Assembly: GCA_023265625.1 (NCBI GenBank) | Contig: JAHFST010000006.1 | Span: forward strand, 62,001-126,000 | Length of the DNA: 64,000 bases | Direction of reading: 5' to 3' | Source of the DNA: Deltaproteobacteria bacterium | Lineage (GTDB): Bacteria > UBA10199 > JACPAL01 > JAHFST01 | In this document: positions 1 to 64,000 of the stretch, in pieces | Layout: each line of letters opens with the position of its first letter | How positions within the stretch are numbered: position 1 is the first letter of the stretch | The notes under the pieces: generated by a model | What the model saw: the letters and a program-made list of their open reading frames with translations, nothing else | What the model was told of the DNA's origin: nothing | The model's database searches: none | Program-made: the position numbers and the translations under genes

Positions 1-46
1 GTCTAGCGGGCTGTGCGTTGCGATTTGGGTGCAGTAAAAAAAATAT

Positions 47-74
47 CAAGAAAAATTAATCAAGAAAAATTAAT
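47..74. repeat. Perfect 14-bp tandem duplication
   Basis: The 14-mer CAAGAAAAATTAAT occurs twice back to back (47-60 and 61-74) in the AT-rich leader of the porin gene, just before a TTGACA hexamer at 76-81. It could be an upstream promoter element or simple slippage; only the duplication itself is seen. Confidence 0.8.
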
Positions 75-122
75 ATTGACAGTTTGATCCTCATCGCGTA
101 GCAAATTGTCTGTTTTGAAAAT

Positions 123-141
123 GAAATTGATAATCATTTTC
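123..141 (+). promoter_or_regulatory. Fur box upstream of the porin gene
   Basis: The 19-mer GAAATTGATAATCATTTTC matches the classical Fur box GATAATGATAATCATTATC at 16 of 19 positions. It lies 33 bp before the porin start codon. Fur with ferrous iron normally represses from such sites, so the porin is predicted to be made under iron limitation. The promoter itself is uncertain: TTGAAA at 115-120 could be a -35 element, which would place the box over the core promoter. Confidence 0.75.
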
Positions 142-174
142 TATTTTATATCCATTTAACCCAAAGGGGGAATT

Positions 175-1353
175 ATGAGGCGAGTTGTGTTGTGGGTCTT
201 TTTAGTGTTTTTTGCTTGTCCGCTCGTGGCCAAAGAGGGTTCGTCGGGTCCTGAGCTCAAGGTGGATGAATCGGAATTGGCGGCGACCACCCATAAAGAA
301 GGGCTTGAACGTCTTGGTAATTTTGGAAAACTTCATCTCTTTGGTTATGGGGAATTGCATTATAATAATCCCATTGGAAGTTCTGCGGATCTGATTGATT
401 TTCACCGGATGGTGCTGGGGGTTGGATATGATTTCAATGATTGGCTTAAATTTGAGTCGGAAGTTGATTTTGAGCATGCTTTTAAAGAGCCGGAGTTGGA
501 ATTTGCCCAGCTTGATTTCCTGATTCGGCCTTGGTTTAACGTCCGGGTAGGGAGCCTCCTCATGCCGATGGGGGTGATCAATCAGCATCACGAGCCACCC
601 TTGTTCTACAGTGTCGAACGGCCCGAGTTTTATCGCGTTATCATTCCTACTTCTTGGCAGGAGGGCGGTGTGGGTATTTACGGGGATCTTCCCGCCGGGT
701 TTGACTATCAAGTTTATGGGGTCTCGATGCTGGATGCGAGCGGCTTTACCGGGAGCACCGGGTTTCGGGGCGGGCGCGGCCATGTTGGCGAACAGTCGGC
801 CCGTGATTTTGGAGTGGCTGGACGCTTACAGTACAAGGGAACTCCCGGTTTAAGAATTGGAACTTCATTGTTGATGGGCAATACCGGGCAGGGCGATGCG
901 ACGATCAGTGGCGGGCTCCTGTCAATCATCGAGGCGGACGCCAAGTACAGTTTTCAAGGAATCGATCTTGACGGGGCTTTTGCCTTCACCAATCTTTCGG
1001 ATGCGGGAAATGTGAACACGGCTCGCCTGGCCGCAACCCCAACCTTTACCAACTTTGTGGCGAGTCAAATGCTCGGTTGGTACCTGGAAGGGGCCTATCA
1101 TCTTTTCCATCATTTGTTGCCGAACACGAGGCATGACCTGGTTGTTTTTGGGCGCTTTGAGGATTTCAATACCCAGCATAAAATGCCGGCCGGGTTTGCG
1201 GCGAGTGCGGTTAATGACCGCAATACCGTGACGGCGGGTATTTCGTACCTGCCGATTCCGCAAGTGGCGATCAAGGCGGACTACATGTTTAACTGGAATA
1301 AGGCCAACGCTGGGACGGATCAATTCAACCTTGGCGTGGGTTTTTATTACTAA
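175..1353 (+). CDS. Iron-regulated outer-membrane beta-barrel porin (porin O/P-like)
   Basis: A 392-residue exported protein. Residues 1 to about 20 form a signal peptide (MRRVV, a hydrophobic core, then PLVA). The mature part alternates short amphipathic strands rich in Tyr, Phe, Gly and Asp, and ends in the aromatic FYY expected of a barrel recognised by the Bam machinery. The segment LHLFGYGELHYNN near residue 52 and the RVGSLLMPMG region resemble phosphate-selective porin O/P and related bacterial porins. The ATG is preceded by AAAGGGGG at 163-170. The Fur box upstream suggests uptake of a metal or chelate rather than phosphate, but substrate cannot be read from sequence. No TonB box or plug domain is visible, so this is not a siderophore receptor. 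Confidence 0.75.
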   Translation: MRRVVLWVFLVFFACPLVAKEGSSGPELKVDESELAATTHKEGLERLGNFGKLHLFGYGELHYNNPIGSSADLIDFHRMVLGVGYDFNDWLKFESEVDFEHAFKEPELEFAQLDFLIRPWFNVRVGSLLMPMGVINQHHEPPLFYSVERPEFYRVIIPTSWQEGGVGIYGDLPAGFDYQVYGVSMLDASGFTGSTGFRGGRGHVGEQSARDFGVAGRLQYKGTPGLRIGTSLLMGNTGQGDATISGGLLSIIEADAKYSFQGIDLDGAFAFTNLSDAGNVNTARLAATPTFTNFVASQMLGWYLEGAYHLFHHLLPNTRHDLVVFGRFEDFNTQHKMPAGFAASAVNDRNTVTAGISYLPIPQVAIKADYMFNWNKANAGTDQFNLGVGFYY

Positions 1354-1647
1354 GCAACCGAAAATTTGGGTATTCCGATAGGGGGTTATGTTCGGCCTAC
1401 GTCCCTTACCACGGTTGCCATTTCCCTCTTCGGGGTTTCCTTTGAGCTGAAGCAATGGGATTTAGTTTAGGTTTAGGGGGCAAGGCTTTTGACTAGCGAT
1501 GAAATGCGTACGGCAAATATTGCGCAACATACCAAAATGCCACTCTCAAAAAAATCTAATGGACATTATTTCCCTTTGCCGGCCGGTTGAAACCGGACAG
1601 CAAAATTTTCCTTGAAGTCGAAGCCAATTTGTTCCAGTTAATCCACT

Positions 1648-1947
1648 ATGTCCAATCAAACCATCCGTATTGTTGCCCTCTTCAAGGCCCGGCCGGAGAG
1701 GGTCCAGGCCCTCAAGGAATTTCTCACGCAGTTGATTGAACCAACTCGCCAGGAAAAGGGGTGTCTCCGCTACGAGTTGCATCAAAACACCGCCGACCCG
1801 ACTGATTTTGTCTTTATCGAGGAATGGGATAATCACCAATCCATCGACCAGCACATGCAGACGCCTCACATCCAAGCCGCCCTGCCGAGGGTTGGGGATT
1901 TTATCGTGGCACCACCGGATATTCGCCGCTATCAGAAGTGCGGGTAA
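1648..1947 (+). CDS. Antibiotic biosynthesis monooxygenase (ABM/YgiN-like) domain protein
   Basis: A 99-residue single-domain protein of typical ABM length. It has the family hallmarks IRIVALFKARPERVQALKEFL at the start, then CLRYELHQN and FVFIEEWDN, then DQHMQTPHIQ. ABM proteins are dimeric ferredoxin-like folds that act as cofactor-free quinone monooxygenases (YgiN) or haem-degrading enzymes; the His and Trp/Asn signatures here do not decide between these. It stands alone between the porin and the phosphatase cluster with no strong Shine-Dalgarno sequence. An iron or haem role is possible given the Fur-controlled neighbour but is inference. Confidence 0.85.
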   Translation: MSNQTIRIVALFKARPERVQALKEFLTQLIEPTRQEKGCLRYELHQNTADPTDFVFIEEWDNHQSIDQHMQTPHIQAALPRVGDFIVAPPDIRRYQKCG

Positions 1948-2028
1948 CTCTTTTCATCCTGTTTCATTAAAGTATTCCAAGCCATTTTTTTGGCGCAACT
2001 CTTGGCAAGACGAGCCGATGATGTGTCT

Positions 2029-3126
2029 ATGCTCACCTTTCGGCATCTGCCTTTTTTGCCCATCGATCTCCCCCCGCGCCAGGTTCGGGAAACGGTGTTT
2101 GCCATCAATTCGGTTTATAAGGCTTGTGCGATTGCCGAGGCGATTCGGTCAGATCGTCGCTTTTGGCGTGAGACGAAGGCCGACGGGAGTTTGGTGACGG
2201 CGGCTGACTTTGTCATCCAGCTTTTTTTGACCCGCCGTTTGGCCCAGGTTTTTCCAGGGGACGTCTTGGTGTCCGAAGAGGACGGTCAGACCTTGCGCAG
2301 TTTGTCACACAGTGCCTCCAGGAATGTTGCCGATGCCGTACGTCGTTTTACTCCAAAGGTGGATCCGCGATTTTTTCTAGATTGGATCCATGCAGGACGG
2401 CATCCTCCCACCTCCCGCTATTGGGGGAGCGATCCGATCGATGTAACGTCTCAATTTGTGCGTGGCGGCCAATATTCCACCAGCCTTTTTTTGGTGGAGG
2501 ACGGCGTGGTGACCATCGGGGTGATGGGGTGTCCTAACCTGAAACTGCACTGTTCTCCGGAGAAAAATCGGGGTGAACTGCTGGTCGCGGTTGCCGGTTA
2601 TGGGGCTTGGTGTTGCGGACTGAAGGAGGATGATCAATTTCATCGCCTGCACGTTTCGGAGCGAGATCGATTGCAGGATGCGGTTTGGGCCCGCCCCTTG
2701 CGCGATGTCTCCGCACGCCAACGGTCTTCGTATACGGTGGGAGATCATGAATTGGTAACAAGTTGCCAGAAGACTTTTGGGAGTAGGACGGACGATTTTA
2801 TTCGGGAATCGAATCCGGTCCGATACGCGCGAGTGGCTGCTGGGGAGGCCGATTTTCTGATGAATTTCCGTCTCTCCCACCTTGCGTCAGGTTTTTATGT
2901 GCATGACCATGCGCCGGGTATGCTCTTAGTGACGGAGGCGGGTGGCAAAGGGACTGATCTTTGGAACAGGCCTGCCAATTTCAGGGCCCCGCCGACGATG
3001 CGAGGCAATTATGGGCTCTTTGTGAGCAATGGAACTCCGCTTCATGACGAGGGACTTGAGTTGTTCAGTCAAGTTGCCCGGCAGGTTTTTTCTTCGAAGC
3101 AACTGACAGCCCTCCGGGCTATTTGA
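2029..3126 (+). CDS. HAL2/CysQ-like inositol monophosphatase family protein, copy 1
   Basis: A 365-residue member of the Mg-dependent phosphatase superfamily that includes 3'(2'),5'-bisphosphate nucleotidase. Visible landmarks are VSEED near residue 83 (metal ligands), RYWGSDPIDVT followed by GGQYSTSL and GVMGCPNL (HAL2-type core), and a C-terminal HDHAPG followed by TEAGG. The canonical motifs are DPxDGT and WDxAAG, so Gly is replaced by Val and Trp by His while the metal-binding Asp residues remain. The ATG at 2029 aligns with the starts of the paralogues; an in-frame TTG at 1990 is the alternative. It has two further paralogues downstream. Substrate is unknown: PAP, inositol phosphate and sugar phosphate are all possible. 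Confidence 0.8.
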   Translation: MLTFRHLPFLPIDLPPRQVRETVFAINSVYKACAIAEAIRSDRRFWRETKADGSLVTAADFVIQLFLTRRLAQVFPGDVLVSEEDGQTLRSLSHSASRNVADAVRRFTPKVDPRFFLDWIHAGRHPPTSRYWGSDPIDVTSQFVRGGQYSTSLFLVEDGVVTIGVMGCPNLKLHCSPEKNRGELLVAVAGYGAWCCGLKEDDQFHRLHVSERDRLQDAVWARPLRDVSARQRSSYTVGDHELVTSCQKTFGSRTDDFIRESNPVRYARVAAGEADFLMNFRLSHLASGFYVHDHAPGMLLVTEAGGKGTDLWNRPANFRAPPTMRGNYGLFVSNGTPLHDEGLELFSQVARQVFSSKQLTALRAI

Positions 3127-3184
3127 TCGGACCTAGGTTTCTAACCTGAATAAAGTAACGCCTTGACCCCTTTTCCCCTCGATT

Positions 3185-4921
3185 TTATCTTTCTTTGGAA
3201 AAATCTCGATAGCGTAGTGTCAAGATAGTTGCGTCATTAGGACTGAACTGCCGCCCCTCTTTGGGGCGCTCTGTCAGGGTTGGTAATTGCCGCTCATGAC
3301 CGCTCATTAGGCTAAGCCCTAGGGAGTCGCGTCGGTAGGGTGGGGCGTGATCCAGGCCGAGGAGGTGTCCCAGTTCGTGGGCGGTTGTTTCTGCAAGCCC
3401 GGCTCCGATGGCCTTGATCCTGTCATAATCTTCTGCTCCTGATAGCTGAAATGCCTCTGAATGGAGAAAGGGTGGAAACAATATCGAGTCGGGTGGATTT
3501 TCCCTATTCACGTGTTGCCCGCAATAATCCTGAAAATCCGAAGGAAGAAACACATTTTGGGGGATATTTTTGGCCAGTTGGTAGACGAGGGCCGTATCTC
3601 CTGAATGGCGGTTGCCATAATCGATGGAGATGCTTCTGCCAGCCGAGGCATCAAAACTAGCGAGGACCGCCAAAGGATGGGTCATGATGGAGAGCGCGTC
3701 TTTTTTGCAAACCTCGGGATCAAATTTTTGATTCAGGTAGTCGCGCAAGACAGCGTTTTTGGCAAAAACTATGAGCCCGGCATAAAACCAATGACAGACC
3801 GCTTGTCCTAGGGGAGTTTTGAGAAAATTGGCCTGTTCTTGCCAAAAACGGATGCATTGATCCAGGGTGACTCCAAGTGTCAAGGTGGTGTAGGTCCCTT
3901 GCGATGGCCGCTCAAGCATCAATTCAATACCTGCGAAGTCGTGATAAGTTTTCAAAACCCCCAAAAAAATTGTTTCACTGAGTAACTGAGCTGCACGGCT
4001 CTGGGCCACGTCGGTCATGGTTTGCCCCACTGGGATGAATCGTTTCAATTCCATGGCCCCTGCCTGGAGGTCGAGGAAGACTTTTTGATGTTGGACGGGA
4101 CGGTGTTTCAGGTACTGATAAATTCCCAACAGGGCGAGCGAGGACTCCTTGGCTAGGTTGGTATCGTTGCCCATTTCTTGAAAGAAAAATCCACGGCTTG
4201 GCAATGGGGTCAAAGGGGTGGCCTGATCCAGTTTGAGGGCCGACTGGGATACACGCCAAGCCGCTTCTTCCAAGGGCGACAAATTAGTTGCATTGCCATC
4301 GAGGTTGCGGGCCTGGGCCTGTAACAGATTGTCCAAAGTCCCGTCGTCGCACCGGCCTAACTGGGATTCAGAAACAGTCAGCCATGCCGCGATATCATTT
4401 AGTTCCAAGAGCTCAAGCCCGGCCGCCGCAGCGGTTGCCGCCTCATAAGCCAATAAGACATGGGGTAGGGAGTAGGCGCTGTTCTGGGAGTTATCGTAAC
4501 TGAAGCCTGTATAATCAAAGGCGCGTAGGATGCCGGCATGCAACCAGTGAGTCAGGGGATCATGCCACTGAGGATCGGGGATCGGTATGGTACTGATTCC
4601 TTTCTCAACGACAGCGATGGGGATTAGGTTTCCCGTCAGAGGATATTGGGACAGATGCTCGGCATATTGGGCCACCGCCGCGGAGCCATCAGGGAGTGTG
4701 GTACGAAACAGATAGGGAATAGCTGTGGGCGATTCACCACCCCATTGGCTTAGTTCCTGCTGCCGCGCGAATTCCTTCACATCTTCGCAGCGCACAATGA
4801 CCGTGGATGAGGTATCCCAATCCTCTATTTCGATGAGCTCGCCTGGGTTGCACAGTTCGTCCTCTGCCAGGACCTGTTGGCGGAGGGTGTCATCTTGAAT
4901 AGTGAGACGGCGCGTTTCCAT
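3185..4921 (-). CDS. Metzincin-like zinc metallopeptidase, HExxHxxGxxH
   Basis: A 578-residue protein whose C-terminus carries HELGHLLGLDH (about residues 515-525), the complete metzincin zinc motif, and a downstream Met-turn candidate SLMSG near 539. The first 500 residues are not recognised. They contain long helical, Ala/Leu/Gln-rich stretches and no signal peptide or membrane segment, so the protein may be cytoplasmic or use a non-classical route. It is antisense to, and lies between, phosphatase copies 1 and 2, separated by 58 bp from the former. Metzincins are usually secreted; a cytoplasmic one would be odd. Zinc ligands are seen, and peptidase function is inferred. Confidence 0.7.
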   Translation of the reverse strand: METRRLTIQDDTLRQQVLAEDELCNPGELIEIEDWDTSSTVIVRCEDVKEFARQQELSQWGGESPTAIPYLFRTTLPDGSAAVAQYAEHLSQYPLTGNLIPIAVVEKGISTIPIPDPQWHDPLTHWLHAGILRAFDYTGFSYDNSQNSAYSLPHVLLAYEAATAAAAGLELLELNDIAAWLTVSESQLGRCDDGTLDNLLQAQARNLDGNATNLSPLEEAAWRVSQSALKLDQATPLTPLPSRGFFFQEMGNDTNLAKESSLALLGIYQYLKHRPVQHQKVFLDLQAGAMELKRFIPVGQTMTDVAQSRAAQLLSETIFLGVLKTYHDFAGIELMLERPSQGTYTTLTLGVTLDQCIRFWQEQANFLKTPLGQAVCHWFYAGLIVFAKNAVLRDYLNQKFDPEVCKKDALSIMTHPLAVLASFDASAGRSISIDYGNRHSGDTALVYQLAKNIPQNVFLPSDFQDYCGQHVNRENPPDSILFPPFLHSEAFQLSGAEDYDRIKAIGAGLAETTAHELGHLLGLDHAPPYRRDSLGLSLMSGHERQLPTLTERPKEGRQFSPNDATILTLRYRDFSKER

Positions 4922-5013
4922 TACCCTTACTTCGGCGGAGAGGCAATTATGTTGCCCGTTATTTTGGACGTGTTTGGACGAAAAGTTGCTGCCATATATC
5001 CGGCCTTTTATGA

Positions 5014-5223
5014 CCCCTTTACCTTCCTTTACCTTTATCGGTGGCGATTGATGGGATCAACGAACACTACGGCAAGCATACTATTCATGTGGGGGATGGC
5101 CTATTACTCAAGGCTGGCGCCCGGGGTATTCGGGATCAGGCCTCCTCGATCCAGCAAAATTTGGTGAAGGGTGAAAATCGCAGGCAGCATATTAGGATTC
5201 CGCGGGTAGCGGTCACGGTTTAA
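5014..5223 (+). pseudogene. Possible remnant of a Y-family DNA polymerase C-terminus
   Basis: This covers most of the 355-bp gap between the metzincin gene and phosphatase copy 2. After a TGA at 5011, the frame encodes a piece with AIDGINEHYGKHTIHVGDG, which resembles the conserved segment near the end of UmuC/DinB-type proteins (aIDxINxxYGKxTI). No catalytic palm domain or start codon precedes it, and the last 35 residues do not match. It could be a decayed fragment or chance. The remainder of 4922-5276 shows no convincing gene or terminator. Confidence 0.3.
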
Positions 5224-5276
5224 GATTTTATTCATTTTGGAGGCAACAAATAAGAGGGGCCTTCGATAAGGCTCGC

Positions 5277-6356
5277 ATGCTTTCATTGGGCCCATTTCCT
5301 GAGTTTCCTTGCAGCTTCCCGCAATACTTTCCGTATACGCGCAAGGTGGAGGTCGCGATCCAGGCGGTGCGTGAGGCCTGTCAGGCGGTTAAGCTTATTC
5401 GTGCAGCCCCTGCGCTTTGGGTGGGGAATAAGCCCGACGGTAGTAAGGTGACTACGGGTGATTTTGTCAGTCAGGTGGTGTTGGCCAAACGGATTTCACG
5501 CGCCTTCCCAAGCGATCAGTTGTTGTCCGAGGAGGATGCCGAGTGTCTTTCCCACTTTCGTGACGGGATCGGGGAGGTGTTTCGCTGGTTGCAAGCAATT
5601 GATCCGGATATGAAACATCGCGGTCATGTGGAGAGTTGGATTAGGCGAGGGAGGGGATATGTGGGCTTGTCTGATGGTCACTGGGGTTGTGACCCTCTAG
5701 ATGCCACTGAGGGATACATTCAAAATGATCAATATGCGATCAATCTTCATTTTGTTCATCGAGATGAAGTCAAGATTGGCGTGATTGGTTGCCCCAATTT
5801 GCGATTGGCTTGCTCCCCCGAATCAAGCCAGGGAGTCCTCCTGGTGGCTGTGAAAGGTTACGGGGCCTGGTGTTGCGCCTTGCGGGGGGACGATCAGTTT
5901 CACCGACTCCATGTTTCCAGTCAACCATCGATCATCGGGGCAACCGGTATCCGGCCGCCCCGGGATTATTACCCCAATTTTTTCGGCGAAGACATCGCTA
6001 TGGTCAAAGGCTTTTTGACGCTGATCAGCCCTGCGGCCGTGCGCCGCGAGCGCAGCCCGATCCGTTATCCCTTGGTGGCCTCCGGCGCGGGGGATTTTCT
6101 CTATCATCTTTCGATGGCCTGTCATGTGGGGGATCTCTACGTCCATGATCATGCGGCCGGGGCCCTGTTGGTGGCGGAGGCGGGGGGAAGGGTGACCGAC
6201 TTTTTGGGCCATCGCCTCGACCCCAGCGGGGGTCTTTACTTGGACAGAAATTTTGGGGTGGTGGCGAGCAACGGATTTTTGCATAAGGAGCTGGTGGATA
6301 CTTTTGCGGCTTCCATCGGATTAGACCCGTTTGATGATGATTGGGAGGATGACTAG
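5277..6356 (+). CDS. HAL2/CysQ-like inositol monophosphatase family protein, copy 2
   Basis: A 359-residue paralogue of copies 1 and 3. The same landmarks appear: LLSEEDAE, HWGCDPLDAT followed by NDQYAINL and GVIGCPNLRL, then the family-specific GYGAWCCALRGDDQFHRLHVS, and YVHDHAAGALLVAEAGG near the C-terminus. Its phosphate-site motif is DPLDAT where canonical members have DPxDGT. It ends with an acidic tail (DDDWEDD). Its stop codon overlaps the GTG start of copy 3 by one base, so the two are probably translated together. It is the most divergent of the three in the loop after DPLDAT. Catalytic competence is plausible because the metal ligands are kept, but unproven. Confidence 0.8.
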   Translation: MLSLGPFPEFPCSFPQYFPYTRKVEVAIQAVREACQAVKLIRAAPALWVGNKPDGSKVTTGDFVSQVVLAKRISRAFPSDQLLSEEDAECLSHFRDGIGEVFRWLQAIDPDMKHRGHVESWIRRGRGYVGLSDGHWGCDPLDATEGYIQNDQYAINLHFVHRDEVKIGVIGCPNLRLACSPESSQGVLLVAVKGYGAWCCALRGDDQFHRLHVSSQPSIIGATGIRPPRDYYPNFFGEDIAMVKGFLTLISPAAVRRERSPIRYPLVASGAGDFLYHLSMACHVGDLYVHDHAAGALLVAEAGGRVTDFLGHRLDPSGGLYLDRNFGVVASNGFLHKELVDTFAASIGLDPFDDDWEDD

Positions 6357-7480
6357 TGCCTGGGCTCATTTCACCTTCTATTCGATCTTCCCTCCCTCCG
6401 TTGCCCTTTATTTTTCCGTCTCGCTTTCCATTGAAACGAGAGGTGGCATTTGCCCCGCAGATGGTCCTTGAAGCCTGTCGGATGGCGGAGGAGATTCGAA
6501 GCCATCCCCCGATGTGGTGTGAAAGAAAATGGGATGGAAGCCAGGTGTCGGTGGCTGATTTTGCCATCCAATATGTTTGTACCCGAAAACTGGCTGTCTC
6601 TTTTCCGGGGGATGTCATCTTGTCGGAGGAGGATGGGAGGACGCTCGAACAACAATTTCCCCCAAAGGCTCGGAAGGCGGTCGTTGATGTGATTCGTCGT
6701 CATGATAAGCGATTTCATCCCAAACATCTGGAGGCCTGGATCGAGAAGGGACGTAGTCCTCTCCCTTCTTCACGGTATTGGACTAGCGATCCGATCGACG
6801 TGACGGCGGAGTTCATCAAAGGGGGGCAATATTCCGTCAATCTGGCGTTGAGCGAAGATGGGGGCATCAAGATTGGTGTGATTGGTTGCCCTAATATGAA
6901 GCTCCCCCATTCCCCGCCGTCCAACCGAGGAGAGTTGCTCGTGGCGGTGCAAGGTTATGGGGCTTGGAGTTGCGGCCTTACGGAAGACGATCAATTTCAC
7001 CGGCTGCATGTCTCGGATCGACATTCTTTATCACAGGCGCTTTGGGCCCTTCCCTTACGTGACAAATCGCCGCGGTTCACCGACCAGGATTATCACTTGG
7101 TCAGGGGGTGCCTCGAGGTTTTCGGTAAGGTAGTGGGTGGGGTGAGACGGGCGGTGAGCCCGGTCCGCTATGCCTGGGTGGCAGCCGGTTTGGCTGACTT
7201 CTTTATAAACTTTCGGTTGGACTGCATCAACTCTCCATTTTATGTCCATGACCATGCCGCCGGTGTTCTTCTGGTGCAGGAGGCGGGGGGGACGGTCACC
7301 ACGCTACGTCGTCGGCCGCTTGATTTTCGGACACCGCCGTGGATGGGAGAACTCTTCGGACTGTTGGTTAGCAACTCGCCTCTCGAAAATCCTTCACTTC
7401 ATGACGAGGTGTTGTCCCGTTTTCGGAGAGTCGCATGGGATGTTTTTCCGGTAGAAAAAAGGCGCGAGCTATACAAGTGA
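6356..7480 (+). CDS. HAL2/CysQ-like inositol monophosphatase family protein, copy 3
   Basis: A 374-residue paralogue. Motifs are ILSEEDGRTL, RYWTSDPIDVT with GGQYSVNL and GVIGCPNMKL, GYGAWSCGLTEDDQFHRLHVS, and YVHDHAAGVLLVQEAGG. It shares the Val-for-Gly change with copy 1, and all three share His in place of the usual Trp before DxAAG. It starts with GTG inside the TAG stop of copy 2 (TAGTG), indicating translational coupling. Its last 12 bases overlap the end of the convergent rsmA gene. Copies 1 and 3 look more similar to each other than to copy 2, suggesting two duplication steps with the metzincin gene inserted afterwards, or divergence of copy 2. Confidence 0.8.
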   Translation: MPGLISPSIRSSLPPLPFIFPSRFPLKREVAFAPQMVLEACRMAEEIRSHPPMWCERKWDGSQVSVADFAIQYVCTRKLAVSFPGDVILSEEDGRTLEQQFPPKARKAVVDVIRRHDKRFHPKHLEAWIEKGRSPLPSSRYWTSDPIDVTAEFIKGGQYSVNLALSEDGGIKIGVIGCPNMKLPHSPPSNRGELLVAVQGYGAWSCGLTEDDQFHRLHVSDRHSLSQALWALPLRDKSPRFTDQDYHLVRGCLEVFGKVVGGVRRAVSPVRYAWVAAGLADFFINFRLDCINSPFYVHDHAAGVLLVQEAGGTVTTLRRRPLDFRTPPWMGELFGLLVSNSPLENPSLHDEVLSRFRRVAWDVFPVEKRRELYK

Positions 7481-8338
7481 AGCGCTACTGACGTCATTCG
7501 CCAGGTGAACAAATTTCTCAATCACAATCCGTTCCGGCCGGTCAGTGGGCAGGATCCCGGCTTTTTCAAAATAAGGCAAAAATTCGCCCAAGGTGCTGCG
7601 CAACATTTTGCGGCGTTGGGTGAAGGCGGTGCGGACGATTTTTTGGAAGAGGGGGAAGTTTTGGATTGCGTAACGGGGTTGGTCGGTGAGTCGGAATTCC
7701 ACGACGGCCGAATCGACCTTCGGCGGCGGGGCGAAGGCCCCCGGGGGGAGGCGCATGACGATCCGGGTTTGGGCCCAAACCTGGACCATGATGGAGAGGA
7801 CCCCGTAGTCCTTGGGGCGTGTGGGGGTGGCGACTAGGCGCTCGGCGACCTCGCGTTGGACCATTAGGTGGCATTGGGTCATGTAGGGGCGTCCCGGTGG
7901 GACGCCCTCCGGGTGATGTCGGGGTTCTGGGCGACCCACCGGGTCGCCCCTACAATTGCCCGTGATTTCCGTGTTAAAATTCACCCCTAACAACCTAAAA
8001 ATTATCTCTGTCGCGATATTGTAAGGCAAATTGGCGATCACCTTCCAAGGTCCCGGTTCCAAAATGGTTGTCAAATCGGTTGCCAAAATATCCCCAGCAA
8101 TCACTGTGACGTGATCCGGCAATTTTTCCCGCAGCGGGGCGATCAATCGCTCATCTTTTTCAATTGCCACCACCCGTCCGGCCGTTGCGGCGATCTGGGC
8201 GGTCATCCATCCGGGGCCTGGGCCGATTTCTAAGACCTGATCGGTGGGTTGCAACTGGGCCAGGGAGACGATTTTATTGATAGTGGCAGGATTGGTTAGG
8301 AAATGTTGCCCGAGAGATTTTTTGGGGGAGAATCGCAT
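7469..8338 (-). CDS. rsmA: 16S rRNA dimethyladenosine transferase, with an in-frame repeat insertion
   Basis: RsmA/KsgA dimethylates the two adjacent adenines in the helix 45 loop of 16S rRNA. The N-terminus KKSLGQHFLTNP, the SAM motif EIGPGPGWMT and the catalytic NLPYN are all present. Family members run straight from the NLPYN helix into LMVQREVAERL; here about 25 residues rich in Gly, Pro and Arg (beginning RGDPVGRPEPRH) are inserted between them, encoded by the palindromic element at 7882-7954 with the frame preserved. The ATG at 8338 is chosen because the longer TTG start at 8350 lies inside another palindrome. The end overlaps phosphatase copy 3. It follows tsaD on the same strand. Confidence 0.93.
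   Translation of the reverse strand: MRFSPKKSLGQHFLTNPATINKIVSLAQLQPTDQVLEIGPGPGWMTAQIAATAGRVVAIEKDERLIAPLREKLPDHVTVIAGDILATDLTTILEPGPWKVIANLPYNIATEIIFRLLGVNFNTEITGNCRGDPVGRPEPRHHPEGVPPGRPYMTQCHLMVQREVAERLVATPTRPKDYGVLSIMVQVWAQTRIVMRLPPGAFAPPPKVDSAVVEFRLTDQPRYAIQNFPLFQKIVRTAFTQRRKMLRSTLGEFLPYFEKAGILPTDRPERIVIEKFVHLANDVSSASLV
7882..7954. repeat. Family 1 palindromic repeat (GTAGGGGCG type) inside rsmA
   Basis: A 73-bp element that starts TGTAGGGGCG and ends CGCCCCTACA. It contains two hairpins: a GGGCGTCCC/GGGACGCCC stem and a GGGCGACCC/GGGTCGCCC stem. It is translated in the rsmA frame. The same ends recur at 8339, 19673, 20025, 40147, 40566, 47848, 47979 and 51572. Confidence 0.9.
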
Positions 8339-8366
8339 GTAGGGGTTCAAAATTTTGAACCCCTAC
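8339..8366. repeat. Family 1 repeat reduced to a perfect 28-bp palindrome
   Basis: GTAGGGGTTCAAAA joined to its exact reverse complement, with no loop. It contains the tsaD stop codon and ends one base before the rsmA ATG, so the two genes meet at the element. An RNA hairpin here could affect tsaD termination or rsmA translation. Confidence 0.9.
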
Positions 8367-9400
8367 CTACGGGGTTCCAATGCAATCCCCATCCGGGTTA
8401 AATCCACATTCGCCGTCGCATTCAACGACAACGGCGACCTCTTCCCTGCCAAAAGATACCGCCCCCCCACATACGCGATCATGGCCGCATTATCCGTGCT
8501 CATGATGGGGGTGGGAAAGAAGACCTGGAGTTTTTTGGCCTTGGCCACCTTGGCAAATTGCTTGCGCAATCGGCTATTGCAGGCGACACCGCCGGTGACG
8601 ACGATGGTTTTGCAGCGGAACTTGCCCGCGGCGGCCAGTGTTTTTTCGATCAAGTTATCCACGACTACCTCTTGAAAAGACGCGCAGAAATTAGCGATCG
8701 TTTGTTCATTGAGAGGTTTGCGTCGTTCTGCCTCGACTCGGATGGCGGTCTTGAGTCCGCTAAAACTAAAGCCAAACTCAGCCACCTTGGGTTTGGGCAA
8801 GACGATCGAGCTTGGGTCTCCAAGTTGTGCGCGTTTGTCAACGACGGGACCACCCGGGTAGCCCAGCCCCAAGATCTTGGCGGCCTTGTCGAAGGCCTCT
8901 CCGGCGGCATCGTCGTGGGTTCCCCCTAAAAATTTATAATCGCCAAACTTTTTGACTCGCAGCAGGGCCGTATGTCCGCCCGAGACGATCAGGGCGATTT
9001 GGGGGTAGCGAATCTTGTTGGGTTCGATCAGGCAGGGGGCGTTCAGATGTCCCTCCAAGTGATTGACACCGATAAAGGGAATTTTGCGGGCGAAGGCCAA
9101 GGCCTTGGCGAACGAAACACCGACCAACAAAGATCCAACCAGGCCTGGGGATGAGGTGACCGCGATTCCCGAAATATTTTTGAGCCCGACTTTTTTAGTG
9201 GCTTCTTTCACGAGGGCCGGGAGGACTTCAATGTGTCGCCGACTGGCCAGCTCCGGGACGATACCTCCGTAGGGGGTGTGGACGTCGTGTTGCGAGGCGA
9301 TTAAATTCTCCAAAAGTTTGAATTTGAGCGGACGAGGTTGCAGCTCGAGCAGGGCCACCGCGGTTTCATCGCAAGAGGTTTCGATGCCCAAGACTAACAT
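8363..9400 (-). CDS. tsaD: tRNA N6-threonylcarbamoyladenosine transferase
   Basis: TsaD transfers threonylcarbamoyl from TC-AMP to A37 of ANN-decoding tRNAs, working with TsaB and TsaE. The 345-residue length is standard. MLVLGIETSCDETAVAL at the N-terminus, the metal-binding histidines in GVNHLEGHL, SGGHTALL and the C-terminal NAAMIAYVGGR are all as in the family. Its ATG overlaps the end of the crotonase gene (the TAG of that gene is at 9394-9396 and the ATG at 9398-9400), suggesting coupled translation. Its stop codon is within the 28-bp palindrome that precedes rsmA. tsaB and tsaE are not in the window. Confidence 0.97.
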   Translation of the reverse strand: MLVLGIETSCDETAVALLELQPRPLKFKLLENLIASQHDVHTPYGGIVPELASRRHIEVLPALVKEATKKVGLKNISGIAVTSSPGLVGSLLVGVSFAKALAFARKIPFIGVNHLEGHLNAPCLIEPNKIRYPQIALIVSGGHTALLRVKKFGDYKFLGGTHDDAAGEAFDKAAKILGLGYPGGPVVDKRAQLGDPSSIVLPKPKVAEFGFSFSGLKTAIRVEAERRKPLNEQTIANFCASFQEVVVDNLIEKTLAAAGKFRCKTIVVTGGVACNSRLRKQFAKVAKAKKLQVFFPTPIMSTDNAAMIAYVGGRYLLAGKRSPLSLNATANVDLTRMGIALEPRR

Positions 9401-10185
9401 TGGAAACGAGGCCGCCGTTTTTCTAGAAAGGCCTGCACGCCCTCGGTAAAATCGGCGGTGGTGGCCGACCAGGCGATAGCCTTGCGCTCTTTTTTGAGTT
9501 GGGTGACGAGTTGGCGATGGCCGCTTTTGTTGAGGGTTTGCTTGAGCCGACCCAGGGCCTGGCGTGGCGAGGCGGCTAATTGTTCCGCGAGTTGTTGGGT
9601 GGTTTCGTGTAATTGTTCACTGGGGACAACCCGTTGGAGCAATCCCATTTGCAGGGCGGCTGGTGCGGCCAGTTTTTCGCCGGTAAATAACAGTTCTGTG
9701 GCCCTGCCCAATCCCACCAATCGGGGCAGAAAAAACGTAGCTCCTCCATTGGCGACGAGGCCCAAGTGAATGGTGGCGGCACTCAAATGGCAGTTGGGGC
9801 TTGCGAGCCTGAGATCCGTGGCGAGAAAGAGCCCGAACGCGACGCCCCCCACATAGCCGGGAGCGGCGGCTAGCACCGGCTTGGGGGTTTGGCGAATTTG
9901 TAAAATGGTGGCATGCACCAAACCTGAGATAGTTAAGAAAAAACGTTTACGTTGTGCCGAGGTTTTTAACTGGGCCATCCCCTTGATGTCGCCTCCAGCG
10001 GAAAAAACTTCTCCCTGGCCGCTTAGGACGACCACCGCGGTTTTCCGGTCCTGCAAGGCCTCTCGAACCGCGTGGCCCAATTCTTGGCCCAGCTCCAGGT
10101 TGAAGGCGTTTTTCACCTCGGGTCGGTTGAGCACAATCCAACGGACGGGGCCGCGTTGTTCAATCAATAGGTGTTTAAATTTCAT
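9394..10185 (-). CDS. Enoyl-CoA hydratase/isomerase (crotonase) family protein lacking both catalytic Glu
   Basis: A 263-residue crotonase fold. VLNRPEVKNAFN, the oxyanion-hole segments SAGGDIKGM and PGYVGGVAFG, and NGGATFFLPRLVG are typical. In enoyl-CoA hydratase the two catalytic glutamates sit in GGGCELA and in the PE before the LG loop; the matching positions here read GGVAFGL and TIHLGL, so both appear absent. The protein is therefore more likely an isomerase, thioesterase-like or other crotonase than a hydratase. The ATG at 10185 begins MKFKHLLIEQ; 14 upstream codons are also open. It is first in the crotonase-tsaD-rsmA run. Confidence 0.85.
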   Translation of the reverse strand: MKFKHLLIEQRGPVRWIVLNRPEVKNAFNLELGQELGHAVREALQDRKTAVVVLSGQGEVFSAGGDIKGMAQLKTSAQRKRFFLTISGLVHATILQIRQTPKPVLAAAPGYVGGVAFGLFLATDLRLASPNCHLSAATIHLGLVANGGATFFLPRLVGLGRATELLFTGEKLAAPAALQMGLLQRVVPSEQLHETTQQLAEQLAASPRQALGRLKQTLNKSGHRQLVTQLKKERKAIAWSATTADFTEGVQAFLEKRRPRFQC

Positions 10186-10307
10186 GATAAGTGTTTGTCC
10201 GAAAATAAAGTTTTCTAATCCCATCAATCAAAGGGACATGGTGAGCGAAGTCGAACCATGTCCTTTCTTACTTTTACTTAAATGATTTTCATGAAAAATG
10301 AGAACAT

Positions 10308-10727
10308 TTATTTCTGGGTAAGACCTAAGTATTTATTGGCACTAAAATAGTTAATCGGCAGGGGGTCCTTATCTTGCCAATGAAAATAGATCAAGATGCC
10401 ATTGACGGTGGTGACGACGAGCAGCCCGACCAGGGCCGGCACCATGACAGGATAGGTGAGGCCAGATAAGTAGGCCCAGGTTGTGATCACCAAGATGTAG
10501 GCCGCGGGGATACGGGCCTTGCGGAAATGGACCTGGATCCCGAGGCCTCGGTCTGCGGGAGGGTACCAAGGGTACCAATCACAGCCGCATATAAACAGAC
10601 ACAGTAGGACGATGAGCAGCATGAGCGGATGAAACGATTGATAAAGGGTGATGAGGGCGAGGAGGGTACCCACCCCTTCTAAGCAGCGGGGAAAACGGCT
10701 GTTACGATGAAACAGAAATTGCAGCAT
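10308..10727 (-). CDS. Small integral membrane protein of unknown function
   Basis: A protein of about 139 residues (151 from an alternative TTG at 10763). Hydrophobic stretches LLALITLY, LMLLIVLLCLFICG, YILVITTWAYLSG and MVPALVGLLVVTTVNGILIYF suggest four membrane segments. A conserved-looking CDWYPWYPP loop separates the second and third. I do not recognise the family. It precedes the crotonase-tsaD-rsmA run on the same strand with about 120 bp between. Confidence 0.6.
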   Translation of the reverse strand: MLQFLFHRNSRFPRCLEGVGTLLALITLYQSFHPLMLLIVLLCLFICGCDWYPWYPPADRGLGIQVHFRKARIPAAYILVITTWAYLSGLTYPVMVPALVGLLVVTTVNGILIYFHWQDKDPLPINYFSANKYLGLTQK

Positions 10728-10948
10728 GGACCCGTTGCTAACAGGAACTTTTTTTTTCAACAACCCTCATTTTTTCCTCAAGTGTCAGAAAAACGACGAT
10801 AGGGTGCTGATTTACCCATTTGGTGCATCCCAGAGGGCATTTTTGCATATCCACTTGAGCGTAAAAAGTAACGAATTCTCAAGGAGTTAAACAACCCGTC
10901 CCGGGGAGATTTTATTTGGCATGATTTCTGCTTTTACAAGATTCATTG

Positions 10949-11791
10949 ATGGGTCGATATTCCAAATTGGCAGGTTTGTGCATCGTGTTTGCCACCCTGG
11001 GGATGGTTCGAGATCTGTCGGCCATCGAGGGGGTATCAGGCCAGGCAGTTGCCGTGCCAGCGGCAGCCCCGGTTCCTCCTCCCTGGTTGACGGTAGAGAT
11101 CAATATCCCGGCGAAGGAGTTGAGTCTGGTGGCGCAAGATAAGGTCATTGCCAAATACCCGGTGGCGATTGGCCAACTGGCGCATCGCAGTGTCACGATG
11201 GAGAGCGAGATTCGGACTATTGAGTGGAACCCTTGGTGGTATCCGCCTCCGAGCCCTTGGGCTAAAAATGATAAGATTACTCCCCCGGGTCCCAAAAATC
11301 CGTTGGGGCCGGTCAAATTTCCCTTGGACCAAGGGATCCGTATCCATGGGACCAACAATGAGAAGAGTGTGGGCCGGGCCGCGTCTCACGGGTGCTTTCG
11401 GATGAGGAATGACGATGCCGTGGAATTAGGCTGGTATCTGCAAAGCCATTTTTCGGATCAGACGGATCCAACCTTGCTGGAGAAGTACAGCAAGAATCGG
11501 CGCCAAACTTACCACGTGACTCTCCTGCAAACGGTGCCGGTGAAGGTGATCTATGAGCCGGCGGTGGTGCGTGAGGACACGTTGCACCTCTATCCGGATG
11601 TCTATGGCAGGGTGCATGACTGGTTGGAAAAAATTCAATTGGCGTTGCAGAACCATGGCATGAGCGCACCGCAGTTACCTAAGGAACGTGTGGAGGCCTT
11701 AAAAAAGATGCTCAAACAAGATCAGCTTACGGTTCCAGTCCATGAATTGATACAGCCCGAGGTCAATACCCCACCGGCCCCAGTTTCATAA
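10949..11791 (+). CDS. L,D-transpeptidase (YkuD/ErfK domain)
   Basis: A 280-residue exported protein. A signal peptide (residues 1-24, LCIVFATLGMV) is followed by a Pro/Ala linker and the YkuD domain from about residue 48. The catalytic signature is IRIHGTN, then ASHGCFRMRNDDAVEL with Cys near residue 149. These enzymes make 3-3 crosslinks in peptidoglycan or attach lipoproteins to it, in the periplasm. The ATG at 10949 is preferred over the adjoining TTG at 10946. A C-terminal extension of about 100 residues after the domain is helical and of unknown role; no LysM or PG-binding repeat is visible. Confidence 0.9.
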   Translation: MGRYSKLAGLCIVFATLGMVRDLSAIEGVSGQAVAVPAAAPVPPPWLTVEINIPAKELSLVAQDKVIAKYPVAIGQLAHRSVTMESEIRTIEWNPWWYPPPSPWAKNDKITPPGPKNPLGPVKFPLDQGIRIHGTNNEKSVGRAASHGCFRMRNDDAVELGWYLQSHFSDQTDPTLLEKYSKNRRQTYHVTLLQTVPVKVIYEPAVVREDTLHLYPDVYGRVHDWLEKIQLALQNHGMSAPQLPKERVEALKKMLKQDQLTVPVHELIQPEVNTPPAPVS

Positions 11792-11866
11792 AATACATTT
11801 CCCTTGCCCTTGCCATGTCTCAATGCTACTTCCCGCTCGCTGCCTAAAAAATAGGCAGATGGTTTT

Positions 11867-13045
11867 ATGGCGATGACACATCCGTCCAAGATAGAGCGAA
11901 TCAAGTCATTACTGAAGCGGCGTGCGGTTGCCCCGGCGATCCCGATGGATTGGGAAGAGGTTTTTCAATCTTTAGAGGATGGGCTGATTATTTTGAGCGA
12001 AGATCTTTCCCAGGGGACATTGCCCGAGGTTCGTGTGTTGCGGATGAATCCTGGTGCCGAGAAATTAACCGGGGTGTCGCTGGATATGGTGGCGGGTCTA
12101 ACGCTGGCCGAGGCCTTTCCAAGGAATCAGGATACGGTGCAAAAAATATCCGATTTGCTCAGCGAAACTCGTTCTAAAACGATGCGCGAGATTGAGTGGC
12201 GGGGGGCTTATGGGGAGAGTTTGGTGGTGGATCTCCTCTTGTCTCCGCTCCTGTCCGAATCGGTGCCGGGGCGCGGCTGGGTCTTGTTGTTGCGCGACAT
12301 CACTCCCCTAAAAAAGTTGGAAGATGAGATGCGCAAAAGCGATCGTCTTGCGACTTGCAATACGGTGATTTCCGGTCTGGCCCATGAGATAAAAAATCCG
12401 CTTGGGGGGATTAAGGGGGCGGCTCAGTTGGTGAGTCGTAAGAATGTCTCCCCCGATATGCGCGAATGTTTAGATATCATTATCAAGGAGGTGACGCGGG
12501 TAGATCACCTGCTCACGGAGTTACTCACGCTGAGTCGGCCCGGTCGTTTGCAGACACAGTCTTTGAATATCAACGAATTGCTCAATGAGATTTTGGTGTT
12601 GCAAGAACGGGTGCTCCGGGAAGGGGATATTAACCTCGTGAGAGAATTTGACCCCAGTTTGCCTCCCTTGCAAGGTGATGTGGAACGCCTGACACAGGCC
12701 CTGCTCAATTTTATGAAGAATGCCATCGCCGCACTTGAGGGAAAGGAAGGGAAGAGAGTTTTGAAGGTTCGCACCCGGTTTCAAACCGATTTTCGCATTC
12801 GGGGGCTCAGGGGTAACAAAGGATATCGCATGATCTTGGTCGAAATCAGCGACAATGGTTGCGGCATCCCTCGGGAAGATCTCAATAAGATTTTTATCCC
12901 ATTTTTTACCACGAAAGAATCGGGAACTGGACTTGGGATGGCCATTGCCCAGGGCATTATTTATGCCCATCAAGGGACCCTTCGCATTACCAGTGAGGTC
13001 AAAAAAGGCACAACGGTGAGTATTCATTTAAGGACGGCCCTATGA
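11867..13045 (+). CDS. PAS-domain sensor histidine kinase, NtrB type
   Basis: A 392-residue cytoplasmic kinase with no membrane segment. It has a PAS domain at about 28-145, a HisKA domain with the phospho-accepting His173 in GLAHEIKNPLGGIKGAAQL (the precise NtrB/GlnL style), and an HATPase_c domain with N-box FMKNAIAAL, DNGCGIP and GTGLGMAIAQG. It overlaps the response regulator by 4 bp (ATGA), so the two are one translational unit. The signal is probably sensed in the cytoplasm through PAS, as with nitrogen control through PII, but no glnB or glnA is nearby, so the input is open. Confidence 0.92.
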   Translation: MAMTHPSKIERIKSLLKRRAVAPAIPMDWEEVFQSLEDGLIILSEDLSQGTLPEVRVLRMNPGAEKLTGVSLDMVAGLTLAEAFPRNQDTVQKISDLLSETRSKTMREIEWRGAYGESLVVDLLLSPLLSESVPGRGWVLLLRDITPLKKLEDEMRKSDRLATCNTVISGLAHEIKNPLGGIKGAAQLVSRKNVSPDMRECLDIIIKEVTRVDHLLTELLTLSRPGRLQTQSLNINELLNEILVLQERVLREGDINLVREFDPSLPPLQGDVERLTQALLNFMKNAIAALEGKEGKRVLKVRTRFQTDFRIRGLRGNKGYRMILVEISDNGCGIPREDLNKIFIPFFTTKESGTGLGMAIAQGIIYAHQGTLRITSEVKKGTTVSIHLRTAL

Positions 13046-14517
13046 AAAACGAGGAAGGCATTGAATCCACGGTGGCAGTCAGACCCAAGGTCTTGGTGGC
13101 CGACGACGAAGAGAGCCTACGGATCATTTTAAAAAATGCCCTGACCGAACGGGGCTACGAAGTCGATTTGGCGCATGATGGTCGTGAGGCCAATATCCTG
13201 TTGAAGAAAAATCGCTATGCCGTCGCCCTCTTGGATATCCGTATGCCCGGAATGGACGGTTTGGAGTTGTTGGATCAGTTGCGCAAGGAGGCGGCCCCTC
13301 CCGCCGTCATCATGATGACCGCGCAGGACACCATGAAGAACGCCATTGATTCCATGAAGAAGGGGGCCTTTGATTATTTGGCGAAACCTTTTGACATCGA
13401 TGAAATTGAACGCATTGTTGACAAGGCCTGCAAGACTCATGAGTTGGAGGTGCAGGTTGAAACACTCAAGGAAGAAGTACGGGAGATATATAGCGGAGGG
13501 CCTCGGACGCTCATTGGAGAAAGCCGGCCGATCCGGGAAATTTTTAAGATGATCGGCAAGTTGGCGGTGCGCGATGTGACCGTCTTAATCTTTGGGGAAT
13601 CGGGGACGGGAAAAGAACTGATCGCCCGTGCCATTCATCATGAAAGTCGTCGTGTCACGCACCCTTTTGTGGCGGTCAATATTGCCGCCATCCCGCGTGA
13701 TTTATTGGAGAGTGAACTTTTTGGTTCGATGAAGGGATCCTTTACCGGCGCTACCGAGGACCGGACGGGTTATTTTGAAAGGGCTCAGGGTGGGACCCTG
13801 TTTTTGGATGAGATCGGCGAGATGCCGCTCACCTTGCAATCGAAGTTGTTGCGTGTGCTCCAGGAGCGTGAGGTGCAGCGCGTGGGAGGGGCTCATCCGG
13901 TGCGGATTGACGTCCGTATCATTGCGGCCACGAATCAGGATTTGGGTCAACTCGTCAAAGAGAAAAAATTTAGGGAAGACCTCTTTTATCGGATCAATGT
14001 TCTCTCGGTTGAGGTGCCTCCGCTCCGCGCCCGTCGCGATGATATCCCCGTGCTTTCCCGCTATTTTGTCCAGCGGTTTTGCGTCGAGCTGGCCTCTCCC
14101 GTCAAACAACTGTCTGCCGAGGCCCTGAAGCGGCTCAAAAAATATGCGTGGCCAGGCAATGTTCGAGAATTGGAAAACGTCATCAAGCGGGCCATTGTGT
14201 TGTCGCCGGGGATGACCATCTGTCCCGAGGTTATTGACCCATTTTTGGGGGAACCATTGACCCAGGTCAATATGGATGAAATTGCCTTGGAGGAGATTAT
14301 CCGAAAAAAACTGGAATCCTTTTTGGCGAAGTGGGATGGGTATGAAGTTGAGGATTTGTATGATGCGATCATTAGACGGGTGGAGAAGCCTCTGCTGGAA
14401 TTAACGTTGCAGAAGACCAAGGGGAATCAAATCAAGGCGGCCCAGATGTTGGGCATCAACCGCAACACGCTGCGCAAGAAATTGAAGGAGTTACATATTA
14501 CATGGAAAACTTTGTAA
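13042..14517 (+). CDS. Sigma-54 dependent response regulator, NtrC family
   Basis: A 491-residue activator. The receiver domain has acceptor Asp65 in LLDIRMPG. The AAA+ domain has Walker A GESGTGKE at 185-192, Walker [11 protein letters not shown] and the arginine-finger region. A Fis-type HTH at the C-terminus reads [19 protein letters not shown]. The sigma-54 contact loop is GSFTGA at 232-237 rather than the usual GAFTGA. A linker of about 60 residues between AAA+ and HTH is longer than average. It would activate promoters used by RpoN when phosphorylated by the overlapping kinase. Targets are unknown; I found no good -24/-12 element in the window. Confidence 0.93.
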
Positions 14518-15257
14518 GTAAGTTGATGATTTATTCCGGGGCGCTTTCCACGGCCGTGATTGCCGGTGGGATTATCCCGGTTTATTTGAAGTGGACGCGC
14601 CAGTATCTCCATTTTCTCCTCTCTTTTTCCGCCGGATTGATGTTGGGGGCGGCGTTTCTCCATCTTTTGCCGGAGGCCTTTGAGGCCTTGGGCCCCACGG
14701 CCTCTTTTTGGGTGTTGGGGGGATTTTTATTTTTGTATGTCTTCGAACGATTTGTGACGGTGCATATTTGCGAAGTATTGGAGTGTGAGGTTCATACCAT
14801 CGGGATTGCGGCGGTGGTTGGTATCTCCGCCCATGCCTTGGGGGATGGGGTGGCGTTGGGGTCCGGTCTTTTGGTGCAAGACTTGGGGTTTGTGGTCCTG
14901 ATGACGATCTTTTTTCATAAGTTGCCGGAGGCCTTTGCCTTGACCTCGATTTTGCTCCATGCCGAGCATGGCAAGGCCCGGATCTTTTTATTTAATTTGT
15001 TGCTCATTCTCATGGTGCCTATTGGCGGTTTGTTGATTCATTTGGTGGTTGGTGGCTCAGACCCCGCCACCGTTGGTCGGGCCCTGGCTTTTTCGGCGGG
15101 GACTTTTTTACACATTTCTGTTTCCGACCTGCTTCCGGAGGTGCATCAGCATCCCGAAAAACGGTACGGTATTTTTGGCAGTTTCCTGGTCGGGCTCCTA
15201 TTTATGTACCTGTTGCAAGTGTGGTTTCATCCCATCGGTGCCTCGCATGTCCATTAG
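14502..15257 (+). CDS. ZIP family divalent metal transporter
   Basis: A 251-residue protein with eight predicted membrane helices. The two ZIP metal-binding signatures are present: HALGDGVALG in helix 4 and FFHKLPEAFALT in helix 5. ZIP carriers import zinc, iron or manganese into the cytoplasm. The start at 14502 has AAGGAG at 14485-14490 upstream, and it overlaps the end of the ntrC-type gene by 16 bp. The end overlaps thiE by 11 bp. The His-rich cytoplasmic loop often seen between helices 3 and 4 is short here. Metal specificity cannot be read from the sequence. Confidence 0.92.
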   Translation: MENFVSKLMIYSGALSTAVIAGGIIPVYLKWTRQYLHFLLSFSAGLMLGAAFLHLLPEAFEALGPTASFWVLGGFLFLYVFERFVTVHICEVLECEVHTIGIAAVVGISAHALGDGVALGSGLLVQDLGFVVLMTIFFHKLPEAFALTSILLHAEHGKARIFLFNLLLILMVPIGGLLIHLVVGGSDPATVGRALAFSAGTFLHISVSDLLPEVHQHPEKRYGIFGSFLVGLLFMYLLQVWFHPIGASHVH

Positions 15258-15867
15258 AGGCTTGTATGGCATTATCGATAATACCCCGGTGCCGGAACGG
15301 TCACATCCATGGTTGGCGGAACAACTCCTAGCCGGTGGGACGCGTATTTTGCAATTGCGCATGAAGGGGGCCGATCCATCCCGGGTGTTGGAAGTGGCGC
15401 GCCACCTCTTGGCCTTGAAAGAGCGCTATGCGTTTACGTTTATCCTGAATGACGATCTCGAACTGGCGCAGGTTTTGGCGACAGATGGTTACCATGGGGG
15501 CAAGGAGGATCCGGCCCTGGCGCTCTCTCGAAAAAGCTTGGGGGCGAAGCGAGTGATTGGTTATTCCGCCCATTCCTTGGAAGAGGCCCTGGAGGCCGAG
15601 CGGCAAGGGGCGGATTATGTGGCCTTTGGGGCGATCTTTCCCAGCCCGCTCAAGGGGCCCGGGCATCCGGTGCAAGGGGTTGATAAGTTGAGGGAAGTGG
15701 TCGAGGCGTTAACAGTGCCCGTCGTGGCGATTGGGGGTATTACCCGTGACAATGTGCAGTCGGTCTTGGCGACCGGGGTGGCCTCGATAGCCCTGATCTC
15801 GGCCCTGGTCGGTGCCCCCCATCCCAGGCAAGAGGCGGAGTACTATGGGCGCTTTTTTGCCCCGTGA
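15247..15867 (+). CDS. thiE: Thiamine-phosphate synthase
   Basis: ThiE joins HMP-PP and the thiazole phosphate to form thiamine phosphate. At 206 residues the length is right. Motifs are LQLRMKGAD (phosphate/substrate), FILNDDLELA, DGYHGGKEDP where most members have DGVHxGQxD, and GAIFPSPLKGPG followed by VAIGGITRDNV. The ATG at 15247 is inside the ZIP gene and leaves an 11-bp overlap; a longer in-frame extension upstream does not match the family. It is followed by a repeat and then thiD, forming a thiE-thiD unit. I see no TPP riboswitch ahead of it. Confidence 0.93.
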   Translation: MSIRGLYGIIDNTPVPERSHPWLAEQLLAGGTRILQLRMKGADPSRVLEVARHLLALKERYAFTFILNDDLELAQVLATDGYHGGKEDPALALSRKSLGAKRVIGYSAHSLEEALEAERQGADYVAFGAIFPSPLKGPGHPVQGVDKLREVVEALTVPVVAIGGITRDNVQSVLATGVASIALISALVGAPHPRQEAEYYGRFFAP

Positions 15868-15981
15868 CACTCGATTTGGGTCCCTGTCTGGAGAGGCGCA
15901 CTCGGCGGTAAACGCAATGGGGGCGAAATAGTTTTGCATGACAACCTTATTTTCGGCTGATTATAATAAAAGTTGCTATGA

Positions 15982-16061
15982 AAATCCCCCCTGCCCCCCT
16001 TTTTCAAAGGGGGGTAATGCCACTGTTTTCCCCTTTGAAAAAGGGGGATTAAGGGGGATTT
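15982..16061. repeat. Family 2 palindromic repeat (CCCCCTTTTTCAAAGGGGG type) before thiD
   Basis: An 80-bp element starting AAATCCCCCC and ending GGGGGATTT. It contains two hairpins, each a C-run, TTTTCAAA or TTTGAAAA, and a G-run. Its last AAGGGGGA (16051-16058) lies ten bases ahead of the thiD ATG and is the only plausible ribosome-binding site. Related elements lie at 26634 and 58661. Confidence 0.9.
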
Positions 16062-16067
16062 AATTTT

Positions 16068-16814
16068 ATGAAAAATATCCTCACAATTGCCGGTTCTGAT
16101 CCTTCAGGGGGGGCGGGTGTTCAGGCGGATCTGGCCACCTTTCAATACCTCGGGGCTCGGGGGTTTTCCGCAATTACGGCCCTGACGGCGCAAAATGAGG
16201 ATCGATTCTTTTCGCTTAATTCCATTGGGACTACTTTGATACGGGAGCAGATCCGTTCCATCACGGAGCGTTATCCCTTGGCGGCCATTAAGATTGGGTT
16301 GCTCGGGACGGAACAGACGGTGCTTTCCATCGGTCGTTTTTTGGAGACGAGTCCGGCGCCTGTTGTGGTCCTCGATCCTGTGATTCGTTCCTCCACCGGA
16401 TCTCTCCTCACGGACCCGCGCGGGGTGGCCTGTCTGCGCGAGGTTTTTTTGCCCAAGGTTACGGTGGTGACTCCTAATATCGACGAGGCCGAGACCTTGT
16501 CTCGGATGCAGATCCAGTCGATCGACGACATGCGGGCCGCGGCGGAACAAATCTTTCGGATCGGCCGTGGCATCAAGGGGGTCTACATCAAGGGGGGACA
16601 TTTGGAGACCGATGAGCCGACGGATGTGCTGTTTGACGGCACGAGTTGGAAACTCTACGCCTCCAAGATTCGCTACCCCAAAAAGGTGCATGGCACCGGC
16701 TGTATTTTCTCCTCGGCACTGACTGTTTTTTTGGCGGAAGGGATGCCGTTACCCGAGGCGGCCGCGCGGGCGAAGGAGTATGTGACCGACTGGATTGCGT
16801 CACATCAATCGTAG
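16068..16814 (+). CDS. thiD: Hydroxymethylpyrimidine/phosphomethylpyrimidine kinase
   Basis: ThiD phosphorylates HMP and then HMP-P to give the HMP-PP used by ThiE. The 248-residue ribokinase-fold protein begins ILTIAGSDPSGGAGVQAD and has ITALTAQN, VLDPVIRSSTG, TPNIDEAE and the anion-hole HGTGCIFSSAL with the catalytic Cys found in this family. It follows thiE by 200 bp, most of which is the family 2 repeat. The repeat supplies the Shine-Dalgarno-like AAGGGGGA. The two genes give the pyrimidine arm and coupling step of thiamine synthesis; the thiazole genes are elsewhere. Confidence 0.96.
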   Translation: MKNILTIAGSDPSGGAGVQADLATFQYLGARGFSAITALTAQNEDRFFSLNSIGTTLIREQIRSITERYPLAAIKIGLLGTEQTVLSIGRFLETSPAPVVVLDPVIRSSTGSLLTDPRGVACLREVFLPKVTVVTPNIDEAETLSRMQIQSIDDMRAAAEQIFRIGRGIKGVYIKGGHLETDEPTDVLFDGTSWKLYASKIRYPKKVHGTGCIFSSALTVFLAEGMPLPEAAARAKEYVTDWIASHQS

Positions 16815-16952
16815 TTATTCTTGCAACAGGACTAATTCAAAATTGATGTGGGCCTTGATCTGTGTGAAGTGGTCATCATAGGTTATCAGGGTTGCCTCTT
16901 CCCGTTGTAAACCGCCGAGAGCTTTTTTGTACCGGGTACACATATAACACAT
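16815..16952 (-). pseudogene. C-terminal remnant of a PIN-domain (VapC-type) toxin
   Basis: This frame of about 45 codons ends one base after thiD, tail to tail. It reads ALGGLQREEATLITYDDHF and then QIKAHINFELVLL, which matches the last strand and helix of PIN toxins (L(V/I)TxDxHF motif). The N-terminal two thirds with the other acidic residues are missing. Near its broken upstream end is the palindrome TGTACCGGGTACA (16928-16940), also found upstream of an intact Phd/PIN module at 53393. It is likely a decayed vapC. Confidence 0.55.
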
Positions 16953-17045
16953 TGATTTAGCGGTGAAATTTTTCTTAAAATTTTTTAGAAAACAAGCAAC
17001 TTATATTGGCTTAATGCGAAATGGGGACAAAGAAAGGGGTTTGTT

Positions 17046-17675
17046 ATGATGAGAGGGATTTGTGAGGGTTTTATTGGCTCATTTGGGGCATGGGTGGGAA
17101 ATCATTTGGGAACAAGGCGTACCGCGGGCGAAACGGTCTTGGTGTCTCGTGCTGATGGATTTGTGGCCGTGTCAGGGAAGTGGGAGCCAGCTCCATCTCC
17201 GATGTCTATTGTCGTTCCCGTATTGCTGACTCCTGCTTTGTCTGTGGCCCAAGAGACTGTTTCGAGCGTACCGCAAGAACTTCAAGCAGCGGCAACTTCT
17301 GGTATGTGGGGAGGGGCTCTAATAGGGGGGCTTTTTGGTGTTATCAGTGGTTTTCAACCGAGGTATCGTGAAGAAGGGGTATTCCTCCCGATGCGGGTTA
17401 AGATTGAGCGTTCCCCAGGGGTCGTAGTTTCCGACATTATTGTAGATACTATTTTAAATGGGGTTGTCGGTTTTGCCCTTAGTGTGGGAGTGAGTTACGG
17501 CGCAGCTTGGCTTAAAACATTGGGAGTCCCATTATTGACCCTGCCGTTCAGTGCCGGTTTGGGCGGTGCCGTTGAGGCAAGGATTGTGCGTGCCCTCGGA
17601 GTTTATCAGCGGCTAGATCCTAAATTTGGTGCCTGGATAGGTTTCGCAACCGGGGTTGCGGTGGCGTGGTTTTAG
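17046..17675 (+). CDS. Hypothetical glycine-rich membrane protein
   Basis: A 209-residue protein I do not recognise. It has Gly/Ala-rich hydrophobic stretches (GGALIGGLFGVISG near 95, VVGFALSVGVSYGAAW near 140, GAWIGFATGVAVAW at the C-terminus) and a more polar N-terminal third without a clear signal peptide. The pattern suggests three or four helices or glycine-zipper hairpins in the membrane. The ATG follows AAAGGGG at a short distance. It stands alone between the thiamine genes and a toxin-antitoxin pair. Confidence 0.6.
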   Translation: MMRGICEGFIGSFGAWVGNHLGTRRTAGETVLVSRADGFVAVSGKWEPAPSPMSIVVPVLLTPALSVAQETVSSVPQELQAAATSGMWGGALIGGLFGVISGFQPRYREEGVFLPMRVKIERSPGVVVSDIIVDTILNGVVGFALSVGVSYGAAWLKTLGVPLLTLPFSAGLGGAVEARIVRALGVYQRLDPKFGAWIGFATGVAVAWF

Positions 17676-17734
17676 CCTTGCTACTCTTTTTAAGTTTCGC
17701 CCTAACCCCTTATTTGGTACTTTACAAATACATC

Positions 17735-17756
17735 TTTTTAAGATATTTTTAAGATA
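17735..17756 (+). promoter_or_regulatory. Tandem 11-bp direct repeat ahead of the Phd/ParE module
   Basis: TTTTTAAGATA occurs twice in immediate succession (17735-17745 and 17746-17756), ending 3 bp before the antitoxin ATG. Position and one-turn spacing suit an autorepressor site for the antitoxin, but this is inferred. Confidence 0.5.
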
Positions 17757-17759
17757 CTT

Positions 17760-18029
17760 ATGAATACTAAATTAGATATTGAAAAAGGGATTATTCCCCT
17801 CTCGCAGTTTCGACAGGAGTCCAAGGATTTTCTCAATAGGATTCGGAAGACGCATGAGCCGCTTATCCTGACCCAAAATGGCGAGAGTGCCGCCGTTGTT
17901 TTGAGTCCGCAAGATTATCAACGTCTCATCTATGAGCGCGACCTGTTTCGTGCCATTGCCGAGGGGGAAAAAGACTTGGCGGAAGGTCGTACCATCTCCC
18001 ATGAGGAACTTTTCAAAGAGTTGGCATGA
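17760..18029 (+). CDS. Phd/YefM-type antitoxin
   Basis: An 89-residue antitoxin. The N-terminal DNA-binding half (IIPLSQFRQESKDFLNRI, then LILTQNGESAAVVLSPQDYQRL) is the typical Phd/YefM fold, and the acidic C-terminal tail would wrap the toxin. It overlaps the toxin gene by 4 bp (ATGA). Together with the direct repeat upstream this forms a complete self-regulated type II module. Confidence 0.9.
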   Translation: MNTKLDIEKGIIPLSQFRQESKDFLNRIRKTHEPLILTQNGESAAVVLSPQDYQRLIYERDLFRAIAEGEKDLAEGRTISHEELFKELA

Positions 18030-18313
18030 ATCTCGTTTGGACCCACCGAGCAGCTTCTGATCTCAGAAGCATCAAGGCCTTCATCGCCTACGACAAACCA
18101 GTTGCCGCCGTCCAGTGGTGCCAGAAGATTAAAAAAGCGGCGGAACGACTGCGCAACTTCCCACGAAGTGGACGAATTGTTCCGGAGCTTTCCCAAGATA
18201 TTGTCCGGGAGTTGATCGTTGACAATTACCGCATCATTTACAAAATAACGAAAAAAATAGTGGCCATTTTAACGGTTTTTTCAGGGCATCAACTCCTCAA
18301 ACAGTTCGAGTAA
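18026..18313 (+). CDS. RelE/ParE-family toxin
   Basis: A 95-residue toxin with WTHRAASDLRSIKAFIAYD at the start, a middle LRNFPRSGRIVPE and RELIVDNYRIIYKI near the end, as in ParE/RelE proteins. ParE types poison gyrase and RelE types cleave mRNA on the ribosome; the RVRVIYRI-like strand here is closer to ParE. The last 25 bases overlap the end of the convergent pabC gene. Its length and motifs look intact. Confidence 0.88.
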   Translation: MNLVWTHRAASDLRSIKAFIAYDKPVAAVQWCQKIKKAAERLRNFPRSGRIVPELSQDIVRELIVDNYRIIYKITKKIVAILTVFSGHQLLKQFE

Positions 18314-19113
18314 GCTTCCATCAACTTGCTACTGACTGGCCCTGGACAAGAAGATCCGATTTTTTTTCCTTCGAGAGAACGGATCGGCAAAATGTCTTTC
18401 AAAGTGCTCGTGACAAATATCTCATCGGCCCCAGATAGGTCTTTGGGGCGTAAACTTCTCTCGTTCACCTTTAACTGAATTTTTTTCGCCAATTGCATGA
18501 CCACCTTCCTCCGGACGCCGGGGAGCAGGCCTGCGTTGATGGGTGGGGTGTAGAGGATGCCTCGTTTGACCATGAAGATATTACTACTGGCGCCCTCGGT
18601 AATTTCGTCTTGGGCATTGAGAAAAATTCCCTCGACGGCGTGGCGTTTGGCGATCTCCTGACGTGCGAATACTTTGGTGAGATAGTTGGTTGATTTGATG
18701 CCGGCCAAGGCCGTGCTGTCGGATCGTGTGGAGCGAATCAGGATGAGTTTGCCGCCGCGTTGATAGCAGGATCGCGGATAGGGGATGAAGGGCTCGGTGA
18801 TGAGGGTCAACTGAGGTTGGCCGGATGGGAGTTGGGATAAGGTGAGGCGGATCCTTGCCTCTTGGAGATGATTTTTATGTAAGGTTTGGTGGAGCGCTTG
18901 GGTTAATTGTTTGTGGGTCACCGGGAGCTTCAAGCTGAGGAGGCGGGCATTGCGGTCCAGGCGCTTGAGGTGATCGGGTAAAAATAAAATCTTTCCCCGC
19001 ATGGCGCGCAGGGTCTCGAAGACGCCATGGCCGTAGAGGTAGGCGGAGTCATCGACCGACACCCCGGCCTGGTTTTTTGGGATGAGTTTGCCATTGATCC
19101 AGGTGAAATTCAT
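18289..19113 (-). CDS. pabC: Class IV aminotransferase, probable aminodeoxychorismate lyase
   Basis: A 274-residue fold-type IV PLP enzyme. It has YLYGHGVFETLR near the N-terminus, the PLP lysine in STNYLTKVFARQEI, and EGASSNIFMVKRG for phosphate binding. PabC releases pyruvate from aminodeoxychorismate to give p-aminobenzoate for folate. The branched-chain and D-amino-acid aminotransferases share this fold, so the assignment relies on the adjacent pabB: the pabB stop and the pabC ATG are directly adjacent (TAAATG). The 3' end overlaps the convergent toxin gene. Confidence 0.85.
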   Translation of the reverse strand: MNFTWINGKLIPKNQAGVSVDDSAYLYGHGVFETLRAMRGKILFLPDHLKRLDRNARLLSLKLPVTHKQLTQALHQTLHKNHLQEARIRLTLSQLPSGQPQLTLITEPFIPYPRSCYQRGGKLILIRSTRSDSTALAGIKSTNYLTKVFARQEIAKRHAVEGIFLNAQDEITEGASSNIFMVKRGILYTPPINAGLLPGVRRKVVMQLAKKIQLKVNERSLRPKDLSGADEIFVTSTLKDILPIRSLEGKKIGSSCPGPVSSKLMEAYSNCLRS

Positions 19114-20517
19114 TTAGAGTGACTCCACAATCCCCTTGGCTTTCACCAAGGTCTCTTCATATTCCTGCTCCGGATCGGAATCGGCTACGATCCCTCCGCC
19201 GGCCCACCAATGCACGAACCCATCTTTCACCACGAGGGTGCGAATGGCCACATTAAAATGAGCCTGGCCTGCTTGATCCACGAAGCCAATCGCCCCGGTA
19301 TAGACCTCCCGTGCCGTTGGCTCCAGTTCGCGGATGATTTGCATGGCGCGAACCTTTGGGGCGCCGGTGATGGATCCACCCGGAAAGGTGGCGCGGAGGA
19401 CGTCTTCGATAGAACAATCCTCTCGAAGCGTGCCTTGCACGGTGGCTACTAGGTGATGGACCTGGGGATAGGATTCGACCTGTGCCACCGGTGTGGCAAC
19501 TTGCACGGAACCGGTTTGGCACACCTTGCCCAGGTCGTTGCGTTCCAAATCGACGATCATCAACAGTTCTGCCCGGTCCTTGGCGCTGGTATACAATTCT
19601 TCTTTGAAACGGGCATCGGCTTCCGGGGTGTTGCCACGAGGCCGGGTCCCTTTGATCGGGCGGGTGGTGACCTGTAGGGGCGCTGCTCCAACCAGAGGCT
19701 GGTCCGCCTCTGGCGGATGCTGCGCCCTATCCCGGCGGTCGTCGGGGGGCGCGCCAAGGGGCGCCCCTACATGAAGGAAACATTCCGGCGAAGCAGAAAT
19801 AATCTGCGCCTCCCCCAGATTGAGATAGGCGGCGTAGGGGGCCGGGCTGGTTTGGCGGAGCTGTTGGTAAAGGTCGTAAGACGATCGGGTTGTTGAGGTA
19901 GTCCAGCGCTGCGAAAGGTTCACCTGATAGACGTCTCCAGCGGCGATGTATCGTTTTATCTTTTGCACCGCGGCGATGTATTCGAGGCGGGTGAAATTCG
20001 ATTGGATATCCCTAGGCCCCTGCCGTAGGGGCGGCCCTACGTGGCCGCCCGGCTCGTGTGTTGCCGTGGCCGCAAACAGGGGGCACCCACGGGGAGTTGC
20101 CCCTACAGTCCACCCTTTTTTTTCAAAATGATCATACACATAAAAATTTTCATATCGCGCAAAAACCGCCGCGGGTATCAGTCTGGACTGGCGTGATGGA
20201 ATTTTGGATTCCAAGAGATTGTACAATTCATACCCCAAATACCCAATCCATCCGCCATTAAATGGCAACCTCGGAATTCCCCCTCTTAGGGTAAGAGGGG
20301 GGCAGGGGGTGTTATTCCCCAAAAATGCAAACGGATCTGCCTCCCCGGGCCCTCCATTAAACCGATAGATTTCGACCGGATCCCAAGCGGCAATGGTGTA
20401 TTGCCCCTGAGGTCCCCCCAGCGAGGATTCCAGCAGAAAAAAATATGGACTTTGATACATTTCCGGCGCAATTCCTTCAGGGGTGAAGGTGACTTCTTGT
20501 AAATCCATCGCTGTCAT
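19114..20517 (-). CDS. pabB: Aminodeoxychorismate synthase component I, with three in-frame repeat insertions
   Basis: A 467-residue chorismate-utilising enzyme that makes 4-amino-4-deoxychorismate with glutamine amidotransferase PabA. Core motifs are AAGDVYQVNLSQRW, TRPIKGTRPRG, GSITGAPKVRAM and WWAGGGIVADSDPEQEY. Three repeat elements lie inside the gene and are read through in frame: at 20275-20319 (residues near [10 protein letters not shown]), at 20025-20106 (about 28 residues) and at 19673-19771 (about 33 residues, splitting SPECFLHV from TTRPIKGTRPRG). The start is taken at 20517 (MTAMDLQEV); 20508 is possible. The 5' end overlaps the divergent MBL gene. pabA is not in the window. Confidence 0.92.
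   Translation of the reverse strand: MTAMDLQEVTFTPEGIAPEMYQSPYFFLLESSLGGPQGQYTIAAWDPVEIYRFNGGPGEADPFAFLGNNTPCPPLTLRGGIPRLPFNGGWIGYLGYELYNLLESKIPSRQSRLIPAAVFARYENFYVYDHFEKKGWTVGATPRGCPLFAATATHEPGGHVGPPLRQGPRDIQSNFTRLEYIAAVQKIKRYIAAGDVYQVNLSQRWTTSTTRSSYDLYQQLRQTSPAPYAAYLNLGEAQIISASPECFLHVGAPLGAPPDDRRDRAQHPPEADQPLVGAAPLQVTTRPIKGTRPRGNTPEADARFKEELYTSAKDRAELLMIVDLERNDLGKVCQTGSVQVATPVAQVESYPQVHHLVATVQGTLREDCSIEDVLRATFPGGSITGAPKVRAMQIIRELEPTAREVYTGAIGFVDQAGQAHFNVAIRTLVVKDGFVHWWAGGGIVADSDPEQEYEETLVKAKGIVESL
19673..19771. repeat. Family 1 repeat inside pabB (site A)
   Basis: A 99-bp element, exactly 33 codons. It begins TGTAGGGGCG, ends CGCCCCTACA, and has an internal AACCAGAGGC/GCCTCTGG-like hairpin. 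It is inserted in the most conserved stretch of PabB just before the KGTRPRG active-site loop. Confidence 0.9.
20025..20106. repeat. Family 1 repeat inside pabB (site B)
   Basis: An 82-bp element from GTAGGGGCGG to TTGCCCCTAC. The first hairpin is GGGCGGCC.../GTGGCCGCCC and the second pairs a GGGGGCA-like arm with TTGCCCC. It is read as a Gly/Pro/Arg-rich loop in PabB. Confidence 0.88.
20275..20319. repeat. Family 3 repeat (CCCCCTCTTAC type) inside pabB (site C)
   Basis: A 45-bp element with a CCCCCTCTTA/TAAGAGGGGG hairpin and the trailing GCAGGGGGTGTTAT. It encodes the Pro- and Gly-flanked segment [10 protein letters not shown]. The same family occurs at 31613-31705. Confidence 0.85.
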
Positions 20518-21436
20518 TGCCCTGTTCCTTATCGTAGGCCCTGGCGGCCTGACCAGGGCTATTTTTGCCGAGGGGCGTACGGTCAAGCTGGAGATTTTGT
20601 CGACTGGGACCTTTGAGGCGAATTATTCCGATCTGGTGGCGGGGGGTGCGTCACGGCAGGTGACCTTGCCCATTCCCGTGTATTTGATCCGTCACCCCAG
20701 CAATGGGATGATTCTGTTTGATTCAGGTCTTGGGTTGAAATTTAAGTCACAATTGCAGGGTTGGTGGTTGCATCGCCTCTTTCAACTCTTTTTGCCCTAT
20801 CACCTGGGGGCAGGGGAGACGGCCAGCGAACAAATGGTTGCGCAGGGGATCCAGGCCAAGGACGTTCGGTATATCATCCTTTCGCATCTTCATTATGACC
20901 ATGCCGGCGGGCTGGCCGATTTTCCGAAGGCGCAGATTTTAGTGTCGGAGGACGAATGGCAGCACGGGGATGTGTCACGGTTGCGGGCCCGGTTTTATGG
21001 GTACATGAAGGAGATGTATGAAGGGATGGAGGATCGTGTGCAGTTGATCGAATATCCCCCCGTGTCTAATTATGACCCGTTTGAGGCGAGTCTGGATTTG
21101 TTTGGCGATGGGAGCCTGATGTTGTTGGCGACGCCGGGGCATACGCCGGGGCATCAATCGTTGCTGTTGCCTAGTGTGTTTCCGTGTCCGCGGATTGACA
21201 AGGCACATGATGCCGGTCCAGATAGACCTTGTCCCGTTCTGCTGACCGGTGATGCGGTTTGGGTTCGGGAAAATTACGAACGCCCGGCCCCAAAGGGGTG
21301 GAAGGCGCAATTCATTGAAGAGTCCAAGGAACAAGCCTGGGAGACGACTCAAAAGATTCATCAGTTTCACCAAGAGCACCCCGAGGTGGTGATTATTTCG
21401 GGTCATGATCCAGAGCGATTGCAGGGTAAGAATTGA
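20483..21436 (+). CDS. Exported metallo-beta-lactamase fold hydrolase (AHL-lactonase-like)
   Basis: A 317-residue protein with a signal peptide (residues 1-29, SIAVIALFLIVG core, ending FAEG). The MBL dinuclear zinc motif HLHYDH is at 135-140. Later ligands are in ATPGHTPGHQSLLL (His), LLTGDAVWV (Asp) and ISGHDPE (His). The layout is like N-acyl-homoserine lactonases and related lactone hydrolases, but the substrate is not certain. The GTG start at 20483 is inside the divergent pabB 5' end, giving an overlap of about 35 bp; this start is needed to keep the signal peptide. Nothing else in the operon suggests quorum signalling. Confidence 0.82.
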   Translation: MKVTSCKSIAVIALFLIVGPGGLTRAIFAEGRTVKLEILSTGTFEANYSDLVAGGASRQVTLPIPVYLIRHPSNGMILFDSGLGLKFKSQLQGWWLHRLFQLFLPYHLGAGETASEQMVAQGIQAKDVRYIILSHLHYDHAGGLADFPKAQILVSEDEWQHGDVSRLRARFYGYMKEMYEGMEDRVQLIEYPPVSNYDPFEASLDLFGDGSLMLLATPGHTPGHQSLLLPSVFPCPRIDKAHDAGPDRPCPVLLTGDAVWVRENYERPAPKGWKAQFIEESKEQAWETTQKIHQFHQEHPEVVIISGHDPERLQGKN

Positions 21437-21491
21437 CTTTCTTTTTATTCTGTCGCACCATGCGGCACGTTTTGCCAAACTAGGGGGGATT

Positions 21492-22256
21492 ATGGTTGCT
21501 ACCGAGATTATTCAGGCGTTGTTTCGATGGATCCACGTGATTGCGGGTATCATGTGGATTGGACAGCTCTACTTTTTTAATTTTGTAAATGCGGTGTTTG
21601 CGCCCACGCTGGATGCCGAATCCAAAAAGAAGGTCGTTCCTCAACTCATGCCCCGGGCCCTGTTTTGGTTTCGTTGGGGCGCCGCTTGGACCTGGGTGTC
21701 TGGGATCTTGTTGCTCGCGTTGGTTTTCTATCACGGGGGCGCCGCCTTTGAAAATGTGACGGGAAATTGGTCGCTGGGTGCAATTGTGATGGTGCTATTT
21801 ACCTTTGTCTCCCCATTTGTTTACGAGGCCTTACTCAAGACCCCGGTTGGTAAGAATTTAACCAATTCGGCGATTGCGGCTGCGGTGGCCATTGCGTTGT
21901 TGTCTTTGGCGATGATCCATTGGGCCGGGTTTAGTTACCGAGGTTACGTCATTCACATCGGGGCCATTTTTGGTACGATCATGGCCTTCAACGTCTGGTT
22001 TCGTATCTGGCCGGCGCAACAGAAGATCATCACTGCTGTGCGCGATGGTCAAGCCCCCGATGCCGCCGTGGTAGCCCTCGCCGGACTTCGTTCCAAACAC
22101 AATACCTATCTCTCGGTACCGCTCGTTTGGGCCATGCTCAACCAGCACACCACCTTTGCCGCCAGCCACTGGGCTATCCTCGTGGTGGTTGCCGTAATTG
22201 GTTGGCATGGGGTGGAAAAACTCTACAAGAAATCGGCGAAGGTTCAGGGGTTCTAA
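21492..22256 (+). CDS. PuuD-like (urate hydroxylase N-terminal domain) membrane protein
   Basis: A 254-residue polytopic membrane protein with about seven helices. WIHVIAGIMWIGQLYFFNF in helix 1 and the later His residues (MIHWAGFSYRG, VIHIGAIFGTIMAFNVWFRIWP, LNQHTTF) fit the PuuD/DUF989 family, in which full-length members also carry a cytochrome c domain. That domain is absent here. Related short proteins are haem-containing and of uncertain function. The ATG at 21492 has a G-run (21483-21488) as Shine-Dalgarno; a longer frame from 21405 overlaps the MBL gene and is not needed. Confidence 0.8.
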   Translation: MVATEIIQALFRWIHVIAGIMWIGQLYFFNFVNAVFAPTLDAESKKKVVPQLMPRALFWFRWGAAWTWVSGILLLALVFYHGGAAFENVTGNWSLGAIVMVLFTFVSPFVYEALLKTPVGKNLTNSAIAAAVAIALLSLAMIHWAGFSYRGYVIHIGAIFGTIMAFNVWFRIWPAQQKIITAVRDGQAPDAAVVALAGLRSKHNTYLSVPLVWAMLNQHTTFAASHWAILVVVAVIGWHGVEKLYKKSAKVQGF

Positions 22257-22267
22257 GAGACCCGTTT

Positions 22268-22984
22268 CTAACCGTATTTCTCGTAGTGGATCTGTTTCTT
22301 ATCAAACCCCATCTCGAGGGCCGTCTGCTCGACGGCGTTGATCATGGGGGTGAGGCCGCAGACGTAGATCTGTTTGCCTTGGGGATCGGAGACATATTTT
22401 TTCAACTTGTCTTGCACGTAACCCACTTCTCCGGACCAGGCCTTTGGGCGTGAGATGGTTGGAATGAAGCGGAAGTTAGGATGTTGCTTTTCCATCTCGC
22501 GAAACTCATCGGCATAAAACAGCTCGTCATCATAACGAACCCCAAAGATCAAAGTCACTTGACGTGCGTTGGTGAATTGACCACTGTGATAACCTTGCCG
22601 TAGCATGCTCCGGAGCGGGGCCAGGCCGGTGCCGGTGGCGATGAAGATGGGGTCGTAGTCGATCGGTTCTTTGAGTAGGAAATTTCCATAAGGTCCCGCC
22701 GCTGGGATGATGGCACCCTCCTGCAGGTTCCAAAACCAGTTGGTGGCGAACCCGCCTTCAATGAATTTGATGCAGAGGTCGATGTATCCCTCTTCAAAAG
22801 GAGAGGAGTTGATCGAATAAGGTTTTTTGTGAACCTTGTCTTCGCCTTGAATGTGGACCATGGAAAATTGCCCTGCCTGGAATGGAAACCCCTTGCCACC
22901 GACGAAGCGCAGCCGAAACGTGCGGACTGACGGGGTCAGGTAAAATATTTTTTCCAACCGAGTTTCCAAAGTTTCGAGTGGCAT
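22268..22984 (-). CDS. Ferredoxin/flavodoxin-NADP+ reductase type FAD oxidoreductase
   Basis: A 238-residue reductase. The FAD-binding KPYSINSSP motif sits near residue 54, and the GPYGNF loop and NAD(P)-binding GTGLAPLRSML follow. VCGLTPMINAVEQ and the C-terminal HYEKYG complete the FNR pattern. It has no ferredoxin domain of its own. It would move electrons between NAD(P)H and a small carrier in the cytoplasm. It converges with the PuuD-like gene (11 bp apart), and a separate SDR gene lies upstream on the same strand. Confidence 0.87.
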   Translation of the reverse strand: MPLETLETRLEKIFYLTPSVRTFRLRFVGGKGFPFQAGQFSMVHIQGEDKVHKKPYSINSSPFEEGYIDLCIKFIEGGFATNWFWNLQEGAIIPAAGPYGNFLLKEPIDYDPIFIATGTGLAPLRSMLRQGYHSGQFTNARQVTLIFGVRYDDELFYADEFREMEKQHPNFRFIPTISRPKAWSGEVGYVQDKLKKYVSDPQGKQIYVCGLTPMINAVEQTALEMGFDKKQIHYEKYG

Positions 22985-23045
22985 AGCGGAGGGGAGAAAT
23001 AATGGAGCTTGTCATTTGAAGCAAGCAAAATGTCGTCAGATCGGG

Positions 23046-24020
23046 TTAGGATTGTTTTGGAAAGTACCAGTCATGAGTCCTTTTGGCGGACTCCCGAAAG
23101 GGGATGAAGCGATACCCCAACTCACGTTTGGCCTTCTCGGAGGAAAAATAATATAAAAATTGGGCCATCAGCGTTGATTCACGCGATAGGGTGGGCTCTT
23201 TTTTGGTAAAATGACTGATGATATCGGATCCATGCCCCATCAGAGAGAAGAGACGGGTGGGGATTTTTCGTTGTGGTGGTTTGACGCCTATGACCTCGGC
23301 CACTTGGAGCATGATTTCCTTCCAGGTGAGGTTTTCGCCGCCCAAAATATAGCGTTCCCCGGTGCGACCTTTTTCCCATGCCCCGATATGCCCTGCCACG
23401 ACATCCGCGACGTCACAGGTGCAACATCCCCCCGGAATAAAGAAAGGGATGCGTCCCTTTTTCATTTGCAGGACGATGGCCCCCGCGTTGAGGTTGAGGT
23501 CGCCCGGACCAAAGATGGTGGCCGGGTTGACGATGACGGCGTTGAGCCCAAGCTTGACGCCGCGTTGCACCTCTTGCTCCGCTAAATATTTGCTGTTGCA
23601 ATAATTAATGTGATGCGGCCACCAATTGTAGGCGAGGGTTTCATCGCCGATGCCGTCCGGGATCCCAATGGCCGCAATAGAACTGGTGTGAATGAGGCGT
23701 TCCACCGTGCCAGCGGCTAATGCGGCCTCCACCACGTGACGCGTCCCCTGGACATTAATCTTGGTCTGCAGGGCGTTGTTCCCGCTCCAGAAGGAGATAT
23801 GGCCCGCCACATGAAAGACGACCTGACATCCCTTGACGGCCTGTTGCACGGAATCACGCTCGGTGACATCTCCGATGATGGTTTCGACCGGCAAGCCTTC
23901 AATCATCCGCAGGGGGGAGGTGGTACGACGCAAGATCCGGACTGAATGGCCGCGGGCCAAAAGTTCTTTCACTAAATGACTCCCCACAAAACCGGTGGCC
24001 CCGGTGACCAGGATTTTCAT
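23046..24020 (-). CDS. Extended SDR: NAD-dependent epimerase/dehydratase
   Basis: A 324-residue extended short-chain dehydrogenase. GATGFVGSHL at residues 7-16 binds NAD(P), HTSSIAAIG holds the Ser, and YCNSKYLAE supplies the catalytic Tyr and Lys. It resembles dihydroflavonol-4-reductase-like and hopanoid-associated (HpnA) epimerases, but no hopanoid gene is beside it. The substrate is therefore open. It is divergent from the HesB-type gene, 112 bp apart. Confidence 0.85.
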   Translation of the reverse strand: MKILVTGATGFVGSHLVKELLARGHSVRILRRTTSPLRMIEGLPVETIIGDVTERDSVQQAVKGCQVVFHVAGHISFWSGNNALQTKINVQGTRHVVEAALAAGTVERLIHTSSIAAIGIPDGIGDETLAYNWWPHHINYCNSKYLAEQEVQRGVKLGLNAVIVNPATIFGPGDLNLNAGAIVLQMKKGRIPFFIPGGCCTCDVADVVAGHIGAWEKGRTGERYILGGENLTWKEIMLQVAEVIGVKPPQRKIPTRLFSLMGHGSDIISHFTKKEPTLSRESTLMAQFLYYFSSEKAKRELGYRFIPFRESAKRTHDWYFPKQS

Positions 24021-24075
24021 GGGCCATCAAGTCCACAAGTTCAAAATTTTGGCAAGAAGTTGTTTTAAACAGGCG

Positions 24076-24104
24076 TTGACACTAGGGAATGAGGCGTTTA
24101 CATT
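24076..24104 (+). promoter_or_regulatory. Sigma-70 type promoter of the HesB-type gene
   Basis: TTGACA (24076-24081) is a perfect -35. A 17-bp spacer follows, then TACATT (24099-24104), a 4 of 6 match to the -10. Transcription would start near 24111, and AAGGAG at 24121-24126 is the ribosome-binding site. Confidence 0.65.
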
Positions 24105-24132
24105 TAAAGATCTACACTTTAAGGAGAATTTT

Positions 24133-24513
24133 ATGGAAACAGAAACATTGCAAAGCCTATCGCTTCCCACCGCTATGGAAGAGCCATTTGAGATCAGTTT
24201 GACCCCCAAGGCGATTGAAAAGGTGAAGGCCTTTGCCCAGGGGAATAAAGAATCCGAGGGGAAGGGGTTTCGGGTTTACGTCCAGGGGGGTGGCTGCTCC
24301 GGGTTTTCTTACGGGTTTAATTTTGATGAGTCGCGGGAGGGGGACACGATTGTGCCGGTGGGAGATATCAATGTGCTGGTTGATCCGGTCAGTGTCCCGT
24401 ACCTGAAACATGCGGTGGTGGATTATACGGAGAGTATGCAGGGGTCCGGGTTTAGTGTGCAGAATCCGAATGCCAAGGGGTCTTGCGGGTGTGGGAGTTC
24501 ATTTACTGTTTAA
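24133..24513 (+). CDS. HesB/IscA/ErpA family iron-sulfur cluster carrier
   Basis: A 126-residue A-type Fe-S carrier. The three conserved Cys are in [11 protein letters not shown] and [22 protein letters not shown] opens the fold. These proteins receive Fe-S clusters from a scaffold and pass them to apo-enzymes. An N-terminal extension of about 20 residues precedes the domain. The ATG at 24133 follows AAGGAG at ideal spacing and lies behind a good sigma-70 promoter. It is a single gene, not part of an isc or suf operon here; ErpA and SufA/IscA cannot be separated by sequence reading alone. Confidence 0.93.
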
Positions 24514-24541
24514 AGGAAAAAATTTTCTGGCGCAAATTTTC

Positions 24542-24614
<73 letters not shown>

Positions 24615-24929
24615 TAGTATGCAGGGAGAGATACTGCGCTCTCCCCGCACCCCTCATCTGGTAAGTCGCGGTCTCATCGTTCGTTCCGTTTGTCTGGCTG
24701 GAGTAAATCCATCCAGACAATACTCGCTCACTAATTGCTCATCCTCACCTAGCAACTAATTCCTCTCAGGAGCGAAAAGGGGTGCGATGCTCCTTCGATC
24801 ACTTCAATCGGTTTTTGCGGCGAGCCAGGAGATGGTGGCGCGGGCGGTTGGTTGGCGTTCCACAGATCTTGGTGATATCACGCATCCTTCGTTGGGCCGA
24901 GTGGCCGATTCGGCGGGGCTCGATGGTAT
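24615..24929. other. Intergenic region after tRNA-Ala with two hairpins
   Basis: No gene is supported in these 315 bp. Two inverted repeats stand out. One is GGGAGAG (24624-24630) with CTCTCCC (24639-24645). The other is TGTCTGGCTGG (24691-24701) with CCATCCAGACA (24709-24719), loop AGTAAAT, 10 of 11 paired. Neither is followed by a T run, so they are not textbook terminators. They may be processing signals of the tRNA transcript or mark an insertion junction. Confidence 0.6.
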
Positions 24930-26117
24930 TCAACAAGCCGCCTCCCAAGGACATAACTTGATCCCTTTGATCCGATGGGTTTCGCCCAGGGAAGTCATGG
25001 CCACAAGGGTGATCGGCTTGGAGCATTTTTTGCCCAGCGCCCTGAGCACTTCCAGTTCCCGTTCGTCAATCCTCTCCTCAGAAAGAATCTTGACCGCAAC
25101 CAGCTGTTGAGGCGACTCCGCCAGGAGTTGAATCCGGCTCCCGCGATTTGTCTGATAAAAAAAGAGATGAAACTGCCGGTCATCCCGGTAGGAACGCTGG
25201 CTCCACTGCTCCAGTAAAAAAGCGGTTTCAAGTTTTCTTAAGAAGCTGGCCCCTAAAGCGCCCGCCGCCAGAGGATCACAGAGAAAATACAGTTTTTTCC
25301 CGAAACCCATCGGGTGCGGCGAAAGCGACTGGACCACAAACAGGGTTTCCAGGACCTCCAGGTGCTTACGGACGGTTCGTGGATCCTTGCGAAGTATTCG
25401 AGCCATCTCTCCGGCGGAGGGTGTTTCGAGGGTTGCAACCAGGGATAGAATTCTTTCGCAAAGCTCCGAGTCCAGCTTAAGCCCCGGAATCTGGTGAATA
25501 TCGCGCTGTACGATAAGATCCAACCAATCTCGGATCAATGACTGACGCTCTCCGTCGGCTCGAACGGCAAAGATCCCCGGGAAACCTCCCCGATCCAGGA
25601 ACTGCAAAAATTCCTTTCTCTTCACGCGCGGCTTTTCTTGGATGAGCCCGCCGTGTTGTGAGGGATTGGGCGCAAGCCCAAGTGTCTCCGCGGCGTTCAT
25701 GGGATAAAGACGCAGCCGGGACATCCTCCCCGTCAGGGACTCGCGAACCCTGGTCAGATGGGAAAACTCGGTCGAACCAAGGAGCACATAGGCCCCGGGA
25801 CGTCTCTCCCGATCCACCCGCAACTTGACCGCATCAAAAATGGCGGGAACCTTTTGCGCCTCATCCAAAATCACCGGCGCATAGTCTCCAAACTGTTCCA
25901 AAAATGTGTCCGGATTGGTGAGGGCAAAGTCTTTGCTTCCCTGAGCGTCAAAACTTACGTATTTAGGGTCAAGCTTCTTAGACAATGAATCTGGAAGAAT
26001 ATCGCGGGCTAAAAAACTTTTTCCCGTCTGTCTGGCCCCCTGAATGGAAACGACAGGGGAAAAGGAAATCTTTTTGAGTAATAAGGCAAGGGCGTGTCTT
26101 TTTCTGGAATGGGGCAT
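24930..26117 (-). CDS. AAA ATPase with C-terminal DUF4143 domain (copy 1)
   Basis: A 395-residue cytoplasmic protein. Walker A is GARQTGKS at 27-34, Walker B is PVILDEAQK near 78-86, and LLGSTEFSHL carries the sensor. DUF4143, a winged helix followed by a nuclease-like fold, covers the C-terminal half. Such ATPases are widespread in bacteria and archaea, occur as scattered singletons, and have no agreed function; selfish or defence roles are suggested. It has a strong promoter whose predicted start site coincides with the ATG. Four related genes are in this window; this one resembles copy 3 most. Confidence 0.88.
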   Translation of the reverse strand: MPHSRKRHALALLLKKISFSPVVSIQGARQTGKSFLARDILPDSLSKKLDPKYVSFDAQGSKDFALTNPDTFLEQFGDYAPVILDEAQKVPAIFDAVKLRVDRERRPGAYVLLGSTEFSHLTRVRESLTGRMSRLRLYPMNAAETLGLAPNPSQHGGLIQEKPRVKRKEFLQFLDRGGFPGIFAVRADGERQSLIRDWLDLIVQRDIHQIPGLKLDSELCERILSLVATLETPSAGEMARILRKDPRTVRKHLEVLETLFVVQSLSPHPMGFGKKLYFLCDPLAAGALGASFLRKLETAFLLEQWSQRSYRDDRQFHLFFYQTNRGSRIQLLAESPQQLVAVKILSEERIDERELEVLRALGKKCSKPITLVAMTSLGETHRIKGIKLCPWEAAC

Positions 26118-26123
26118 ATTTAA

Positions 26124-26153
26124 ACTATAGCAGTTTTAAACATTAACTGTCAA
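26124..26153 (-). promoter_or_regulatory. Strong sigma-70 promoter giving a probable leaderless mRNA
   Basis: On the minus strand TTGACA (26148-26153) and TATAGT (26124-26129) are separated by 18 bp. The start site, 6 to 7 bases beyond the -10, falls on or next to the A of the ATG at 26117. No Shine-Dalgarno sequence is possible, so the message would be leaderless. Confidence 0.6.
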
Positions 26154-26215
26154 TATTTGCTATGATCTAATGTATAGAGTTGCGTCCGGACGCTTAGTCT
26201 GATAAGAGGTGATTC

Positions 26216-26635
26216 ATGGAATTAAAAACCTTCCTGCTCTCCCTCCTCATGGTGGTCCTGATGGGGAGTTCGGTGATTATTGAGAAGATGACGCTGAAGG
26301 GGGACTCCGCCTTCGCCATCCTGGCGATCCGGTCCTGTTTCATGTCGCTCTGTTTTTTGCTGATCGCCGCATTCACTGGTGGATGGCGGTCGCTCGTGGC
26401 GGTGGCTCCCAAGACTCAGCTCTTGGTTGTAATCGCTGGGGTGATGGGGGTGGTTTTTTTATATCTCTACTACACCATCCTGAAACAAGATTTGGCCTCA
26501 CGGGTATTTCCGATCCTTTCGGCGGCCCCGATCGTCACTTTGATTTTGGCGGTGACGGTTTTGGGGGAACCGTTTACTTGGAAACGGTTGGTGGGGATAC
26601 TGTTGGTGGTGGCGGGGGTGGCGTTGATTCGATAA
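26216..26635 (+). CDS. Half-size EamA/DMT family transporter
   Basis: A 139-residue protein with four or five membrane helices, equal to one EamA repeat. It ends in the typical AAPIVTLILAVTVLGEPFTWKRLVGILLVVAGV motif region (AVTVLGEPFTWKR, then LLVVAGVALI). Single-repeat members function as dimers, like small multidrug resistance proteins, or are partners of a second half. No partner is adjacent. The TAA stop abuts the family 2 repeat at 26634. The substrate is unknown. Confidence 0.83.
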   Translation: MELKTFLLSLLMVVLMGSSVIIEKMTLKGDSAFAILAIRSCFMSLCFLLIAAFTGGWRSLVAVAPKTQLLVVIAGVMGVVFLYLYYTILKQDLASRVFPILSAAPIVTLILAVTVLGEPFTWKRLVGILLVVAGVALIR

Positions 26636-26671
26636 ATCCCCCTTCATCCCCCTTTTTCAAAGGGGGAAAGG
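26634..26671. repeat. Family 2 repeat between the convergent EamA and nucleosidase genes
   Basis: AAATCCCCCTTCATCCCCC, then TTTTTCAAAGGGGG. It starts in the TAA of the EamA gene and provides the last nine codons and the stop of the nucleosidase gene on the other strand. As a hairpin between convergent genes it could end transcription in both directions. Confidence 0.85.
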
Positions 26672-27357
26672 AGAGGAATAATTCCAGTCAAGAGATCATA
26701 GATTCGCTGCTGGCAAAGCCGATTCGCCTGAAATAACCTCGGGATCTTGAGCAACAGTTTCGGGTTTTTCACAAAGGCCTTGCCGATCTCATTATTCTCA
26801 AACGGAAGCGTTTCTTCCAATGGGTCGAAGATCACCCGTAGTGAGGCGAGTGGGATCTTGCGAGCACTCAAAATTTGTGCCGCCGCGTAGGTCTCCATGT
26901 CGACCGCGAGAAAACCTTTTTTACCTGCTTCATGTTTTTCCTCTACTTGGGTCAGTGCCCGTGGAACCGTTAGTAGGCTTCCCTTATGAAAAGCTTGGGT
27001 GCCGGTGCGGAGTCGTTGTACTATTTTTGTGAGCGTCGTGGGATCCGTGGCGATGGGGTTTCCTTGGTTATCCGAAACTTGTTGGGCGACCAACCAATCA
27101 CCCCTTTTGAGATCGAAGTGAAGCCCGCCGGCATAACCGATGGACAGGACCATCGAGGGGCGATGAAATTCGAGCAGTCGCCGGGTGGCCTCGGCCGCTC
27201 GTGTGGGTCCGATACCCGTACGGACCAAAATTAGGGAATGCTGCTGCCATGATCCGCGTAATAGGTTGGTGGTGCCGAGCTTTAACTCGGAATTGATTGT
27301 TACTTCCTGTAAGAACGGTTTGAGTTCTTCGCGCAGGGCGTAAAGAATGGCGAGCAT
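26644..27357 (-). CDS. Nucleoside phosphorylase/MTA-SAH nucleosidase family protein
   Basis: A 237-residue PNP/UDP-phosphorylase fold. Features are VRTGIGPTRAAEATRRLL (phosphate or ribose loop), SIGYAGGLHFDLKRGD, and the ribose-binding DMET in LAVDMETYAAAQ. The family includes Pfs (MTA/SAH nucleosidase) and the hopanoid-associated HpnG. Length and motifs do not decide. The C-terminal SPFEKGG and the stop codon are encoded by the family 2 repeat, so the native end has been replaced. Confidence 0.82.
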   Translation of the reverse strand: MLAILYALREELKPFLQEVTINSELKLGTTNLLRGSWQQHSLILVRTGIGPTRAAEATRRLLEFHRPSMVLSIGYAGGLHFDLKRGDWLVAQQVSDNQGNPIATDPTTLTKIVQRLRTGTQAFHKGSLLTVPRALTQVEEKHEAGKKGFLAVDMETYAAAQILSARKIPLASLRVIFDPLEETLPFENNEIGKAFVKNPKLLLKIPRLFQANRLCQQRIYDLLTGIIPLLSPFEKGG

Positions 27358-27393
27358 GATAGGGGACTAGCGCCTGGCGGGGAGGGTTGTCAA

Positions 27394-27645
27394 TCATGCC
27401 ATCTTTTGCATTTTAAGAGATTGGGCCAGCAGTATTTTCATGTAACTCTGGTAGGGGACATCCCGCTGATTCGCCTGCAATTTCAATTCATTTAACAGGG
27501 AGAGCGGCATTCTGAGATTGACGGTCGTTGTCGAAGGTTTCAGATGAGGCATGTCGGGGGCCCTTCGCATCTTGGTAAGATCTAGGTGTTTTGTGCTGTT
27601 CGCAGCCTCTGCGGGGACGTATTTATTTCTTATTTTGTTCTTCAT
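27394..27645 (-). CDS. BrnA-like ribbon-helix-helix antitoxin
   Basis: An 83-residue antitoxin. The C-terminal STTTVNLRMPLSLLNELKLQA is a CopG/Arc ribbon-helix-helix as in BrnA. It overlaps the upstream toxin gene by 23 bp; the toxin-first order is normal for brnTA. BrnA represses its own promoter, and a TTGTATGATACAA site lies just before the toxin gene. Confidence 0.85.
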   Translation of the reverse strand: MKNKIRNKYVPAEAANSTKHLDLTKMRRAPDMPHLKPSTTTVNLRMPLSLLNELKLQANQRDVPYQSYMKILLAQSLKMQKMA

Positions 27646-27934
27646 AAATTGTTCTCTCCTTTCGATGCATTGACCTGGCGGAGATGATCCTGATTAGGTC
27701 TTCTCTCAGGGTGAAACTGATGGTCAAAAGACGTCCGGCGTTGTTTTTTCCGAAGGCTCGAATTCTCAATTCATTTTTAGAGTGTTTTGGATCATCCAGT
27801 AACATCAAGGGTTGGTTGAAAAACACCTGTTCCGCCTCCTCGCAACTGACCTGATGCTTGTGCTCGTTTTTCCGAGAATTTCCAGAATCCCATTGAAAGC
27901 CCTGGGCTTTTTCTATCTGTTCATGCCACTCCAT
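27623..27934 (-). CDS. BrnT-family toxin
   Basis: A 103-residue RelE-fold ribonuclease toxin. FQWDSGNSRKNEHKHQVSCEEAEQVF is the BrnT signature region (WDxxKxxxNxxKHxVxFExA), followed by RIRAFGKNNAGRLLTISFTLRED and IRIISARSMHRKER with the basic residues needed for RNA cleavage. It is intact in length. Transcribed first, then the antitoxin. Confidence 0.88.
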   Translation of the reverse strand: MEWHEQIEKAQGFQWDSGNSRKNEHKHQVSCEEAEQVFFNQPLMLLDDPKHSKNELRIRAFGKNNAGRLLTISFTLREDLIRIISARSMHRKERTIYEEQNKK

Positions 27935-27938
27935 TGTG

Positions 27939-27951
27939 TTGTATGATACAA
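27939..27951 (-). promoter_or_regulatory. Inverted repeat before brnT (candidate operator)
   Basis: TTGTATGATACAA, six paired bases around a central G, lies 5 bp ahead of the brnT ATG. A ribbon-helix-helix antitoxin such as BrnA would bind a short palindrome here. Function is inferred. Confidence 0.5.
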
Positions 27952-27992
27952 TACATGATATGGAATGATCAAGAGGTCATTTTTTAAGCTCA

Positions 27993-29654
27993 CTAGGCGA
28001 TTTCTATTCCCATCACTTGTGCGAGGCGGCGTCCTAAATGATGGACTCGCCTCTTCTGTGTGACGCCGGAAAAAAGTTCTTGCCGCTCATGCCGGTCGAG
28101 TTTTTCCACGGACTCGGGAATGGAGATTAGGTCCGGTCGTCGCCCGCCCGCCAAATCCCAGTGGCGAAAAAAATGGGCGATATCGACTGCCAGCGTGGAG
28201 TCTTCGGTAATGAAACCGTTGTGATCGTCGGTAAGGCGGATCCAGGAGCCCTCTTTGCCAAACTGCGCAGCGAACACGAGATTGTAAAGGGGATCCACCA
28301 TGGGGTCCCTCGGACACAAGCCAATCATCAAGGGGGGCATGGCCGTGCGGAGTCTATCCAGGTTGCGTTGCAGGCGTTGCCAGAGTGTCTTGCTGTGGGC
28401 AAAGAGACCGTAGGCGGCCATCAGCGGTTTGTAGGGGGTTCCCATTTTCGCCTCTAAGTAGCGTCGGATATGCGGGACCTTTTTGGGGTCCATCGAGGGT
28501 CGGACCCGGCTAAAACCCGCTTCCATCCAGGCGATTGTCGTAGCCTCAGGATCATCCTTGATGGCCTTCATAAAGGCTTGCGCCCTGCCGCGGAAGTGAG
28601 CCAAAAGAGGCCCCGAGGCAAGCACTAAACCATCCAAGGCGACGGCGGAGAAATTGCCCGGTCCTACCCGACTCATCAGATCCACTGCGAGGAGGGCCCC
28701 GTAACTAGAGGCCTTCAGGTGAAGCGGCAAGGGTTGGTGTTGCGGGAATTGGATGCCAAGCAAGGTTGTTTCCGGGACATGAAAACGTTTGCCCTCAAGC
28801 CGCGGATCCCAGCCGATGACCCGGAGCATTTCCTCATAACACTGATGGGCCTGAACAGTGAGCACCCGGGAACTTTGCAATGAGGGTCGTCTGAGATCCC
28901 AACCGGCGGAGAGACCGTTGTCCAGGAGGTCCATGGTGAAGACGGCGAGGTCATGATCCAGTTGGGTCATGATCGGTTGTTCATCATACTCGAAGCTGTG
29001 TCCCATGCCATGAAGGCAGAGGACAGTCCCTTGAACAGGGGTATCCAACTTTTTCTTGGGGAGCATTCCAATCATTCGAAGATCAAGATCAGTCTCCGCT
29101 CCGGCAAGATCACGCGCCCGGAGCATCCGGTAGTAATAGGGGTCCAAAAGGTCTCCGTCTGTTGTCCGTACCAAATCCAGGAGGCCCTCGGAGTGGGCCA
29201 AGGAACGTGGCGGGAATCCCCCGTGGAGGGAACAGGCTCCCCACTTGGCGACAAATTCCGGACGGGCAAAGCGGTCTTCCAGATAAGGGGCAAAGACCTG
29301 TTCCAGACGAATACAAGCCAAGGTGTCTAGTAGGTCCATACCTTGCGGTGTAGGAATGCTCTCGCTGCCCGCGAGGATCGCTGTAAAGGGGCCTTGGAGT
29401 TTGAGCGAGAATGGTCTTGTGCCAAATCGCAAAATTTCCTCAATGAGGAAGCCTGTTCGCAGGGTCTCGGCCAATTGAGAGCCATCCCGATAAGCGTCGC
29501 AACGGGCGGCAACTTCATCGGTCCGGGGCAAGGCCCTGCCGGCACTCGAAGTCAAGCCCCAGTGTCCCGCCAAGCGAGTTTCCAGGCCAAGGCGTTCGAT
29601 CGAAGTGACTACATCGGGGCAGACGGCACCGCCAAAGTTATTGATGAGAGACAT
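27993..29654 (-). CDS. Large alpha/beta-hydrolase-like protein, family not recognised
   Basis: A 553-residue protein without signal peptide. From about residue 210, GTVLCLHGMGHSFEYDEQP followed by FTMDLLDNG is like the first strands and HG oxyanion turn of alpha/beta hydrolases. KASSYGALLAVDLM could be the nucleophile elbow (A-S-S-Y-G in place of GxSxG), LCPRDPMVD the acid, and TDDHNGFI the His. The N-terminal 200 residues are unassigned. A second hydrolase-like protein is at 33740, on the other side of the hbd-ccr pair, so both could act on acyl-CoA or polyester substrates; this is speculation. Confidence 0.6.
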   Translation of the reverse strand: MSLINNFGGAVCPDVVTSIERLGLETRLAGHWGLTSSAGRALPRTDEVAARCDAYRDGSQLAETLRTGFLIEEILRFGTRPFSLKLQGPFTAILAGSESIPTPQGMDLLDTLACIRLEQVFAPYLEDRFARPEFVAKWGACSLHGGFPPRSLAHSEGLLDLVRTTDGDLLDPYYYRMLRARDLAGAETDLDLRMIGMLPKKKLDTPVQGTVLCLHGMGHSFEYDEQPIMTQLDHDLAVFTMDLLDNGLSAGWDLRRPSLQSSRVLTVQAHQCYEEMLRVIGWDPRLEGKRFHVPETTLLGIQFPQHQPLPLHLKASSYGALLAVDLMSRVGPGNFSAVALDGLVLASGPLLAHFRGRAQAFMKAIKDDPEATTIAWMEAGFSRVRPSMDPKKVPHIRRYLEAKMGTPYKPLMAAYGLFAHSKTLWQRLQRNLDRLRTAMPPLMIGLCPRDPMVDPLYNLVFAAQFGKEGSWIRLTDDHNGFITEDSTLAVDIAHFFRHWDLAGGRRPDLISIPESVEKLDRHERQELFSGVTQKRRVHHLGRRLAQVMGIEIA

Positions 29655-29729
29655 GCCGGGTTGTCGTCGGCAAGAGGGGAAGGTTGCGCGAAATCAACGC
29701 TCATTTCTTGGGGTCAGCATTTTTGTCAA

Positions 29730-30701
29730 TTATGTCTTATCAAAAAAAGGATAGAGCGCGCATTGGATGGCGCAAAGTCCGTAGAGGGCCGACCCAAGAG
29801 GGGTGAGGTCAGCCTGTCCTGCGAGATGTGATCCATCTGTGCTTTCGGAATGGGTTTCGTCCAAAAGAAAGGGAGGAGCCGGGTCGTCTAGTTTTATAGA
29901 AATTGGAGAGAAGGTGCGTTTCATTTGCAGCTTATCATGTCTTCGGATAGGGGGGTGGCCGCTTTCTTCTCCCTCCGGGTGGAATTGGACTGTTCCCGAA
30001 ACAGCAAATGTTTCGGTGTAATGTCTTTTTTGGGTCCCCATTTCTTGTTTCACGGAAAAGCTTAAGCTCCAGAACCCTGCACAATCGTCAAGGACACTCA
30101 AGGCGGCAAGCCTTGTCCGGTCATGTGCCGGGAGGAGGATTCCCCACTCGAGTTGTAGGGATAAAATGGGGATAAACGGGTTTGCTGATTGTTGACTCTT
30201 GTGTTTTGGTTTTCCAATCAGAAAGGAGAAGCCGCCGATTGCTGTGGGGCTTTCAGTTGGCGCACCCGGAAGATGGAGGTTGCAAGTCTGTACTTCTAAC
30301 CTCTTGGGGCAACGGTTTCCCATGGCCTTTGCGCGTAGATAGGCTGCCCGATAGAAAGAAATATTAAACCTTGGTTCGTTCGATTCAATCCCCCCCCAGG
30401 GATGTGTTTCTGGGTTTCTGACGAACGGATGACCTCTCTTGAGAGAATCAGCCTGATCCCGAACCAATTGAGTGAGGTTCCAGAAGGCGTAATTTTGGGT
30501 GGCGTTGCCATTTGGGACGTAAAGATCGAAAACGCGAGATTTGGCAAAACTCCATGAGGCATCATAGAGTGCATTGGTTGTCCGAATCTGATCCTGGGTT
30601 GGTCCCAGGGTCTCCCGTTGGGGCCACAGGATCCTGAGGTGATCGATCAGCGATAAGTTACTTGCCGACGGCATGATCTGCCTATTCGGCAAGGCGATCA
30701 A
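29730..30701 (-). CDS. Hypothetical protein of 323 residues
   Basis: Not recognised. No signal peptide or membrane segment. The frame is long, has reasonable codon use, and lies 75 bp upstream of the hydrolase-like gene on the same strand, so the two may be co-transcribed. The middle holds beta-rich stretches (GGFSFLIGKPK, PILSLQLEWGILLPAHDRT, FWSLSFSVKQEMG), suggesting a beta-sandwich. No catalytic motif is visible. Confidence 0.5.
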   Translation of the reverse strand: MIALPNRQIMPSASNLSLIDHLRILWPQRETLGPTQDQIRTTNALYDASWSFAKSRVFDLYVPNGNATQNYAFWNLTQLVRDQADSLKRGHPFVRNPETHPWGGIESNEPRFNISFYRAAYLRAKAMGNRCPKRLEVQTCNLHLPGAPTESPTAIGGFSFLIGKPKHKSQQSANPFIPILSLQLEWGILLPAHDRTRLAALSVLDDCAGFWSLSFSVKQEMGTQKRHYTETFAVSGTVQFHPEGEESGHPPIRRHDKLQMKRTFSPISIKLDDPAPPFLLDETHSESTDGSHLAGQADLTPLGSALYGLCAIQCALYPFFDKT

Positions 30702-30732
30702 AAAGGTGCTAAAAAATTAACGATGGTCGGGA

Positions 30733-31593
30733 TTATTTTTGTTGGCTGTAGTCATAAACTCCGCGCCCGCTCTTACGGCCGAACAGGCCCGCCTCCACAT
30801 ATTTGCGGAGCAGCGGGCAGGGGCGGTATTTGTCTTCGCCTAGGTCTCGGTGCAAGACTTCCATGGCCATCAGGGTGACATCGAGGCCGACGAAATCACC
30901 CAAGGTGAGTGGGCCCATCGGGTGGTTGGCGCCCAGTTTCATGACCTCATCGATGGTCTTGGCATCCGCGATGCCCTCTTGCAACACGTAGAAGGCCTCG
31001 TTGATGAGCGGGAGCAGGAGACGATTGACGGCAAAGCCCGGGGAATCCTTGATGTCCGCGGGGGTCTTGCCCATCTTTTGCACGACCTGCCAAACGGCCT
31101 TGGCGGTCTCTTCCGAGGTTTGCAGGCCGCGGATCACTTCGACTAAGGCCATCATCGGGACGGGGTTGAAGAAATGCATGCCGATAAACTGGCTCGGTCG
31201 CCCGGTGGCGGTGGCGAGGCGGGTGATCGAAATGGAAGACGTGTTAGAGGCAATGATGGCCTCCGGCTTGAGGGTCTTGCCCAATTCTCGGAACAGTTTC
31301 TCTTTGAGTTCGAGATTTTCCGTGATGGCCTCGATGACGAGATCACAGTCCTTGAGCTCAGAGAGTTGGCCACAGACGTGGAGTTTTTCCTTGGCCTTGG
31401 CCACTTGCTCCGGGGGCACCTTGCCCTTTTCCAACAATCGTCCCCAACTCTTCTCAATCTTTTCCAGGCCCATTTTGGTGATGTCGTCGCTGATGTCCTT
31501 TAAAAACACCTCAAAGCCGCTGCAGGCGCCCACTTGCGAGATGCCGTGACCCATGGTGCCGGTGCCGATGATGCCGATCTTTTTGATTTCCAT
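30733..31593 (-). CDS. 3-hydroxybutyryl-CoA dehydrogenase
   Basis: A 286-residue 3-hydroxyacyl-CoA dehydrogenase that interconverts acetoacetyl-CoA and 3-hydroxybutyryl-CoA with NAD(P)H. The N-terminus [15 protein letters not shown] is the dinucleotide fold, [11 protein letters not shown] and [17 protein letters not shown] carry the catalytic Ser and His, and [18 protein letters not shown] and [18 protein letters not shown] complete the domain. The ATG at 31593 follows AAGGAG. It is downstream of ccr with a family 3 repeat between. With Ccr it provides the entry part of the ethylmalonyl-CoA pathway; a Hbd role in butyryl-CoA metabolism is also possible. Confidence 0.93.
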
Positions 31594-31612
31594 AAAATGT
31601 TGTCTCCTTAGG

Positions 31613-31705
31613 ATAACGCCCCCCCGACCCCCTCTTACTCTAAGAGGGGGAGACCACAGCATTATCCCCCCCTCTTGAGGTAAGAGGGGGGTTGGGGGGT
31701 GTTAT
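31613..31705. repeat. Family 3 palindromic repeat, double unit, between ccr and hbd
   Basis: A 93-bp element from ATAACGCCCC to GGGGTGTTAT, so the outer ends form an inverted repeat. It holds two CCCCCTCTT.../AAGAGGGGG hairpins. It lies in the ccr-hbd intergenic region and may attenuate or end the ccr transcript before hbd. Confidence 0.88.
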
Positions 31706-31708
31706 GAA

Positions 31709-32959
31709 TTATTTACTTTCCCCTAGATTTTTTAATCCTTTTTTCTTCGCATTCACCAAAATCGCCATATTGCCACTCGGGTGCTTGTTTTCCCGCATCA
31801 ACTGATGACAGGTCCCAGTCTCCTTGAATTCAAAGGTCTGGGCCAGGCACGGATCGACCTTGCCTTCGCAGACCAGGTCGTTGACACCCTTGGCCTGGTC
31901 ATCGTTGGCAAAATGTGAGCCTTGAAAGCGTTTTTGCCGCATCCAGTGATAGCGCAGATCAATCGTGGCGTTGTAACCGCTGGTCCCGGCGCAGATCACG
32001 ACCATGCCGCCCGTGTCGCAGACGAAGATGGAGGTCGGAACGGTGTCTTCACCCGGGTGTTCAAAGACAATTCGCGGGCTGCGCTTCTCTCCCACGGCCT
32101 CCCAAATGGCCTTGCCGAAGGCGCGGGCTCCTTGCAGCCATTTATTGTAGGACTCATTGTCCTTCCAGTGAGGGAGCATGCCCCAATGATTGAACAGTTT
32201 TCGATTGATGGTCCCCTTGGCCCCTAATTTTTTGCAATAGTCCACTTTATCATCCCCGGAAATAACGGCCACGGGGATGCCGCCGGCCGCCTTGACGATC
32301 TGGATGGCCATGGAACCCAGTCCCCCGGCCCCGCCCCAGACGAGGACGATGTCATCCTTTTGCACCTTGTGTTCCGGCCAACCATGAAGCATCCGGTAGG
32401 CGGTCGCCCCGACCAACATGTAGGCGGCCGATTCCTCCCACGAGAGGTGCTTTGGTTTTGGCAGGCATTGGTGGGCCTGCACCTTGGTGTATTGCGCAAA
32501 ACTGCCCCAGTTGGTTTCGTAGCCCCAAATCAGTTGGGAGGGGGCAAACATCGGATCCTTGCCGGCCTTGACCCAGGGGTCGTTGCGGTCCCAGATGCCA
32601 CAGTGGATCACGACTTCATCGCCGACTTTTAAATGGCTGACCTCGTTGCCCACCTGCCAGACAATCCCCGAGGCATCCGAACCGCCGATATGAAAGGCCT
32701 CTTTTTCCCCCTTCTTGAGCCGGGCCCCGATCACGTCGACCGGGATACCTAAGGCCGCCCAGACGTTGTTGTAGTTGACCCCGGCGGCCATCACATAAAC
32801 CAACACCTCATCCGGTTTGATGTCCGGGGTGTCAATCTGCTCGATCTGAAAGGCCTTGGTGGGTTCGCCAAACCGCTCCTGTCGAATCACCTGCGCATAC
32901 ATCTTGGCCGGCACTTCCCCCAAGGGTGGGATTTCGCCGATTTCGTAGATTTCCTTCAT
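31709..32959 (-). CDS. ccr: Crotonyl-CoA carboxylase/reductase
   Basis: A 416-residue medium-chain dehydrogenase/reductase that reductively carboxylates crotonyl-CoA to ethylmalonyl-CoA with NADPH and CO2, the key step of the ethylmalonyl-CoA pathway. Ccr-specific features are [12 protein letters not shown], the [18 protein letters not shown] segment, [37 protein letters not shown] (NADPH fold), [12 protein letters not shown] and [15 protein letters not shown]. The Asn, Glu (in GYETN) and His (in YHWMRQ) that are reported to hold CO2 in other Ccr enzymes have counterparts here. The ATG follows AAGGAGG at normal spacing. An inverted repeat precedes it at 32980, and its 5' region is duplicated at 33542. 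Confidence 0.95.
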
Positions 32960-33029
32960 AAACGCCTCCTTAAAATGAATAGGGTCCGCACCCTAGTCAA
33001 TGATCGGGAGCATTTCAAGCGTATTTGGA
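32934..33029. repeat. 96-bp direct repeat, left copy (ccr start and leader)
   Basis: This segment contains the first codons of ccr, its Shine-Dalgarno and its leader. A second copy with about five substitutions is at 33542-33637 in the same orientation. The 512 bp between hold the higBA remnant, so the pair looks like a duplication made when that cargo arrived. Confidence 0.88.
32980..32995 (-). promoter_or_regulatory. Inverted repeat in the ccr leader
   Basis: TAGGGT, CCGC, ACCCTA: six-base arms around four bases, about 20 bp before the ccr ATG. In the duplicated copy the left arm is TAGCGT, so the symmetry is lost there. It may be an operator or a leader hairpin for ccr. Confidence 0.45.
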
Positions 33030-33049
33030 TGAGCTCAGCAAAAACGTTC

Positions 33050-33078
33050 TTTACATATGTAACCTTATAGGTTACACT
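33050..33078 (+). promoter_or_regulatory. higBA promoter with operator in the spacer
   Basis: TTTACA (33050-33055), a 17-bp spacer and TACACT (33073-33078) form a sigma-70 promoter. The palindrome GTAACCTTATAGGTTAC (33059-33075) covers the spacer and part of the -10, an arrangement that suits repression by the HigA antitoxin. Confidence 0.65.
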
Positions 33079-33086
33079 ATTTTGAA

Positions 33087-33233
33087 TTGATCAAAACCTT
33101 CACGCATAAAGGGCTCAAGGATTTTTTCTGCAACGGAAATAAGAAGGGGATACAACCGAAGCATGCTGAAAAGTTGGGTTTCATTTTAGATCGGATTATG
33201 TTGACTATCATTAATTTTTTGGGGGTGTCATGA
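33087..33233 (+). pseudogene. higB: higB toxin gene with an internal deletion
   Basis: From TTG 33087 the frame gives LIKTFTHKGLKDFFCNG, then GIQPKHAEKLGFILDRI, a clear HigB (RelE-fold) N-terminus. After about 35 codons homology stops and the frame ends at TGA 33231. In another frame at 33194-33214 the sequence reads DYVDYH and stop, which is the normal HigB C-terminus. So roughly the middle half of the gene, with the catalytic strands, has been lost and the ends are joined out of frame. The antitoxin gene downstream is whole. Confidence 0.8.
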
Positions 33234-33556
33234 GAGATAGAAAAAGGCAGCCAACTCATCCTGGTAAGATCTTAAAATATCACTATCTGGAACCGTTGGA
33301 TCTTTCCATTACGGAAGTGGCGGAAGTCCTGAGGGTATCGCGTAAGACCTTATCGGCCATCGTTAATGGTCGAGCCTCTGTCACTCCTGATTTGGCTTTA
33401 CGGCTTTCTCGGGCGTTTAAAACCTCTGCCGAGTTGTGGCTGAACCTGCAACAGGCCTATGATTTATGGCACTTAATTCATAAGTCAAGCGCATGGAAGA
33501 AGATTCCCTCTTTGTCGTTACATGGTGTGAGCGCGCAGCTCTCGCCGATTTCGTAG
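33230..33556 (+). CDS. higA: HigA-family antitoxin (XRE HTH), orphaned
   Basis: A 108-residue antitoxin. [20 protein letters not shown] leads into the HTH ([36 protein letters not shown]), as in HigA/VapI proteins. The ATG overlaps the TGA of the truncated higB frame. The last five codons and the stop are supplied by the 33542 direct repeat, so the original C-terminus was probably replaced. The DNA-binding part and operator are intact; it may now serve as a stand-alone repressor or neutralise a toxin encoded elsewhere. Confidence 0.88.
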
Positions 33557-33637
33557 ATTTCTTTCATAAACGCATCCTTAAAATGAATAGCGTCCGCACC
33601 CTAGTCAATGATGGGGAGCATTTCAAGCGGATTTGGC
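33542..33637. repeat. 96-bp direct repeat, right copy
   Basis: This copy of the ccr start region (see 32934-33029) lies downstream of higA in the same orientation. It no longer precedes a ccr gene, carries about five substitutions, and closes the higA reading frame. Confidence 0.88.
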
Positions 33638-33739
33638 GGGCTTGGGAACAACTGGCATAAAAGTTCGCAACTTATTTTAGAATGATGCGATATCAGGCCA
33701 TGTTTGGATTCGACTATCGTGCCAAAAGGTGGAGGAGTT

Positions 33740-35002
33740 ATGACTAGCGTAGGGCCATCGATTCCTAGAGGTGTTTCCCCTTTGGAGGGGGTTGCCAGGA
33801 TGACATCTCGTGTGACACGAGAACTGACGTTGGATGCGGCGATCGGAAAAGCCGCGATGTTTTTGCTCCGTGATTTGTCTGCATTGAGCGCAGCAAGTCA
33901 ACTGCCGATAGGCCCTGTTTTTCGGGAAGTAGTCCGTATCTCTAAAAATGCCTCTTCGATAGAAGCGGTAATCAAAATTTTGGAACTTACTCCAAGAGAA
34001 GAACTAAGAGCCGTGCAAGCTTTGTGGGAAGAGGCCAAAACGGGTCTTGCAGTGGAGTCTCGCTTCCTGCCCATTCGCGATAAAAATGACCAACCTTTTG
34101 ACGGCGTTGTGGCGCGACTGGTTCGCTTCAGGCCCCCGGTAGAGACTTCTGTACTCATGGGTCTCTTCGTGGTGCCGGGCATCATTGAAAGTCCCGCCAA
34201 GTTTATTGATCGTTGGGAACGATTGGCACGAAGGGGGTTTGACGTTTTTGTTTTGGAGATGCCCGGGATTCATACGAACTTGCATAATCCGATCCCCCTT
34301 GAGAAACGATTTATGAGTTCGTATGTGGCCTCCCATACCCTGGCCGCGGCGGCGGATGAGGCCCGTTTGTGGATGGATGCGGAACCGACAACACGAGGTC
34401 TGCTGATGGGAGGTTTATTGGCGAGTCATTCCACCTTTATGGGGATGGAGTCTGCGGTCGTCCTGGGCCATACCCTGCCGTTCGGTGCGGGTCTGGCCAT
34501 GGAGGGGCCGCGCATCCACGCCGGGCGAAAATACGACGCGTTCAAATACCGTCTCACCAAACTCCTGGCCTGGTTAAATCCCAAGGCCCCCTTTTTATTC
34601 GGCAGGTTTAATTTCCCGGTGTCCCGCCCCAAGCCGAAACCGTTCCTGCCGGAAGGGGATCCCCGGCTTGACTGGCAAAAAAAGCTGCATGAGGCGGGGT
34701 TGACCCTGCGAAGTTACAACGGGCCCCTGGTTTTTTCCGTTTGGCGCGCCCAAAAGGTTTTGGCCAAAGCCCTACTCGCGCCTGATGGTCATCGCAATCT
34801 GCCGAAGAGGCTACGGATAGGTATTCACCCCAACGATGAAGAGGTCAGCAATGCCCATACGGAACGTCTCATGGCTCAGATAGATGCGGATCCCAGCCGC
34901 CCCAATGTGGAGAGGGTGGAGCAGGCGGCCCACAGTATGGGGTATTTTCCGGAAACTGATGGGGCGCTGGCGGATTGGTTTCTGGAAGCCAGAACAGGTT
35001 AG
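33740..35002 (+). CDS. Alpha/beta-hydrolase-like protein of unknown function
   Basis: A 420-residue cytoplasmic protein. MGLFVVPGIIESPAKFIDRW followed by ARRGFDVFVLEMPG is a typical alpha/beta-hydrolase start. The expected nucleophile elbow reads LLMGGLLASHS, with no Ser at the centre of a GxSxG, so activity is uncertain. The region QAAHSMGYFPE near the C-terminus may hold the His. The ATG at 33740 follows GGAGGAG. It is unrelated in frame to the HigA remnant upstream. Its partner by fold is the gene at 27993. Confidence 0.6.
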   Translation: MTSVGPSIPRGVSPLEGVARMTSRVTRELTLDAAIGKAAMFLLRDLSALSAASQLPIGPVFREVVRISKNASSIEAVIKILELTPREELRAVQALWEEAKTGLAVESRFLPIRDKNDQPFDGVVARLVRFRPPVETSVLMGLFVVPGIIESPAKFIDRWERLARRGFDVFVLEMPGIHTNLHNPIPLEKRFMSSYVASHTLAAAADEARLWMDAEPTTRGLLMGGLLASHSTFMGMESAVVLGHTLPFGAGLAMEGPRIHAGRKYDAFKYRLTKLLAWLNPKAPFLFGRFNFPVSRPKPKPFLPEGDPRLDWQKKLHEAGLTLRSYNGPLVFSVWRAQKVLAKALLAPDGHRNLPKRLRIGIHPNDEEVSNAHTERLMAQIDADPSRPNVERVEQAAHSMGYFPETDGALADWFLEARTG

Positions 35003-35023
35003 CAGTTTCGATCGTTAACCCTC

Positions 35024-35410
35024 TTAGATCATCTGCACAGCAAAGGCTCGTATCTTGGCAATTTGGGGAAAATGTTTGTCTTGGGTGAGTAGCGTCTTGT
35101 CATTTTCCAAGACGCACTGGGCGATGTAGAGGTCGATCAGGGGTGGTTGAAAACCCTTACGGCAGGCCTCGAAGGCGAGCTCGGCGACTGCGCCCCAGGA
35201 TGTGGAAAGTTGGGAAAAATGGGAAAAGGCCTCCTTGAGTTTGAGGTAGTCTTTGCGGGTTTTGGTGCCGCGCAGTACCTCGGCGACGATCACATCCACC
35301 AGGCAGACCTCGTTTTTGTCAATGAGCGGTTGGACGACGCTGAGGACTTTCGGATTTCCTCTTTCGATCTCGATCCAAAGACAGGAATCCAAGACGTACT
35401 TATCTTTCAT
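35024..35410 (-). CDS. PIN-domain ribonuclease toxin (VapC)
   Basis: A 128-residue PIN toxin. The acidic residues sit in VLDSCLWIE, VIVAEVLRG, PLIDLYIAQ and LLTQDKHF, the standard VapC set, so it appears intact. VapC proteins cut tRNA or rRNA. It overlaps the antitoxin gene by 11 bp and is expressed second. Confidence 0.9.
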   Translation of the reverse strand: MKDKYVLDSCLWIEIERGNPKVLSVVQPLIDKNEVCLVDVIVAEVLRGTKTRKDYLKLKEAFSHFSQLSTSWGAVAELAFEACRKGFQPPLIDLYIAQCVLENDKTLLTQDKHFPQIAKIRAFAVQMI

Positions 35411-35606
35411 GGTCTCTCAGCTTGAGGGGATCAAATCCTTTTCGAAAGGATATGGATCGCAAGACCTGGGTGATCTGACGCTGTTTGGCCTCTTTAAGAA
35501 AATAGATCAGGGCCTTCTGAACCGCTTTTTGCCCCGTTTTCTCACCGGTATAGCATTCCAGTGCCTGGATCATCTCCGACGGAATTTTGATGTTGGCGAC
35601 GCCCAT
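35400..35606 (-). CDS. VapB-type antitoxin
   Basis: A 68-residue antitoxin (MGVANIKIPSEMIQALE, then TGQKAVQKALIYFLKEAKQRQ). It looks like the ribbon-helix-helix antitoxins found with PIN toxins. A 10-bp inverted repeat with a TTGACA between its arms lies upstream. Confidence 0.85.
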   Translation of the reverse strand: MGVANIKIPSEMIQALECYTGEKTGQKAVQKALIYFLKEAKQRQITQVLRSISFRKGFDPLKLRDHER

Positions 35607-35625
35607 ATGATGCCAGCATGAGGGG

Positions 35626-35660
35626 TTAGGTGTAATTTGTCAATTAATTTTTACACCTAA
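35626..35660 (-). promoter_or_regulatory. Inverted repeat operator of vapBC
   Basis: TTAGGTGTAA (35626-35635) and its exact complement TTACACCTAA (35651-35660) flank 15 bp. On the minus strand a TTGACA (35638-35643) lies between them, so antitoxin bound here would cover the -35. The matching -10 is weak (CATGCT at 35615-35620). Confidence 0.6.
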
Positions 35661-35712
35661 TTAATTTTGGTGCTCGTTGGATGGACTTGTGGTGATGGAG
35701 ATGAGCTTGTAG

Positions 35713-36111
35713 TTACGGGTTGGTCCTGCCTAAATAAGCCCCGATTGTCTGCAAAAAATCGCGGCAAGAGCTAATGAGATCCTGCGCGGTCTCTTGATCG
35801 ATGGAAACCTCGACATCATAATCCGCGGTCAAGCGGAGGTCGAAGGCCTGGCGGAGGATCTTGTGGTATTTTGGGTCAATTCGTTTGGTCTTGGCGAACT
35901 CCCGGCCAAAGGCGGCGATCACCGCCTCATGCGAGTTGTACTCCAACCCTTCGGACGCCAATAAGGCCTGTGTGAGGTGAAACACGGCATAGTAGGCTCG
36001 GTCGGCGGCCCCCTGGAAATATTCTGATTCGAACAATACCTCCATTTCACGTGCGGATTCTGCGGAACGTGTTTGATAATGGTGGATACGTTCCGTGGGC
36101 GCCGAGGTCAA
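35713..36111 (-). CDS. HEPN-domain toxin of a HEPN/MNT module
   Basis: A 132-residue HEPN protein. The RNase signature Rx6H is seen in DRAYYAVFHLTQALL, followed by GLEYNSHEAVIAAF and RLTADYDVEVSI, as in HEPN proteins paired with minimal nucleotidyltransferases. It overlaps the MNT gene by 4 bp. In known pairs HEPN is the toxin and MNT modifies it with AMP near this motif. Confidence 0.88.
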   Translation of the reverse strand: MTSAPTERIHHYQTRSAESAREMEVLFESEYFQGAADRAYYAVFHLTQALLASEGLEYNSHEAVIAAFGREFAKTKRIDPKYHKILRQAFDLRLTADYDVEVSIDQETAQDLISSCRDFLQTIGAYLGRTNP

Positions 36112-36608
36112 AGGGGAATCCCTTCCTGATCGATGGCGCGATGGAAGGGGTAGCCCTGTTTTTTGCCAGACCTGTGGGTGTCCATCTCGAGGACCATGGC
36201 GCTGACAAATTTGTCCGTTTCCAATGACACCTCCGAGGCAATGTCGCTGACAACGCGCACCGTATTGAGGTCCTTGTGCGCCACGAAGACGGCCATGTCG
36301 ATGTCGGAGTCAAGGCGCCCCTCCCCCCTGGCCCAAGATCCAAAGAGCCGAATCTCCAAGACGTTTTCCAGACGTTTCCTGACTTGTGCGGCAAATTGAG
36401 TGATGGCGGTTTGTACCTCCGGAGGGAAGGGAGGCGAGCGTTTGTCATCCCCTTGCAACAACCACTGGTCGATCACGGCCTTTGGGAAGCGCAACGACTT
36501 CCCGATGCGACGACAGGGGATCCTCTCCTCCTTGACCATCTTGTACAGGGTCACCGGGGCGAGTTTGAGATATTGCGCAAGTTCCTGAATGTCCATGACG
36601 TCACTCAT
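36108..36608 (-). CDS. Excisionase-type HTH fused to a minimal nucleotidyltransferase (MNT)
   Basis: A 166-residue fusion. Residues 1-50 (MDIQELAQYLKLAPVTLYKM, then IPCRRIGKSLRFPKAVIDQWL) are a MerR/excisionase HTH_17 domain. Residues 65-166 are an MNT with GSWARGEGRLDSDIDM, including the GS and DxD metal-binding motif. The MNT is the antitoxin of the HEPN toxin that follows. The fused HTH could let the antitoxin bind the AT-rich promoter region upstream (36609-36730). Separate HTH and MNT genes are more usual, so the fusion is notable. Confidence 0.85.
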   Translation of the reverse strand: MSDVMDIQELAQYLKLAPVTLYKMVKEERIPCRRIGKSLRFPKAVIDQWLLQGDDKRSPPFPPEVQTAITQFAAQVRKRLENVLEIRLFGSWARGEGRLDSDIDMAVFVAHKDLNTVRVVSDIASEVSLETDKFVSAMVLEMDTHRSGKKQGYPFHRAIDQEGIPL

Positions 36609-36732
36609 ACCTAAAGATATTAAGACGGAGCATGCTTGTTGTCAATTTTAATTATATTTGTTTATATTTAGATGTATTTAATGTTATTTATTATTATATT
36701 TTTATATTTATGGAAGACGGAGGAAGGGTTTT

Positions 36733-38028
36733 TTAAGGGGAAAAAAGATAAGTGGAATCCCACAAAGAGGCCAGTGGCCAATCCGGACATTGCTGAATTT
36801 CTCCTTGTGAGCAGGCCACGTGACGGTCAAAGGCATTGAGAAAAGTGTTGGCCCACATTCGTTCATCAGCTTCTGGCAGGGCCCGGCGCAAGCCGTCCGC
36901 TAGATAGCCTCGGGCTAATGGAAAAGCTTCTTTTGGATATGAGGAGTTTTCGATTAGGCTTAGAATCTGTTCATTATTGAATGCGGCCAAGCCACCGCAG
37001 ATGTATGATTTTTCCAGCTCCGAGAACATTGAGGTCTTGCCGCACATGGAGGCGTAAGCGATCCCTTCCTCTACCGGAGATCCACCGGGCGCCCAGATGA
37101 TCTGTTGTATGGTTGATGAAATGAGCGAACCATACCATGCTGCTTCCAAAGTATCCTGCATTGTCAATCCAGGAGCCCGATAGGTGCTGTCAAGCCAGAG
37201 TTGAAGCGCTGATATGTTCAAGGCGTCGAGTGGATCAACCACGCCGCGATCATCGGATGCTTGGTGGGCCAGCTCGTGGATGAGCATGGCGGCGGCGACA
37301 GCGTACTGGCCATTTTTTAGATTTTCAATAAATGTTGGTCCAAAATGGATGCGGTCAATCACGGTGTCATAATCGGCCGCTGCAAACCCAAGGGTAGGGA
37401 CATAGAGCATCATGCCATTTGCCTGGTCCCACAAAGAGGGGAGTGTTGATTGCAGCCAATCTAAAAATGGAGACATCTCAGACCAGGCCTCCTCTGGGGA
37501 GTAGAGCGGGGTAGTGGGATCGATAGGTGGTCTTGGTTCCGGTGGGACGAGAAATCGCTCTGGGTCCTCCAGTCGCCGTTGTTCCAATTGTTCGGCAATG
37601 AGGGTCACAATATGAAAAAATTGGGCGAGGTTATTTTGGGAGCCAACGTAGTACCATGCGGACGTATCCAGAGGGGAAGGGGCGAAGGACGTACCATCTT
37701 TGGTTACTAAGGATCCAATGGGTAATACTGTTGTGTTGTTGGAGTGAAGGTTGGCCAGTTTGCCAAAGAAAGAAGGGCCTTGGTTGAGTGATTTTTCCCT
37801 TAGAATGGTGACTGGGTAGGCACAAAACTGCTGGGTGCCGGCGATGGTGACATAGGCTGGCCAGGATGCCCGACTGGGGAGGTCCTGTCCTGCTGGGCCT
37901 GATGCCTTTGCTCCAATGGACGCGACTGGGTCTACGTAAGGACTTTCTTTGGCATAGAGCAGGATTGGTCCGTCCAGATCCGGGCAGGTTACAGGGGGCG
38001 AATCGTTGCTTTGGGGAGGGATGGCCAT
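36733..38028 (-). CDS. HExxH putative metallopeptidase, family not recognised
   Basis: A 431-residue protein with no signal peptide. HELAH at 251-255, in a helix AVAAAMLIHELAHQAS, is a gluzincin-like zinc motif; the third ligand could be an Asp or Glu in ASDDRGVVDPLDALN or further on. N- and C-terminal regions are unassigned and contain several Cys. It is not obviously related to the metzincin at 3185, though both are cytoplasmic-looking and of unknown family. A deficiency of recognisable peptidase features beyond HExxH keeps this tentative. Confidence 0.55.
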   Translation of the reverse strand: MAIPPQSNDSPPVTCPDLDGPILLYAKESPYVDPVASIGAKASGPAGQDLPSRASWPAYVTIAGTQQFCAYPVTILREKSLNQGPSFFGKLANLHSNNTTVLPIGSLVTKDGTSFAPSPLDTSAWYYVGSQNNLAQFFHIVTLIAEQLEQRRLEDPERFLVPPEPRPPIDPTTPLYSPEEAWSEMSPFLDWLQSTLPSLWDQANGMMLYVPTLGFAAADYDTVIDRIHFGPTFIENLKNGQYAVAAAMLIHELAHQASDDRGVVDPLDALNISALQLWLDSTYRAPGLTMQDTLEAAWYGSLISSTIQQIIWAPGGSPVEEGIAYASMCGKTSMFSELEKSYICGGLAAFNNEQILSLIENSSYPKEAFPLARGYLADGLRRALPEADERMWANTFLNAFDRHVACSQGEIQQCPDWPLASLWDSTYLFSP

Positions 38029-38144
38029 ACTTAGTTATCGGCAATATAGGGTGATAGGTTGCTTGCTGAAGACGGAGTAACAAAAAAGATCAAGCATTCA
38101 AAGTGGTTGACATCTAAACTCGATCCGCTAACACCCCCACCTCT

Positions 38145-40151
38145 ATGATGACCTTGCAAAACATCGGTCGGCATCACGGCGACCAGATCTTGATGGATCG
38201 GGTCAATCTGCATATTGCGCCGGGGGTGCATTATGGTGTGGTGGGGGCGAATGGGGCGGGGAAGTCGACCTTGTTGCGGCTGCTCTCGGGGCAGGAGAGT
38301 CCGGATACGGGGCAGATGACCAAGCGTTCGGGGATTAATATTGGCATGCTGGAACAGGATCAGTTCCAGTACGATCAACTCTCCATTGTGGAAGTGGTGG
38401 AGTTGGGGGCGACGCGGACTTGTGAGTTGCGGCGCCGGATCCATGAGTTGACCGAACAGTTGTCCCACGCGACGGATACGAACGTGCAACATGATCTGGG
38501 GGTGGAGCTCTCTCATTTGCAGGACGAATTCCTGCATCGAGGCGGGTATGAGCTGCGTTCGAGTGCGGAGCAGGTCTTGACCGGGTTGGGATTTCGCCAG
38601 GAAGATTATTTGCGCAAGCTCTCTGAGTTCAGCGGGGGTTTCAAGACCCGGGTGTTGTTGGGCAAGTTGTTGCTTTCCGATGCGGATCTCTACCTGCTCG
38701 ATGAGCCGACCAACCATTTGGATTTGGCGACTATCCACTGGTTGGCCGATTTTCTCCATAGCTTGCCCAAGACCATGTTGGTGGTGAGCCATGATCGCGA
38801 CTTCCTCAATTTTTTGGCCGATCGCATCTTGGTCATTTCCTGCGGCAAGATTCGGGAGTTTCAGGGCAACTATGATGATTACCGCCGCCAATCGGAGTTG
38901 GCCAGCGAGACCGACACCCGCGTGGCCGAAAAGGCGGAGGATCGCATCCGGCAATTGCAACGCTTCGTGGACGGCTTCGGGGCCAAGGCCTCCAAGGCGC
39001 GGCAGGCTCATTCGAAGGAGAAGATGATCGAGAAGTTGCGGGAGGAGCAGCAAGGTCTGCATGGCATCGTACAGCGCGACCCGGTCCCTCATTTTGAATT
39101 TTCCATCGGGATTCCTTCCAGCCAAAATGTGATTCAAGTGCGGGGACTGGGTAAAAGTTTTGGGGACCAGGAGATTTTTCGCGATGTTGCCTTTCAGCTA
39201 CGCAAGGGCGAGAGGTTGGCGATTGTGGCGCCTAACGGCGTGGGGAAGACGACCCTGCTCAAGAGCTTGGTGGGGGTTTATCCGCCGACCACCGGTTCGG
39301 TCCATTGGGGTTCGTTTTCGCAGTTTGGGTATTTTGCGCAGCAACAGGTGGAGGTGCTGCCCTCCGAAAAAACGATTTATGATCATCTCTGCAGTGTGAC
39401 GACCGGAGAACGGTTGAAGGAAGTGCGTCGGGTGATGGGCGGACTACTTTTTTCCGGCGATCTGATTCGGAAAAAGATTGGCAGCCTGAGCGGCGGGGAG
39501 CAGGCTCGCGTGGTGTTTGGCCAACTCATGCTGCAACAGCCCAATGTCTTGGTGCTCGATGAACCCACCAACCATCTCGACATCAAGTCGCGTGAGGTCT
39601 TGTTGAATGCCCTGAAAAAGTATGAGGGAACGGTGTTGTTCGTCAGCCATGACAAGTTTTTTGTCAGTCAATTGGCCAATCGGATTCTCCATCTCACCAA
39701 AGAACAGACAGAGTTCTACCCCGGCGACTACGACGAATTTTTGCAGAAACATGGCATGGATTATTTGGATCATCAGGCGCAACGCCTGCAACGGGAAAAG
39801 GAAGAAAAATTAGCAAAACAGGGTAGTGGCGTATTGCCATACGCCCCCACAACGCCAGTGGAAACAGCCTCCGTCAACAAGGCGGACCGCCGAAAAGTGG
39901 AAGCGGACCGTCGGCAAAAGAACCAGCAACGCCTGAAACCACTGCAAGAAAAATTAGCGGAGTGCGAACTCAAGGTCACCACCCTCGAGACACGATTAAA
40001 AGAGGTCAATCGCCTCCTAGCCCATCCCAAACGAGTGGATGGAAAGGTGGATTGGACGGGGATGAAGGAATTGGGTCAAGAACAGAAGCGCATCGAGGAG
40101 AGGTTGCAGACGCTGTATATTGATTGGGAGGTCTTACAACGGGAATTGTAG
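38145..40151 (+). CDS. ABC-F family ATPase
   Basis: A 668-residue protein with two ABC cassettes and no membrane domain. Walker A motifs are GANGAGKS and APNGVGKT, and DEPTNHLD appears twice; the second signature is LSGGEQARV and the first FSGGFKTRV. The linker between cassettes is long and charged. A C-terminal coiled coil (from about 570) follows a segment VLPYAPTTPV that is encoded by a degenerate family 1 repeat. ABC-F proteins act on ribosomes in translation or antibiotic protection. Its TAG stop lies within the family 1 repeat at 40147. The closest E. coli type appears to be YheS/Uup, not EttA. Confidence 0.92.
   Translation: MMTLQNIGRHHGDQILMDRVNLHIAPGVHYGVVGANGAGKSTLLRLLSGQESPDTGQMTKRSGINIGMLEQDQFQYDQLSIVEVVELGATRTCELRRRIHELTEQLSHATDTNVQHDLGVELSHLQDEFLHRGGYELRSSAEQVLTGLGFRQEDYLRKLSEFSGGFKTRVLLGKLLLSDADLYLLDEPTNHLDLATIHWLADFLHSLPKTMLVVSHDRDFLNFLADRILVISCGKIREFQGNYDDYRRQSELASETDTRVAEKAEDRIRQLQRFVDGFGAKASKARQAHSKEKMIEKLREEQQGLHGIVQRDPVPHFEFSIGIPSSQNVIQVRGLGKSFGDQEIFRDVAFQLRKGERLAIVAPNGVGKTTLLKSLVGVYPPTTGSVHWGSFSQFGYFAQQQVEVLPSEKTIYDHLCSVTTGERLKEVRRVMGGLLFSGDLIRKKIGSLSGGEQARVVFGQLMLQQPNVLVLDEPTNHLDIKSREVLLNALKKYEGTVLFVSHDKFFVSQLANRILHLTKEQTEFYPGDYDEFLQKHGMDYLDHQAQRLQREKEEKLAKQGSGVLPYAPTTPVETASVNKADRRKVEADRRQKNQQRLKPLQEKLAECELKVTTLETRLKEVNRLLAHPKRVDGKVDWTGMKELGQEQKRIEERLQTLYIDWEVLQREL
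39823..39850. repeat. Degenerate family 1 repeat inside the ABC-F gene
   Basis: GTAGTGGCGTAT and ATACGCCCCCAC, 10 of 12 paired, around TGCC. It is very similar to the rdgB copy at 47848 (GGGGCGTATGGCCATACGCC). It encodes VLPYAPTTP at the junction between the second cassette and the coiled coil. Confidence 0.75.
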
Positions 40152-40196
40152 GGGCGCAATTTATTGCGCCCGGGCGTGATGCATCACGCCCCTACA
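40147..40196. repeat. Family 1 repeat between ABC-F and DUF971 genes
   Basis: A 50-bp element from TGTAGGGGCG to CGCCCCTACA, with two short hairpins (GCGCAATTTATTGCGC and GGCGTGATGCATCACGCC). The ABC-F stop codon and the last four codons and stop of the convergent DUF971 gene lie inside it. Confidence 0.92.
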
Positions 40197-40522
40197 GAAT
40201 TTGTCACCAATTGCCGCAGATAATCAAACGTATAAATTCCCGTGTCATGCCCATCCCTCCAGCGTAGTCCCAGTGCGTAGTTCCCGACCTTAAACAAATC
40301 CTGGGCCTCTTCCGCATAGGGAGGAAGTGACTTGAAAGAAGGGAGTTGCATCGGATTGGGGGCCTCCATGGGGAGCCGTTCTCCCTTGCAGAGGGCGCAG
40401 GGGCATTCGCGGCGCAACAGGCCAAAGGGCAGCGTGCCGGTAAAACCATCCGACCATTCGAGGGTGAGACCGGCGGGTTGGGCTGATTTTGTGACGGCTT
40501 TTAGGGTTGCTGTGTCGGACAT
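40184..40522 (-). CDS. DUF971 domain protein
   Basis: A 112-residue DUF971 protein, the domain also found at the N-terminus of gamma-butyrobetaine hydroxylase. GLTLEWSDGFTGTLPFGLLRRECPC, a CPCALC pair of Cys (probable metal site) and YALGLRWRDGHDTGIYTFDYLRQL are typical. The ATG at 40522 (MSDTATLKAV) is chosen; the longer frame upstream runs through a repeat. The C-terminal SVGA and stop are repeat-encoded. Confidence 0.87.
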   Translation of the reverse strand: MSDTATLKAVTKSAQPAGLTLEWSDGFTGTLPFGLLRRECPCALCKGERLPMEAPNPMQLPSFKSLPPYAEEAQDLFKVGNYALGLRWRDGHDTGIYTFDYLRQLVTNSVGA

Positions 40523-40565
40523 GGGGGGGGTATAGGATAGGAGATTATTGAAAGCAAGAGGGGTC

Positions 40566-40641
40566 TGTAGGGGCGCACCCATGTGTGCGCCCTCATCCCG
40601 GTGACCGCGATTTGGGGCAGACACATGGGTCTGCCCCTACA
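40566..40641. repeat. Family 1 repeat between DUF971 and aldo/keto reductase genes
   Basis: A 76-bp element from TGTAGGGGCG to TGCCCCTACA with two hairpins (GGGCGCAC.../GTGCGCCC and GGGGCAGAC.../GTCTGCCCC). It lies in the divergent promoter region, so both promoters must be outside or within it. Confidence 0.92.
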
Positions 40642-40682
40642 TGACCGGGTATAGGCGAAAAAAACAGGAGATTAGAAAAATT

Positions 40683-41675
40683 ATGAACCATCGTCCTTTC
40701 GGCAAAACAAACAGATCCATTTCCGAAATCGGCTACGGCAGCTGGGCCATCGGGGGCATGTGGGGCCCATTGGATGATGCCCAGGCGAAGCAGTCGCTAC
40801 ATCAGGCGATCGAATGTGGTGTCAATTTTATCGACACCGCCGCCGTCTATGGAGATGGCCACAGCGAGCAGTTGATCGGCAAGGTGGTCCAGGAGCGGCG
40901 CAAGCGGGAGCAGATTTTTATTGCGACGAAGGTTATGCCCAAAAACTATCAGTGGCCGGCTCGGGAGAAAGATCCGGCGAACGAGGTTTTCCCCCGCGCC
41001 TGGATTCGCGAGATGACCGAGCGGAGTCTGAAGAATTTGCGCAGTGATTATGTTGACCTACAGCAACTCCATGTCTGGACGCCGCGCTGGTTGCAGGAGA
41101 CCGAGTGGTTGGAGGAGCTGCGGCAGTTGAAGGAGGAGGGAAAGGTTCGGGCCTTTGGGGTGTCCGTTAACGATCATGATGCCGACAGTGCCATGAGCCT
41201 GGTGGCCAGTGGGTTGATTGATTCGATTCAGATTATCTACAATATCTTTGAACAACGCCCCGCTGAACGGCTGTTTCCCCTGTGCCAAGAGAAACAGGTG
41301 GCGGTGATTGTGCGCGTCCCGTTTGACGAAGGAGGGTTGACGGGAGTCCTGACGCCGACCATGACCTTTCATAAGAAGGACTGGCGTCGTTTTTATTTCA
41401 AGCCGGCGCATTTGCGGGAGACGTGCGAACGGGTTGAAATTGTAAAAAAAATATTGGAAGGTGAGTCGATGACTCTGCCGGAAGTGGCGCTGCGTTTTTG
41501 TCTGGCCCATCCGGCGGTCTCCACGGTGATCCCGGGGATGCGGACGCCCGCCCATGTGACGAGCAATTGTGCGGTGTCGGACGGAAGGTCGCTCTCGGAA
41601 GGATTGTTAAAGAGTTTGCAAGCGCAGGCCTGGCCGAGGAATTTTTATCCGAATTGGGACAAAGAGGGCCTATAG
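40683..41675 (+). CDS. Aldo/keto reductase
   Basis: A 330-residue (beta/alpha)8 oxidoreductase. NFIDTAAVYGDGHSEQLIG carries catalytic Asp and Tyr, FIATKVMP the Lys, and LQQLHVW the His. The C-terminal NADPH-binding region LAHPAVSTVIPGMRT is present. The ATG at 40683 has an AGGAG at about 11 bases. Substrate is unknown. It is followed after 11 bp by a pterin dehydratase and then a DUF962 gene, so the three likely form an operon. Confidence 0.9.
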   Translation: MNHRPFGKTNRSISEIGYGSWAIGGMWGPLDDAQAKQSLHQAIECGVNFIDTAAVYGDGHSEQLIGKVVQERRKREQIFIATKVMPKNYQWPAREKDPANEVFPRAWIREMTERSLKNLRSDYVDLQQLHVWTPRWLQETEWLEELRQLKEEGKVRAFGVSVNDHDADSAMSLVASGLIDSIQIIYNIFEQRPAERLFPLCQEKQVAVIVRVPFDEGGLTGVLTPTMTFHKKDWRRFYFKPAHLRETCERVEIVKKILEGESMTLPEVALRFCLAHPAVSTVIPGMRTPAHVTSNCAVSDGRSLSEGLLKSLQAQAWPRNFYPNWDKEGL

Positions 41676-41686
41676 GGGGATTATTT

Positions 41687-41983
41687 ATGGCAAATAATGC
41701 AAAGCTTCTCACCGGTGAAGAAATTGAAATCAAGCTAGGCATTATTCCCAACTGGGAGCGGGTGGGCAACGCGATTCGTTGTTACAAGAAATTGGAAAAC
41801 TTCATGGCCTGCCTCAAGTTTGCCAATAAGGTGGGGGCCCTTGCCGAGGAGATGGATCATCATCCGGATATCTTGATCCATAAATATCGCAGTGTGACCT
41901 TGACCCTCACCACCCACGATGCCGGGGGCTTGACGTCGTTGGATTTTGAACTGGCCCGGCAAATTGACGCCATCCCGGCATGA
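41687..41983 (+). CDS. Pterin-4a-carbinolamine dehydratase
   Basis: A 98-residue PCD/DCoH protein. WERVGNAIRCYKKLENFMACL and EEMDHHPDILIHKYRSVTLTLTTHDAGGLT contain the conserved HHPD histidines. It recycles 4a-hydroxytetrahydropterin or has a role in molybdopterin or folate balance; no phenylalanine hydroxylase is beside it. The ATG at 41687 follows AGGGGGA. A 4-bp ATGA overlap joins it to the DUF962 gene. Confidence 0.9.
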   Translation: MANNAKLLTGEEIEIKLGIIPNWERVGNAIRCYKKLENFMACLKFANKVGALAEEMDHHPDILIHKYRSVTLTLTTHDAGGLTSLDFELARQIDAIPA

Positions 41984-42282
41984 AGACTTATCGATCCTTT
42001 GCGGATTTTTACCCCTTCTACCTTTCCCAACATCAGCATCCCATGTGCCGTCGGTTGCATTTTATTGGCAGCTGCGCGGTTTTGTTGTCGGCCATGGTGA
42101 TTTTAGGGGCGAGGCGTTGGGATCTGATCTGGCTCTTGCCCGTTCTTGGTTACGGCTTCGCCTGGGCGGGACATTGTTTCTTTGAGAAAAACCGGCCGGC
42201 CACCTTTCAGTATCCTTTGTATAGTTTGATGGGAGATTGGGTGATGTTTGGGGAGATCTTGTTTGGCCGTATCAGGCTTTAA
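41980..42282 (+). CDS. DUF962/Mpo1-like membrane protein
   Basis: A 100-residue protein with FADFYPFYLSQHQHPMCRRLHFIG, then two or three membrane helices, and GHCFFEKNRPATFQYPLYSLMGDW. This is the DUF962 family, to which yeast Mpo1 (a 2-hydroxy fatty acid dioxygenase) belongs; the His residues that would bind iron are kept. Its final codons have an imperfect echo after the downstream DUF4143 gene (43706-43739). Confidence 0.88.
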   Translation: MKTYRSFADFYPFYLSQHQHPMCRRLHFIGSCAVLLSAMVILGARRWDLIWLLPVLGYGFAWAGHCFFEKNRPATFQYPLYSLMGDWVMFGEILFGRIRL

Positions 42283-42356
42283 ACGGTCAATATTATAAAA
42301 GAATTGGATTTATTAATAATTGGTGCTAATATTTCTATTAAATAGGAATTTTTAGT

Positions 42357-43700
42357 ATGAAAAGGGCTATTTTAGAAAAAATGGAGGCGTGGAAGGAGAA
42401 AATCCCTCGCAAACCGCTCCTGTTGAGAGGAGCCCGACAGACGGGGAAAACCTACCTGTTAAAGGCCTTTGGGGCCTCTTTCCCGAAGGCTCACTACGTC
42501 AATTTTGAAGAGGATCCCTTGGTCGAGAAGGTCTTTGAGCAGGATCTCAAGCCGGGGCGCATTGTGAAGGAACTTTCGTTTCATCTCAATACCCCCATCG
42601 ATATTCAAAGGGACCTCCTGATTTTCGATGAGATTCAATCCGCCCCCCGGGCCCTGACCAGTCTCAAGTATTTTGCGGAAGAGATGCCGGGGTTCGCCCT
42701 CTGTGCCGCCGGGTCTCTTTTGGGGGTTCATTTGAGCCCCGCTTCGTTTCCGGTAGGAAAGGTGGAGGAATTCTCCATGAGGCCGATGTCGTTCCAGGAA
42801 TTTCTCTTGGGCATTGGTGATCAAAGGTCCTTTGATTTTATCCAACAACTCAAGGCGGGGGACTCCATCCCGGAGGTGATTCATGCACAGCTCTGGGATC
42901 AATTAAAAGTTTACTTTGTGGTGGGGGGATTGCCGGAAGTGGTGGCCACCTATGCCCAGAATCAAGACAACCCTTTTGTCGCCTTGGAAAGGGTGCGTCA
43001 ACGGCAGGAAGGCTTGGTGATTGGTTATCTGGCCGACATGGCCAAGCATTCGGGAAAAGAAAACTCTATGCACTTGGAACGCTTGTGGCGCCAGATCCCT
43101 TCCCAATTGGCCAGAGAACAGGGGGGCTCGGCCCCGAAATTTAAATTTAAAGGGGTGGTGCCGGGAATGAAGGGGTTTTCGCAAATGGCCGGGGCGATTG
43201 ATTGGTTAAAAAAGGCGGAGCTGATCTTGCCGGTCAACATGGTGACGAGAGGGCAGCTCCCTTTTTCGGCCTATGCCAAGGAGAATTTTTTCAAGCTCTA
43301 CCTCTTTGATGTCGGCCTTTTGGGGGCCCTCAGTCGTCTCCCTCCGAAGACCTTGCTGGATTACGGCTATGGGAGTTACCAGGGCTATTTTGCGGAAAAT
43401 TTTGTGGCCCAGGAATTTGTGACGGCCGGCGAGCGAGAACTTTTTTATTGGAGGGAGGGAACCGCCGAAGTCGAATTTTTGCGGGAGAGCAACGGCAGGG
43501 TCCTGCCCATCGAGGTGAAATCGGGTTGGGTGACGAAGGCCAAGAGCCTGTCGGTCTTTGCTGCAAAATATCGTCCTGACTACCGAACGATCATGAGCGC
43601 CTGGCCTCCCCAGTGGGACGAGCAGAACAAAGTCCACCACTACCCCCTCTATCTGGCGGGGCGTTTTCCGCTCTCCTCCCCTGTCCTTGCTACCAGCTGA
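42357..43700 (+). CDS. AAA ATPase with C-terminal DUF4143 domain (copy 2)
   Basis: A 447-residue ATPase. Walker A is GARQTGKT at 25-32, Walker B is LLIFDEIQSAPRAL near 87-95, and AAGSLLGVHL holds the sensor. The C-terminal half has the DUF4143 features: QLKVYFVVGGLPEVV, LFDVGLLGAL and the nuclease-like YWREGTAEVEFL followed by VLPIEVKSG, that is a D/E...ExK restriction-endonuclease core. Such a core suggests that DUF4143 once cut DNA. AGGAA lies before the ATG. Imperfect direct repeats flank it (42230-42262 and 43706-43739). Confidence 0.9.
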   Translation: MKRAILEKMEAWKEKIPRKPLLLRGARQTGKTYLLKAFGASFPKAHYVNFEEDPLVEKVFEQDLKPGRIVKELSFHLNTPIDIQRDLLIFDEIQSAPRALTSLKYFAEEMPGFALCAAGSLLGVHLSPASFPVGKVEEFSMRPMSFQEFLLGIGDQRSFDFIQQLKAGDSIPEVIHAQLWDQLKVYFVVGGLPEVVATYAQNQDNPFVALERVRQRQEGLVIGYLADMAKHSGKENSMHLERLWRQIPSQLAREQGGSAPKFKFKGVVPGMKGFSQMAGAIDWLKKAELILPVNMVTRGQLPFSAYAKENFFKLYLFDVGLLGALSRLPPKTLLDYGYGSYQGYFAENFVAQEFVTAGERELFYWREGTAEVEFLRESNGRVLPIEVKSGWVTKAKSLSVFAAKYRPDYRTIMSAWPPQWDEQNKVHHYPLYLAGRFPLSSPVLATS

Positions 43701-43705
43701 TGTGA

Positions 43706-43739
43706 GGATTGGGTGAAGTTTGGGGGAGAGCTTGCGCGG
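43706..43739. repeat. Imperfect duplicate of the DUF962 gene 3' end
   Basis: GATTGGGTGAAGTTTGGGGG, then AGAGCTTGCGCGG, resembles GATTGGGTGATGTTTGGGGA at 42234 with AGATCTTGTTTGG. Translated, DWVKFGGEL mirrors DWVMFGEIL of DUF962. The DUF4143 gene lies exactly between the two, like the higBA remnant between its 96-bp repeats. The match is short and about three quarters identical, so it is only suggestive. Confidence 0.45.
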
Positions 43740-43810
43740 CAGGATTAAATTTTAGAAAAAATGAAAAATCTTCAAAAATCACGCAACCAATTCAGCGATG
43801 AGTCGATGCC

Positions 43811-45871
43811 ATGCCTATGAACTTGCCACTACCTCCCATGACTGCCACCCAAAAACTCCTGGCCCACGCGGTCGGGCTTGCTTCGGTTCAGGCCGGAGAT
43901 GTGATCAGTCTCCCGATTGACTGGGCCATCGCCAGTGAACTGGCGCTTAAGGGGATGTTGGTGACCAATCGTCAGTTGGGGGAACCGGCGCTGGCGCGGG
44001 AAGATCGGTTTTTTCTGGCGGTCGATCATACGGTTTCCCCTTTTCGTGACCCGGGTGATTATACAGTCAATGCGAAAGGTCTGATCGCCTTGGCCGAGGG
44101 TTTCCGTCGGCGTTATCCAGGGATTCGTTTTGCGGGGGCCAATGAAACCATCCTTCATACATTTCCTTTTGAGAGGCTGTTTCGTCCCGGTGATGTCGTG
44201 GTCGGGGCGGACTCTCATTCTATCTATCACGGTGGATTGGGGGCCTTTTCCATCGGGCTTGGGGCGGCGGATGTCATGGCCGCGATGGTGATGGGGAAAT
44301 TTTTACTCCGGGTCCCGGAGGCGATTCGGATTGATATTGAGGGAGAACTGCCGACGATGCTCACCGGTAAGGATCTCATCCTGGCCATCTTGCAGCGCTT
44401 CAAACGTAACACCATCGCGATGGAGCGCACGGTCGAATATGGCGGGGAGGGTTTGCGGCATCTCTCCGTCTCGGCGCGCGGCACCCTTTGCAACATGGGG
44501 GCGGAGTTTGGGGCGATGACCTCGTTTGTGATCCCGGATGAGGTCGTGGCGCGATTTTTGGCGACACGTCGCGGCGAGTTTAATCAGGGAGGGGTTTACT
44601 TCCGCCCCGATGAAGCGGCGGCCTATGTGGCACGCGAGGTGATGACACTTGGTTTGGATATGGCCCCTCGGGTGGCGGTACATCCTAGTCCGGACAATGT
44701 TTATGCGGTAAACGATGAGCCAGTCGCCGGTAAGGTTTTTGATATTGCGTTTGTTGGGAGTTGTACGGCCACCCCGGAGGAATTTGTTTTGGCGGCCCTG
44801 ACGGCGGATGCGGCCCTGCGTGCCGGGTGGACGCCCGTTGACAGTGGTAATCCGATGGCCCGGATGTTTTCTCCCAGTTCGGCAAACATTGCGGCCATGT
44901 TGCAGACCCATGGTTTGATTGACCCGCTGGAGCGTGCCGGTTTCAAGGTGGGTCGATCCGGATGCAGTTTTTGTCTGGGGGTGGATGGTTCCGCCGCTCC
45001 TGCCGGCGCTTGGCTCTTAGGGACGCACAATCGAACCTTTGAAAATCGCACCGGAAAGGGATCGTTTTCCATGGCGTCCAATGCGGCCGTTGTCATGGCG
45101 TCGTCGTTTGGCATGCGGGTGCGAGACCCTCGAGAACTTTTGCCCCATTTCGACCAAGAGCGATATGACAGAATTATGGCGGAGCTGCGCGGGAGAGATT
45201 TGGCCGTTGAGTTCAACTATGCAGAGCCTGTGTCCGTAGCCGACCGACAGGTCTCTGCTACATCCGCGGTGCCAGGAGCAACGGGGCCGGTCGTGTCGAC
45301 GATTTGCTCCAAGGTGGTCCGGTTTGGAGACAATGTGGATACCGATGCCATTATCGCCGGTCGATTCTGCCATATTGAGGATGTTAGAGAATTAGGCCGT
45401 CACGCCTTTGAGAATGATAGGGGAGAAGGTGTATTTGCCCAAAAAGTGGAGGCGGAGGGGCACGGTATTGTGGCGGCGGGAGAGGGTTGGGGATCGGGGA
45501 GTTCGCGGGAGGAGGCTGTTTACGCCCTGATTGGGGCGGGCGTGAAATTGGTGTTAGCCAAGAGCCTTGCCTTCATCCATCGGCGTAATCTGGTCAATCA
45601 GAACCTGCCGTTTAGACTCATTCACCCGCAAGATCACCTCCTTTACGACGAGCTCGTTCAGGAAGGTTCCGAGCTGCAGGTTGATCTCGTCAAAAATCAA
45701 CTCTATGTGACCGGTCAACCGGAGCGGGTCGTTCGTTTGCTCCCCTTGTTTCCCGAGGAAGTGGCCATTCAAGGCATGGGCGGCTTGGCGGAGGCCTATC
45801 GGGCGCATGGTGTGGGTACTCTTGGGGCGATTCAAGATGAGGCCCGACAGATTGAAGCTTTTTTGGGTTAG
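43811..45871 (+). CDS. Single-chain aconitase-superfamily hydro-lyase
   Basis: A 686-residue fusion of large and swivelling domains. The [4Fe-4S] ligands are Cys in FVGSCTATPEE and the CxxC of GRSGCSFCLG. VVGADSHSIYHGGLGAFSIGLGAADV is the large-domain signature. The swivel domain begins at about residue 505 with VVRFGDNVDTDAIIAGRF and has GEGWGSGSSREEAV. Aconitase and isopropylmalate/homoaconitate dehydratases share this fold; the single-chain form of about 660 residues resembles the Aquifex-type aconitase, so aconitase is favoured. The interdomain linker includes a palindrome with GTAGC/GCTAC ends (45236-45261) that may be another inserted repeat. Confidence 0.85.
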   Translation: MPMNLPLPPMTATQKLLAHAVGLASVQAGDVISLPIDWAIASELALKGMLVTNRQLGEPALAREDRFFLAVDHTVSPFRDPGDYTVNAKGLIALAEGFRRRYPGIRFAGANETILHTFPFERLFRPGDVVVGADSHSIYHGGLGAFSIGLGAADVMAAMVMGKFLLRVPEAIRIDIEGELPTMLTGKDLILAILQRFKRNTIAMERTVEYGGEGLRHLSVSARGTLCNMGAEFGAMTSFVIPDEVVARFLATRRGEFNQGGVYFRPDEAAAYVAREVMTLGLDMAPRVAVHPSPDNVYAVNDEPVAGKVFDIAFVGSCTATPEEFVLAALTADAALRAGWTPVDSGNPMARMFSPSSANIAAMLQTHGLIDPLERAGFKVGRSGCSFCLGVDGSAAPAGAWLLGTHNRTFENRTGKGSFSMASNAAVVMASSFGMRVRDPRELLPHFDQERYDRIMAELRGRDLAVEFNYAEPVSVADRQVSATSAVPGATGPVVSTICSKVVRFGDNVDTDAIIAGRFCHIEDVRELGRHAFENDRGEGVFAQKVEAEGHGIVAAGEGWGSGSSREEAVYALIGAGVKLVLAKSLAFIHRRNLVNQNLPFRLIHPQDHLLYDELVQEGSELQVDLVKNQLYVTGQPERVVRLLPLFPEEVAIQGMGGLAEAYRAHGVGTLGAIQDEARQIEAFLG

Positions 45872-46359
45872 TTTTTGGGATTTTTTTGTCGATCAAGGAT
45901 AACTCTTAATTCTCTGAGTGTTGCCTTATCTTTATCCCGATTGAGTGTCTCTTTGGTCTTGATGAGATCTTCCAATCCAATCAATTTGCAACGATGTCCA
46001 TAGAGTTCGACGGCGATGCAATTTTTCAAAACGTTTTCATAATTTCCCACTCCAGCAATCTCCCCCAGGATGTCGAGGCCGCCAAGATCCGTTTGTAGAT
46101 AGATGTTCTTGAGGTGACTTGTTTCCTGGGGGATCTCAAGGAAGGAGAATTTTTGCGGTGTTTCACGATGCACTGGATGGTAAGGAGCCAGGCAACGGCG
46201 CAGTGTTTCGACCTGATCTGGCCGAACCACCATGCAGACATCCACGTCATGGGTGATTTGCGAGGCTCCATATAGGATGGCGGCCATGCCTCCGACCAAT
46301 AAAAAATCAATATTATGGTCGAGCAGGAGTTTGAGTAGATCGTTTAAGTTGTTGCTCAT
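45868..46359 (-). CDS. MNT-like nucleotidyltransferase (AbiEii/DUF6036 type)
   Basis: A 163-residue protein. LLVGGMAAILYGASQITHDVDV is the nucleotidyltransferase core (GG...T.DVDV). GGLDILGEIAGVG and the helical C-terminus LIGLEDLIKTKETLNRDKD match stand-alone nucleotidyltransferases that are often paired with a small upstream gene. It overlaps that gene by 47 bp. The last 4 bases overlap the convergent aconitase-like gene. The pair probably acts as a toxin-antitoxin-like unit. Confidence 0.8.
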   Translation of the reverse strand: MSNNLNDLLKLLLDHNIDFLLVGGMAAILYGASQITHDVDVCMVVRPDQVETLRRCLAPYHPVHRETPQKFSFLEIPQETSHLKNIYLQTDLGGLDILGEIAGVGNYENVLKNCIAVELYGHRCKLIGLEDLIKTKETLNRDKDKATLRELRVILDRQKNPKN

Positions 46360-46519
46360 ACTGTTGGCCTGCCTTCCTGAGTTCCAAAACCAGATTCAGG
46401 GCGCGTTGATGATTTGTCAGGCGCTGTTCTAGGGAGAGCGAAAGATTGTAGTTGGTGAGACTTAAATCGATGCCAAAATCCTGAGCCTCTTGTTCCACTT
46501 TGGAGAGTTTGCAATCCAT
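46313..46519 (-). CDS. Small partner protein of the nucleotidyltransferase
   Basis: A 68-residue protein with SKVEQEAQDFGIDLSLTNYNL, then SLEQRLTNHQRALNLVLELRKAG. Similar small proteins commonly precede nucleotidyltransferases of this type. It reads as two helices. It overlaps the next gene by 47 bp on a different frame. Role as antitoxin or toxin is not known. Confidence 0.65.
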   Translation of the reverse strand: MDCKLSKVEQEAQDFGIDLSLTNYNLSLSLEQRLTNHQRALNLVLELRKAGQQYEQQLKRSTQTPARP

Positions 46520-46560
46520 TAAGATTCATCATAGGACGGAACCTCTCAAAGTGCAACCGT

Positions 46561-47475
46561 ATGGAAAAAAGGATACAGAAAAATCTGGTGCGACTGTGGG
46601 TGAATATTTTAGGCCTGGTCGCCGGATTGGTCTGCCTGGGCCTTCTCTTGGCCAAACTCGATCTGGGCCTGACGCTTAAGACTCTCGGCCAGATTCGCTG
46701 GGGGATACTCTTAGTCTTTGCCCTGACCCTCCCTAAATTTTGGATCTATGCCTGCAGTTGGCGGTTGATCTTAACGCAGTTGGGGGAATCGGTCTCGACC
46801 GGCACCCTGTTTCGCCTCAAGTTGATCGGAGAGGCCATCAATGAGGCCACGCCGCTCAACTTTTTGGGAGGCGACACCCTGCGGGTGGGTTTGTTAAAAT
46901 CACATCTCTCTTTGAAGACCGGCGTGCAATCTGTCGTGGTGGACCGTATCTCCCACATGGTTTCAGGGGCGATCATTATGTTGATCGGCGGCCTGCTGTT
47001 TGTGGCGCACGCCCGGGCCTTATCATGGTCCACTTGGGGGATTACAGCCAAGGGAGTGCTGTGCGTGGTGGTTTTACTGGTGATCGGGAGTTTTTCGGTT
47101 AAATGGCTTCGACCCAAGATTCCACCGGAAGTTCGGCAGATGAAGGGGACTTTTCTCCAGACGGTCATGTTAACGCTGCTGGGACGTTCGTTTAGTATTT
47201 TGGAAATTTACCTCATCGCCTGGTTGATTCACGCCTCGGTGAGTTTTTCGGATGCGGTGATTCTTAACGGCCTCTCGCTTGGTTTGGGAACCTTGTTTGC
47301 CTTTGTCCCGGGTACGGTCGGGATTTTAGAGGGGGGCTTTGTGGGGTATTTTTCCTGGCTTGGCCGATCATTAGAAGGTGGCATGGCGCTTAGTTTTATC
47401 CGGAGATTAAATGGAATTTTTTGGATTTTAGTGGGGCTGCTGACTCTGCTCGCAACACGTGCTGAAGAATCTTAA
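46561..47475 (+). CDS. YbhN/AglD-type flippase-like membrane protein
   Basis: A 304-residue protein with about eight membrane helices, of the lysylphosphatidylglycerol synthase transmembrane family (UPF0104). Signature pieces are PKFWIYACSWRLIL, EAINEATPLNFLGGDTLRVGLLK and FAFVPGTVGILEGGFVGYF. Related proteins move or sense lipid-linked substrates. No glycosyltransferase is adjacent. The 3' end overlaps the convergent rdgB gene by 80 bp, an unusually long antisense overlap. Confidence 0.85.
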   Translation: MEKRIQKNLVRLWVNILGLVAGLVCLGLLLAKLDLGLTLKTLGQIRWGILLVFALTLPKFWIYACSWRLILTQLGESVSTGTLFRLKLIGEAINEATPLNFLGGDTLRVGLLKSHLSLKTGVQSVVVDRISHMVSGAIIMLIGGLLFVAHARALSWSTWGITAKGVLCVVVLLVIGSFSVKWLRPKIPPEVRQMKGTFLQTVMLTLLGRSFSILEIYLIAWLIHASVSFSDAVILNGLSLGLGTLFAFVPGTVGILEGGFVGYFSWLGRSLEGGMALSFIRRLNGIFWILVGLLTLLATRAEES

Positions 47476-48076
47476 CCATTTGTGTTAAAGCCTTGCCGCG
47501 ATGGCTGATCTGATTTTTGACGTGCGGTGATATTTCTGCCATTGTCTTTCCCAATTCGGGCAGATAAAAAATCGGATCATAACCGAATCCGCCCGTGCCG
47601 CGCTTCTCGAGAATGATTTCTCCCTCGCAACGTCCTTCCGTGATGAATTCGCGGCCATCGGGCAGCACGAGGGCCATGACGCAGACGTAGTGGGCCTGAC
47701 GTTCATTTGGCGGCACCTGTTGGATTTCTGTGATTAACTTTTGGAGATTATCCTCGTCCGAGGCCCCCGGGCCTGCGTACCGCGCGGAATAAATTCCTGG
47801 GGCCCCGTCTAAGGCGGGGACGACGATGCCGCTGTCATCGGCCAATATGGGGGCGTATGGCCATACGCCCCTACAGTATCGAGAAATCTCCCGCGCCTTT
47901 TTGAGGGCGTTTTCTTGGAAGGTATTACCGTCCTCCACCACATCAGGGATATTGGGAAAATCATGGAGGGATTGGATCTGTAGGGGCGAACCCATGGGGT
48001 CGCCCTCCTGGTGGCCAAGGATTTTTTCAATTTCTACAACCTTGCCGCGGTTTTTGGTGGCGAGGATTAATTGCAT
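47396..48076 (-). CDS. rdgB: XTP/dITP pyrophosphatase, with two in-frame repeat insertions
   Basis: RdgB/HAM1 removes ITP, dITP and XTP from the nucleotide pool. LILATKNRGKVVEIEKIL, ILADDSGIVVPALDGAPGIYSARYAG and GTGGFGYDPIFYLPELGKTMAEI are diagnostic, as is the final HRGKAL. Two family 1 repeats are read in frame: at 47979-48009 (encoding EGDPMGSPLQ after the first helix) and at 47848-47875 (encoding CRGVWPYAP just before the catalytic ADDSG). At 226 residues it is longer than the usual 195-200 for this reason and because of a C-terminal tail, which overlaps the YbhN-like gene. Confidence 0.93.
   Translation of the reverse strand: MQLILATKNRGKVVEIEKILGHQEGDPMGSPLQIQSLHDFPNIPDVVEDGNTFQENALKKAREISRYCRGVWPYAPILADDSGIVVPALDGAPGIYSARYAGPGASDEDNLQKLITEIQQVPPNERQAHYVCVMALVLPDGREFITEGRCEGEIILEKRGTGGFGYDPIFYLPELGKTMAEISPHVKNQISHRGKALTQMVKILQHVLRAESAAPLKSKKFHLISG
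47848..47875. repeat. Family 1 repeat inside rdgB (site A)
   Basis: The core GGGGCGTATGG plus its exact complement is a perfect 22-bp palindrome (47850-47871), followed by TACA. It encodes RGVWPYAP directly before the ADDSG active-site motif. Confidence 0.9.
47979..48009. repeat. Family 1 repeat inside rdgB (site B)
   Basis: TGTAGGGGCGAACCCATGGGG, then TCGCCCTCC; a single hairpin with a GGGCGAACCC/GGGGTCGCCC stem. It encodes EGDPMGSPLQ after the N-terminal helix. Compare GDPVGRP in the rsmA copy: the same reading frame of the element is used in both genes. Confidence 0.85.
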
Positions 48077-48137
48077 GGTTGAACTCTATAAACTGTCGGA
48101 TCAGAGTGCAAGGTGAATGCGTGAAATTCCTTTAAAT

Positions 48138-48184
48138 ATGTTTATGTAAATCATAAATAATAGATTTACATATAACATAAACAT
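48138..48184. promoter_or_regulatory. Nested inverted repeats before DUF4143 gene copy 3
   Basis: Outer arms ATGTTTATG (48138-48146) and CATAAACAT (48176-48184); inner arms ATGTAAATC (48144-48152) and GATTTACAT (48163-48171). Two overlapping dyads end 14 bp before the ATG of the ATPase gene in AT-rich DNA. They could be binding sites for the ATPase's own wing-helix domain or another repressor. Confidence 0.55.
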
Positions 48185-48198
48185 GATACCATGTATCC

Positions 48199-49383
48199 AT
48201 GCCTCATCTTCGGTGCCGATATCTTAGGGAAATTCTAAAAAAAGATTTGACGTGGTCTCCCGTCATTTCTGTTTTAGGGATGCGGCAGATTGGCAAGACA
48301 ACCTTGTTGAAGCCGATCGGATGTACCTACATCACATTGGATGATGATGAAGTGCTCAGGCGATTTGAGCAGGGAATTTGGACTGAACTTGAGGCGGGCA
48401 CGATCCCCATAGTGATCGATGAGGCGCAGAAGAGTTCCGGACTTTTTGATCGGGTTAAACTCATTGTGGATCGGCAAGGGAAGCCGGGTCAGTTTTTGCT
48501 CACTGGTTCCGTTCGTTTCCTATCAAAAAAACAGATTCGGGAGTCTCTGACAGGTCGGACATCCATTTTAGAACTTTTACCCATGACATTAGCGGAAGTG
48601 CATTCGAGGCCGTTGATGAATTTTGTCAAAGAGGTTACTCAATTTTCCTCTGAAGTATTTCTGAAAAAGACCGCCTTGCGAGAACGGTTTCGCAGGCATG
48701 AAGTGGAGGATTATCTGGCTCTGGGAGGTATGCCTGGAATCTGCTTCAAAAGGGACGCTCAAGTGCGTCGAAGCATGCAAGAGAGCCATCTGGAGACGCT
48801 TTTGATGCGTGATTTGCAATTTTTGGTCAAAACTCGGGTTCCTTTTGCCAAGTTAAGGGCGATGCTTTTCGAGCTTGCTCAGGTTCAGGGGCAGATGATC
48901 TCCCTTTCGGATCTTGGGAGGAGAGTTCAGCTTTCGACGCCGACGGTCATCCAATTGATGAAGGCCTTTCAAGATCTGTTCATTATTCGCTCCCATGGCA
49001 AGAGCTGGTTCTTTTCAGATTGTGGCATAGGCCATTTCTTGGGGGCTTCCCGAAGTGAAAACACCCTTTTTCATATGGAGAGGTTTGTTTATCAGGAGCT
49101 TTATGCGCAATTAAATTACCTTCATAGGGCGCATTTTCGCTTTGATCCTTATTTGACTCGTGGCGGCGTCCGCATTCCTTTTGTGATTGATGTAGAAGGG
49201 GCTCCAACCTTGGCAATCGTTGTGGATGCCACCGACGGGGCAAGCGAGAAATCACTCAAGAGTCTTACTTGGTTTGCGAAGAAAAGAAAAAGCCCGGTTG
49301 TCTCCGTCGTTCTTCACCACGGGGCAAGGCCCTATTTATCCTCAACGTCCGCCATTTGCATTCCATATGATTGGATTGCTTAG
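48199..49383 (+). CDS. AAA ATPase with C-terminal DUF4143 domain (copy 3)
   Basis: A 394-residue ATPase most like copy 1. Walker A is GMRQIGKT at 27-34, Walker B is PIVIDEAQKSSGLF. LLTGSVRFLSK holds the sensor, and FIIRSHGKSWFFSDCGIGHFL and the region before the end are DUF4143. No Shine-Dalgarno sequence precedes the ATG. It ends 5 bp before the convergent ethylmalonyl-CoA mutase gene, so it was placed very tightly between two host genes. Confidence 0.88.
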   Translation: MPHLRCRYLREILKKDLTWSPVISVLGMRQIGKTTLLKPIGCTYITLDDDEVLRRFEQGIWTELEAGTIPIVIDEAQKSSGLFDRVKLIVDRQGKPGQFLLTGSVRFLSKKQIRESLTGRTSILELLPMTLAEVHSRPLMNFVKEVTQFSSEVFLKKTALRERFRRHEVEDYLALGGMPGICFKRDAQVRRSMQESHLETLLMRDLQFLVKTRVPFAKLRAMLFELAQVQGQMISLSDLGRRVQLSTPTVIQLMKAFQDLFIIRSHGKSWFFSDCGIGHFLGASRSENTLFHMERFVYQELYAQLNYLHRAHFRFDPYLTRGGVRIPFVIDVEGAPTLAIVVDATDGASEKSLKSLTWFAKKRKSPVVSVVLHHGARPYLSSTSAICIPYDWIA

Positions 49384-49387
49384 AATC

Positions 49388-51346
49388 CTACGAAACCAAA
49401 TCCACCATCTCCGACATGATCCGATTCAATTCAAAATCCTTTGGGGTATAGACGCGTGCGACCCCCATTTTGCGGAGTTTGTCAGCATCTGACTCGGGGA
49501 TAATCCCGCCGACCACGACGGGTATTTCCTCCAGACCGGCCTGTTTCATGCGTGCCATGATGTCCGTCAAAAGTTCCATGTGGGAGCCGGAGAGGATGGA
49601 AAGTCCCACCAAATGGACCCCCTCTTCCAGGGCCCCTTTGACAATTTGTTCCGGGGTGAGGCGGATGCCTTGATAGATGACCTCCATCCCGGCCTCGCGG
49701 GCCCGGACGGCGATTTGCTCGGCCCCGTTGGAATGGCCATCCAACCCTGGTTTTCCGACCAAGAGACGGATCCGACCGCCGATTTTTTTAGAAGCGGCCT
49801 CCACCTTACTCCGCAATTTTTTAAATTCCTCCGCCTCTTGATTGGCGGAATTTTGTCCGGCCACACCGGTGGGGGCGCGATATTCGCCAAAGACCTCACG
49901 GAGGGCAAAGGCCCATTCGCCCGTTGTGACGCCGGCATGGGCACAGGTGATGGAGGCAGGCATAATGTTGCTGTTGTCTTTGGCCGCAGCGATCAGTTGT
50001 TTCAAGGCGCCTTGGACCTTGCCTTCATCGCGGCCCTGACGAAATTTTTCCAACCGGGCGATCTGCTCGCGTTCGGATTTTGGATCGACCTTTAAGATGC
50101 CTTCATCTTTGCCCGTGGTGAGTGGCGAAACCTCGGTCTCGGGAAAACAGTTGACCCCGACGACCTTGAGCTCACCGGTCTCAATCTTACGAATCCGAGT
50201 GGCATGAGAGGCCACGAGGGATTTTTTCATGTACTCGATGGCCTTTAGGGTCCCGCCCAGTTCTTCGATTTTTTTGAGTTCTTGTGTCGCATCGGTCGCA
50301 ATCGCGCTAACTTTTTCTTCAATAACGGGAGAGCCGTTGAAGATGTCGCCATATTCGAGCAGATCCGTCTCATAGGCGATGACCTGTTGGATGCGCAGCG
50401 ACCACTGTTGGTCCCAGGGACGGGGCAGGCCCAAGGCCTCGTTCCAGGCCGGGAGCTGTACGGCGCGGGCCCGGGCGTCTTTACTCAAGACGACGGCGAG
50501 CATTTCCAGGATGATCCGGGTGATATTGTTTTCGGGCTGACGTTCGGTGAGCCCGAGCGAGTTGACCTGGACGCCATAACGGAGCCGACGGTATTTTTCA
50601 TCAGTGACCCCATAACGTTCACGAGTTATTTGGTCCCACAGGCGGGACAGGGCCCTCATCTTGCACATTTCTTCAATGAAGCGGACTCCGGCATTGACGA
50701 AGAAGGAGATGCGGCCGACCACCTGCGGAAAAATTTCTGGAGCGACCTTGTGCGAGTCGCGGATGGCGTCCAAAATGGTCATGGCATTGGCCAGTGAGAA
50801 GGCAATTTCTTGCGCGGGTGTGGCCCCGGCCTCTTGCAGGTGATAGCTGCAGATGTTGATCGGATTCCAACTGGGAATTTTTTCGACCGTGTAAACGATC
50901 ATGTCGGTGATCAGTCGAATGGAATGCTCCGGGGGAAAAACATAGGTGCCGCGCGACAGGTATTCTTTGACAATGTCGTTTTGGGTAGTGCCTTGCAGCT
51001 TGGTGGAATCCACCCCCTGATCCTCGGCCGCTGCCGCATAGAGGGCCAACAGCCAGGCGGCGGTGGCGTTGATGGTCATCGAGGTGTTCATTTTATCCAG
51101 CGGGATTTGCTCAAACAGGGTCTTCATGTCATCGAGATGCGAGATCGGCACCCCCACCTTGCCCACTTCCCCGCGGGACATGATGTGATCCGAGTCGTAG
51201 CCGGTCTGGGTCGGGAGGTCGAAGGCGACCGAAAGCCCCGTTTGACCCTTGGCCAAATTTTTCCGATACAACTCATTGGAGGCCCGGGCGGAAGAATGCC
51301 CGGAGTAGGTGCGCATCAGCCAAGGTTGGTCGCGTTTGGAGGGCAT
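49388..51346 (-). CDS. ecm: Ethylmalonyl-CoA mutase
   Basis: A 652-residue adenosylcobalamin-dependent mutase converting (2R)-ethylmalonyl-CoA to methylsuccinyl-CoA. The N-terminus PWLMRTYSGHSSARASN and GQTGLSVAFDLPTQTGYDSDH match the Ecm branch of the methylmalonyl-CoA mutase family. The substrate domain continues through TSMTINATAAWLLALY and CSYHLQEAGATPAQE. The C-terminal B12 domain has the base-off motif in KPGLDGHSNGAEQIA (DxHxxG). Both domains are on one chain, as in Ecm. It follows the mesaconyl-CoA hydratase gene by 41 bp on the same strand and forms a two-gene unit with it. Confidence 0.95.
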   Translation of the reverse strand: MPSKRDQPWLMRTYSGHSSARASNELYRKNLAKGQTGLSVAFDLPTQTGYDSDHIMSRGEVGKVGVPISHLDDMKTLFEQIPLDKMNTSMTINATAAWLLALYAAAAEDQGVDSTKLQGTTQNDIVKEYLSRGTYVFPPEHSIRLITDMIVYTVEKIPSWNPINICSYHLQEAGATPAQEIAFSLANAMTILDAIRDSHKVAPEIFPQVVGRISFFVNAGVRFIEEMCKMRALSRLWDQITRERYGVTDEKYRRLRYGVQVNSLGLTERQPENNITRIILEMLAVVLSKDARARAVQLPAWNEALGLPRPWDQQWSLRIQQVIAYETDLLEYGDIFNGSPVIEEKVSAIATDATQELKKIEELGGTLKAIEYMKKSLVASHATRIRKIETGELKVVGVNCFPETEVSPLTTGKDEGILKVDPKSEREQIARLEKFRQGRDEGKVQGALKQLIAAAKDNSNIMPASITCAHAGVTTGEWAFALREVFGEYRAPTGVAGQNSANQEAEEFKKLRSKVEAASKKIGGRIRLLVGKPGLDGHSNGAEQIAVRAREAGMEVIYQGIRLTPEQIVKGALEEGVHLVGLSILSGSHMELLTDIMARMKQAGLEEIPVVVGGIIPESDADKLRKMGVARVYTPKDFELNRIMSEMVDLVS

Positions 51347-51387
51347 GAGGATTTAATAGGAGGTTTTCCGAATCGGGTCAAGGCCGC

Positions 51388-52590
51388 TTATACAGGCCGC
51401 TTCTTGATCAACAACCGCCGCTCAATCTCAAAAATCTTCTCCGGAATCTTTTCTTTTCCTAAATCCTTCTTATCGTTCTCCTTGATAAAGAGATCGGCGC
51501 CGAATTTTTCCACGGCCTCAATCCCCTTGATCCCCTTGACCCCGATCAGTTGAAATTGGACGATCCCTGCCTGTAGGGGCGCGGTTCCCGCGCCCGGGCG
51601 GGGGGGGGCCGCCCCTACGTCATCGGTGGCCAGCACCCGACTGATGGCATAAATTGTGTCGCCGGAGACCACCGGTTGCGTGTGGTACCCTTCGGTATAG
51701 CCCAGGTCCCAGAGGGCATTCTCCGAGACATCACGCGAAGCCAACCCGCAGAGCCAGGCGAAGACCAAGCCGCCGTAGACAATGGGCTCACCGCTCATCT
51801 TACCGCCTAAGCCGGTGGAATAGAGTTTGTCGTAATGGAGCGGGTGGGTGTTCATGACCCGGTAGGTCCAGGCGTAGTGCTCATCGGTAATGGTCCGGCC
51901 ATTCTTGTGGATGAGGATGTCTCCGACCTGAAAGTCTTCAAAATAAGTGCGCGTCCCCGTCAGATTGGCGGGAACTTTTTCCGGGACCGGGATCTGTAAG
52001 TTAATCTCTTGGGTATCAGGGAAGGGTTGCCCGCTGATCGTCGTGGGATCAGTCTTCTTACCCGCCGGAGGGACCATGATCTTGCGATCGTATTGTAAAA
52101 CGAGTTCCTCTTTTTGATTCAAGGCAATGGTGCGAATAGTCACAATGCCGGGTTTGCCTTCACCACGCTCTTTTCGATCCAAGACCTTGGTCAAGGCGCG
52201 GAGGGTGTCTCCCGGGTAGACGGCTTTTGGGAAGTGCATGTTGTAGTAGCCTAGATTGGCCATGGCCTTTTCGGAGTCGTTTTGCACGCCGAGTGAGAGG
52301 GCGATGTTCATCACCATGAGGGGGGAGACGACGGCATCAGGATGTCCGTGGGCCTTGGCAAACTCCACATTCAGGTAGAGCGGGTTGGTCTCCATGTAGG
52401 TGGTGGCAAATTCGATGGCAAAGGCCCGATCGATCGTGAGCCCGCGGGGATGGCAAAAAACCTCTCCTTGGACGAAGTCCTCAAGCACCCGGCCGTATTG
52501 TGGAGACCTTTTCTGTTCCAATTTTGTGTCGGTTTTAGCGGATATTTCTAAAATTTTAAGGGCTTGCTTCAGTGCTACGGTTGTTCCCAT
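51388..52590 (-). CDS. Mesaconyl-CoA hydratase (double hot-dog, MaoC type), with an in-frame repeat insertion
   Basis: A 400-residue protein with two hot-dog domains that hydrates mesaconyl-CoA to beta-methylmalyl-CoA. [20 protein letters not shown] and the second-domain [19 protein letters not shown] and [20 protein letters not shown] match the mesaconyl-CoA hydratases of ethylmalonyl-CoA pathway organisms. A family 1 repeat (51572-51618) adds [15 protein letters not shown] in the loop after the final hot-dog strand. The ATG at 52590 follows GGGGAGG. The gene is upstream of ecm. A C-terminal basic helix of about 50 residues ([16 protein letters not shown]) is an extra feature. Confidence 0.88.
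51572..51618. repeat. Family 1 repeat inside the mesaconyl-CoA hydratase gene
   Basis: A 47-bp element from TGTAGGGGCG to CCGCCCCTAC, with the hairpin GGGCGCGG/CCGCGCCC and a G-run. It encodes the Pro/Ala/Gly loop [15 protein letters not shown]. Confidence 0.9.
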
Positions 52591-52655
52591 CGTGTCCTCC
52601 CCATTAAAAACCTGCCCACCTGTACGCAGATTTGCAGGGAGGATCAAGAAAAAAG

Positions 52656-53045
52656 TCAATTCAACGCGTGGACAAACGACAGCCTTTTGACCTGCCGCAC
52701 CAATTTGAGATCGGCGGTAATGAGCTCCAGTTTGAGCCGTTCCGCCAAGGCTACAAAGGAGGCATCATAGGCCGTGATGTGAAATTCCTGGCACAACTCT
52801 ACCACACGATCAAAGCCGGGTTGAGGGAGGACAAACAATTCTAGTTGCAGTTGATGAAGCTCCTTCAAAAAAAACTTTTTATCCTCCAAGGAAAGATAGG
52901 TCCGATAAGCCAGGATGTTTGAGAATTCATAGAGGAGGAGGTCAGGAGCCCCTAGTGGGTTGGTGAGCAGGAGTTTTTTTGCCGATTCGGAACCTGTCTC
53001 CGGAAAGAAAAGCTTAGCGACCACGGATGTGTCTACGATGATCAT
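52656..53045 (-). CDS. PIN-domain toxin (VapC type)
   Basis: A 129-residue PIN toxin. [36 protein letters not shown] and LITADLKL carry the acidic active-site residues. It looks intact. The ATG at 53045 is one base after the antitoxin stop; the longer frame that overlaps the antitoxin is not needed. Confidence 0.88.
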
Positions 53046-53046
53046 G

Positions 53047-53343
53047 TCAGGGCCTTCGGACATCACGCATCGATCGGATCTCGCCCGTCATGTCTTCGTT
53101 TTGCATCTTACGGACCTTTTCCGGGTGTGTTTTCTGCCATTCTTCCAAATCCTGCAAGGCCTCTTGGACCGTTCGCACTCGATCTTGATTGGTGCAGTTC
53201 TTTTCATGTTCCGCCGCCGGGATAAGGGTTACCAGCGGACGATTTCCGCGCATGATCGTGATGTGCTCCCCCTTCTTGGCGACCCGATCGAGGATTCCCC
53301 CAAGCTTGCGACGCATCTCAATGGCGGTGATGGATACTTCCAT
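53047..53343 (-). CDS. Phd/YefM-type antitoxin partner of the PIN toxin
   Basis: A 98-residue antitoxin. MEVSITAIEMRRKLGGILDRV followed by GEHITIMRGNRPLVTLIPAAE is the Phd fold. The tail is longer and more charged than usual. Two 9-bp direct repeats and a 21-bp palindrome lie upstream. Confidence 0.87.
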   Translation of the reverse strand: MEVSITAIEMRRKLGGILDRVAKKGEHITIMRGNRPLVTLIPAAEHEKNCTNQDRVRTVQEALQDLEEWQKTHPEKVRKMQNEDMTGEIRSMRDVRRP

Positions 53344-53354
53344 AATGATATTAG

Positions 53355-53413
53355 ATATACTATTATATATACTATATCAATAAAAATTTCTATCTGTGTA
53401 CCGGGTACACAGA
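53355..53413 (-). promoter_or_regulatory. Regulatory region of the Phd/PIN module: direct repeats and palindrome
   Basis: ATATACTAT occurs at 53355-53363 and 53367-53375 (12-bp period), close to the antitoxin ATG. Further out, the 21-bp perfect palindrome at 53393-53413 (TCTGTGTACC, G, GGTACACAGA) encloses the 13-mer TGTACCGGGTACA, which also occurs at 16928 beside the PIN remnant. Confidence 0.6.
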
Positions 53414-53503
53414 CAACCATCTGAAATATAAGGGATATATTTTTTTATAGGGGTTGTATTTTTTGGGCAACGTTTTGCTGAAAAATGCGATAAGGCCTGC
53501 AAG

Positions 53504-55063
53504 ATGAGATATCGCATCATTTTCTGTTTGGGGTGGCTTGCCGGGATGGGGATTTTTATCCCGGTTATTTGGGCGGATTCCGTAACCGTTCAGTTTCGTG
53601 ATTTTGCGCATGTCCGTCTCCAGAATGGCTCATGGTCCGGCCGCGCATTTCCAGGAGAGCTACGGGAGCTAAATCGTTTTGTCAGGTCCAAGGGGTTCTT
53701 GATTGAACCTACCTTTCATCGCAAGAGTCCTTGGCAATACGATCAGGAGCGACACTCCAGCTTTAATTCTTTCTATGAAATTCATATGGATGATTCTAGC
53801 GATGCCGAGGATCTTGCAAAAACCTTGCGCTCTTACCAGGTGATAGAGAGTGTTACCTCGGAAGAAAAAACGGTTTTGCTCAGTTTGGATGATCAAGCCA
53901 AGAAAGATCAGTATTATCTTAACTCCATGCCGTCTGGAGATCCTGAGATATTTGGCGGTGTGGATGCCCAATATGCCTGGACGATTCCAGGGGGGACGGG
54001 GAAAGGCATTACGATCGTTGATTATGAGTTAGGGTGGGAATTGACCCACGAGGATCTTCCCCAGGGGATCGAATTGTTGTTTGGTAGTAATTCTTCTTAT
54101 GAGGGCTATCGACATCATGGCACGAGGACCTTGGGAATCCTTGGGGGATTAGAGAATGAGCTTGGTGTGACCGGGATTGCTTACGAGTCCACCTTGAAGG
54201 TGGCTTCCAATGGTTTTGGGATGAAGAACGGCCCCTCCTTGGAGGCCATTGTGGAGCAAATGGTAGCGGGTGACATCTTAGTCTTAGAGCTGGGTTCGCA
54301 GGGTTGCCCCAGTGGGTTAGCTCCAGATGCTTGCACCCATGGAATCCCGTTAGAGACGATCCCTGCTGTGTTCTCCGTTCTCCAAGCAGCGACCGATCAG
54401 GGGATTATAGTGGTGGAGTCGGCTGGTAATTCAGGTCTTGATTTGGATCAGCCTAGCTTTAATTGGCAGCAGAATGGGAAGGATTCTGGGGCGATTATAG
54501 TCGGAGCCGGGTTGCATGGTTCGCTGGCCCCACAGTCATACACCAACTATGGGACTCGGGTCGATGTTCAAGGGTTTGGTGACGGCGTGGTTACAACCGA
54601 CCTGAATAATAGTTATACCCAGTCCTATTCGGATCCCTTGGCTTGTGATACGCAGGAGCCCACTTCTTTTTGTGATACCTCGTCTGCCACCGCGATCGTT
54701 GCTGGGGTGGTGGCCTCACTGCAGGGGGTGGCCAAGGCTAAGGGAGAAATCCTCTCGGCGGAGCAGCTGCGTGATATCCTTAAAAAAACGGGGAGTCCAC
54801 AACAGGAGTCGGACAAACTGATTGGCCCTCTTCCCAATTTGAAGAATGCGATTGCCGCCTTGCCGGAACCCCCTCTGGCGTCCCAGGAAAATCCGCCTGA
54901 GGCCCCCCCCCCACCAGACCAAAAGACGATAGATTTTTTAAAAAGTTTGAGACAATGTCTCTCAACCCATGGCTGGAACAAACCCTGTTTTTTCCAACCC
55001 GATCGCGATATTTCAAGATGGCAGAAGGTAGACACGTTGCCTGCAAAAAAGCCCTGGTATTAA
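53504..55063 (+). CDS. Secreted subtilisin-like serine protease (S8)
   Basis: A 519-residue exported protease. The signal peptide is residues 1-24 (FCLGWLAGMGIFIPVI). An inhibitor-like propeptide region follows to about 140. The catalytic triad is Asp173 (ITIVDYELGW), His205 (YRHHGTRTLGI) and Ser393 (CDTSSATAIVAG, with Asp for the usual Gly before TS). The oxyanion Asn is in SAGNSG near 309. A C-terminal Pro-rich linker (PPEAPPPPDQ) leads to a short Cys-containing tail. It converges with the RCC1/TSP3 surface-protein gene 6 bp away; the pair may be functionally linked. Confidence 0.9.
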   Translation: MRYRIIFCLGWLAGMGIFIPVIWADSVTVQFRDFAHVRLQNGSWSGRAFPGELRELNRFVRSKGFLIEPTFHRKSPWQYDQERHSSFNSFYEIHMDDSSDAEDLAKTLRSYQVIESVTSEEKTVLLSLDDQAKKDQYYLNSMPSGDPEIFGGVDAQYAWTIPGGTGKGITIVDYELGWELTHEDLPQGIELLFGSNSSYEGYRHHGTRTLGILGGLENELGVTGIAYESTLKVASNGFGMKNGPSLEAIVEQMVAGDILVLELGSQGCPSGLAPDACTHGIPLETIPAVFSVLQAATDQGIIVVESAGNSGLDLDQPSFNWQQNGKDSGAIIVGAGLHGSLAPQSYTNYGTRVDVQGFGDGVVTTDLNNSYTQSYSDPLACDTQEPTSFCDTSSATAIVAGVVASLQGVAKAKGEILSAEQLRDILKKTGSPQQESDKLIGPLPNLKNAIAALPEPPLASQENPPEAPPPPDQKTIDFLKSLRQCLSTHGWNKPCFFQPDRDISRWQKVDTLPAKKPWY

Positions 55064-55069
55064 TTCTGG

Positions 55070-57715
55070 TCACTCTTTGGGGAGGGTGACCGGTTTCGGG
55101 ATGGTCATGGAATCGTAGGTCCAGTCATTGTCGCTGGTGTTGTCCCCGAGTTGGCCATAGTCGTTTTTCCCCCAACAGTAGACCTTACCGCTGGCGTGTG
55201 CCGTGCAGGCGTGATTCCCCCCGACCGTCAGGGCCAGGATCTTCTCCTGGAGCGAGTAGTCGTCGATGTTTCCCGTGGAGATGGTGATGATCCCCTTGTA
55301 GTTGGATCCTCCCCAGCACTTGATCTCCAGGTTGGGCCATCCCGTGTGGGTCACAATGGCGCAGGTGGCGTTGTCGAAGCTCGCCACATCCAGGACCTGG
55401 CTCCATTTATCCGCTGGCGAGGTTTCTCCGGTCAGTTCTTTGGTGAGATCTTGCGGGGTGTTGTAGAAATTCTGTTTGGGTGTTTCCTGCACAGGGATCT
55501 GGCCCGCCTGATTGTCCCCCCAGCAGTAGAGCCGCGTCTTGAGCTGCTCCATGTTGATGCCCCGTTGCATCAGCGCGCAGCTGTGTGACTTACCGGCGAC
55601 TATTTTGATGACAGACGACGCCATGTCCGCCTTGCCGGTCACGTAGGGGAGCTTGACTTTTTTGGCGGTGGCATCGAAGGTGGTGCTGTTGGAGACACCG
55701 TCTCCCAACTGGCCCAGGTCCGATTTGCCCAGACACCAGGCCTCCCCCCATTTTCCCTGTTCCACGATGCCGCACATGTGGTTTTTGCCGGTGGCGACCC
55801 ATTTGACAGGGTTTGAGGAACTGTCGAATGGGTACTGGGTCGGTGTCTTGCCAAAAGGTCCCCCCCAACACATCGGGGTCCTAAATTCGCAATATTTTCC
55901 GGTGTTCTGGCAGATTACGTTGGAGTGCCATTGGATCACGGCGCAGGTGGCGTTCTGGTTCGCCGATATTTGGAGGGTCTCGGCGTCGTAACCGATGGAG
56001 GCCTGTGAGATCTGGATTGGAGCCCCGGTGGATCCGGTGTAGTCCGGGGCAATCCCCAACACGCCGTCTGCCTCTTCCTCCGACGGGATATTGAGTTTGT
56101 TGACCCCCCAGCACTTGACCTTTCCCTTGGAGGAGTAGGTGGATGCGTCGGTCCAGCCGCAGGTATGGATCTTGCCCGCTGTGATGCCCAGATAGTCGGC
56201 GGTGTCATAGACCGGTTTGGGAAGGACGACCTTTGCGGGTTCATATTTGCCGTTATAGGAGTCCAACCCGACCTGTCCCCACTGGCTGTTTCCCCAACAG
56301 TAGGCTTTTTTGCCGAACAGGGAGCAGGTATGGTTCATCCCGGCGGAGAGCCGGTTGTCCGCGGAAAAATCGGGAGAAGAAGTGATCTCCACCGCCGTGA
56401 GGACACCCGGTTCGTCACAGAGGTCGCCGACTTGGTTCATGTTGAAGTCGAGCTGATCGGGGTTGGCCACGGAGGGGCAGTTGTCTTTGAGGTCGAGAAT
56501 TCCGTCTCCATCGGCATCCTGACAGACATCTCCGGCCGGATTTTTATCACTATTCTTTTGATCCGGGTTGGAGACACTGGGGCAGTTGTCCTGGGCGTCG
56601 ACGAGACCGTCTTCGTCAAAATCACTACAGGCATCTCCCTTATCAAGAGTAGAAAGATCTTTATGGTCATAACTGTCTTTTTGATCTGGATTAGGCACGT
56701 ACGGGCAGTTGTCGAATAGATCGGCGACTCCGTCTTCATCCAAGTCCGGGAACCCATTGACACCGGGGACGCAATGGGCGCCAATTTCCTTGACTGTTCC
56801 TGGCTTGGTCTTGTCGAGTTCATATTCGGAACAGCCCCAGCCTTTTTCCACTTTGTTACAGTTCACGGTAATGGTTTGGGGAAAAAGTTTGCCCTTATCG
56901 GAGCCGGTATTTTTATCATCCGCTGAGAAATAATAGTGTTGGTTATAGGGATAAACAGCGCAGGTTTGTTCCATTATCTGATAGGGGGAGTAATAATCAC
57001 AGCTGTCCTTGAGGGGTGATTTTGGATCCTTAAAGGTGACGCTTCCTGGAGTTTTTAGCGATGTCTTATTTTTGACTATACCCCACTCGCTGTTGAAGTC
57101 GCTGTCGCTGTCCTGGCAGCCATAGGGATTTTCGGGGGGAGGGAGCGACCAGATAGACTGGGCTAATTGGTTGAAGAATGCTACCGCCGTATCTTTGAAT
57201 CGTCTTGCAAACGACCTCTTCGAGGCTACTTCAGGTTTGAGTCCCATGGGAGAACGGGTCTCTATTTTTGGCTTCACGACGCAGGCCCCATCCTGGCAGG
57301 TCCCATCTTTTAAGGCCTTGGAACAATCGACCATGACTTGCACTGGTTGGCTGTACAGATCCTTGCATCCCTGTTCCAAGAGCTTGGTACTTGGCGGATT
57401 GTCTTCACCGTATGAATTTTCTGTAACTGAGAAACAGCTATCCATGAAATAAGTGGGAATCGTCGATTTTGAGGCCCCTGAGAAAAACTTCACCGAAGAT
57501 GAGGTTTGCAATGAGCCTAAATAGGGGAGGTAATCCTGAGGTGTTGCATTCGGTTTCATCATCAGTTTCTGGAGTGCCGGGAGGTGAGCATTGTCAAGGT
57601 TATCAAGATCAGAGCAGAGATCCTTATGGGTGACACCTGAGGCGTTGCTTGGGATCAACCCCACTAGCCCCACGACTAAGACGGCAAGACAAGATAAGCG
57701 CTGAATAATTTTCAT
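55070..57715 (-). CDS. Secreted protein with thrombospondin type 3 and RCC1-like repeats
   Basis: An 881-residue exported protein. After a signal peptide (1-26, LSCLAVLVVGLVGLI), a Cys-rich N-terminal region of about 300 residues is unassigned. Calcium-binding TSP3 repeats follow (DLDEDGVADLFDNCP, DFDEDGLVDAQDNCP, DADGDGILDLKDNCP). The second half is a run of RCC1-like blades with the hallmark SAGxxHTC and YCWGxNxxGQ, e.g. GMNHTCSLFGKKAYCWG and VGGNHACTAHASGKVYCWG. Such proteins are surface or extracellular propellers, common in deltaproteobacteria-like genomes. No lipobox or LPXTG-type anchor is seen. It converges on the subtilase gene. Confidence 0.88.
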   Translation of the reverse strand: MKIIQRLSCLAVLVVGLVGLIPSNASGVTHKDLCSDLDNLDNAHLPALQKLMMKPNATPQDYLPYLGSLQTSSSVKFFSGASKSTIPTYFMDSCFSVTENSYGEDNPPSTKLLEQGCKDLYSQPVQVMVDCSKALKDGTCQDGACVVKPKIETRSPMGLKPEVASKRSFARRFKDTAVAFFNQLAQSIWSLPPPENPYGCQDSDSDFNSEWGIVKNKTSLKTPGSVTFKDPKSPLKDSCDYYSPYQIMEQTCAVYPYNQHYYFSADDKNTGSDKGKLFPQTITVNCNKVEKGWGCSEYELDKTKPGTVKEIGAHCVPGVNGFPDLDEDGVADLFDNCPYVPNPDQKDSYDHKDLSTLDKGDACSDFDEDGLVDAQDNCPSVSNPDQKNSDKNPAGDVCQDADGDGILDLKDNCPSVANPDQLDFNMNQVGDLCDEPGVLTAVEITSSPDFSADNRLSAGMNHTCSLFGKKAYCWGNSQWGQVGLDSYNGKYEPAKVVLPKPVYDTADYLGITAGKIHTCGWTDASTYSSKGKVKCWGVNKLNIPSEEEADGVLGIAPDYTGSTGAPIQISQASIGYDAETLQISANQNATCAVIQWHSNVICQNTGKYCEFRTPMCWGGPFGKTPTQYPFDSSSNPVKWVATGKNHMCGIVEQGKWGEAWCLGKSDLGQLGDGVSNSTTFDATAKKVKLPYVTGKADMASSVIKIVAGKSHSCALMQRGINMEQLKTRLYCWGDNQAGQIPVQETPKQNFYNTPQDLTKELTGETSPADKWSQVLDVASFDNATCAIVTHTGWPNLEIKCWGGSNYKGIITISTGNIDDYSLQEKILALTVGGNHACTAHASGKVYCWGKNDYGQLGDNTSDNDWTYDSMTIPKPVTLPKE

Positions 57716-57943
57716 AGTTTTTCCCTACCCATCCCAAATGAAGCAGCAAATATCGTGCCAAAGTAAATCCAAGACCATTTATTTAAGTTGCTGAAATTAC
57801 TTGTTTTTATTGTTATTGGACTTTCTTGGTAGGGCCAAAAAGAGGTGGAGATGTTGATATTTTGACAAAGTTATCATTTTGATAAAAAATTTTATCTGAC
57901 AAAAACTCTTGAGGACGAGACAAAATCACAGTAGGGGAATCCC

Positions 57944-59476
57944 ATGACCTACAGTTTTGCATCCTACCGCCAAGCGTTAGGCGCCAACTGGTTTGACGAT
58001 GATCCTCTGTTGGCCCAGGTGCTGAAAAAATATCTTCCCAAGTTGGATTTAGTTTCTGTTCGCGAGTTTGGTGGGAAGGCGGCGACCACCTACCGACAAT
58101 TGATGCATGAGGCGGGGCGGACGGAAAATCATCCTCGGTTAATTAATTTTGATGGATACCACAATCGGATCGACGAGGTGCGGATCTGTGCCCAGTCCGA
58201 TCAGGTGTTTGAGGAAATCTATGGGCAAAACCTGGCGGTTGGGACTGGGAGCTATGAGGGGGATATTGAGCGCTATGCCAAGCTCTACCTCCTGGGACAA
58301 AATAGCGAAGGGGGCGTGCTTTGTTCCGTGGCCTGTTCAGACGGCTTAGGTCGCCTGCTCCGGGCCTTTTCGAGCGAGGAGCGATTGGGAAAAATTTTGG
58401 CGCAGATGGAGGGACGGATGCCGGCCCCGGGGCCGAAATCCTATTGCCATGGGGCCCAGTTTGTCACGGAGATCCAAGGGGGGTCGGATGTGGGTAAGAA
58501 TGTTGTCTCAGCCAAACCCGCGGGAGACTCGTGGCGCCTTTCCGGCCCCAAGTGGTTTTGTTCCAATATTATTGCCGATTATTTTGTCATGACGGCCCGT
58601 CCCGAAGGCGCTCCTGAGGGCATTAGGGGCGTCGCCCTCTTCGTCGTTCCAGCGTACCTACCCCCCTTTGAAAAAGGGGGGATGGGGGGATTTTATCCGC
58701 AAAGAAACGGTTACACGATTGATCGGCTCAAACAAAAATTTGGCAGTCAATCATTACCCACCGCCGAGGTGACCTTTCAGGATGCGGTGGCGTATCCGGT
58801 TGGCCCCTTGGAACGAGGGGCGGCCAATTTGTTAGAACATGTTTTGTCCACTTCCAGATTTCATGTGTTACTCCACTCGGCGGCCTTTTTGCGGACGGCG
58901 GAGCGGGAGGCGACGGCCTACGCCAAGTTTCGTGAGGCCTTTGGCAAGCCCATTGCCGATTATCCCTTGGTGAGCAAGACACTGGCGACCTTGCGACAAC
59001 AGCGGGAGGCGGCCCTGGCCGGGGTGTTTCGGCTTTATTCTCTTTGGCAGCGGGAAGGGGTCAAGGATCCAGTGGCGAAGGTGGATGCGCGTATCCTTCT
59101 GATGTTGGCCAAGACCTTTAGCAGCATCCAGGCCCGTCAGGGCTTGACCGAGGCCATCATTTTGTTGGGGGCGAATGGGATTGAAGAAGAATTTTCCGAC
59201 CTGAGTCGTTGTCTGCGGGATTGCCTGATCAATGAGATCTGGGAAGGTCCGCATAATCTCTTGGTGACCAACGCCTTGGGCGATCTGGCCCGATTTGTGG
59301 GGGCGGAAAAAATCCTCGGGTTTTTGGAGAGAAACTTGGGGGCCATCCCTGCTTGGGGGAAGGAACTGCAAGCCGTGGTGGTGGCTTCAGCCAAAGAAGA
59401 TCGTACGGTTGATTTTTGGCCGTTGGGGGAGAAAATCTACCAAGGCTTCACAGCTTGCGCGAGGTCACAAATCTAA
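57944..59476 (+). CDS. Acyl-CoA dehydrogenase family protein, with an in-frame repeat insertion
   Basis: A 510-residue flavoprotein. The FAD/substrate loop VTEIQGGSDVGKN and SGPKWFCSN, the C-terminal helical bundle RTAEREATAYAKFREAFGKPIADYPLV and NEIWEGPHNLL resemble AidB-like and large acyl-CoA dehydrogenases. A family 2 repeat (58661-58694) inserts PPFEKGGMGGF in the middle beta domain. Methylsuccinyl-CoA dehydrogenase of the ethylmalonyl-CoA pathway is also a large member, and this gene stands directly upstream of a malyl-CoA lyase-like gene, so it is a candidate for that missing step; sequence alone does not prove it. Confidence 0.8.
   Translation: MTYSFASYRQALGANWFDDDPLLAQVLKKYLPKLDLVSVREFGGKAATTYRQLMHEAGRTENHPRLINFDGYHNRIDEVRICAQSDQVFEEIYGQNLAVGTGSYEGDIERYAKLYLLGQNSEGGVLCSVACSDGLGRLLRAFSSEERLGKILAQMEGRMPAPGPKSYCHGAQFVTEIQGGSDVGKNVVSAKPAGDSWRLSGPKWFCSNIIADYFVMTARPEGAPEGIRGVALFVVPAYLPPFEKGGMGGFYPQRNGYTIDRLKQKFGSQSLPTAEVTFQDAVAYPVGPLERGAANLLEHVLSTSRFHVLLHSAAFLRTAEREATAYAKFREAFGKPIADYPLVSKTLATLRQQREAALAGVFRLYSLWQREGVKDPVAKVDARILLMLAKTFSSIQARQGLTEAIILLGANGIEEEFSDLSRCLRDCLINEIWEGPHNLLVTNALGDLARFVGAEKILGFLERNLGAIPAWGKELQAVVVASAKEDRTVDFWPLGEKIYQGFTACARSQI
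58661..58694. repeat. Family 2 repeat inside the acyl-CoA dehydrogenase gene
   Basis: CCCCCCTTTGAAAAAGGGGGG and ATGGGGGGATTTT, encoding PPFEKGGMGGF. Direct comparison with the 26634 copy shows the same protein piece (SPFEKGG) on the opposite gene. Confidence 0.9.
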
Positions 59477-59539
59477 AATTTTGTTGCGTCCCAGAAGGCC
59501 ATGTAATATTCATCCGCCCGATTACACAAGGAGACCATT

Positions 59540-60523
59540 ATGATCCATCCCCGAGAGGCGTTGTTTGGCGGTGAGAAGCCGTTTCCGATTATCCCCAGCT
59601 GCGAGCACTTTGCTGGTTCGGAAAAATTAATCACCAAGGCACTGGAACTGCAAAATACCAAGGGCGGGGTTTTTGATATCACGATGGATTGTGAAGATGG
59701 GGCCCCCGAAGGGCGCGAGAAAGAGCATGCCGAGTTGATTGTGGCGATGCAGAAGTCGGCCTTGAATCAGCATAAGATGAGCGGGGTGCGGATCCACGAC
59801 TACAGCAACAAGCATTGGCGGCAGGATGTGGATATCCTGGTTCCAGGCTGTGGGAATGAGGTGGCTTATATCACGATCCCCAAGCCGACGGCAGGCAGTC
59901 AGGTTAGGGAGATGATTTCGTACATTCAAGACGTGGCCAAGAAGGCGGGCATTCGACGGGAAATCCCGATCCATGTCTTGATTGAGACCCATGGTGGACT
60001 GCGCGATGCCTTTGAGATTGCGTCACTTCCCTGGATGCAGTTGTTGGATTTTGGGTTGATGGATTTTGTCTCGGCCCATCATGGGGCGATTCCCGATTCC
60101 TGTATGAAATCACCGGGGCAGTTTGAGCATGCCCTGCTGTTTCGCGCCAAGGTGACGGTGGTGGCGGCGGCCCTCTGCAATGGTTTGATCCCCGCGCATA
60201 ACGTGACATTGGATCTGAAGGACCGAGAAAAAACCTTTGCCGATGCGAAGCGGGCCAAGGAAGAGTTTGGTTTTTTGCGGATGTGGTCGATCTATCCCAC
60301 CCAAATTGACGCGATTGTCGAGGCCATGGCCCCCGACTACACCCAAGTGGAAAAGGCCGGAAAGATCCTCCTGGAGGCCCAGAGAAACAACTGGGGTCCG
60401 ATCCAATTCGACGGCGATCTGCATGATCGTGCGACCTATCGTTACTATTGGGAGTTGGTCCAGCGGATCAAGATCTCAGGGCATAAACTCTCTGAGGATG
60501 TGATCCAGGCCTTTTTTGGTTAG
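59540..60523 (+). CDS. CitE/HpcH-type lyase, probable malyl-CoA/beta-methylmalyl-CoA lyase
   Basis: A 327-residue TIM-barrel lyase. FDITMDCEDGAPEGREKEHAE, HVLIETHGGLRDAFEIA and MDFVSAHHGAIPDS carry the Mg and CoA-binding residues, and FLRMWSIYPTQIDAIVEAM is family-specific. In the ethylmalonyl-CoA pathway Mcl1 splits beta-methylmalyl-CoA into glyoxylate and propionyl-CoA; other members of this branch are of less clear function. It lies 64 bp after the acyl-CoA dehydrogenase gene, and has AAGGAG ahead of the ATG. Its TAG overlaps the far upstream start option of the kinase. Confidence 0.82.
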   Translation: MIHPREALFGGEKPFPIIPSCEHFAGSEKLITKALELQNTKGGVFDITMDCEDGAPEGREKEHAELIVAMQKSALNQHKMSGVRIHDYSNKHWRQDVDILVPGCGNEVAYITIPKPTAGSQVREMISYIQDVAKKAGIRREIPIHVLIETHGGLRDAFEIASLPWMQLLDFGLMDFVSAHHGAIPDSCMKSPGQFEHALLFRAKVTVVAAALCNGLIPAHNVTLDLKDREKTFADAKRAKEEFGFLRMWSIYPTQIDAIVEAMAPDYTQVEKAGKILLEAQRNNWGPIQFDGDLHDRATYRYYWELVQRIKISGHKLSEDVIQAFFG

Positions 60524-60542
60524 CCTTAAAGAAGAGGCATCC

Positions 60543-61547
60543 TTGGTAAAATTTCGCTGGTTAAAGATCAGTGCGGCCTTTGTTGGGGCTCTATTTATCG
60601 CCTGGTTTGATTATGCCACCGGGCCTGCCATCAGTTTTTCCATCTTTTACCTCGTCCCCATAGCTTGCCTGAGATGGTATGTTGGTCGTGCCCCGTCCTT
60701 GGTATTAGCGGTGTTTTCGGCGGTGCTCTGGGGATTGGTGGATGATTCGACCCGGTCCCTTCCGTTTAATCAAGTGATCTCATTTTGGAACGCCTCGGTT
60801 AGGCTGTTTTATTTTGTCTTGGTGACCATGGTCCTGGGTTATTGGCAGCGCGAGCATGAACTTAAGGTGGCCGAACAGGAGAAAATGACGGCCGATGAAC
60901 TGAGGCGACTGACCGCGCATCTGCAGTCGATCCGGGAGGAAGAACGAGCCCGGATAGCGCGGCAAATCCATGATGATGTGGGACAAGATATGGCGGCCCT
61001 GAAGATGGAGGTGTCCCTCCTGCAGAAAAAACAGGGGCAGCTTTCCATCGGGGAATCTTCGCAAAAGCTGGAAGAGATGAAGGGGATGATTGACCAAACC
61101 TTGCAAAGTACGCGACGGATGGCCTCAGGTTTGAGGTCTGCGGTGCTGGACCAGTTGGGACTTGTGGAGGCCATTGAATGGCAAACTAAGGAATTTGCAA
61201 GCAAGACGGGCATTGTTTGTCGCTTTCAGAAGGATATTGGCGAGCTCGCGTTAGACGCGAGCAAGACCATTGCGATCTTTCGCATTTATCAGGAAATGTT
61301 GTTGAATGTGAGTCAACATGCCCAGGCCAAACATGTGGATATTCGACTCGATGATGAGGATGGAAATTTCAATCTTATTGTTCAAGATGATGGTCGTGGC
61401 ATCGCCCCAGAAAAAATCAAGGATCCCCTGTCTCTTGGTTTGTTGGGGATGCGAGAACGAGCGCAATTTTTAGGCGGGCGTCTTACGATTCTGCCGGCGG
61501 CTGGACAAGGGACGGTTGTCCAGGTTACAGTGCCACTGCCGGAATAG
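60543..61547 (+). CDS. NarX/DegS-type sensor histidine kinase (HisKA_3)
   Basis: A 334-residue membrane kinase. N-terminal hydrophobic helices (AAFVGALFIAWFDYATG, ISFSIFYLVPIACLRW, LVLAVFSAVLWGL, FYFVLVTMVLGYW) form a MASE-like sensor. HisKA_3 has the phospho-His in IARQIHDDVGQDMAALKMEV and HATPase_c has DDGRGIAPE and LGLLGMRERAQFLGG. The start is uncertain: TTG 60543 has a reasonable Shine-Dalgarno (AGAAGAGG), while TTG 60516 overlaps the lyase stop. It pairs with the downstream NarL-type regulator. Confidence 0.88.
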   Translation: MVKFRWLKISAAFVGALFIAWFDYATGPAISFSIFYLVPIACLRWYVGRAPSLVLAVFSAVLWGLVDDSTRSLPFNQVISFWNASVRLFYFVLVTMVLGYWQREHELKVAEQEKMTADELRRLTAHLQSIREEERARIARQIHDDVGQDMAALKMEVSLLQKKQGQLSIGESSQKLEEMKGMIDQTLQSTRRMASGLRSAVLDQLGLVEAIEWQTKEFASKTGIVCRFQKDIGELALDASKTIAIFRIYQEMLLNVSQHAQAKHVDIRLDDEDGNFNLIVQDDGRGIAPEKIKDPLSLGLLGMRERAQFLGGRLTILPAAGQGTVVQVTVPLPE

Positions 61548-61557
61548 GAGGATAGAC

Positions 61558-62190
61558 ATGAAGAAAATTCTCATCGCGGATGATCATGTGGTGGTGCGGC
61601 GCGGGATTAGGGAGATTCTGGCTGAAGAGGACGATTTGCAGGTGGCAGGGGAGGTGAGTCATGGGGATGAACTCATCAAGACTCTTTCGGAGTCGGTCTA
61701 TGACCTCCTGATCCTCGATATTTCGATGCCGGGTGTTTCTGGCCTGGAAAATTTGAAGGAGGTGAAGCGATTATTTCCGGCGCTTCCTGTGTTGATCCTG
61801 ACGATGCATCCCGAGGATGAATTTGCCGTGAGGTTTTTAAAGGCCGGAGCCTCCGGCTATCTCGTCAAAGATTGCGCCCCGGAGGGGCTGGTGACGGCCA
61901 TTCGGGATATTTTGAGTGGTAAAAAATACGTCAGTCCTATTTTGGCCCAGCGTCTGGTTGTTGCGATTCATCAAGATGATAATCTCCCGCCGCACCAAAA
62001 GCTCTCCGACCGGGAATATCAGGTCTTTCAGTTGATCTCTTCCGGGTTGGGGTTGAGCGAGATTGCCAAAAAATTAACCCTGAGTGTGAAAACAGTGAGT
62101 ACCTACCGGGCCCGGATCTTGGAAAAAATGGCCATGAAGTCCAACGCGGACCTGACCCGTTACGCCATTCATAGTCATCTGGTTTTGTAA
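61558..62190 (+). CDS. NarL/FixJ-type response regulator
   Basis: A 210-residue regulator. The receiver domain has Asp54 in LLILDISMPG. The LuxR-type HTH at the C-terminus reads LSDREYQVFQLISSGLG and SEIAKKLTLSVKTVSTYRARILEKM. GGAGGA precedes the ATG at 61558, 10 bp after the kinase gene. With the kinase it could control the neighbouring acyl-CoA dehydrogenase and lyase genes; no target site is recognised. Confidence 0.92.
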   Translation: MKKILIADDHVVVRRGIREILAEEDDLQVAGEVSHGDELIKTLSESVYDLLILDISMPGVSGLENLKEVKRLFPALPVLILTMHPEDEFAVRFLKAGASGYLVKDCAPEGLVTAIRDILSGKKYVSPILAQRLVVAIHQDDNLPPHQKLSDREYQVFQLISSGLGLSEIAKKLTLSVKTVSTYRARILEKMAMKSNADLTRYAIHSHLVL

Positions 62191-62256
62191 GAGTGCAGCT
62201 AACTAATTGAAATATAATATAAATTATAGAAAAATATGAAAAATTTAGAATGTCCA

Positions 62257-62283
62257 TTGACAATAGTAGCTACAATAGCTACT
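62257..62283 (+). promoter_or_regulatory. Inverted repeat and promoter element before the Phd/PIN module
   Basis: TTGACA (62257-62262) is a perfect -35 hexamer; the -10 is unclear. AGTAGCT (62265-62271) and AGCTACT (62277-62283) form a dyad across the spacer, 8 bp before the antitoxin ATG. This looks like an autoregulated operator. Confidence 0.5.
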
Positions 62284-62291
62284 TTTGTTTC

Positions 62292-62597
62292 ATGAAGTCA
62301 GTTGGCATTAAAAATCTCAAGAACAATCTCAGCCGCTACCTCGACATGGTACGTGAAGGAGAGCTTGTTTATGTGACGGATCGGGATGAGGTGATTGCCG
62401 AGATTCATCGGCCTACGACCTTGTTGCTTCCCTCTCTTTCCCCCTGGGAGGTTTGGTTGAACGAACAGGAACGGATGGGGACGCTCCGGCGTGCCAAGCG
62501 GCGGGAATCGAGGATTGTCTCCGATCTCAAGCGGGTCCCTCCTGCTGGAGGGGTCGATTGGGATTTGATCCTGCAAGAGACCCGTGAGGACCGCTAG
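62292..62597 (+). CDS. Phd/YefM-type antitoxin
   Basis: A 101-residue antitoxin. VGIKNLKNNLSRYLDMVREGE followed by LVYVTDRDEVIAEIHRPT is the Phd fold, and the C-terminal part binds a PIN toxin. The stop overlaps the toxin's GTG start (TAGTG). The ATG at 62292 is chosen because upstream codons run through the operator. Confidence 0.87.
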   Translation: MKSVGIKNLKNNLSRYLDMVREGELVYVTDRDEVIAEIHRPTTLLLPSLSPWEVWLNEQERMGTLRRAKRRESRIVSDLKRVPPAGGVDWDLILQETREDR

Positions 62598-63034
62598 TGC
62601 CTGCCTATTTTGATTCCAGCGTCCTGTTGGCGATTCTCAAAGGGGAGGAAAATGGGAGGGTGGCGGCCAATTTGTGGCAGGCCCACACAGAACGGGCCAG
62701 TTCCATCTTGTTGGAGGCTGAGTGTCTGACGGTGTTGCGTCGAGTGTTTCGTCAGGCTGCCGCGCCATTGCCAAAAGGATGGTTGTCAGAGCAACGGGCC
62801 AGGTTACAAGGCTATCTGGAGGAATTGGAAATCCGGAGGGTGGATGAAGGGATCATGACGATCTTACACGAACAGGAGCAGCTGTCAGACTGTCGGACCC
62901 TCGATGCCCTCCATGTGGCGACCGCCCTGCTTTTTCGCCAGGCCGCCCCCGATAATTTTTATTTTTGCACCTTTGATAAAAAAATGGCGGAGATAGCCCA
63001 CGCTATTGGCCTCATTGTTTTGCCGACCCGTTGA
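62597..63034 (+). CDS. PIN-domain toxin (VapC type)
   Basis: A 145-residue PIN toxin starting with GTG. AYFDSSVLLAIL, ILLEAECLTVLRR, RTLDALHVATALLF and YFCTFDKKMAEIA carry the four acidic clusters, so it is probably active. It ends one base before the convergent DUF4143 gene. Confidence 0.88.
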   Translation: MPAYFDSSVLLAILKGEENGRVAANLWQAHTERASSILLEAECLTVLRRVFRQAAAPLPKGWLSEQRARLQGYLEELEIRRVDEGIMTILHEQEQLSDCRTLDALHVATALLFRQAAPDNFYFCTFDKKMAEIAHAIGLIVLPTR

Positions 63035-63035
63035 A

Positions 63036-64000
63036 TTAAATTATTTTCAAAAAATCAAAATAAGAATTGGCCGTCACGAGCATTCCTGTGATCCCCAGTT
63101 CTTGTTCGGCCTGTTGCAGTGCCCGTTCTTCTCGGTCTTTGGTGCCTTGATGACGGATATCCCATGAAACTTGGAATAGCTTAATTTTACCGGTCAGGTC
63201 TTGGGCCACGAAATCGACTTCATGGCGTTCAGCGGTGAGATAGTAAGAAACGGCATAACCCTTTCGTCTCAGATCCAAATAAACAAGATTTTCAAAGAAG
63301 GCGCCTTGCTTTTCCAAAGCGATCGGGGATTGAGACCGGGCCAGGCCCGGATCAACGCAATAAACTTTTCTGGGATTGGTTTGCCGTTTGCGCAGGGATG
63401 GAGAAAAAAGGGGTACCATGAAGGCCAGATAAGCGTCTTCGATATGGCTTAAGTACTCGTAGATGGTGTTTTTGCTGACCCTGATGCCTTGACTCTTAAG
63501 ATCGTTGAATAGCTTGTTTAATGAAAAGGGGGCCGCGATATTGTTGATGACCGTCTTAACCAGGTAACGAATAAGACTGATATTGGTAATCTTATAACGT
63601 TCCACAATATCTCTAAAAATTACGACATCGACATAATCCTGAAGGATGCGAATATGGCTCTTAGGATCGACGGTTTGCACCTCTGGGAAGCCTCCGATGT
63701 GAATATAGTTTTCCAAGCTTCGGAGCAATTTATCCTGCGTTGCCTTGCCGATTTTTTCTTGCGGCAGTTTGGCTTGATCTGTGCTGAGGTATTCGGCAAA
63801 ACTATAAGGCCAGATTTCGGTGGCCAGCGAACGACCCCTCAAAGAGGAGGATATTTCTTTGCTGAGCAGTTTTGCAGAGGAACCTGTCAGAAAGATTTTG
63901 ACCTTTTTGGTATCCAAAAAGCGCCTGATGACATTCGGCCATGCCTCCACATTTTGAATTTCGTCTAAGAAAAGATAACAGAGGTGATCGTGATTTTCAG
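63036..64000 (-). CDS. AAA ATPase with DUF4143 domain (copy 4), 5' end outside the window
   Basis: At least 321 residues, and the frame runs open past base 64000. The upstream part reads CYLFLDEIQNVEAWPNVI (Walker B), so Walker A lies beyond the window; GTG 63950 is not the start. FLTGSSAKLLSKEI holds the sensor. The C-terminal half has ENYIHIGGFPEVQTVD, VYCVDPGLARSQSP and the nuclease-like YLTAERHEVDFVAQD followed by LFQVSWD, typical DUF4143. It is the third DUF4143 gene here next to or near a toxin-antitoxin module. Confidence 0.9.
   Translation of the reverse strand, partial: ENHDHLCYLFLDEIQNVEAWPNVIRRFLDTKKVKIFLTGSSAKLLSKEISSSLRGRSLATEIWPYSFAEYLSTDQAKLPQEKIGKATQDKLLRSLENYIHIGGFPEVQTVDPKSHIRILQDYVDVVIFRDIVERYKITNISLIRYLVKTVINNIAAPFSLNKLFNDLKSQGIRVSKNTIYEYLSHIEDAYLAFMVPLFSPSLRKRQTNPRKVYCVDPGLARSQSPIALEKQGAFFENLVYLDLRRKGYAVSYYLTAERHEVDFVAQDLTGKIKLFQVSWDIRHQGTKDREERALQQAEQELGITGMLVTANSYFDFLKII

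Follow-up and report, generated by a model that had tools for sequence, protein, structure and literature searches.

The locus lies in a 64,000-nucleotide stretch of DNA (the window) and is occupied by rsmA (ksgA), with tsaD upstream of it. The initial annotation had described a palindromic repeat at 7882 to 7954 that is translated in frame inside RsmA, and its coordinates and in-frame position were confirmed. The rsmA frame runs from an ATG at 8338 to a stop at 7469 and is open throughout, straight across the palindrome, which in this frame encodes CRGDPVGRPEPRHHPEGVPPGRPYM. No alternative reading frame needs to be invoked. The product matches KsgA structures in the PDB down to 2e-40, and its Pfam RrnaAD match spans the insertion. 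The features of the locus are as follows.

7469 to 8338, minus strand: rsmA (ksgA), 289 aa, 16S rRNA dimethyladenosine transferase (Pfam RrnaAD, 9.8e-58; KsgA structures in the PDB)
7882 to 7954, no strand: GTAG-tagged REP head-to-head dimer (REPIN), in frame in rsmA (inverted repeat, folds, copies)
7882 to 7907 and 7929 to 7954: arms of the palindrome, with 21 nt between them
7883 to 7907, plus strand: left REP unit, GTAG-GGGCGTCCC-GGT-GGGACGCCC, i.e., a GTAG foot and its own hairpin (sequence, arm comparison)
7908 to 7928, no strand: spacer between the REP units (inverted-repeat analysis)
7929 to 7953, minus strand: right REP unit, which reads GTAG-GGGCGACCC-GGT-GGGTCGCCC on the minus strand (arm comparison)
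7955 to 7971, no strand: the ~17 extra nucleotides needed for a 90-bp net gain, borders uncertain (alignment, genome search)
8338 to 8367, no strand: second GTAG palindrome, at the rsmA 5' end and tsaD 3' end (inverted repeat, palindrome survey)

The 73-bp palindrome (TGTAGGGGCGTCCCGGTGGGACGCCC TCCGGGTGATGTCGGGGTTCT GGGCGACCCACCGGGTCGCCCCTACA) is near perfect, with 26-nt arms that inverted-repeat analysis found to be 92% complementary. Its fold as DNA has an energy of -34.1 kcal/mol (z of -6.6 relative to shuffled sequences), and its fold as the rsmA mRNA strand has an energy of -58 kcal/mol (z of -6.7 relative to shuffled sequences). Each REP unit carries a GTAG foot (GTAG at 7883 to 7886 and CTAC at 7950 to 7953), and the two units are inverted relative to one another while each is itself a hairpin, which is the anatomy of a head-to-head (HH) dimer. 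REPINs consist of two inverted REPs with a short spacer and are dispersed as one unit. Near-identical full copies of the rsmA element (90 to 95% over 72 to 79 bp) occur elsewhere in the genome, a 2.93-Mb assembly of 37 contigs in which the arm motif GTAGGGGCGNNCC has 108 matches, relative to 7 for a reversed control. By every feature tested except an exactly matching RAYT in the same genome, the rsmA element is a GTAG-tagged REP dimer. An Rfam scan of the element returned no family above the gathering score, only subthreshold hairpin look-alikes; no DNA match was found in plasmids; and a literature query with the arm sequence returned only unrelated work among the matches listed. The second palindrome at this locus is a 28-bp double-foot REP (GTAGGGGTTCAAAATTTTGAACCCCTAC) that directly abuts the rsmA ATG, and the 28-bp GTAG..CTAC units observed here match the "double foot" REPs of PMC6006769.

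The initial annotation had placed the repeat between the NLPY motif and LMVQREV and estimated that it adds about 25 residues. An alignment with 78 relatives bears out this position: the distance from NLPY to QREV/QKEV is 62 residues in this RsmA, relative to 30 to 39 (mostly 32) in almost all of the aligned relatives. Since the closest of them, members of the same order with roughly 50 to 58% identity in the matched halves, have 32 residues between NLPY and QKEV, the insert is derived rather than ancestral; together with the repeat copies elsewhere in the genome, these insert-free relatives exclude the possibility that the segment is ancestral protein sequence. No close relative offers an empty site for comparison, so the insertion can be localized to the loop but no more precisely. 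The palindrome amounts to 24.3 codons, and the total net gain is 30 residues, i.e., 90 bp versus the 73 bp of the palindrome. The remaining ~17 nt lie on the 5' side of the palindrome in the sense of the gene, and this flank is found nowhere else in the genome, which rules out a longer mobile unit made up of the palindrome plus these nucleotides. With a GTAG-to-CTAC distance (L) of 71, the rsmA copy falls into an awkward length class: three does not divide 73 bp evenly, and therefore compensating bases must have been gained nearby. The gene is single copy in this genome, and apparent additional RsmA-like matches were the repeats themselves and not RsmA loci.

An AlphaFold run on an alignment of 42 RsmA sequences gave a model with a mean pLDDT of 90.6 and an intact KsgA fold, which Foldseek placed on KsgA structures (6ift; TM of 0.83, rmsd of 1.9). 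Residues 121 to 150 are structureless in this model (pLDDT of about 50 to 60) and sit between a helix at 106 to 116 and a strand at 153 to 161. This RsmA has the catalytic-region residues N103, P105, E60, and D83, whose alignment columns show no variation. Both the predicted KsgA/RsmA fold and the NLPY motif of the host protein are intact. The extra stretch of the model is what would be expected of a tolerated surface loop, and the proposal that the enzyme probably tolerates the element as a loop agrees with both the alignment and the predicted structure. We propose that rsmA received a GTAG-tagged REPIN, an element of a type that RAYT/TnpA_REP HUH transposases are believed to copy around genomes; that, as the present gene keeps its frame, the element would be translated as part of RsmA; that it probably makes a flexible loop, about 30 residues long, on the protein surface between beta5 and the beta4/alphaD unit bearing NLPY; and that the enzyme with this loop most likely still works. 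We assign this explanation as a whole a probability of roughly 0.86.

The rsmA copy is one of many. A palindrome survey of stretches around arm-motif matches, which is a sample rather than a census, yielded 88 GTAG..CTAC palindromes, 81 of which could be classed after duplicates, transposase genes, and ambiguous cases had been removed. Twenty-seven of the 81 lie in frame inside homology-confirmed genes, and these in-gene copies are stop-free in the frame of the host gene. The hosts (with the number of copies where there are several) are rsmA, pabB (2), a MaoC-like hydratase gene, mutL (2), truA, mutY (2), a phosphodiesterase gene, bioA (2), an M15 peptidase gene, metG (2), oppD, an accC-like gene (2), an Rsm22-like methyltransferase gene, an agmatine-deiminase-like gene, gpmI (4), carA, murD, and a uracil-DNA glycosylase gene. 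Copies elsewhere in the window, none of them assigned a strand, are as follows.

19673 to 19771: REPIN in frame in a pabB/trpE-like gene (minus strand), adjoining the PIKGTRPRG motif (Chorismate_bind match in two stretches)
20024 to 20107: another in-frame REPIN within that pabB/trpE-like gene (survey, frame, domain scan)
40566 to 40641: GTAG REPIN outside any long ORF, a comparison copy (palindrome survey)
51572 to 51619: in-frame GTAG palindrome within a MaoC/mesaconyl-CoA hydratase-like gene (ORF 51391 to 52764, minus strand)

Four separate in-frame GTAG palindromes of 61, 28, 28, and 61 bp were observed in gpmI (L179:5327-7027), and the surrounding protein is conserved from end to end relative to solved structures and to homologs from nine genomes of the order and class. 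The gpmI gene of another genome, G003 (L196), carries an unrelated-looking insert, SSLASPSAGFGAIGGAAERGPEF, in the loop where gpmI of the present genome has a 28-bp REP. At some in-gene sites, the net gain falls short of the repeat length, so local loop sequence has also been lost or is different there. Besides its clear REPIN, murD (L191) has a degenerate, in-frame, repeat-like segment near the N terminus at codons 40 to 62 (DVGGARHPPEADQPRSPLRGLE), and the HPPEADQP wording of the pabB insert is similar to it. At L008:3-2171, a REP joins the end of a surface-protein-like ORF and a membrane-protein-like ORF into one open frame with no Pfam match; the repeat may have mediated a fusion, or the join may be spurious.

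In-gene copies differ from the others in length. If the inserted length is taken to include a single extra base on each side or a 2-bp duplication, whole codons are added when L = 1 mod 3; 24 of the 27 in-gene copies in this genome belong to this frame-keeping class, relative to 32 of the 54 other copies (P = 0.005, Fisher test). When a second genome, G005, was added, the proportions were 32/36 for in-gene copies and 38/64 for the others (P = 0.0014), with the proviso that copies of one family share lengths, so the events counted in both comparisons are not fully independent. The rsmA copy (L = 71) is one of the few in-gene exceptions, in line with the extra bases required next to it. This length-class bias argues for translation of the element and against its being skipped. 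If ribosomes bypassed the hairpin, as they do mitochondrial byp elements, or if it were removed by RNA processing, the protein would be made without the loop, and the extreme stability of the hairpin on the mRNA strand (-58 kcal/mol) is in keeping with such a mechanism. An element that is skipped needs no frame, however, yet the in-gene copies avoid the frame-breaking length classes and contain no stop codons in the frame of the gene; we therefore regard skipping or removal as highly improbable relative to translation as a loop. The separate idea that REPs are specially translatable by way of a source copy in a RAYT gene was not supported, as nongenic copies are open in 3.07 of 6 frames, relative to 3.47 in shuffled sequences.

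The same habit is found in G005, which belongs to another family of the same order and carries in-frame copies in nadE, an aminotransferase gene, trpE, carA, tsaB (2), a methylmalonyl-CoA mutase gene, pheT, and pheS. Both subunits of the essential phenylalanyl-tRNA synthetase of this genome (L387:2-2830) thus contain in-frame REPINs, and a second repeat-like peptide, VGAGLKPART, was observed in its PheT. In carA of the two genomes (L184:1504-1582 and L372:1501-1558), which are from different families of the order, a REPIN occupies one and the same linker between domains and ends in an identical 3' junction, PLR|VIAYD; this reflects either an ancient insertion common to both genomes or recurrent insertion at this site. 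In contrast, with 10 of the overlapping ORFs scanned, none of the 35 copies in sampled stretches of G015, G019, and G042, which are more distant members of the same class, lies in a homology-confirmed gene. The long ORFs over these REPs are mostly spurious GC-rich frames: of the 10 scanned, 9 had no Pfam family, and the tenth had a Pfam domain away from the element. Since 36 of 100 copies in the two genomes of the order are in genes, relative to 0 of 35 in the three more distant ones (P = 2.6e-6), the in-gene habit is uneven between lineages. The sample from G001, also of this order, contained three palindromes only, too few to be informative.

These data bear on whether the REPIN simply disrupts rsmA, leaving a recently damaged, nonfunctional allele that is open by chance in a gene whose loss is tolerated in many bacteria. 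Indeed, rsmA is dispensable in laboratory bacteria, and the similarity of the element to its other copies (90 to 95% over 72 to 79 bp) is about that of a recent insertion. Nevertheless, the frame is kept and the motif residues are conserved, the same pattern is found in genes that are not plausibly lost (metG and murD in this genome, pheS and pheT in G005), and the length-class bias indicates selection for frame, so a disrupted rsmA appears unlikely. Repeats are also common sites of misassembly in short-read assemblies, and an assembly or binning error could have placed the repeat in rsmA. A read pair nevertheless exceeds an element of this size, the unique sequence on either flank carries on the same gene in frame, and 36 in-frame cases were found across two independent genomes; we give such an error hardly any credence.

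We also considered how the element might be mobilized. Ten Y1_Tnp matches were found in this genome, and three of its RAYT-type ORFs contain an in-frame REPIN directly downstream of the HUH motif PNHxH. The pattern recurs in many lineages: GTAGGGG..CCCCTAC follows the HUH motif within 200 nt in 45 of 61 RAYT ORFs, and the inverted-repeat score at this site is at least 12 in 39 of the 61, relative to 2 in an upstream control. In the RAYT ORFs with such a REPIN (L206, L220, L225, and about 40 among L207 to L307), the arms differ between genes, with palindromy kept. No RAYT with arms exactly matching those of the rsmA element was found in this genome; L206, one of its three ORFs with a built-in REPIN, carries the arms of another dispersed family with about ten copies in the sample. 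The right REP arm of the rsmA element is, however, identical (25/25) to an arm in a RAYT gene of another lineage (L287). These findings support, without proving, the mobilization of the element by RAYTs. A built-in REPIN in RAYT genes is common but is not in itself a discovery, as it was reported earlier (PMC6006769).

An IS630/mariner-type MITE with a TA duplication would account for the length rule equally well, since divisibility of L + 2 or L - 4 by three is what either a 2-bp target duplication or an extension of the palindrome by one base at each end would give. The two-hairpin anatomy with GTAG feet, which published REPs share (PMC6006769 and the GTAG REP passages of PMC3733652), counts against a MITE, as do the identical arms built into the RAYT gene at L287 and the three RAYT genes of this genome that carry such palindromes. 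Overall, we think a MITE very unlikely to be the source and favor a RAYT-mobilized REP.

REPINs of Pseudomonas are mainly intergenic, whereas the rsmA copy is coding. The inverted REP pair and short spacer nonetheless place REPINs (Bertels and Rainey, 2011; PMC3116915) among its closest known counterparts. REPs that lie in frame inside their own RAYT transposase genes have been described for TnpA_REP subclass 2.4 (Quentin et al., 2018; PMC6006769). RAYT genes of this genome and of many lineages likewise carry an in-frame REPIN, placed after the HUH motif and ahead of the later catalytic region, and are likened to this subclass by such features. In-frame intragenic GTAG REPs were published in 2013 (Di Nocera et al., PMC3733652), and the passages of that paper on GTAG REPs describe many traits observed here: GTAG at both outer ends, pairs of inverted hairpins, many copies, in-frame copies encoding 20 to 30 residues, and several copies in one gene (in their case, uvrA of Opitutus terrae). 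Relative to the cases in those passages, the arms here differ (GGGGCGACCC/GGGGCGTCCC etc.), the host lineage is uncultured, and about a third of the classified copies are in confirmed genes, with up to four per gene. Leaving aside its supplementary gene list, rsmA is not named in the main-text passages of PMC3733652 on GTAG REPs.

The initial annotation had also likened the repeat to Rickettsia palindromic elements while assigning it to a different family, and this comparison holds. As with those elements (reviewed in PMC10969869), the palindromes lie in frame in unrelated genes, where they are probably translated and tolerated as loops. By published descriptions, however, the GTAG foot and 73-bp length set the rsmA element apart from the CGTC-tagged RPE-4/RPE-6 repeats, as given in the corresponding passage of PMC3733652, and from the first-described Rickettsia elements of about 150 bp (PMC10969869). 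The element works like a Rickettsia palindromic element but, by foot motif and size, is not one. We know of no RAYT link for CGTC repeats. Taken together, these comparisons make the present case a new, dense instance of a published kind, given that in-frame intragenic GTAG REPs (in the GTAG passages of PMC3733652) and RAYT-gene REPs (PMC6006769) were already known.

The case is a clean and dense one of selfish palindromes written into proteins, outside Rickettsia and Opitutus, in which core enzymes (RsmA, GpmI, MetG, MurD, PheS, and PheT) are predicted to be intact yet to carry repeat-encoded loops. Specialists may find the density and the hosts striking: a single gpmI holds four copies, and metG, murD, pheS, and pheT are hosts as well. 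Repeat-encoded loops of this sort would mislead both gene annotation and structure prediction. More tentatively, and with considerable doubt on our part, the RAYT-mobilized REPINs of this one order may be a standing source of new protein segments, an engine of protein evolution rather than intergenic elements. On this reading, roughly a third to half of the sampled copies are in frame in confirmed genes, including essential ones, with up to four per gene, and the cause would be either insertion biased toward frame-neutral lengths or a lineage tolerant of loop extensions. The rate at which working enzymes gain segments from mobile DNA can be tested directly in this system.

Follow-up and report, generated by a model that had tools for sequence, protein, structure and literature searches.

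How a folate enzyme can hold several repeat elements within its coding sequence, and whether such elements are selected for being readable or only removed where they do harm, are the questions raised by the pabB gene in the window examined here (the whole stretch of 64,000 nucleotides that was analysed). A preliminary description had reported three insertions from two repeat families in this gene. All three are in frame as placed (Table 1), and the count rises to four events and three families, since one element contains a nested unit of a third family that a sister element lacks.

The gene is a single open frame coding 490 residues in its longest reading. The product passed the TIGR00553 equivalog model (342.9 bits against a cut-off of 328.4), and both Pfam domains expected of PabB, PF00425 and PF04715, were found. 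Its AlphaFold model (pLDDT 89, pTM 0.90) agrees in fold with solved PabB structures (best E value, 1.9e-42), and the blocks with values below 70, residues 71-80, 141-170, and 251-280 counted from the ATG at 20517, correspond to the three inserts, which are predicted to form floppy loops on an intact fold. All residues that are invariant across an alignment of 60 PabB proteins are retained. The branch from the root of the order clade measures 0.93, compared with 1.06-1.12 in relatives and 0.65 in one of them, and shows no acceleration; relaxed selection on pabB, tested in this way, was not supported. The closest PabB among those compared is 57% identical, and a scan of named genomes with PabB yielded best segments of 35-52% identity and no close relative. 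A search of the available genome sequence for a second pabB found none, the other long match being a paralogue of ca. 33% identity that we would label TrpE type. Thus, neither of the two circumstances that the preliminary description had set against its own reading, a second intact pabB and relaxed selection on this one, was found.

Directly downstream lies a pabC-like gene for a class IV aminotransferase. Its product scores under the cut-off with every NCBIfam model that it matches, among them those for aminodeoxychorismate lyase. Just past it, at 17760-18313, there is a Phd/YefM antitoxin and ParE toxin pair (PF02604, PF05016). On the other side, the 5' end of pabB overlaps at 20483-20586 with that of a divergent gene of the metallo-beta-lactamase fold (20483-21436); for one or both of these genes the longest reading therefore probably begins too far upstream.

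Table 1. Features of the pabB locus (window positions) and related loci elsewhere in the genome
Feature	Position	Strand	Description
pabC-like class IV aminotransferase gene	18289..19113	-	Directly downstream of pabB; PF01063
pabB, aminodeoxychorismate synthase component I	19114..20586	-	TIGR00553, PF00425, PF04715, AlphaFold model; ATG at 20517 likely start, TTG at 20586 longest reading
Family-1 GTAG REP dimer	19673..19771		99 nt; beta-hairpin turn between SPE and PIKGTRPRG; minus-strand phase GTA-GGG-GC, peptide VGAPLGAPPDDRRDRAQHPPEADQPLVGAAPL
Nested 30-nt unit, third repeat family	19688..19717		CCAACCAGAGGCTGGTCCGCCTCTGGCGGA; 10 codons, in left hairpin of the 19673-19771 element
Family-1 GTAG REP dimer	20024..20107		84 nt; most of the linker from N-terminal domain to chorismate-binding domain; peptide VGATPRGCPLFAATATHEPGGHVGPPL; first base C for T
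Family-3 palindromic repeat	20277..20314		N-terminal-domain loop; core 20279-20301; 11 residues
PabB insert junction			Region around FLHVGAPLGAPPDDR
folC	L202:6955-8322		Three family-1 elements
mutL	L157:9503-11293		Multi-element gene
mutY	L201:6024-7163		Multi-element gene
metG	L220:5169-7268		Multi-element gene
bioA	L213:11824-13668		Multi-element gene
Biotin carboxylase gene	L166:8777-10540		Multi-element gene
RAYTs with internal element	L042, L043, L251		G000 contigs C32, C36, C26

Both family-1 elements in pabB are bounded by TGTAGGGGC...GCCCCTACA ends, and coordinates, ends, and the single open frame agree with the two family-1 and one family-3 elements described earlier. The 99-nt element folds into a hairpin (z score, -4.9), and its right arm is identical to that of the sister element L169:13180-13276. 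The nested 30-nt unit is missing from this sister but present, nested in the same way, in a folC element (L202:7257-7316) and also in gcvPB (L004); its family has 12 matches in the genome versus 2 for the control. The core of the family-3 repeat is the palindrome CCCCCTCTTNNNGTAAGAGGGGG, also written CCCCCTCTTAGGGTAAGAGGGGG, and the repeat likewise folds into a hairpin (z score, -4.5).

The segment from SPE to KGTRPRG is 36 residues long here, while in relatives it has mostly 8 (median, 8) and at most 13, which bears out the earlier claim that one insert separates these motifs. The N-terminal loop (32 residues versus a median of 38 in relatives) and the linker (41 versus 47) are not longer than usual, so the repeats in these two places have become, or replaced, variable loop sequence. 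A clear net gain in length, 28 residues, is seen only in the hairpin insert.

Across the genome, TGTAGGGGC occurs at 254 sites versus 46 for the reversed control, and the family-3 palindrome is present in ca. 42 copies versus 0-2 control sites. The pabB inserts are members of repeat families and not chance resemblances. Element statistics were obtained from 603 kb, made up of the window and 37 further stretches chosen around TGTAGGGGC matches and drawn from part of the contigs. This sample contains 63 paired family-1 elements with pair spans of 29-99 nt, nearly all with the GTAG foot and GGGC(G/A)...GCCC arms. By the approximate gene context given by a home-made codon-usage caller, 24 of the 63 lie in frame with coding sequence at both sides. 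Most in-gene hosts are housekeeping genes, named by their Pfam and NCBIfam matches, to which GcvPB is added. Two in-frame elements each were found in metG, the biotin carboxylase gene, bioA, mutL, mutY, and pabB, and three in folC, which is a folate gene like pabB; the other hosts include ligA, moeA, rsmA/ksgA, dus, gcvT, and a phosphomannomutase-type gene. Seven genes with at least two elements compare with 0.8 expected within the stretches (0 of 20,000 simulations reached this number), and clustering within genes therefore exceeds chance. In the window, a 73-nt family-1 element at 7882-7954 is in frame within the rsmA/ksgA-type gene; as its length is not divisible by 3, bases must have been added or deleted where it joins the gene. 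Outside genes, the upstream frame terminates in several cases at the TAG of a GTAG foot (L159:7196, L157:13094, L213:13667, L209:6267, L160:6810, L202:5938, and L213:235).

Candidate enzymes for the movement of these repeats are encoded in the same genome, which has ten Y1_Tnp matches. Three RAYTs, two of them (L042 and L043) among those matches and a third (L251) found by homology, contain a complete in-frame GTAG element just behind their HUH motif, MPNHxHGI. The same arrangement, with other element sequences, recurs in ca. 20 homologues (among L222-L242), some of them from this order, others from its class or from further lineages. The site of the internal REP dimer is fixed, and its sequence varies between copies and genomes. 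The internal element of L043 is one of a subfamily that recurs in the genome; that of L251 has its left arm in common with the linker element of pabB, both left hairpins being of one subfamily. Model scores for the RAYTs were 45.5 and 61.2 bits with NF047646 (cut-off, 80; the best stretch covers just the part after the insert) and 22.2 and 30.8 bits with PF01797 (cut-off, 23). A search for GTAGGGGC beside the first eight Y1_Tnp matches gave one distant site only. The resident RAYT/TnpAREP proteins are the most likely agents of family-1 mobilisation.

The same PabB loops are filled with repeats in other genera. In the linker, the protein of G023 contains, without mismatch, a repeat with 71 copies in the G023 genome, that of G003 a member of a 7-copy family, and that of G004 a palindrome found at just 4 sites in the G004 genome; the G004 protein has another repeat-like insert near its C terminus. 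At the hairpin turn of the G003 protein (L006), a degenerate GTAG element of 28 nt, GTAAGGGCAGACGGCGGTGCGCCCCTAC, is read in the same phase as the 99-nt element described here, reflecting either shared ancestry or independent insertion. In the N-terminal loop of the G002 protein there is a 30-nt-type GTAG element, GGGCGTATCGCGATACGCCCCTAC, which matches the 30-nt elements of the present genome at 22 of 24 bases. Since unrelated repeats occupy the same loops, the pattern points to tolerance of the protein and not to targeting by the elements, and the occupancy is convergent. In effect, a folate enzyme has been scanned by insertion in nature, the same three PabB loops accepting unrelated mobile repeats across genera.

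We consider it highly probable that mobile REPs insert widely, that only readable copies in tolerant loops survive, and that this PabB is still a functional aminodeoxychorismate synthase. The family-1 inserts would be non-autonomous GTAG-type REP elements, arranged as inverted REP dimers, which a resident RAYT/TnpAREP similar to subclass 2.4 most likely moves via single-stranded DNA. Copies would spread across the genome, and those landing in genes would persist only if length and phase leave the frame open and if the encoded peptide, rich in Gly, Ala, Pro, and Arg, sits in a tolerant surface loop or linker. With three such loops, PabB would have gathered copies of three unrelated repeat families, one of them nested, and its inserts are presumably translated.

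The main alternative places selection on the repeats themselves: a master copy kept readable in the transposase frame would make the whole family readable, and its spread into genes like pabB would be a consequence. An element in frame inside its own transposase does provide a route for such selection, and the arrangement recurs in the three RAYTs of this genome and in their relatives. Moreover, the GTA-GGG phase, found in 17 of the 24 in-gene copies (the other usable phase in the remaining 7), is also the commonest in the transposases. However, the phase in which TAG is read is closed anyway, leaving only two usable ones, and copies outside genes show little sign of selection for readability. 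Their openness in the two usable phases (0.69 and 0.72) does not exceed that of shuffled interiors (0.66 and 0.66; standard deviation, 0.05), compared with 0.90 and 0.98 for in-gene copies. Lengths divisible by 3 are found in 18 of 39 of them, no significant departure from one third (P = 0.09). The corresponding figure inside genes is 21 of 24 (Fisher P = 0.001), a contrast with some circularity, as elements counted as in frame tend to have such lengths. In addition, only 38% of the sampled elements lie in genes, versus 64-73% expected if just the unreadable copies were purged, and the 603 kb sampled showed no copy that clearly breaks a gene. The data support removal of harmful copies, many readable ones included, and do not require selection of readable elements, although the deficit in genes could also arise if REPs inserted preferentially between genes. 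Of the earlier proposal that elements are selected for readable frames or removed otherwise, the part on removal is retained, and that on selection finds no support in the copies outside genes. Family-level selection for readability is accordingly an unlikely explanation. We regard with similar doubt the broader idea that the REP inside the transposase frame keeps part of the population translatable, as a coding-compatible mobile element that repeatedly gives loops and linkers to unrelated enzymes; if it were true, PabB, FolC, MutL, and others would be its natural recipients. As a REP family, REP-bearing transposases, and many decorated housekeeping genes are joined in one genome, the choice between filter and adaptation becomes a question that can be tested by counting.

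Two further readings concern PabB itself. The gene could be decaying and still open by chance, gathering inserts under relaxed selection, as four repeat events and 28 net residues between active-site motifs might suggest. Yet this is the sole pabB of the genome, beside a pabC-like gene, with the invariant residues, the branch length, and the confident fold described above, and folC, mutL, metG, and mutY have comparable element densities, which makes decay highly unlikely. Even less credible is that the inserted peptides are functional in PabB (in regulation, PabA docking, or stability) and positively selected. Such a role would account for the repeat-filled loops of several genera, but the repeats there are unrelated in sequence, the same elements occur in unrelated proteins of this genome, and the predicted order of the inserts is low. 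We therefore keep to insertion followed by removal as the preferred reading.

Intragenic GTAG REPs have been described as palindromic, GTAG-tagged units, mostly inverted dimers, lying in frame in genes, some of which are hit twice; DNA-repair genes are prominent among them, and the TAG end is often the stop codon of a neighbour (Di Nocera et al. 2013, PMC3733652). All these traits are found here, in other organisms and with other sequence families than in that study. In nearly all of the 63 elements a G+C-based hairpin follows immediately 3' of a GT[AG]G foot; the family is dispersed, in inverted pairs and in a copy number well above the control, and cognate RAYTs, three with a full internal element, are present. 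The present case differs in that a single gene has copies of three unrelated families, one of them nested, and in that the same loops are used convergently by repeats in other genera. An in-frame REP between the HuH and Y motifs characterizes TnpAREP subclass 2.4, or RAYT group 4 (Quentin et al. 2018, PMC6006769), and the arrangement in the transposases is thus already in the literature. The RAYTs of this genome share it, together with double-foot REPs, inverted dimers, and GT[AG]G feet, and may be called subclass 2.4-like on the basis of their anatomy. The Rickettsia palindromic elements (RPEs; Ogata et al. 2000, 2002), as presented in PMC10969869, are translated in housekeeping genes and are said to be compatible with the protein fold. 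They resemble the present case as palindromic mobile repeats read inside such genes. In that account they measure ca. 150 bp and have a conserved peptide, whereas the elements here span 30-99 nt, are read in two phases (17 and 7 copies) with variable interiors, and have an identifiable transposase. In-frame palindromic repeats, in Rickettsia and as GTAG REPs with twice-hit genes, and REPs inside a transposase are therefore already known; what is new is a PabB so rich in inserts, a third family nested among them, and the convergent filling of the same loops by repeats of other genera.
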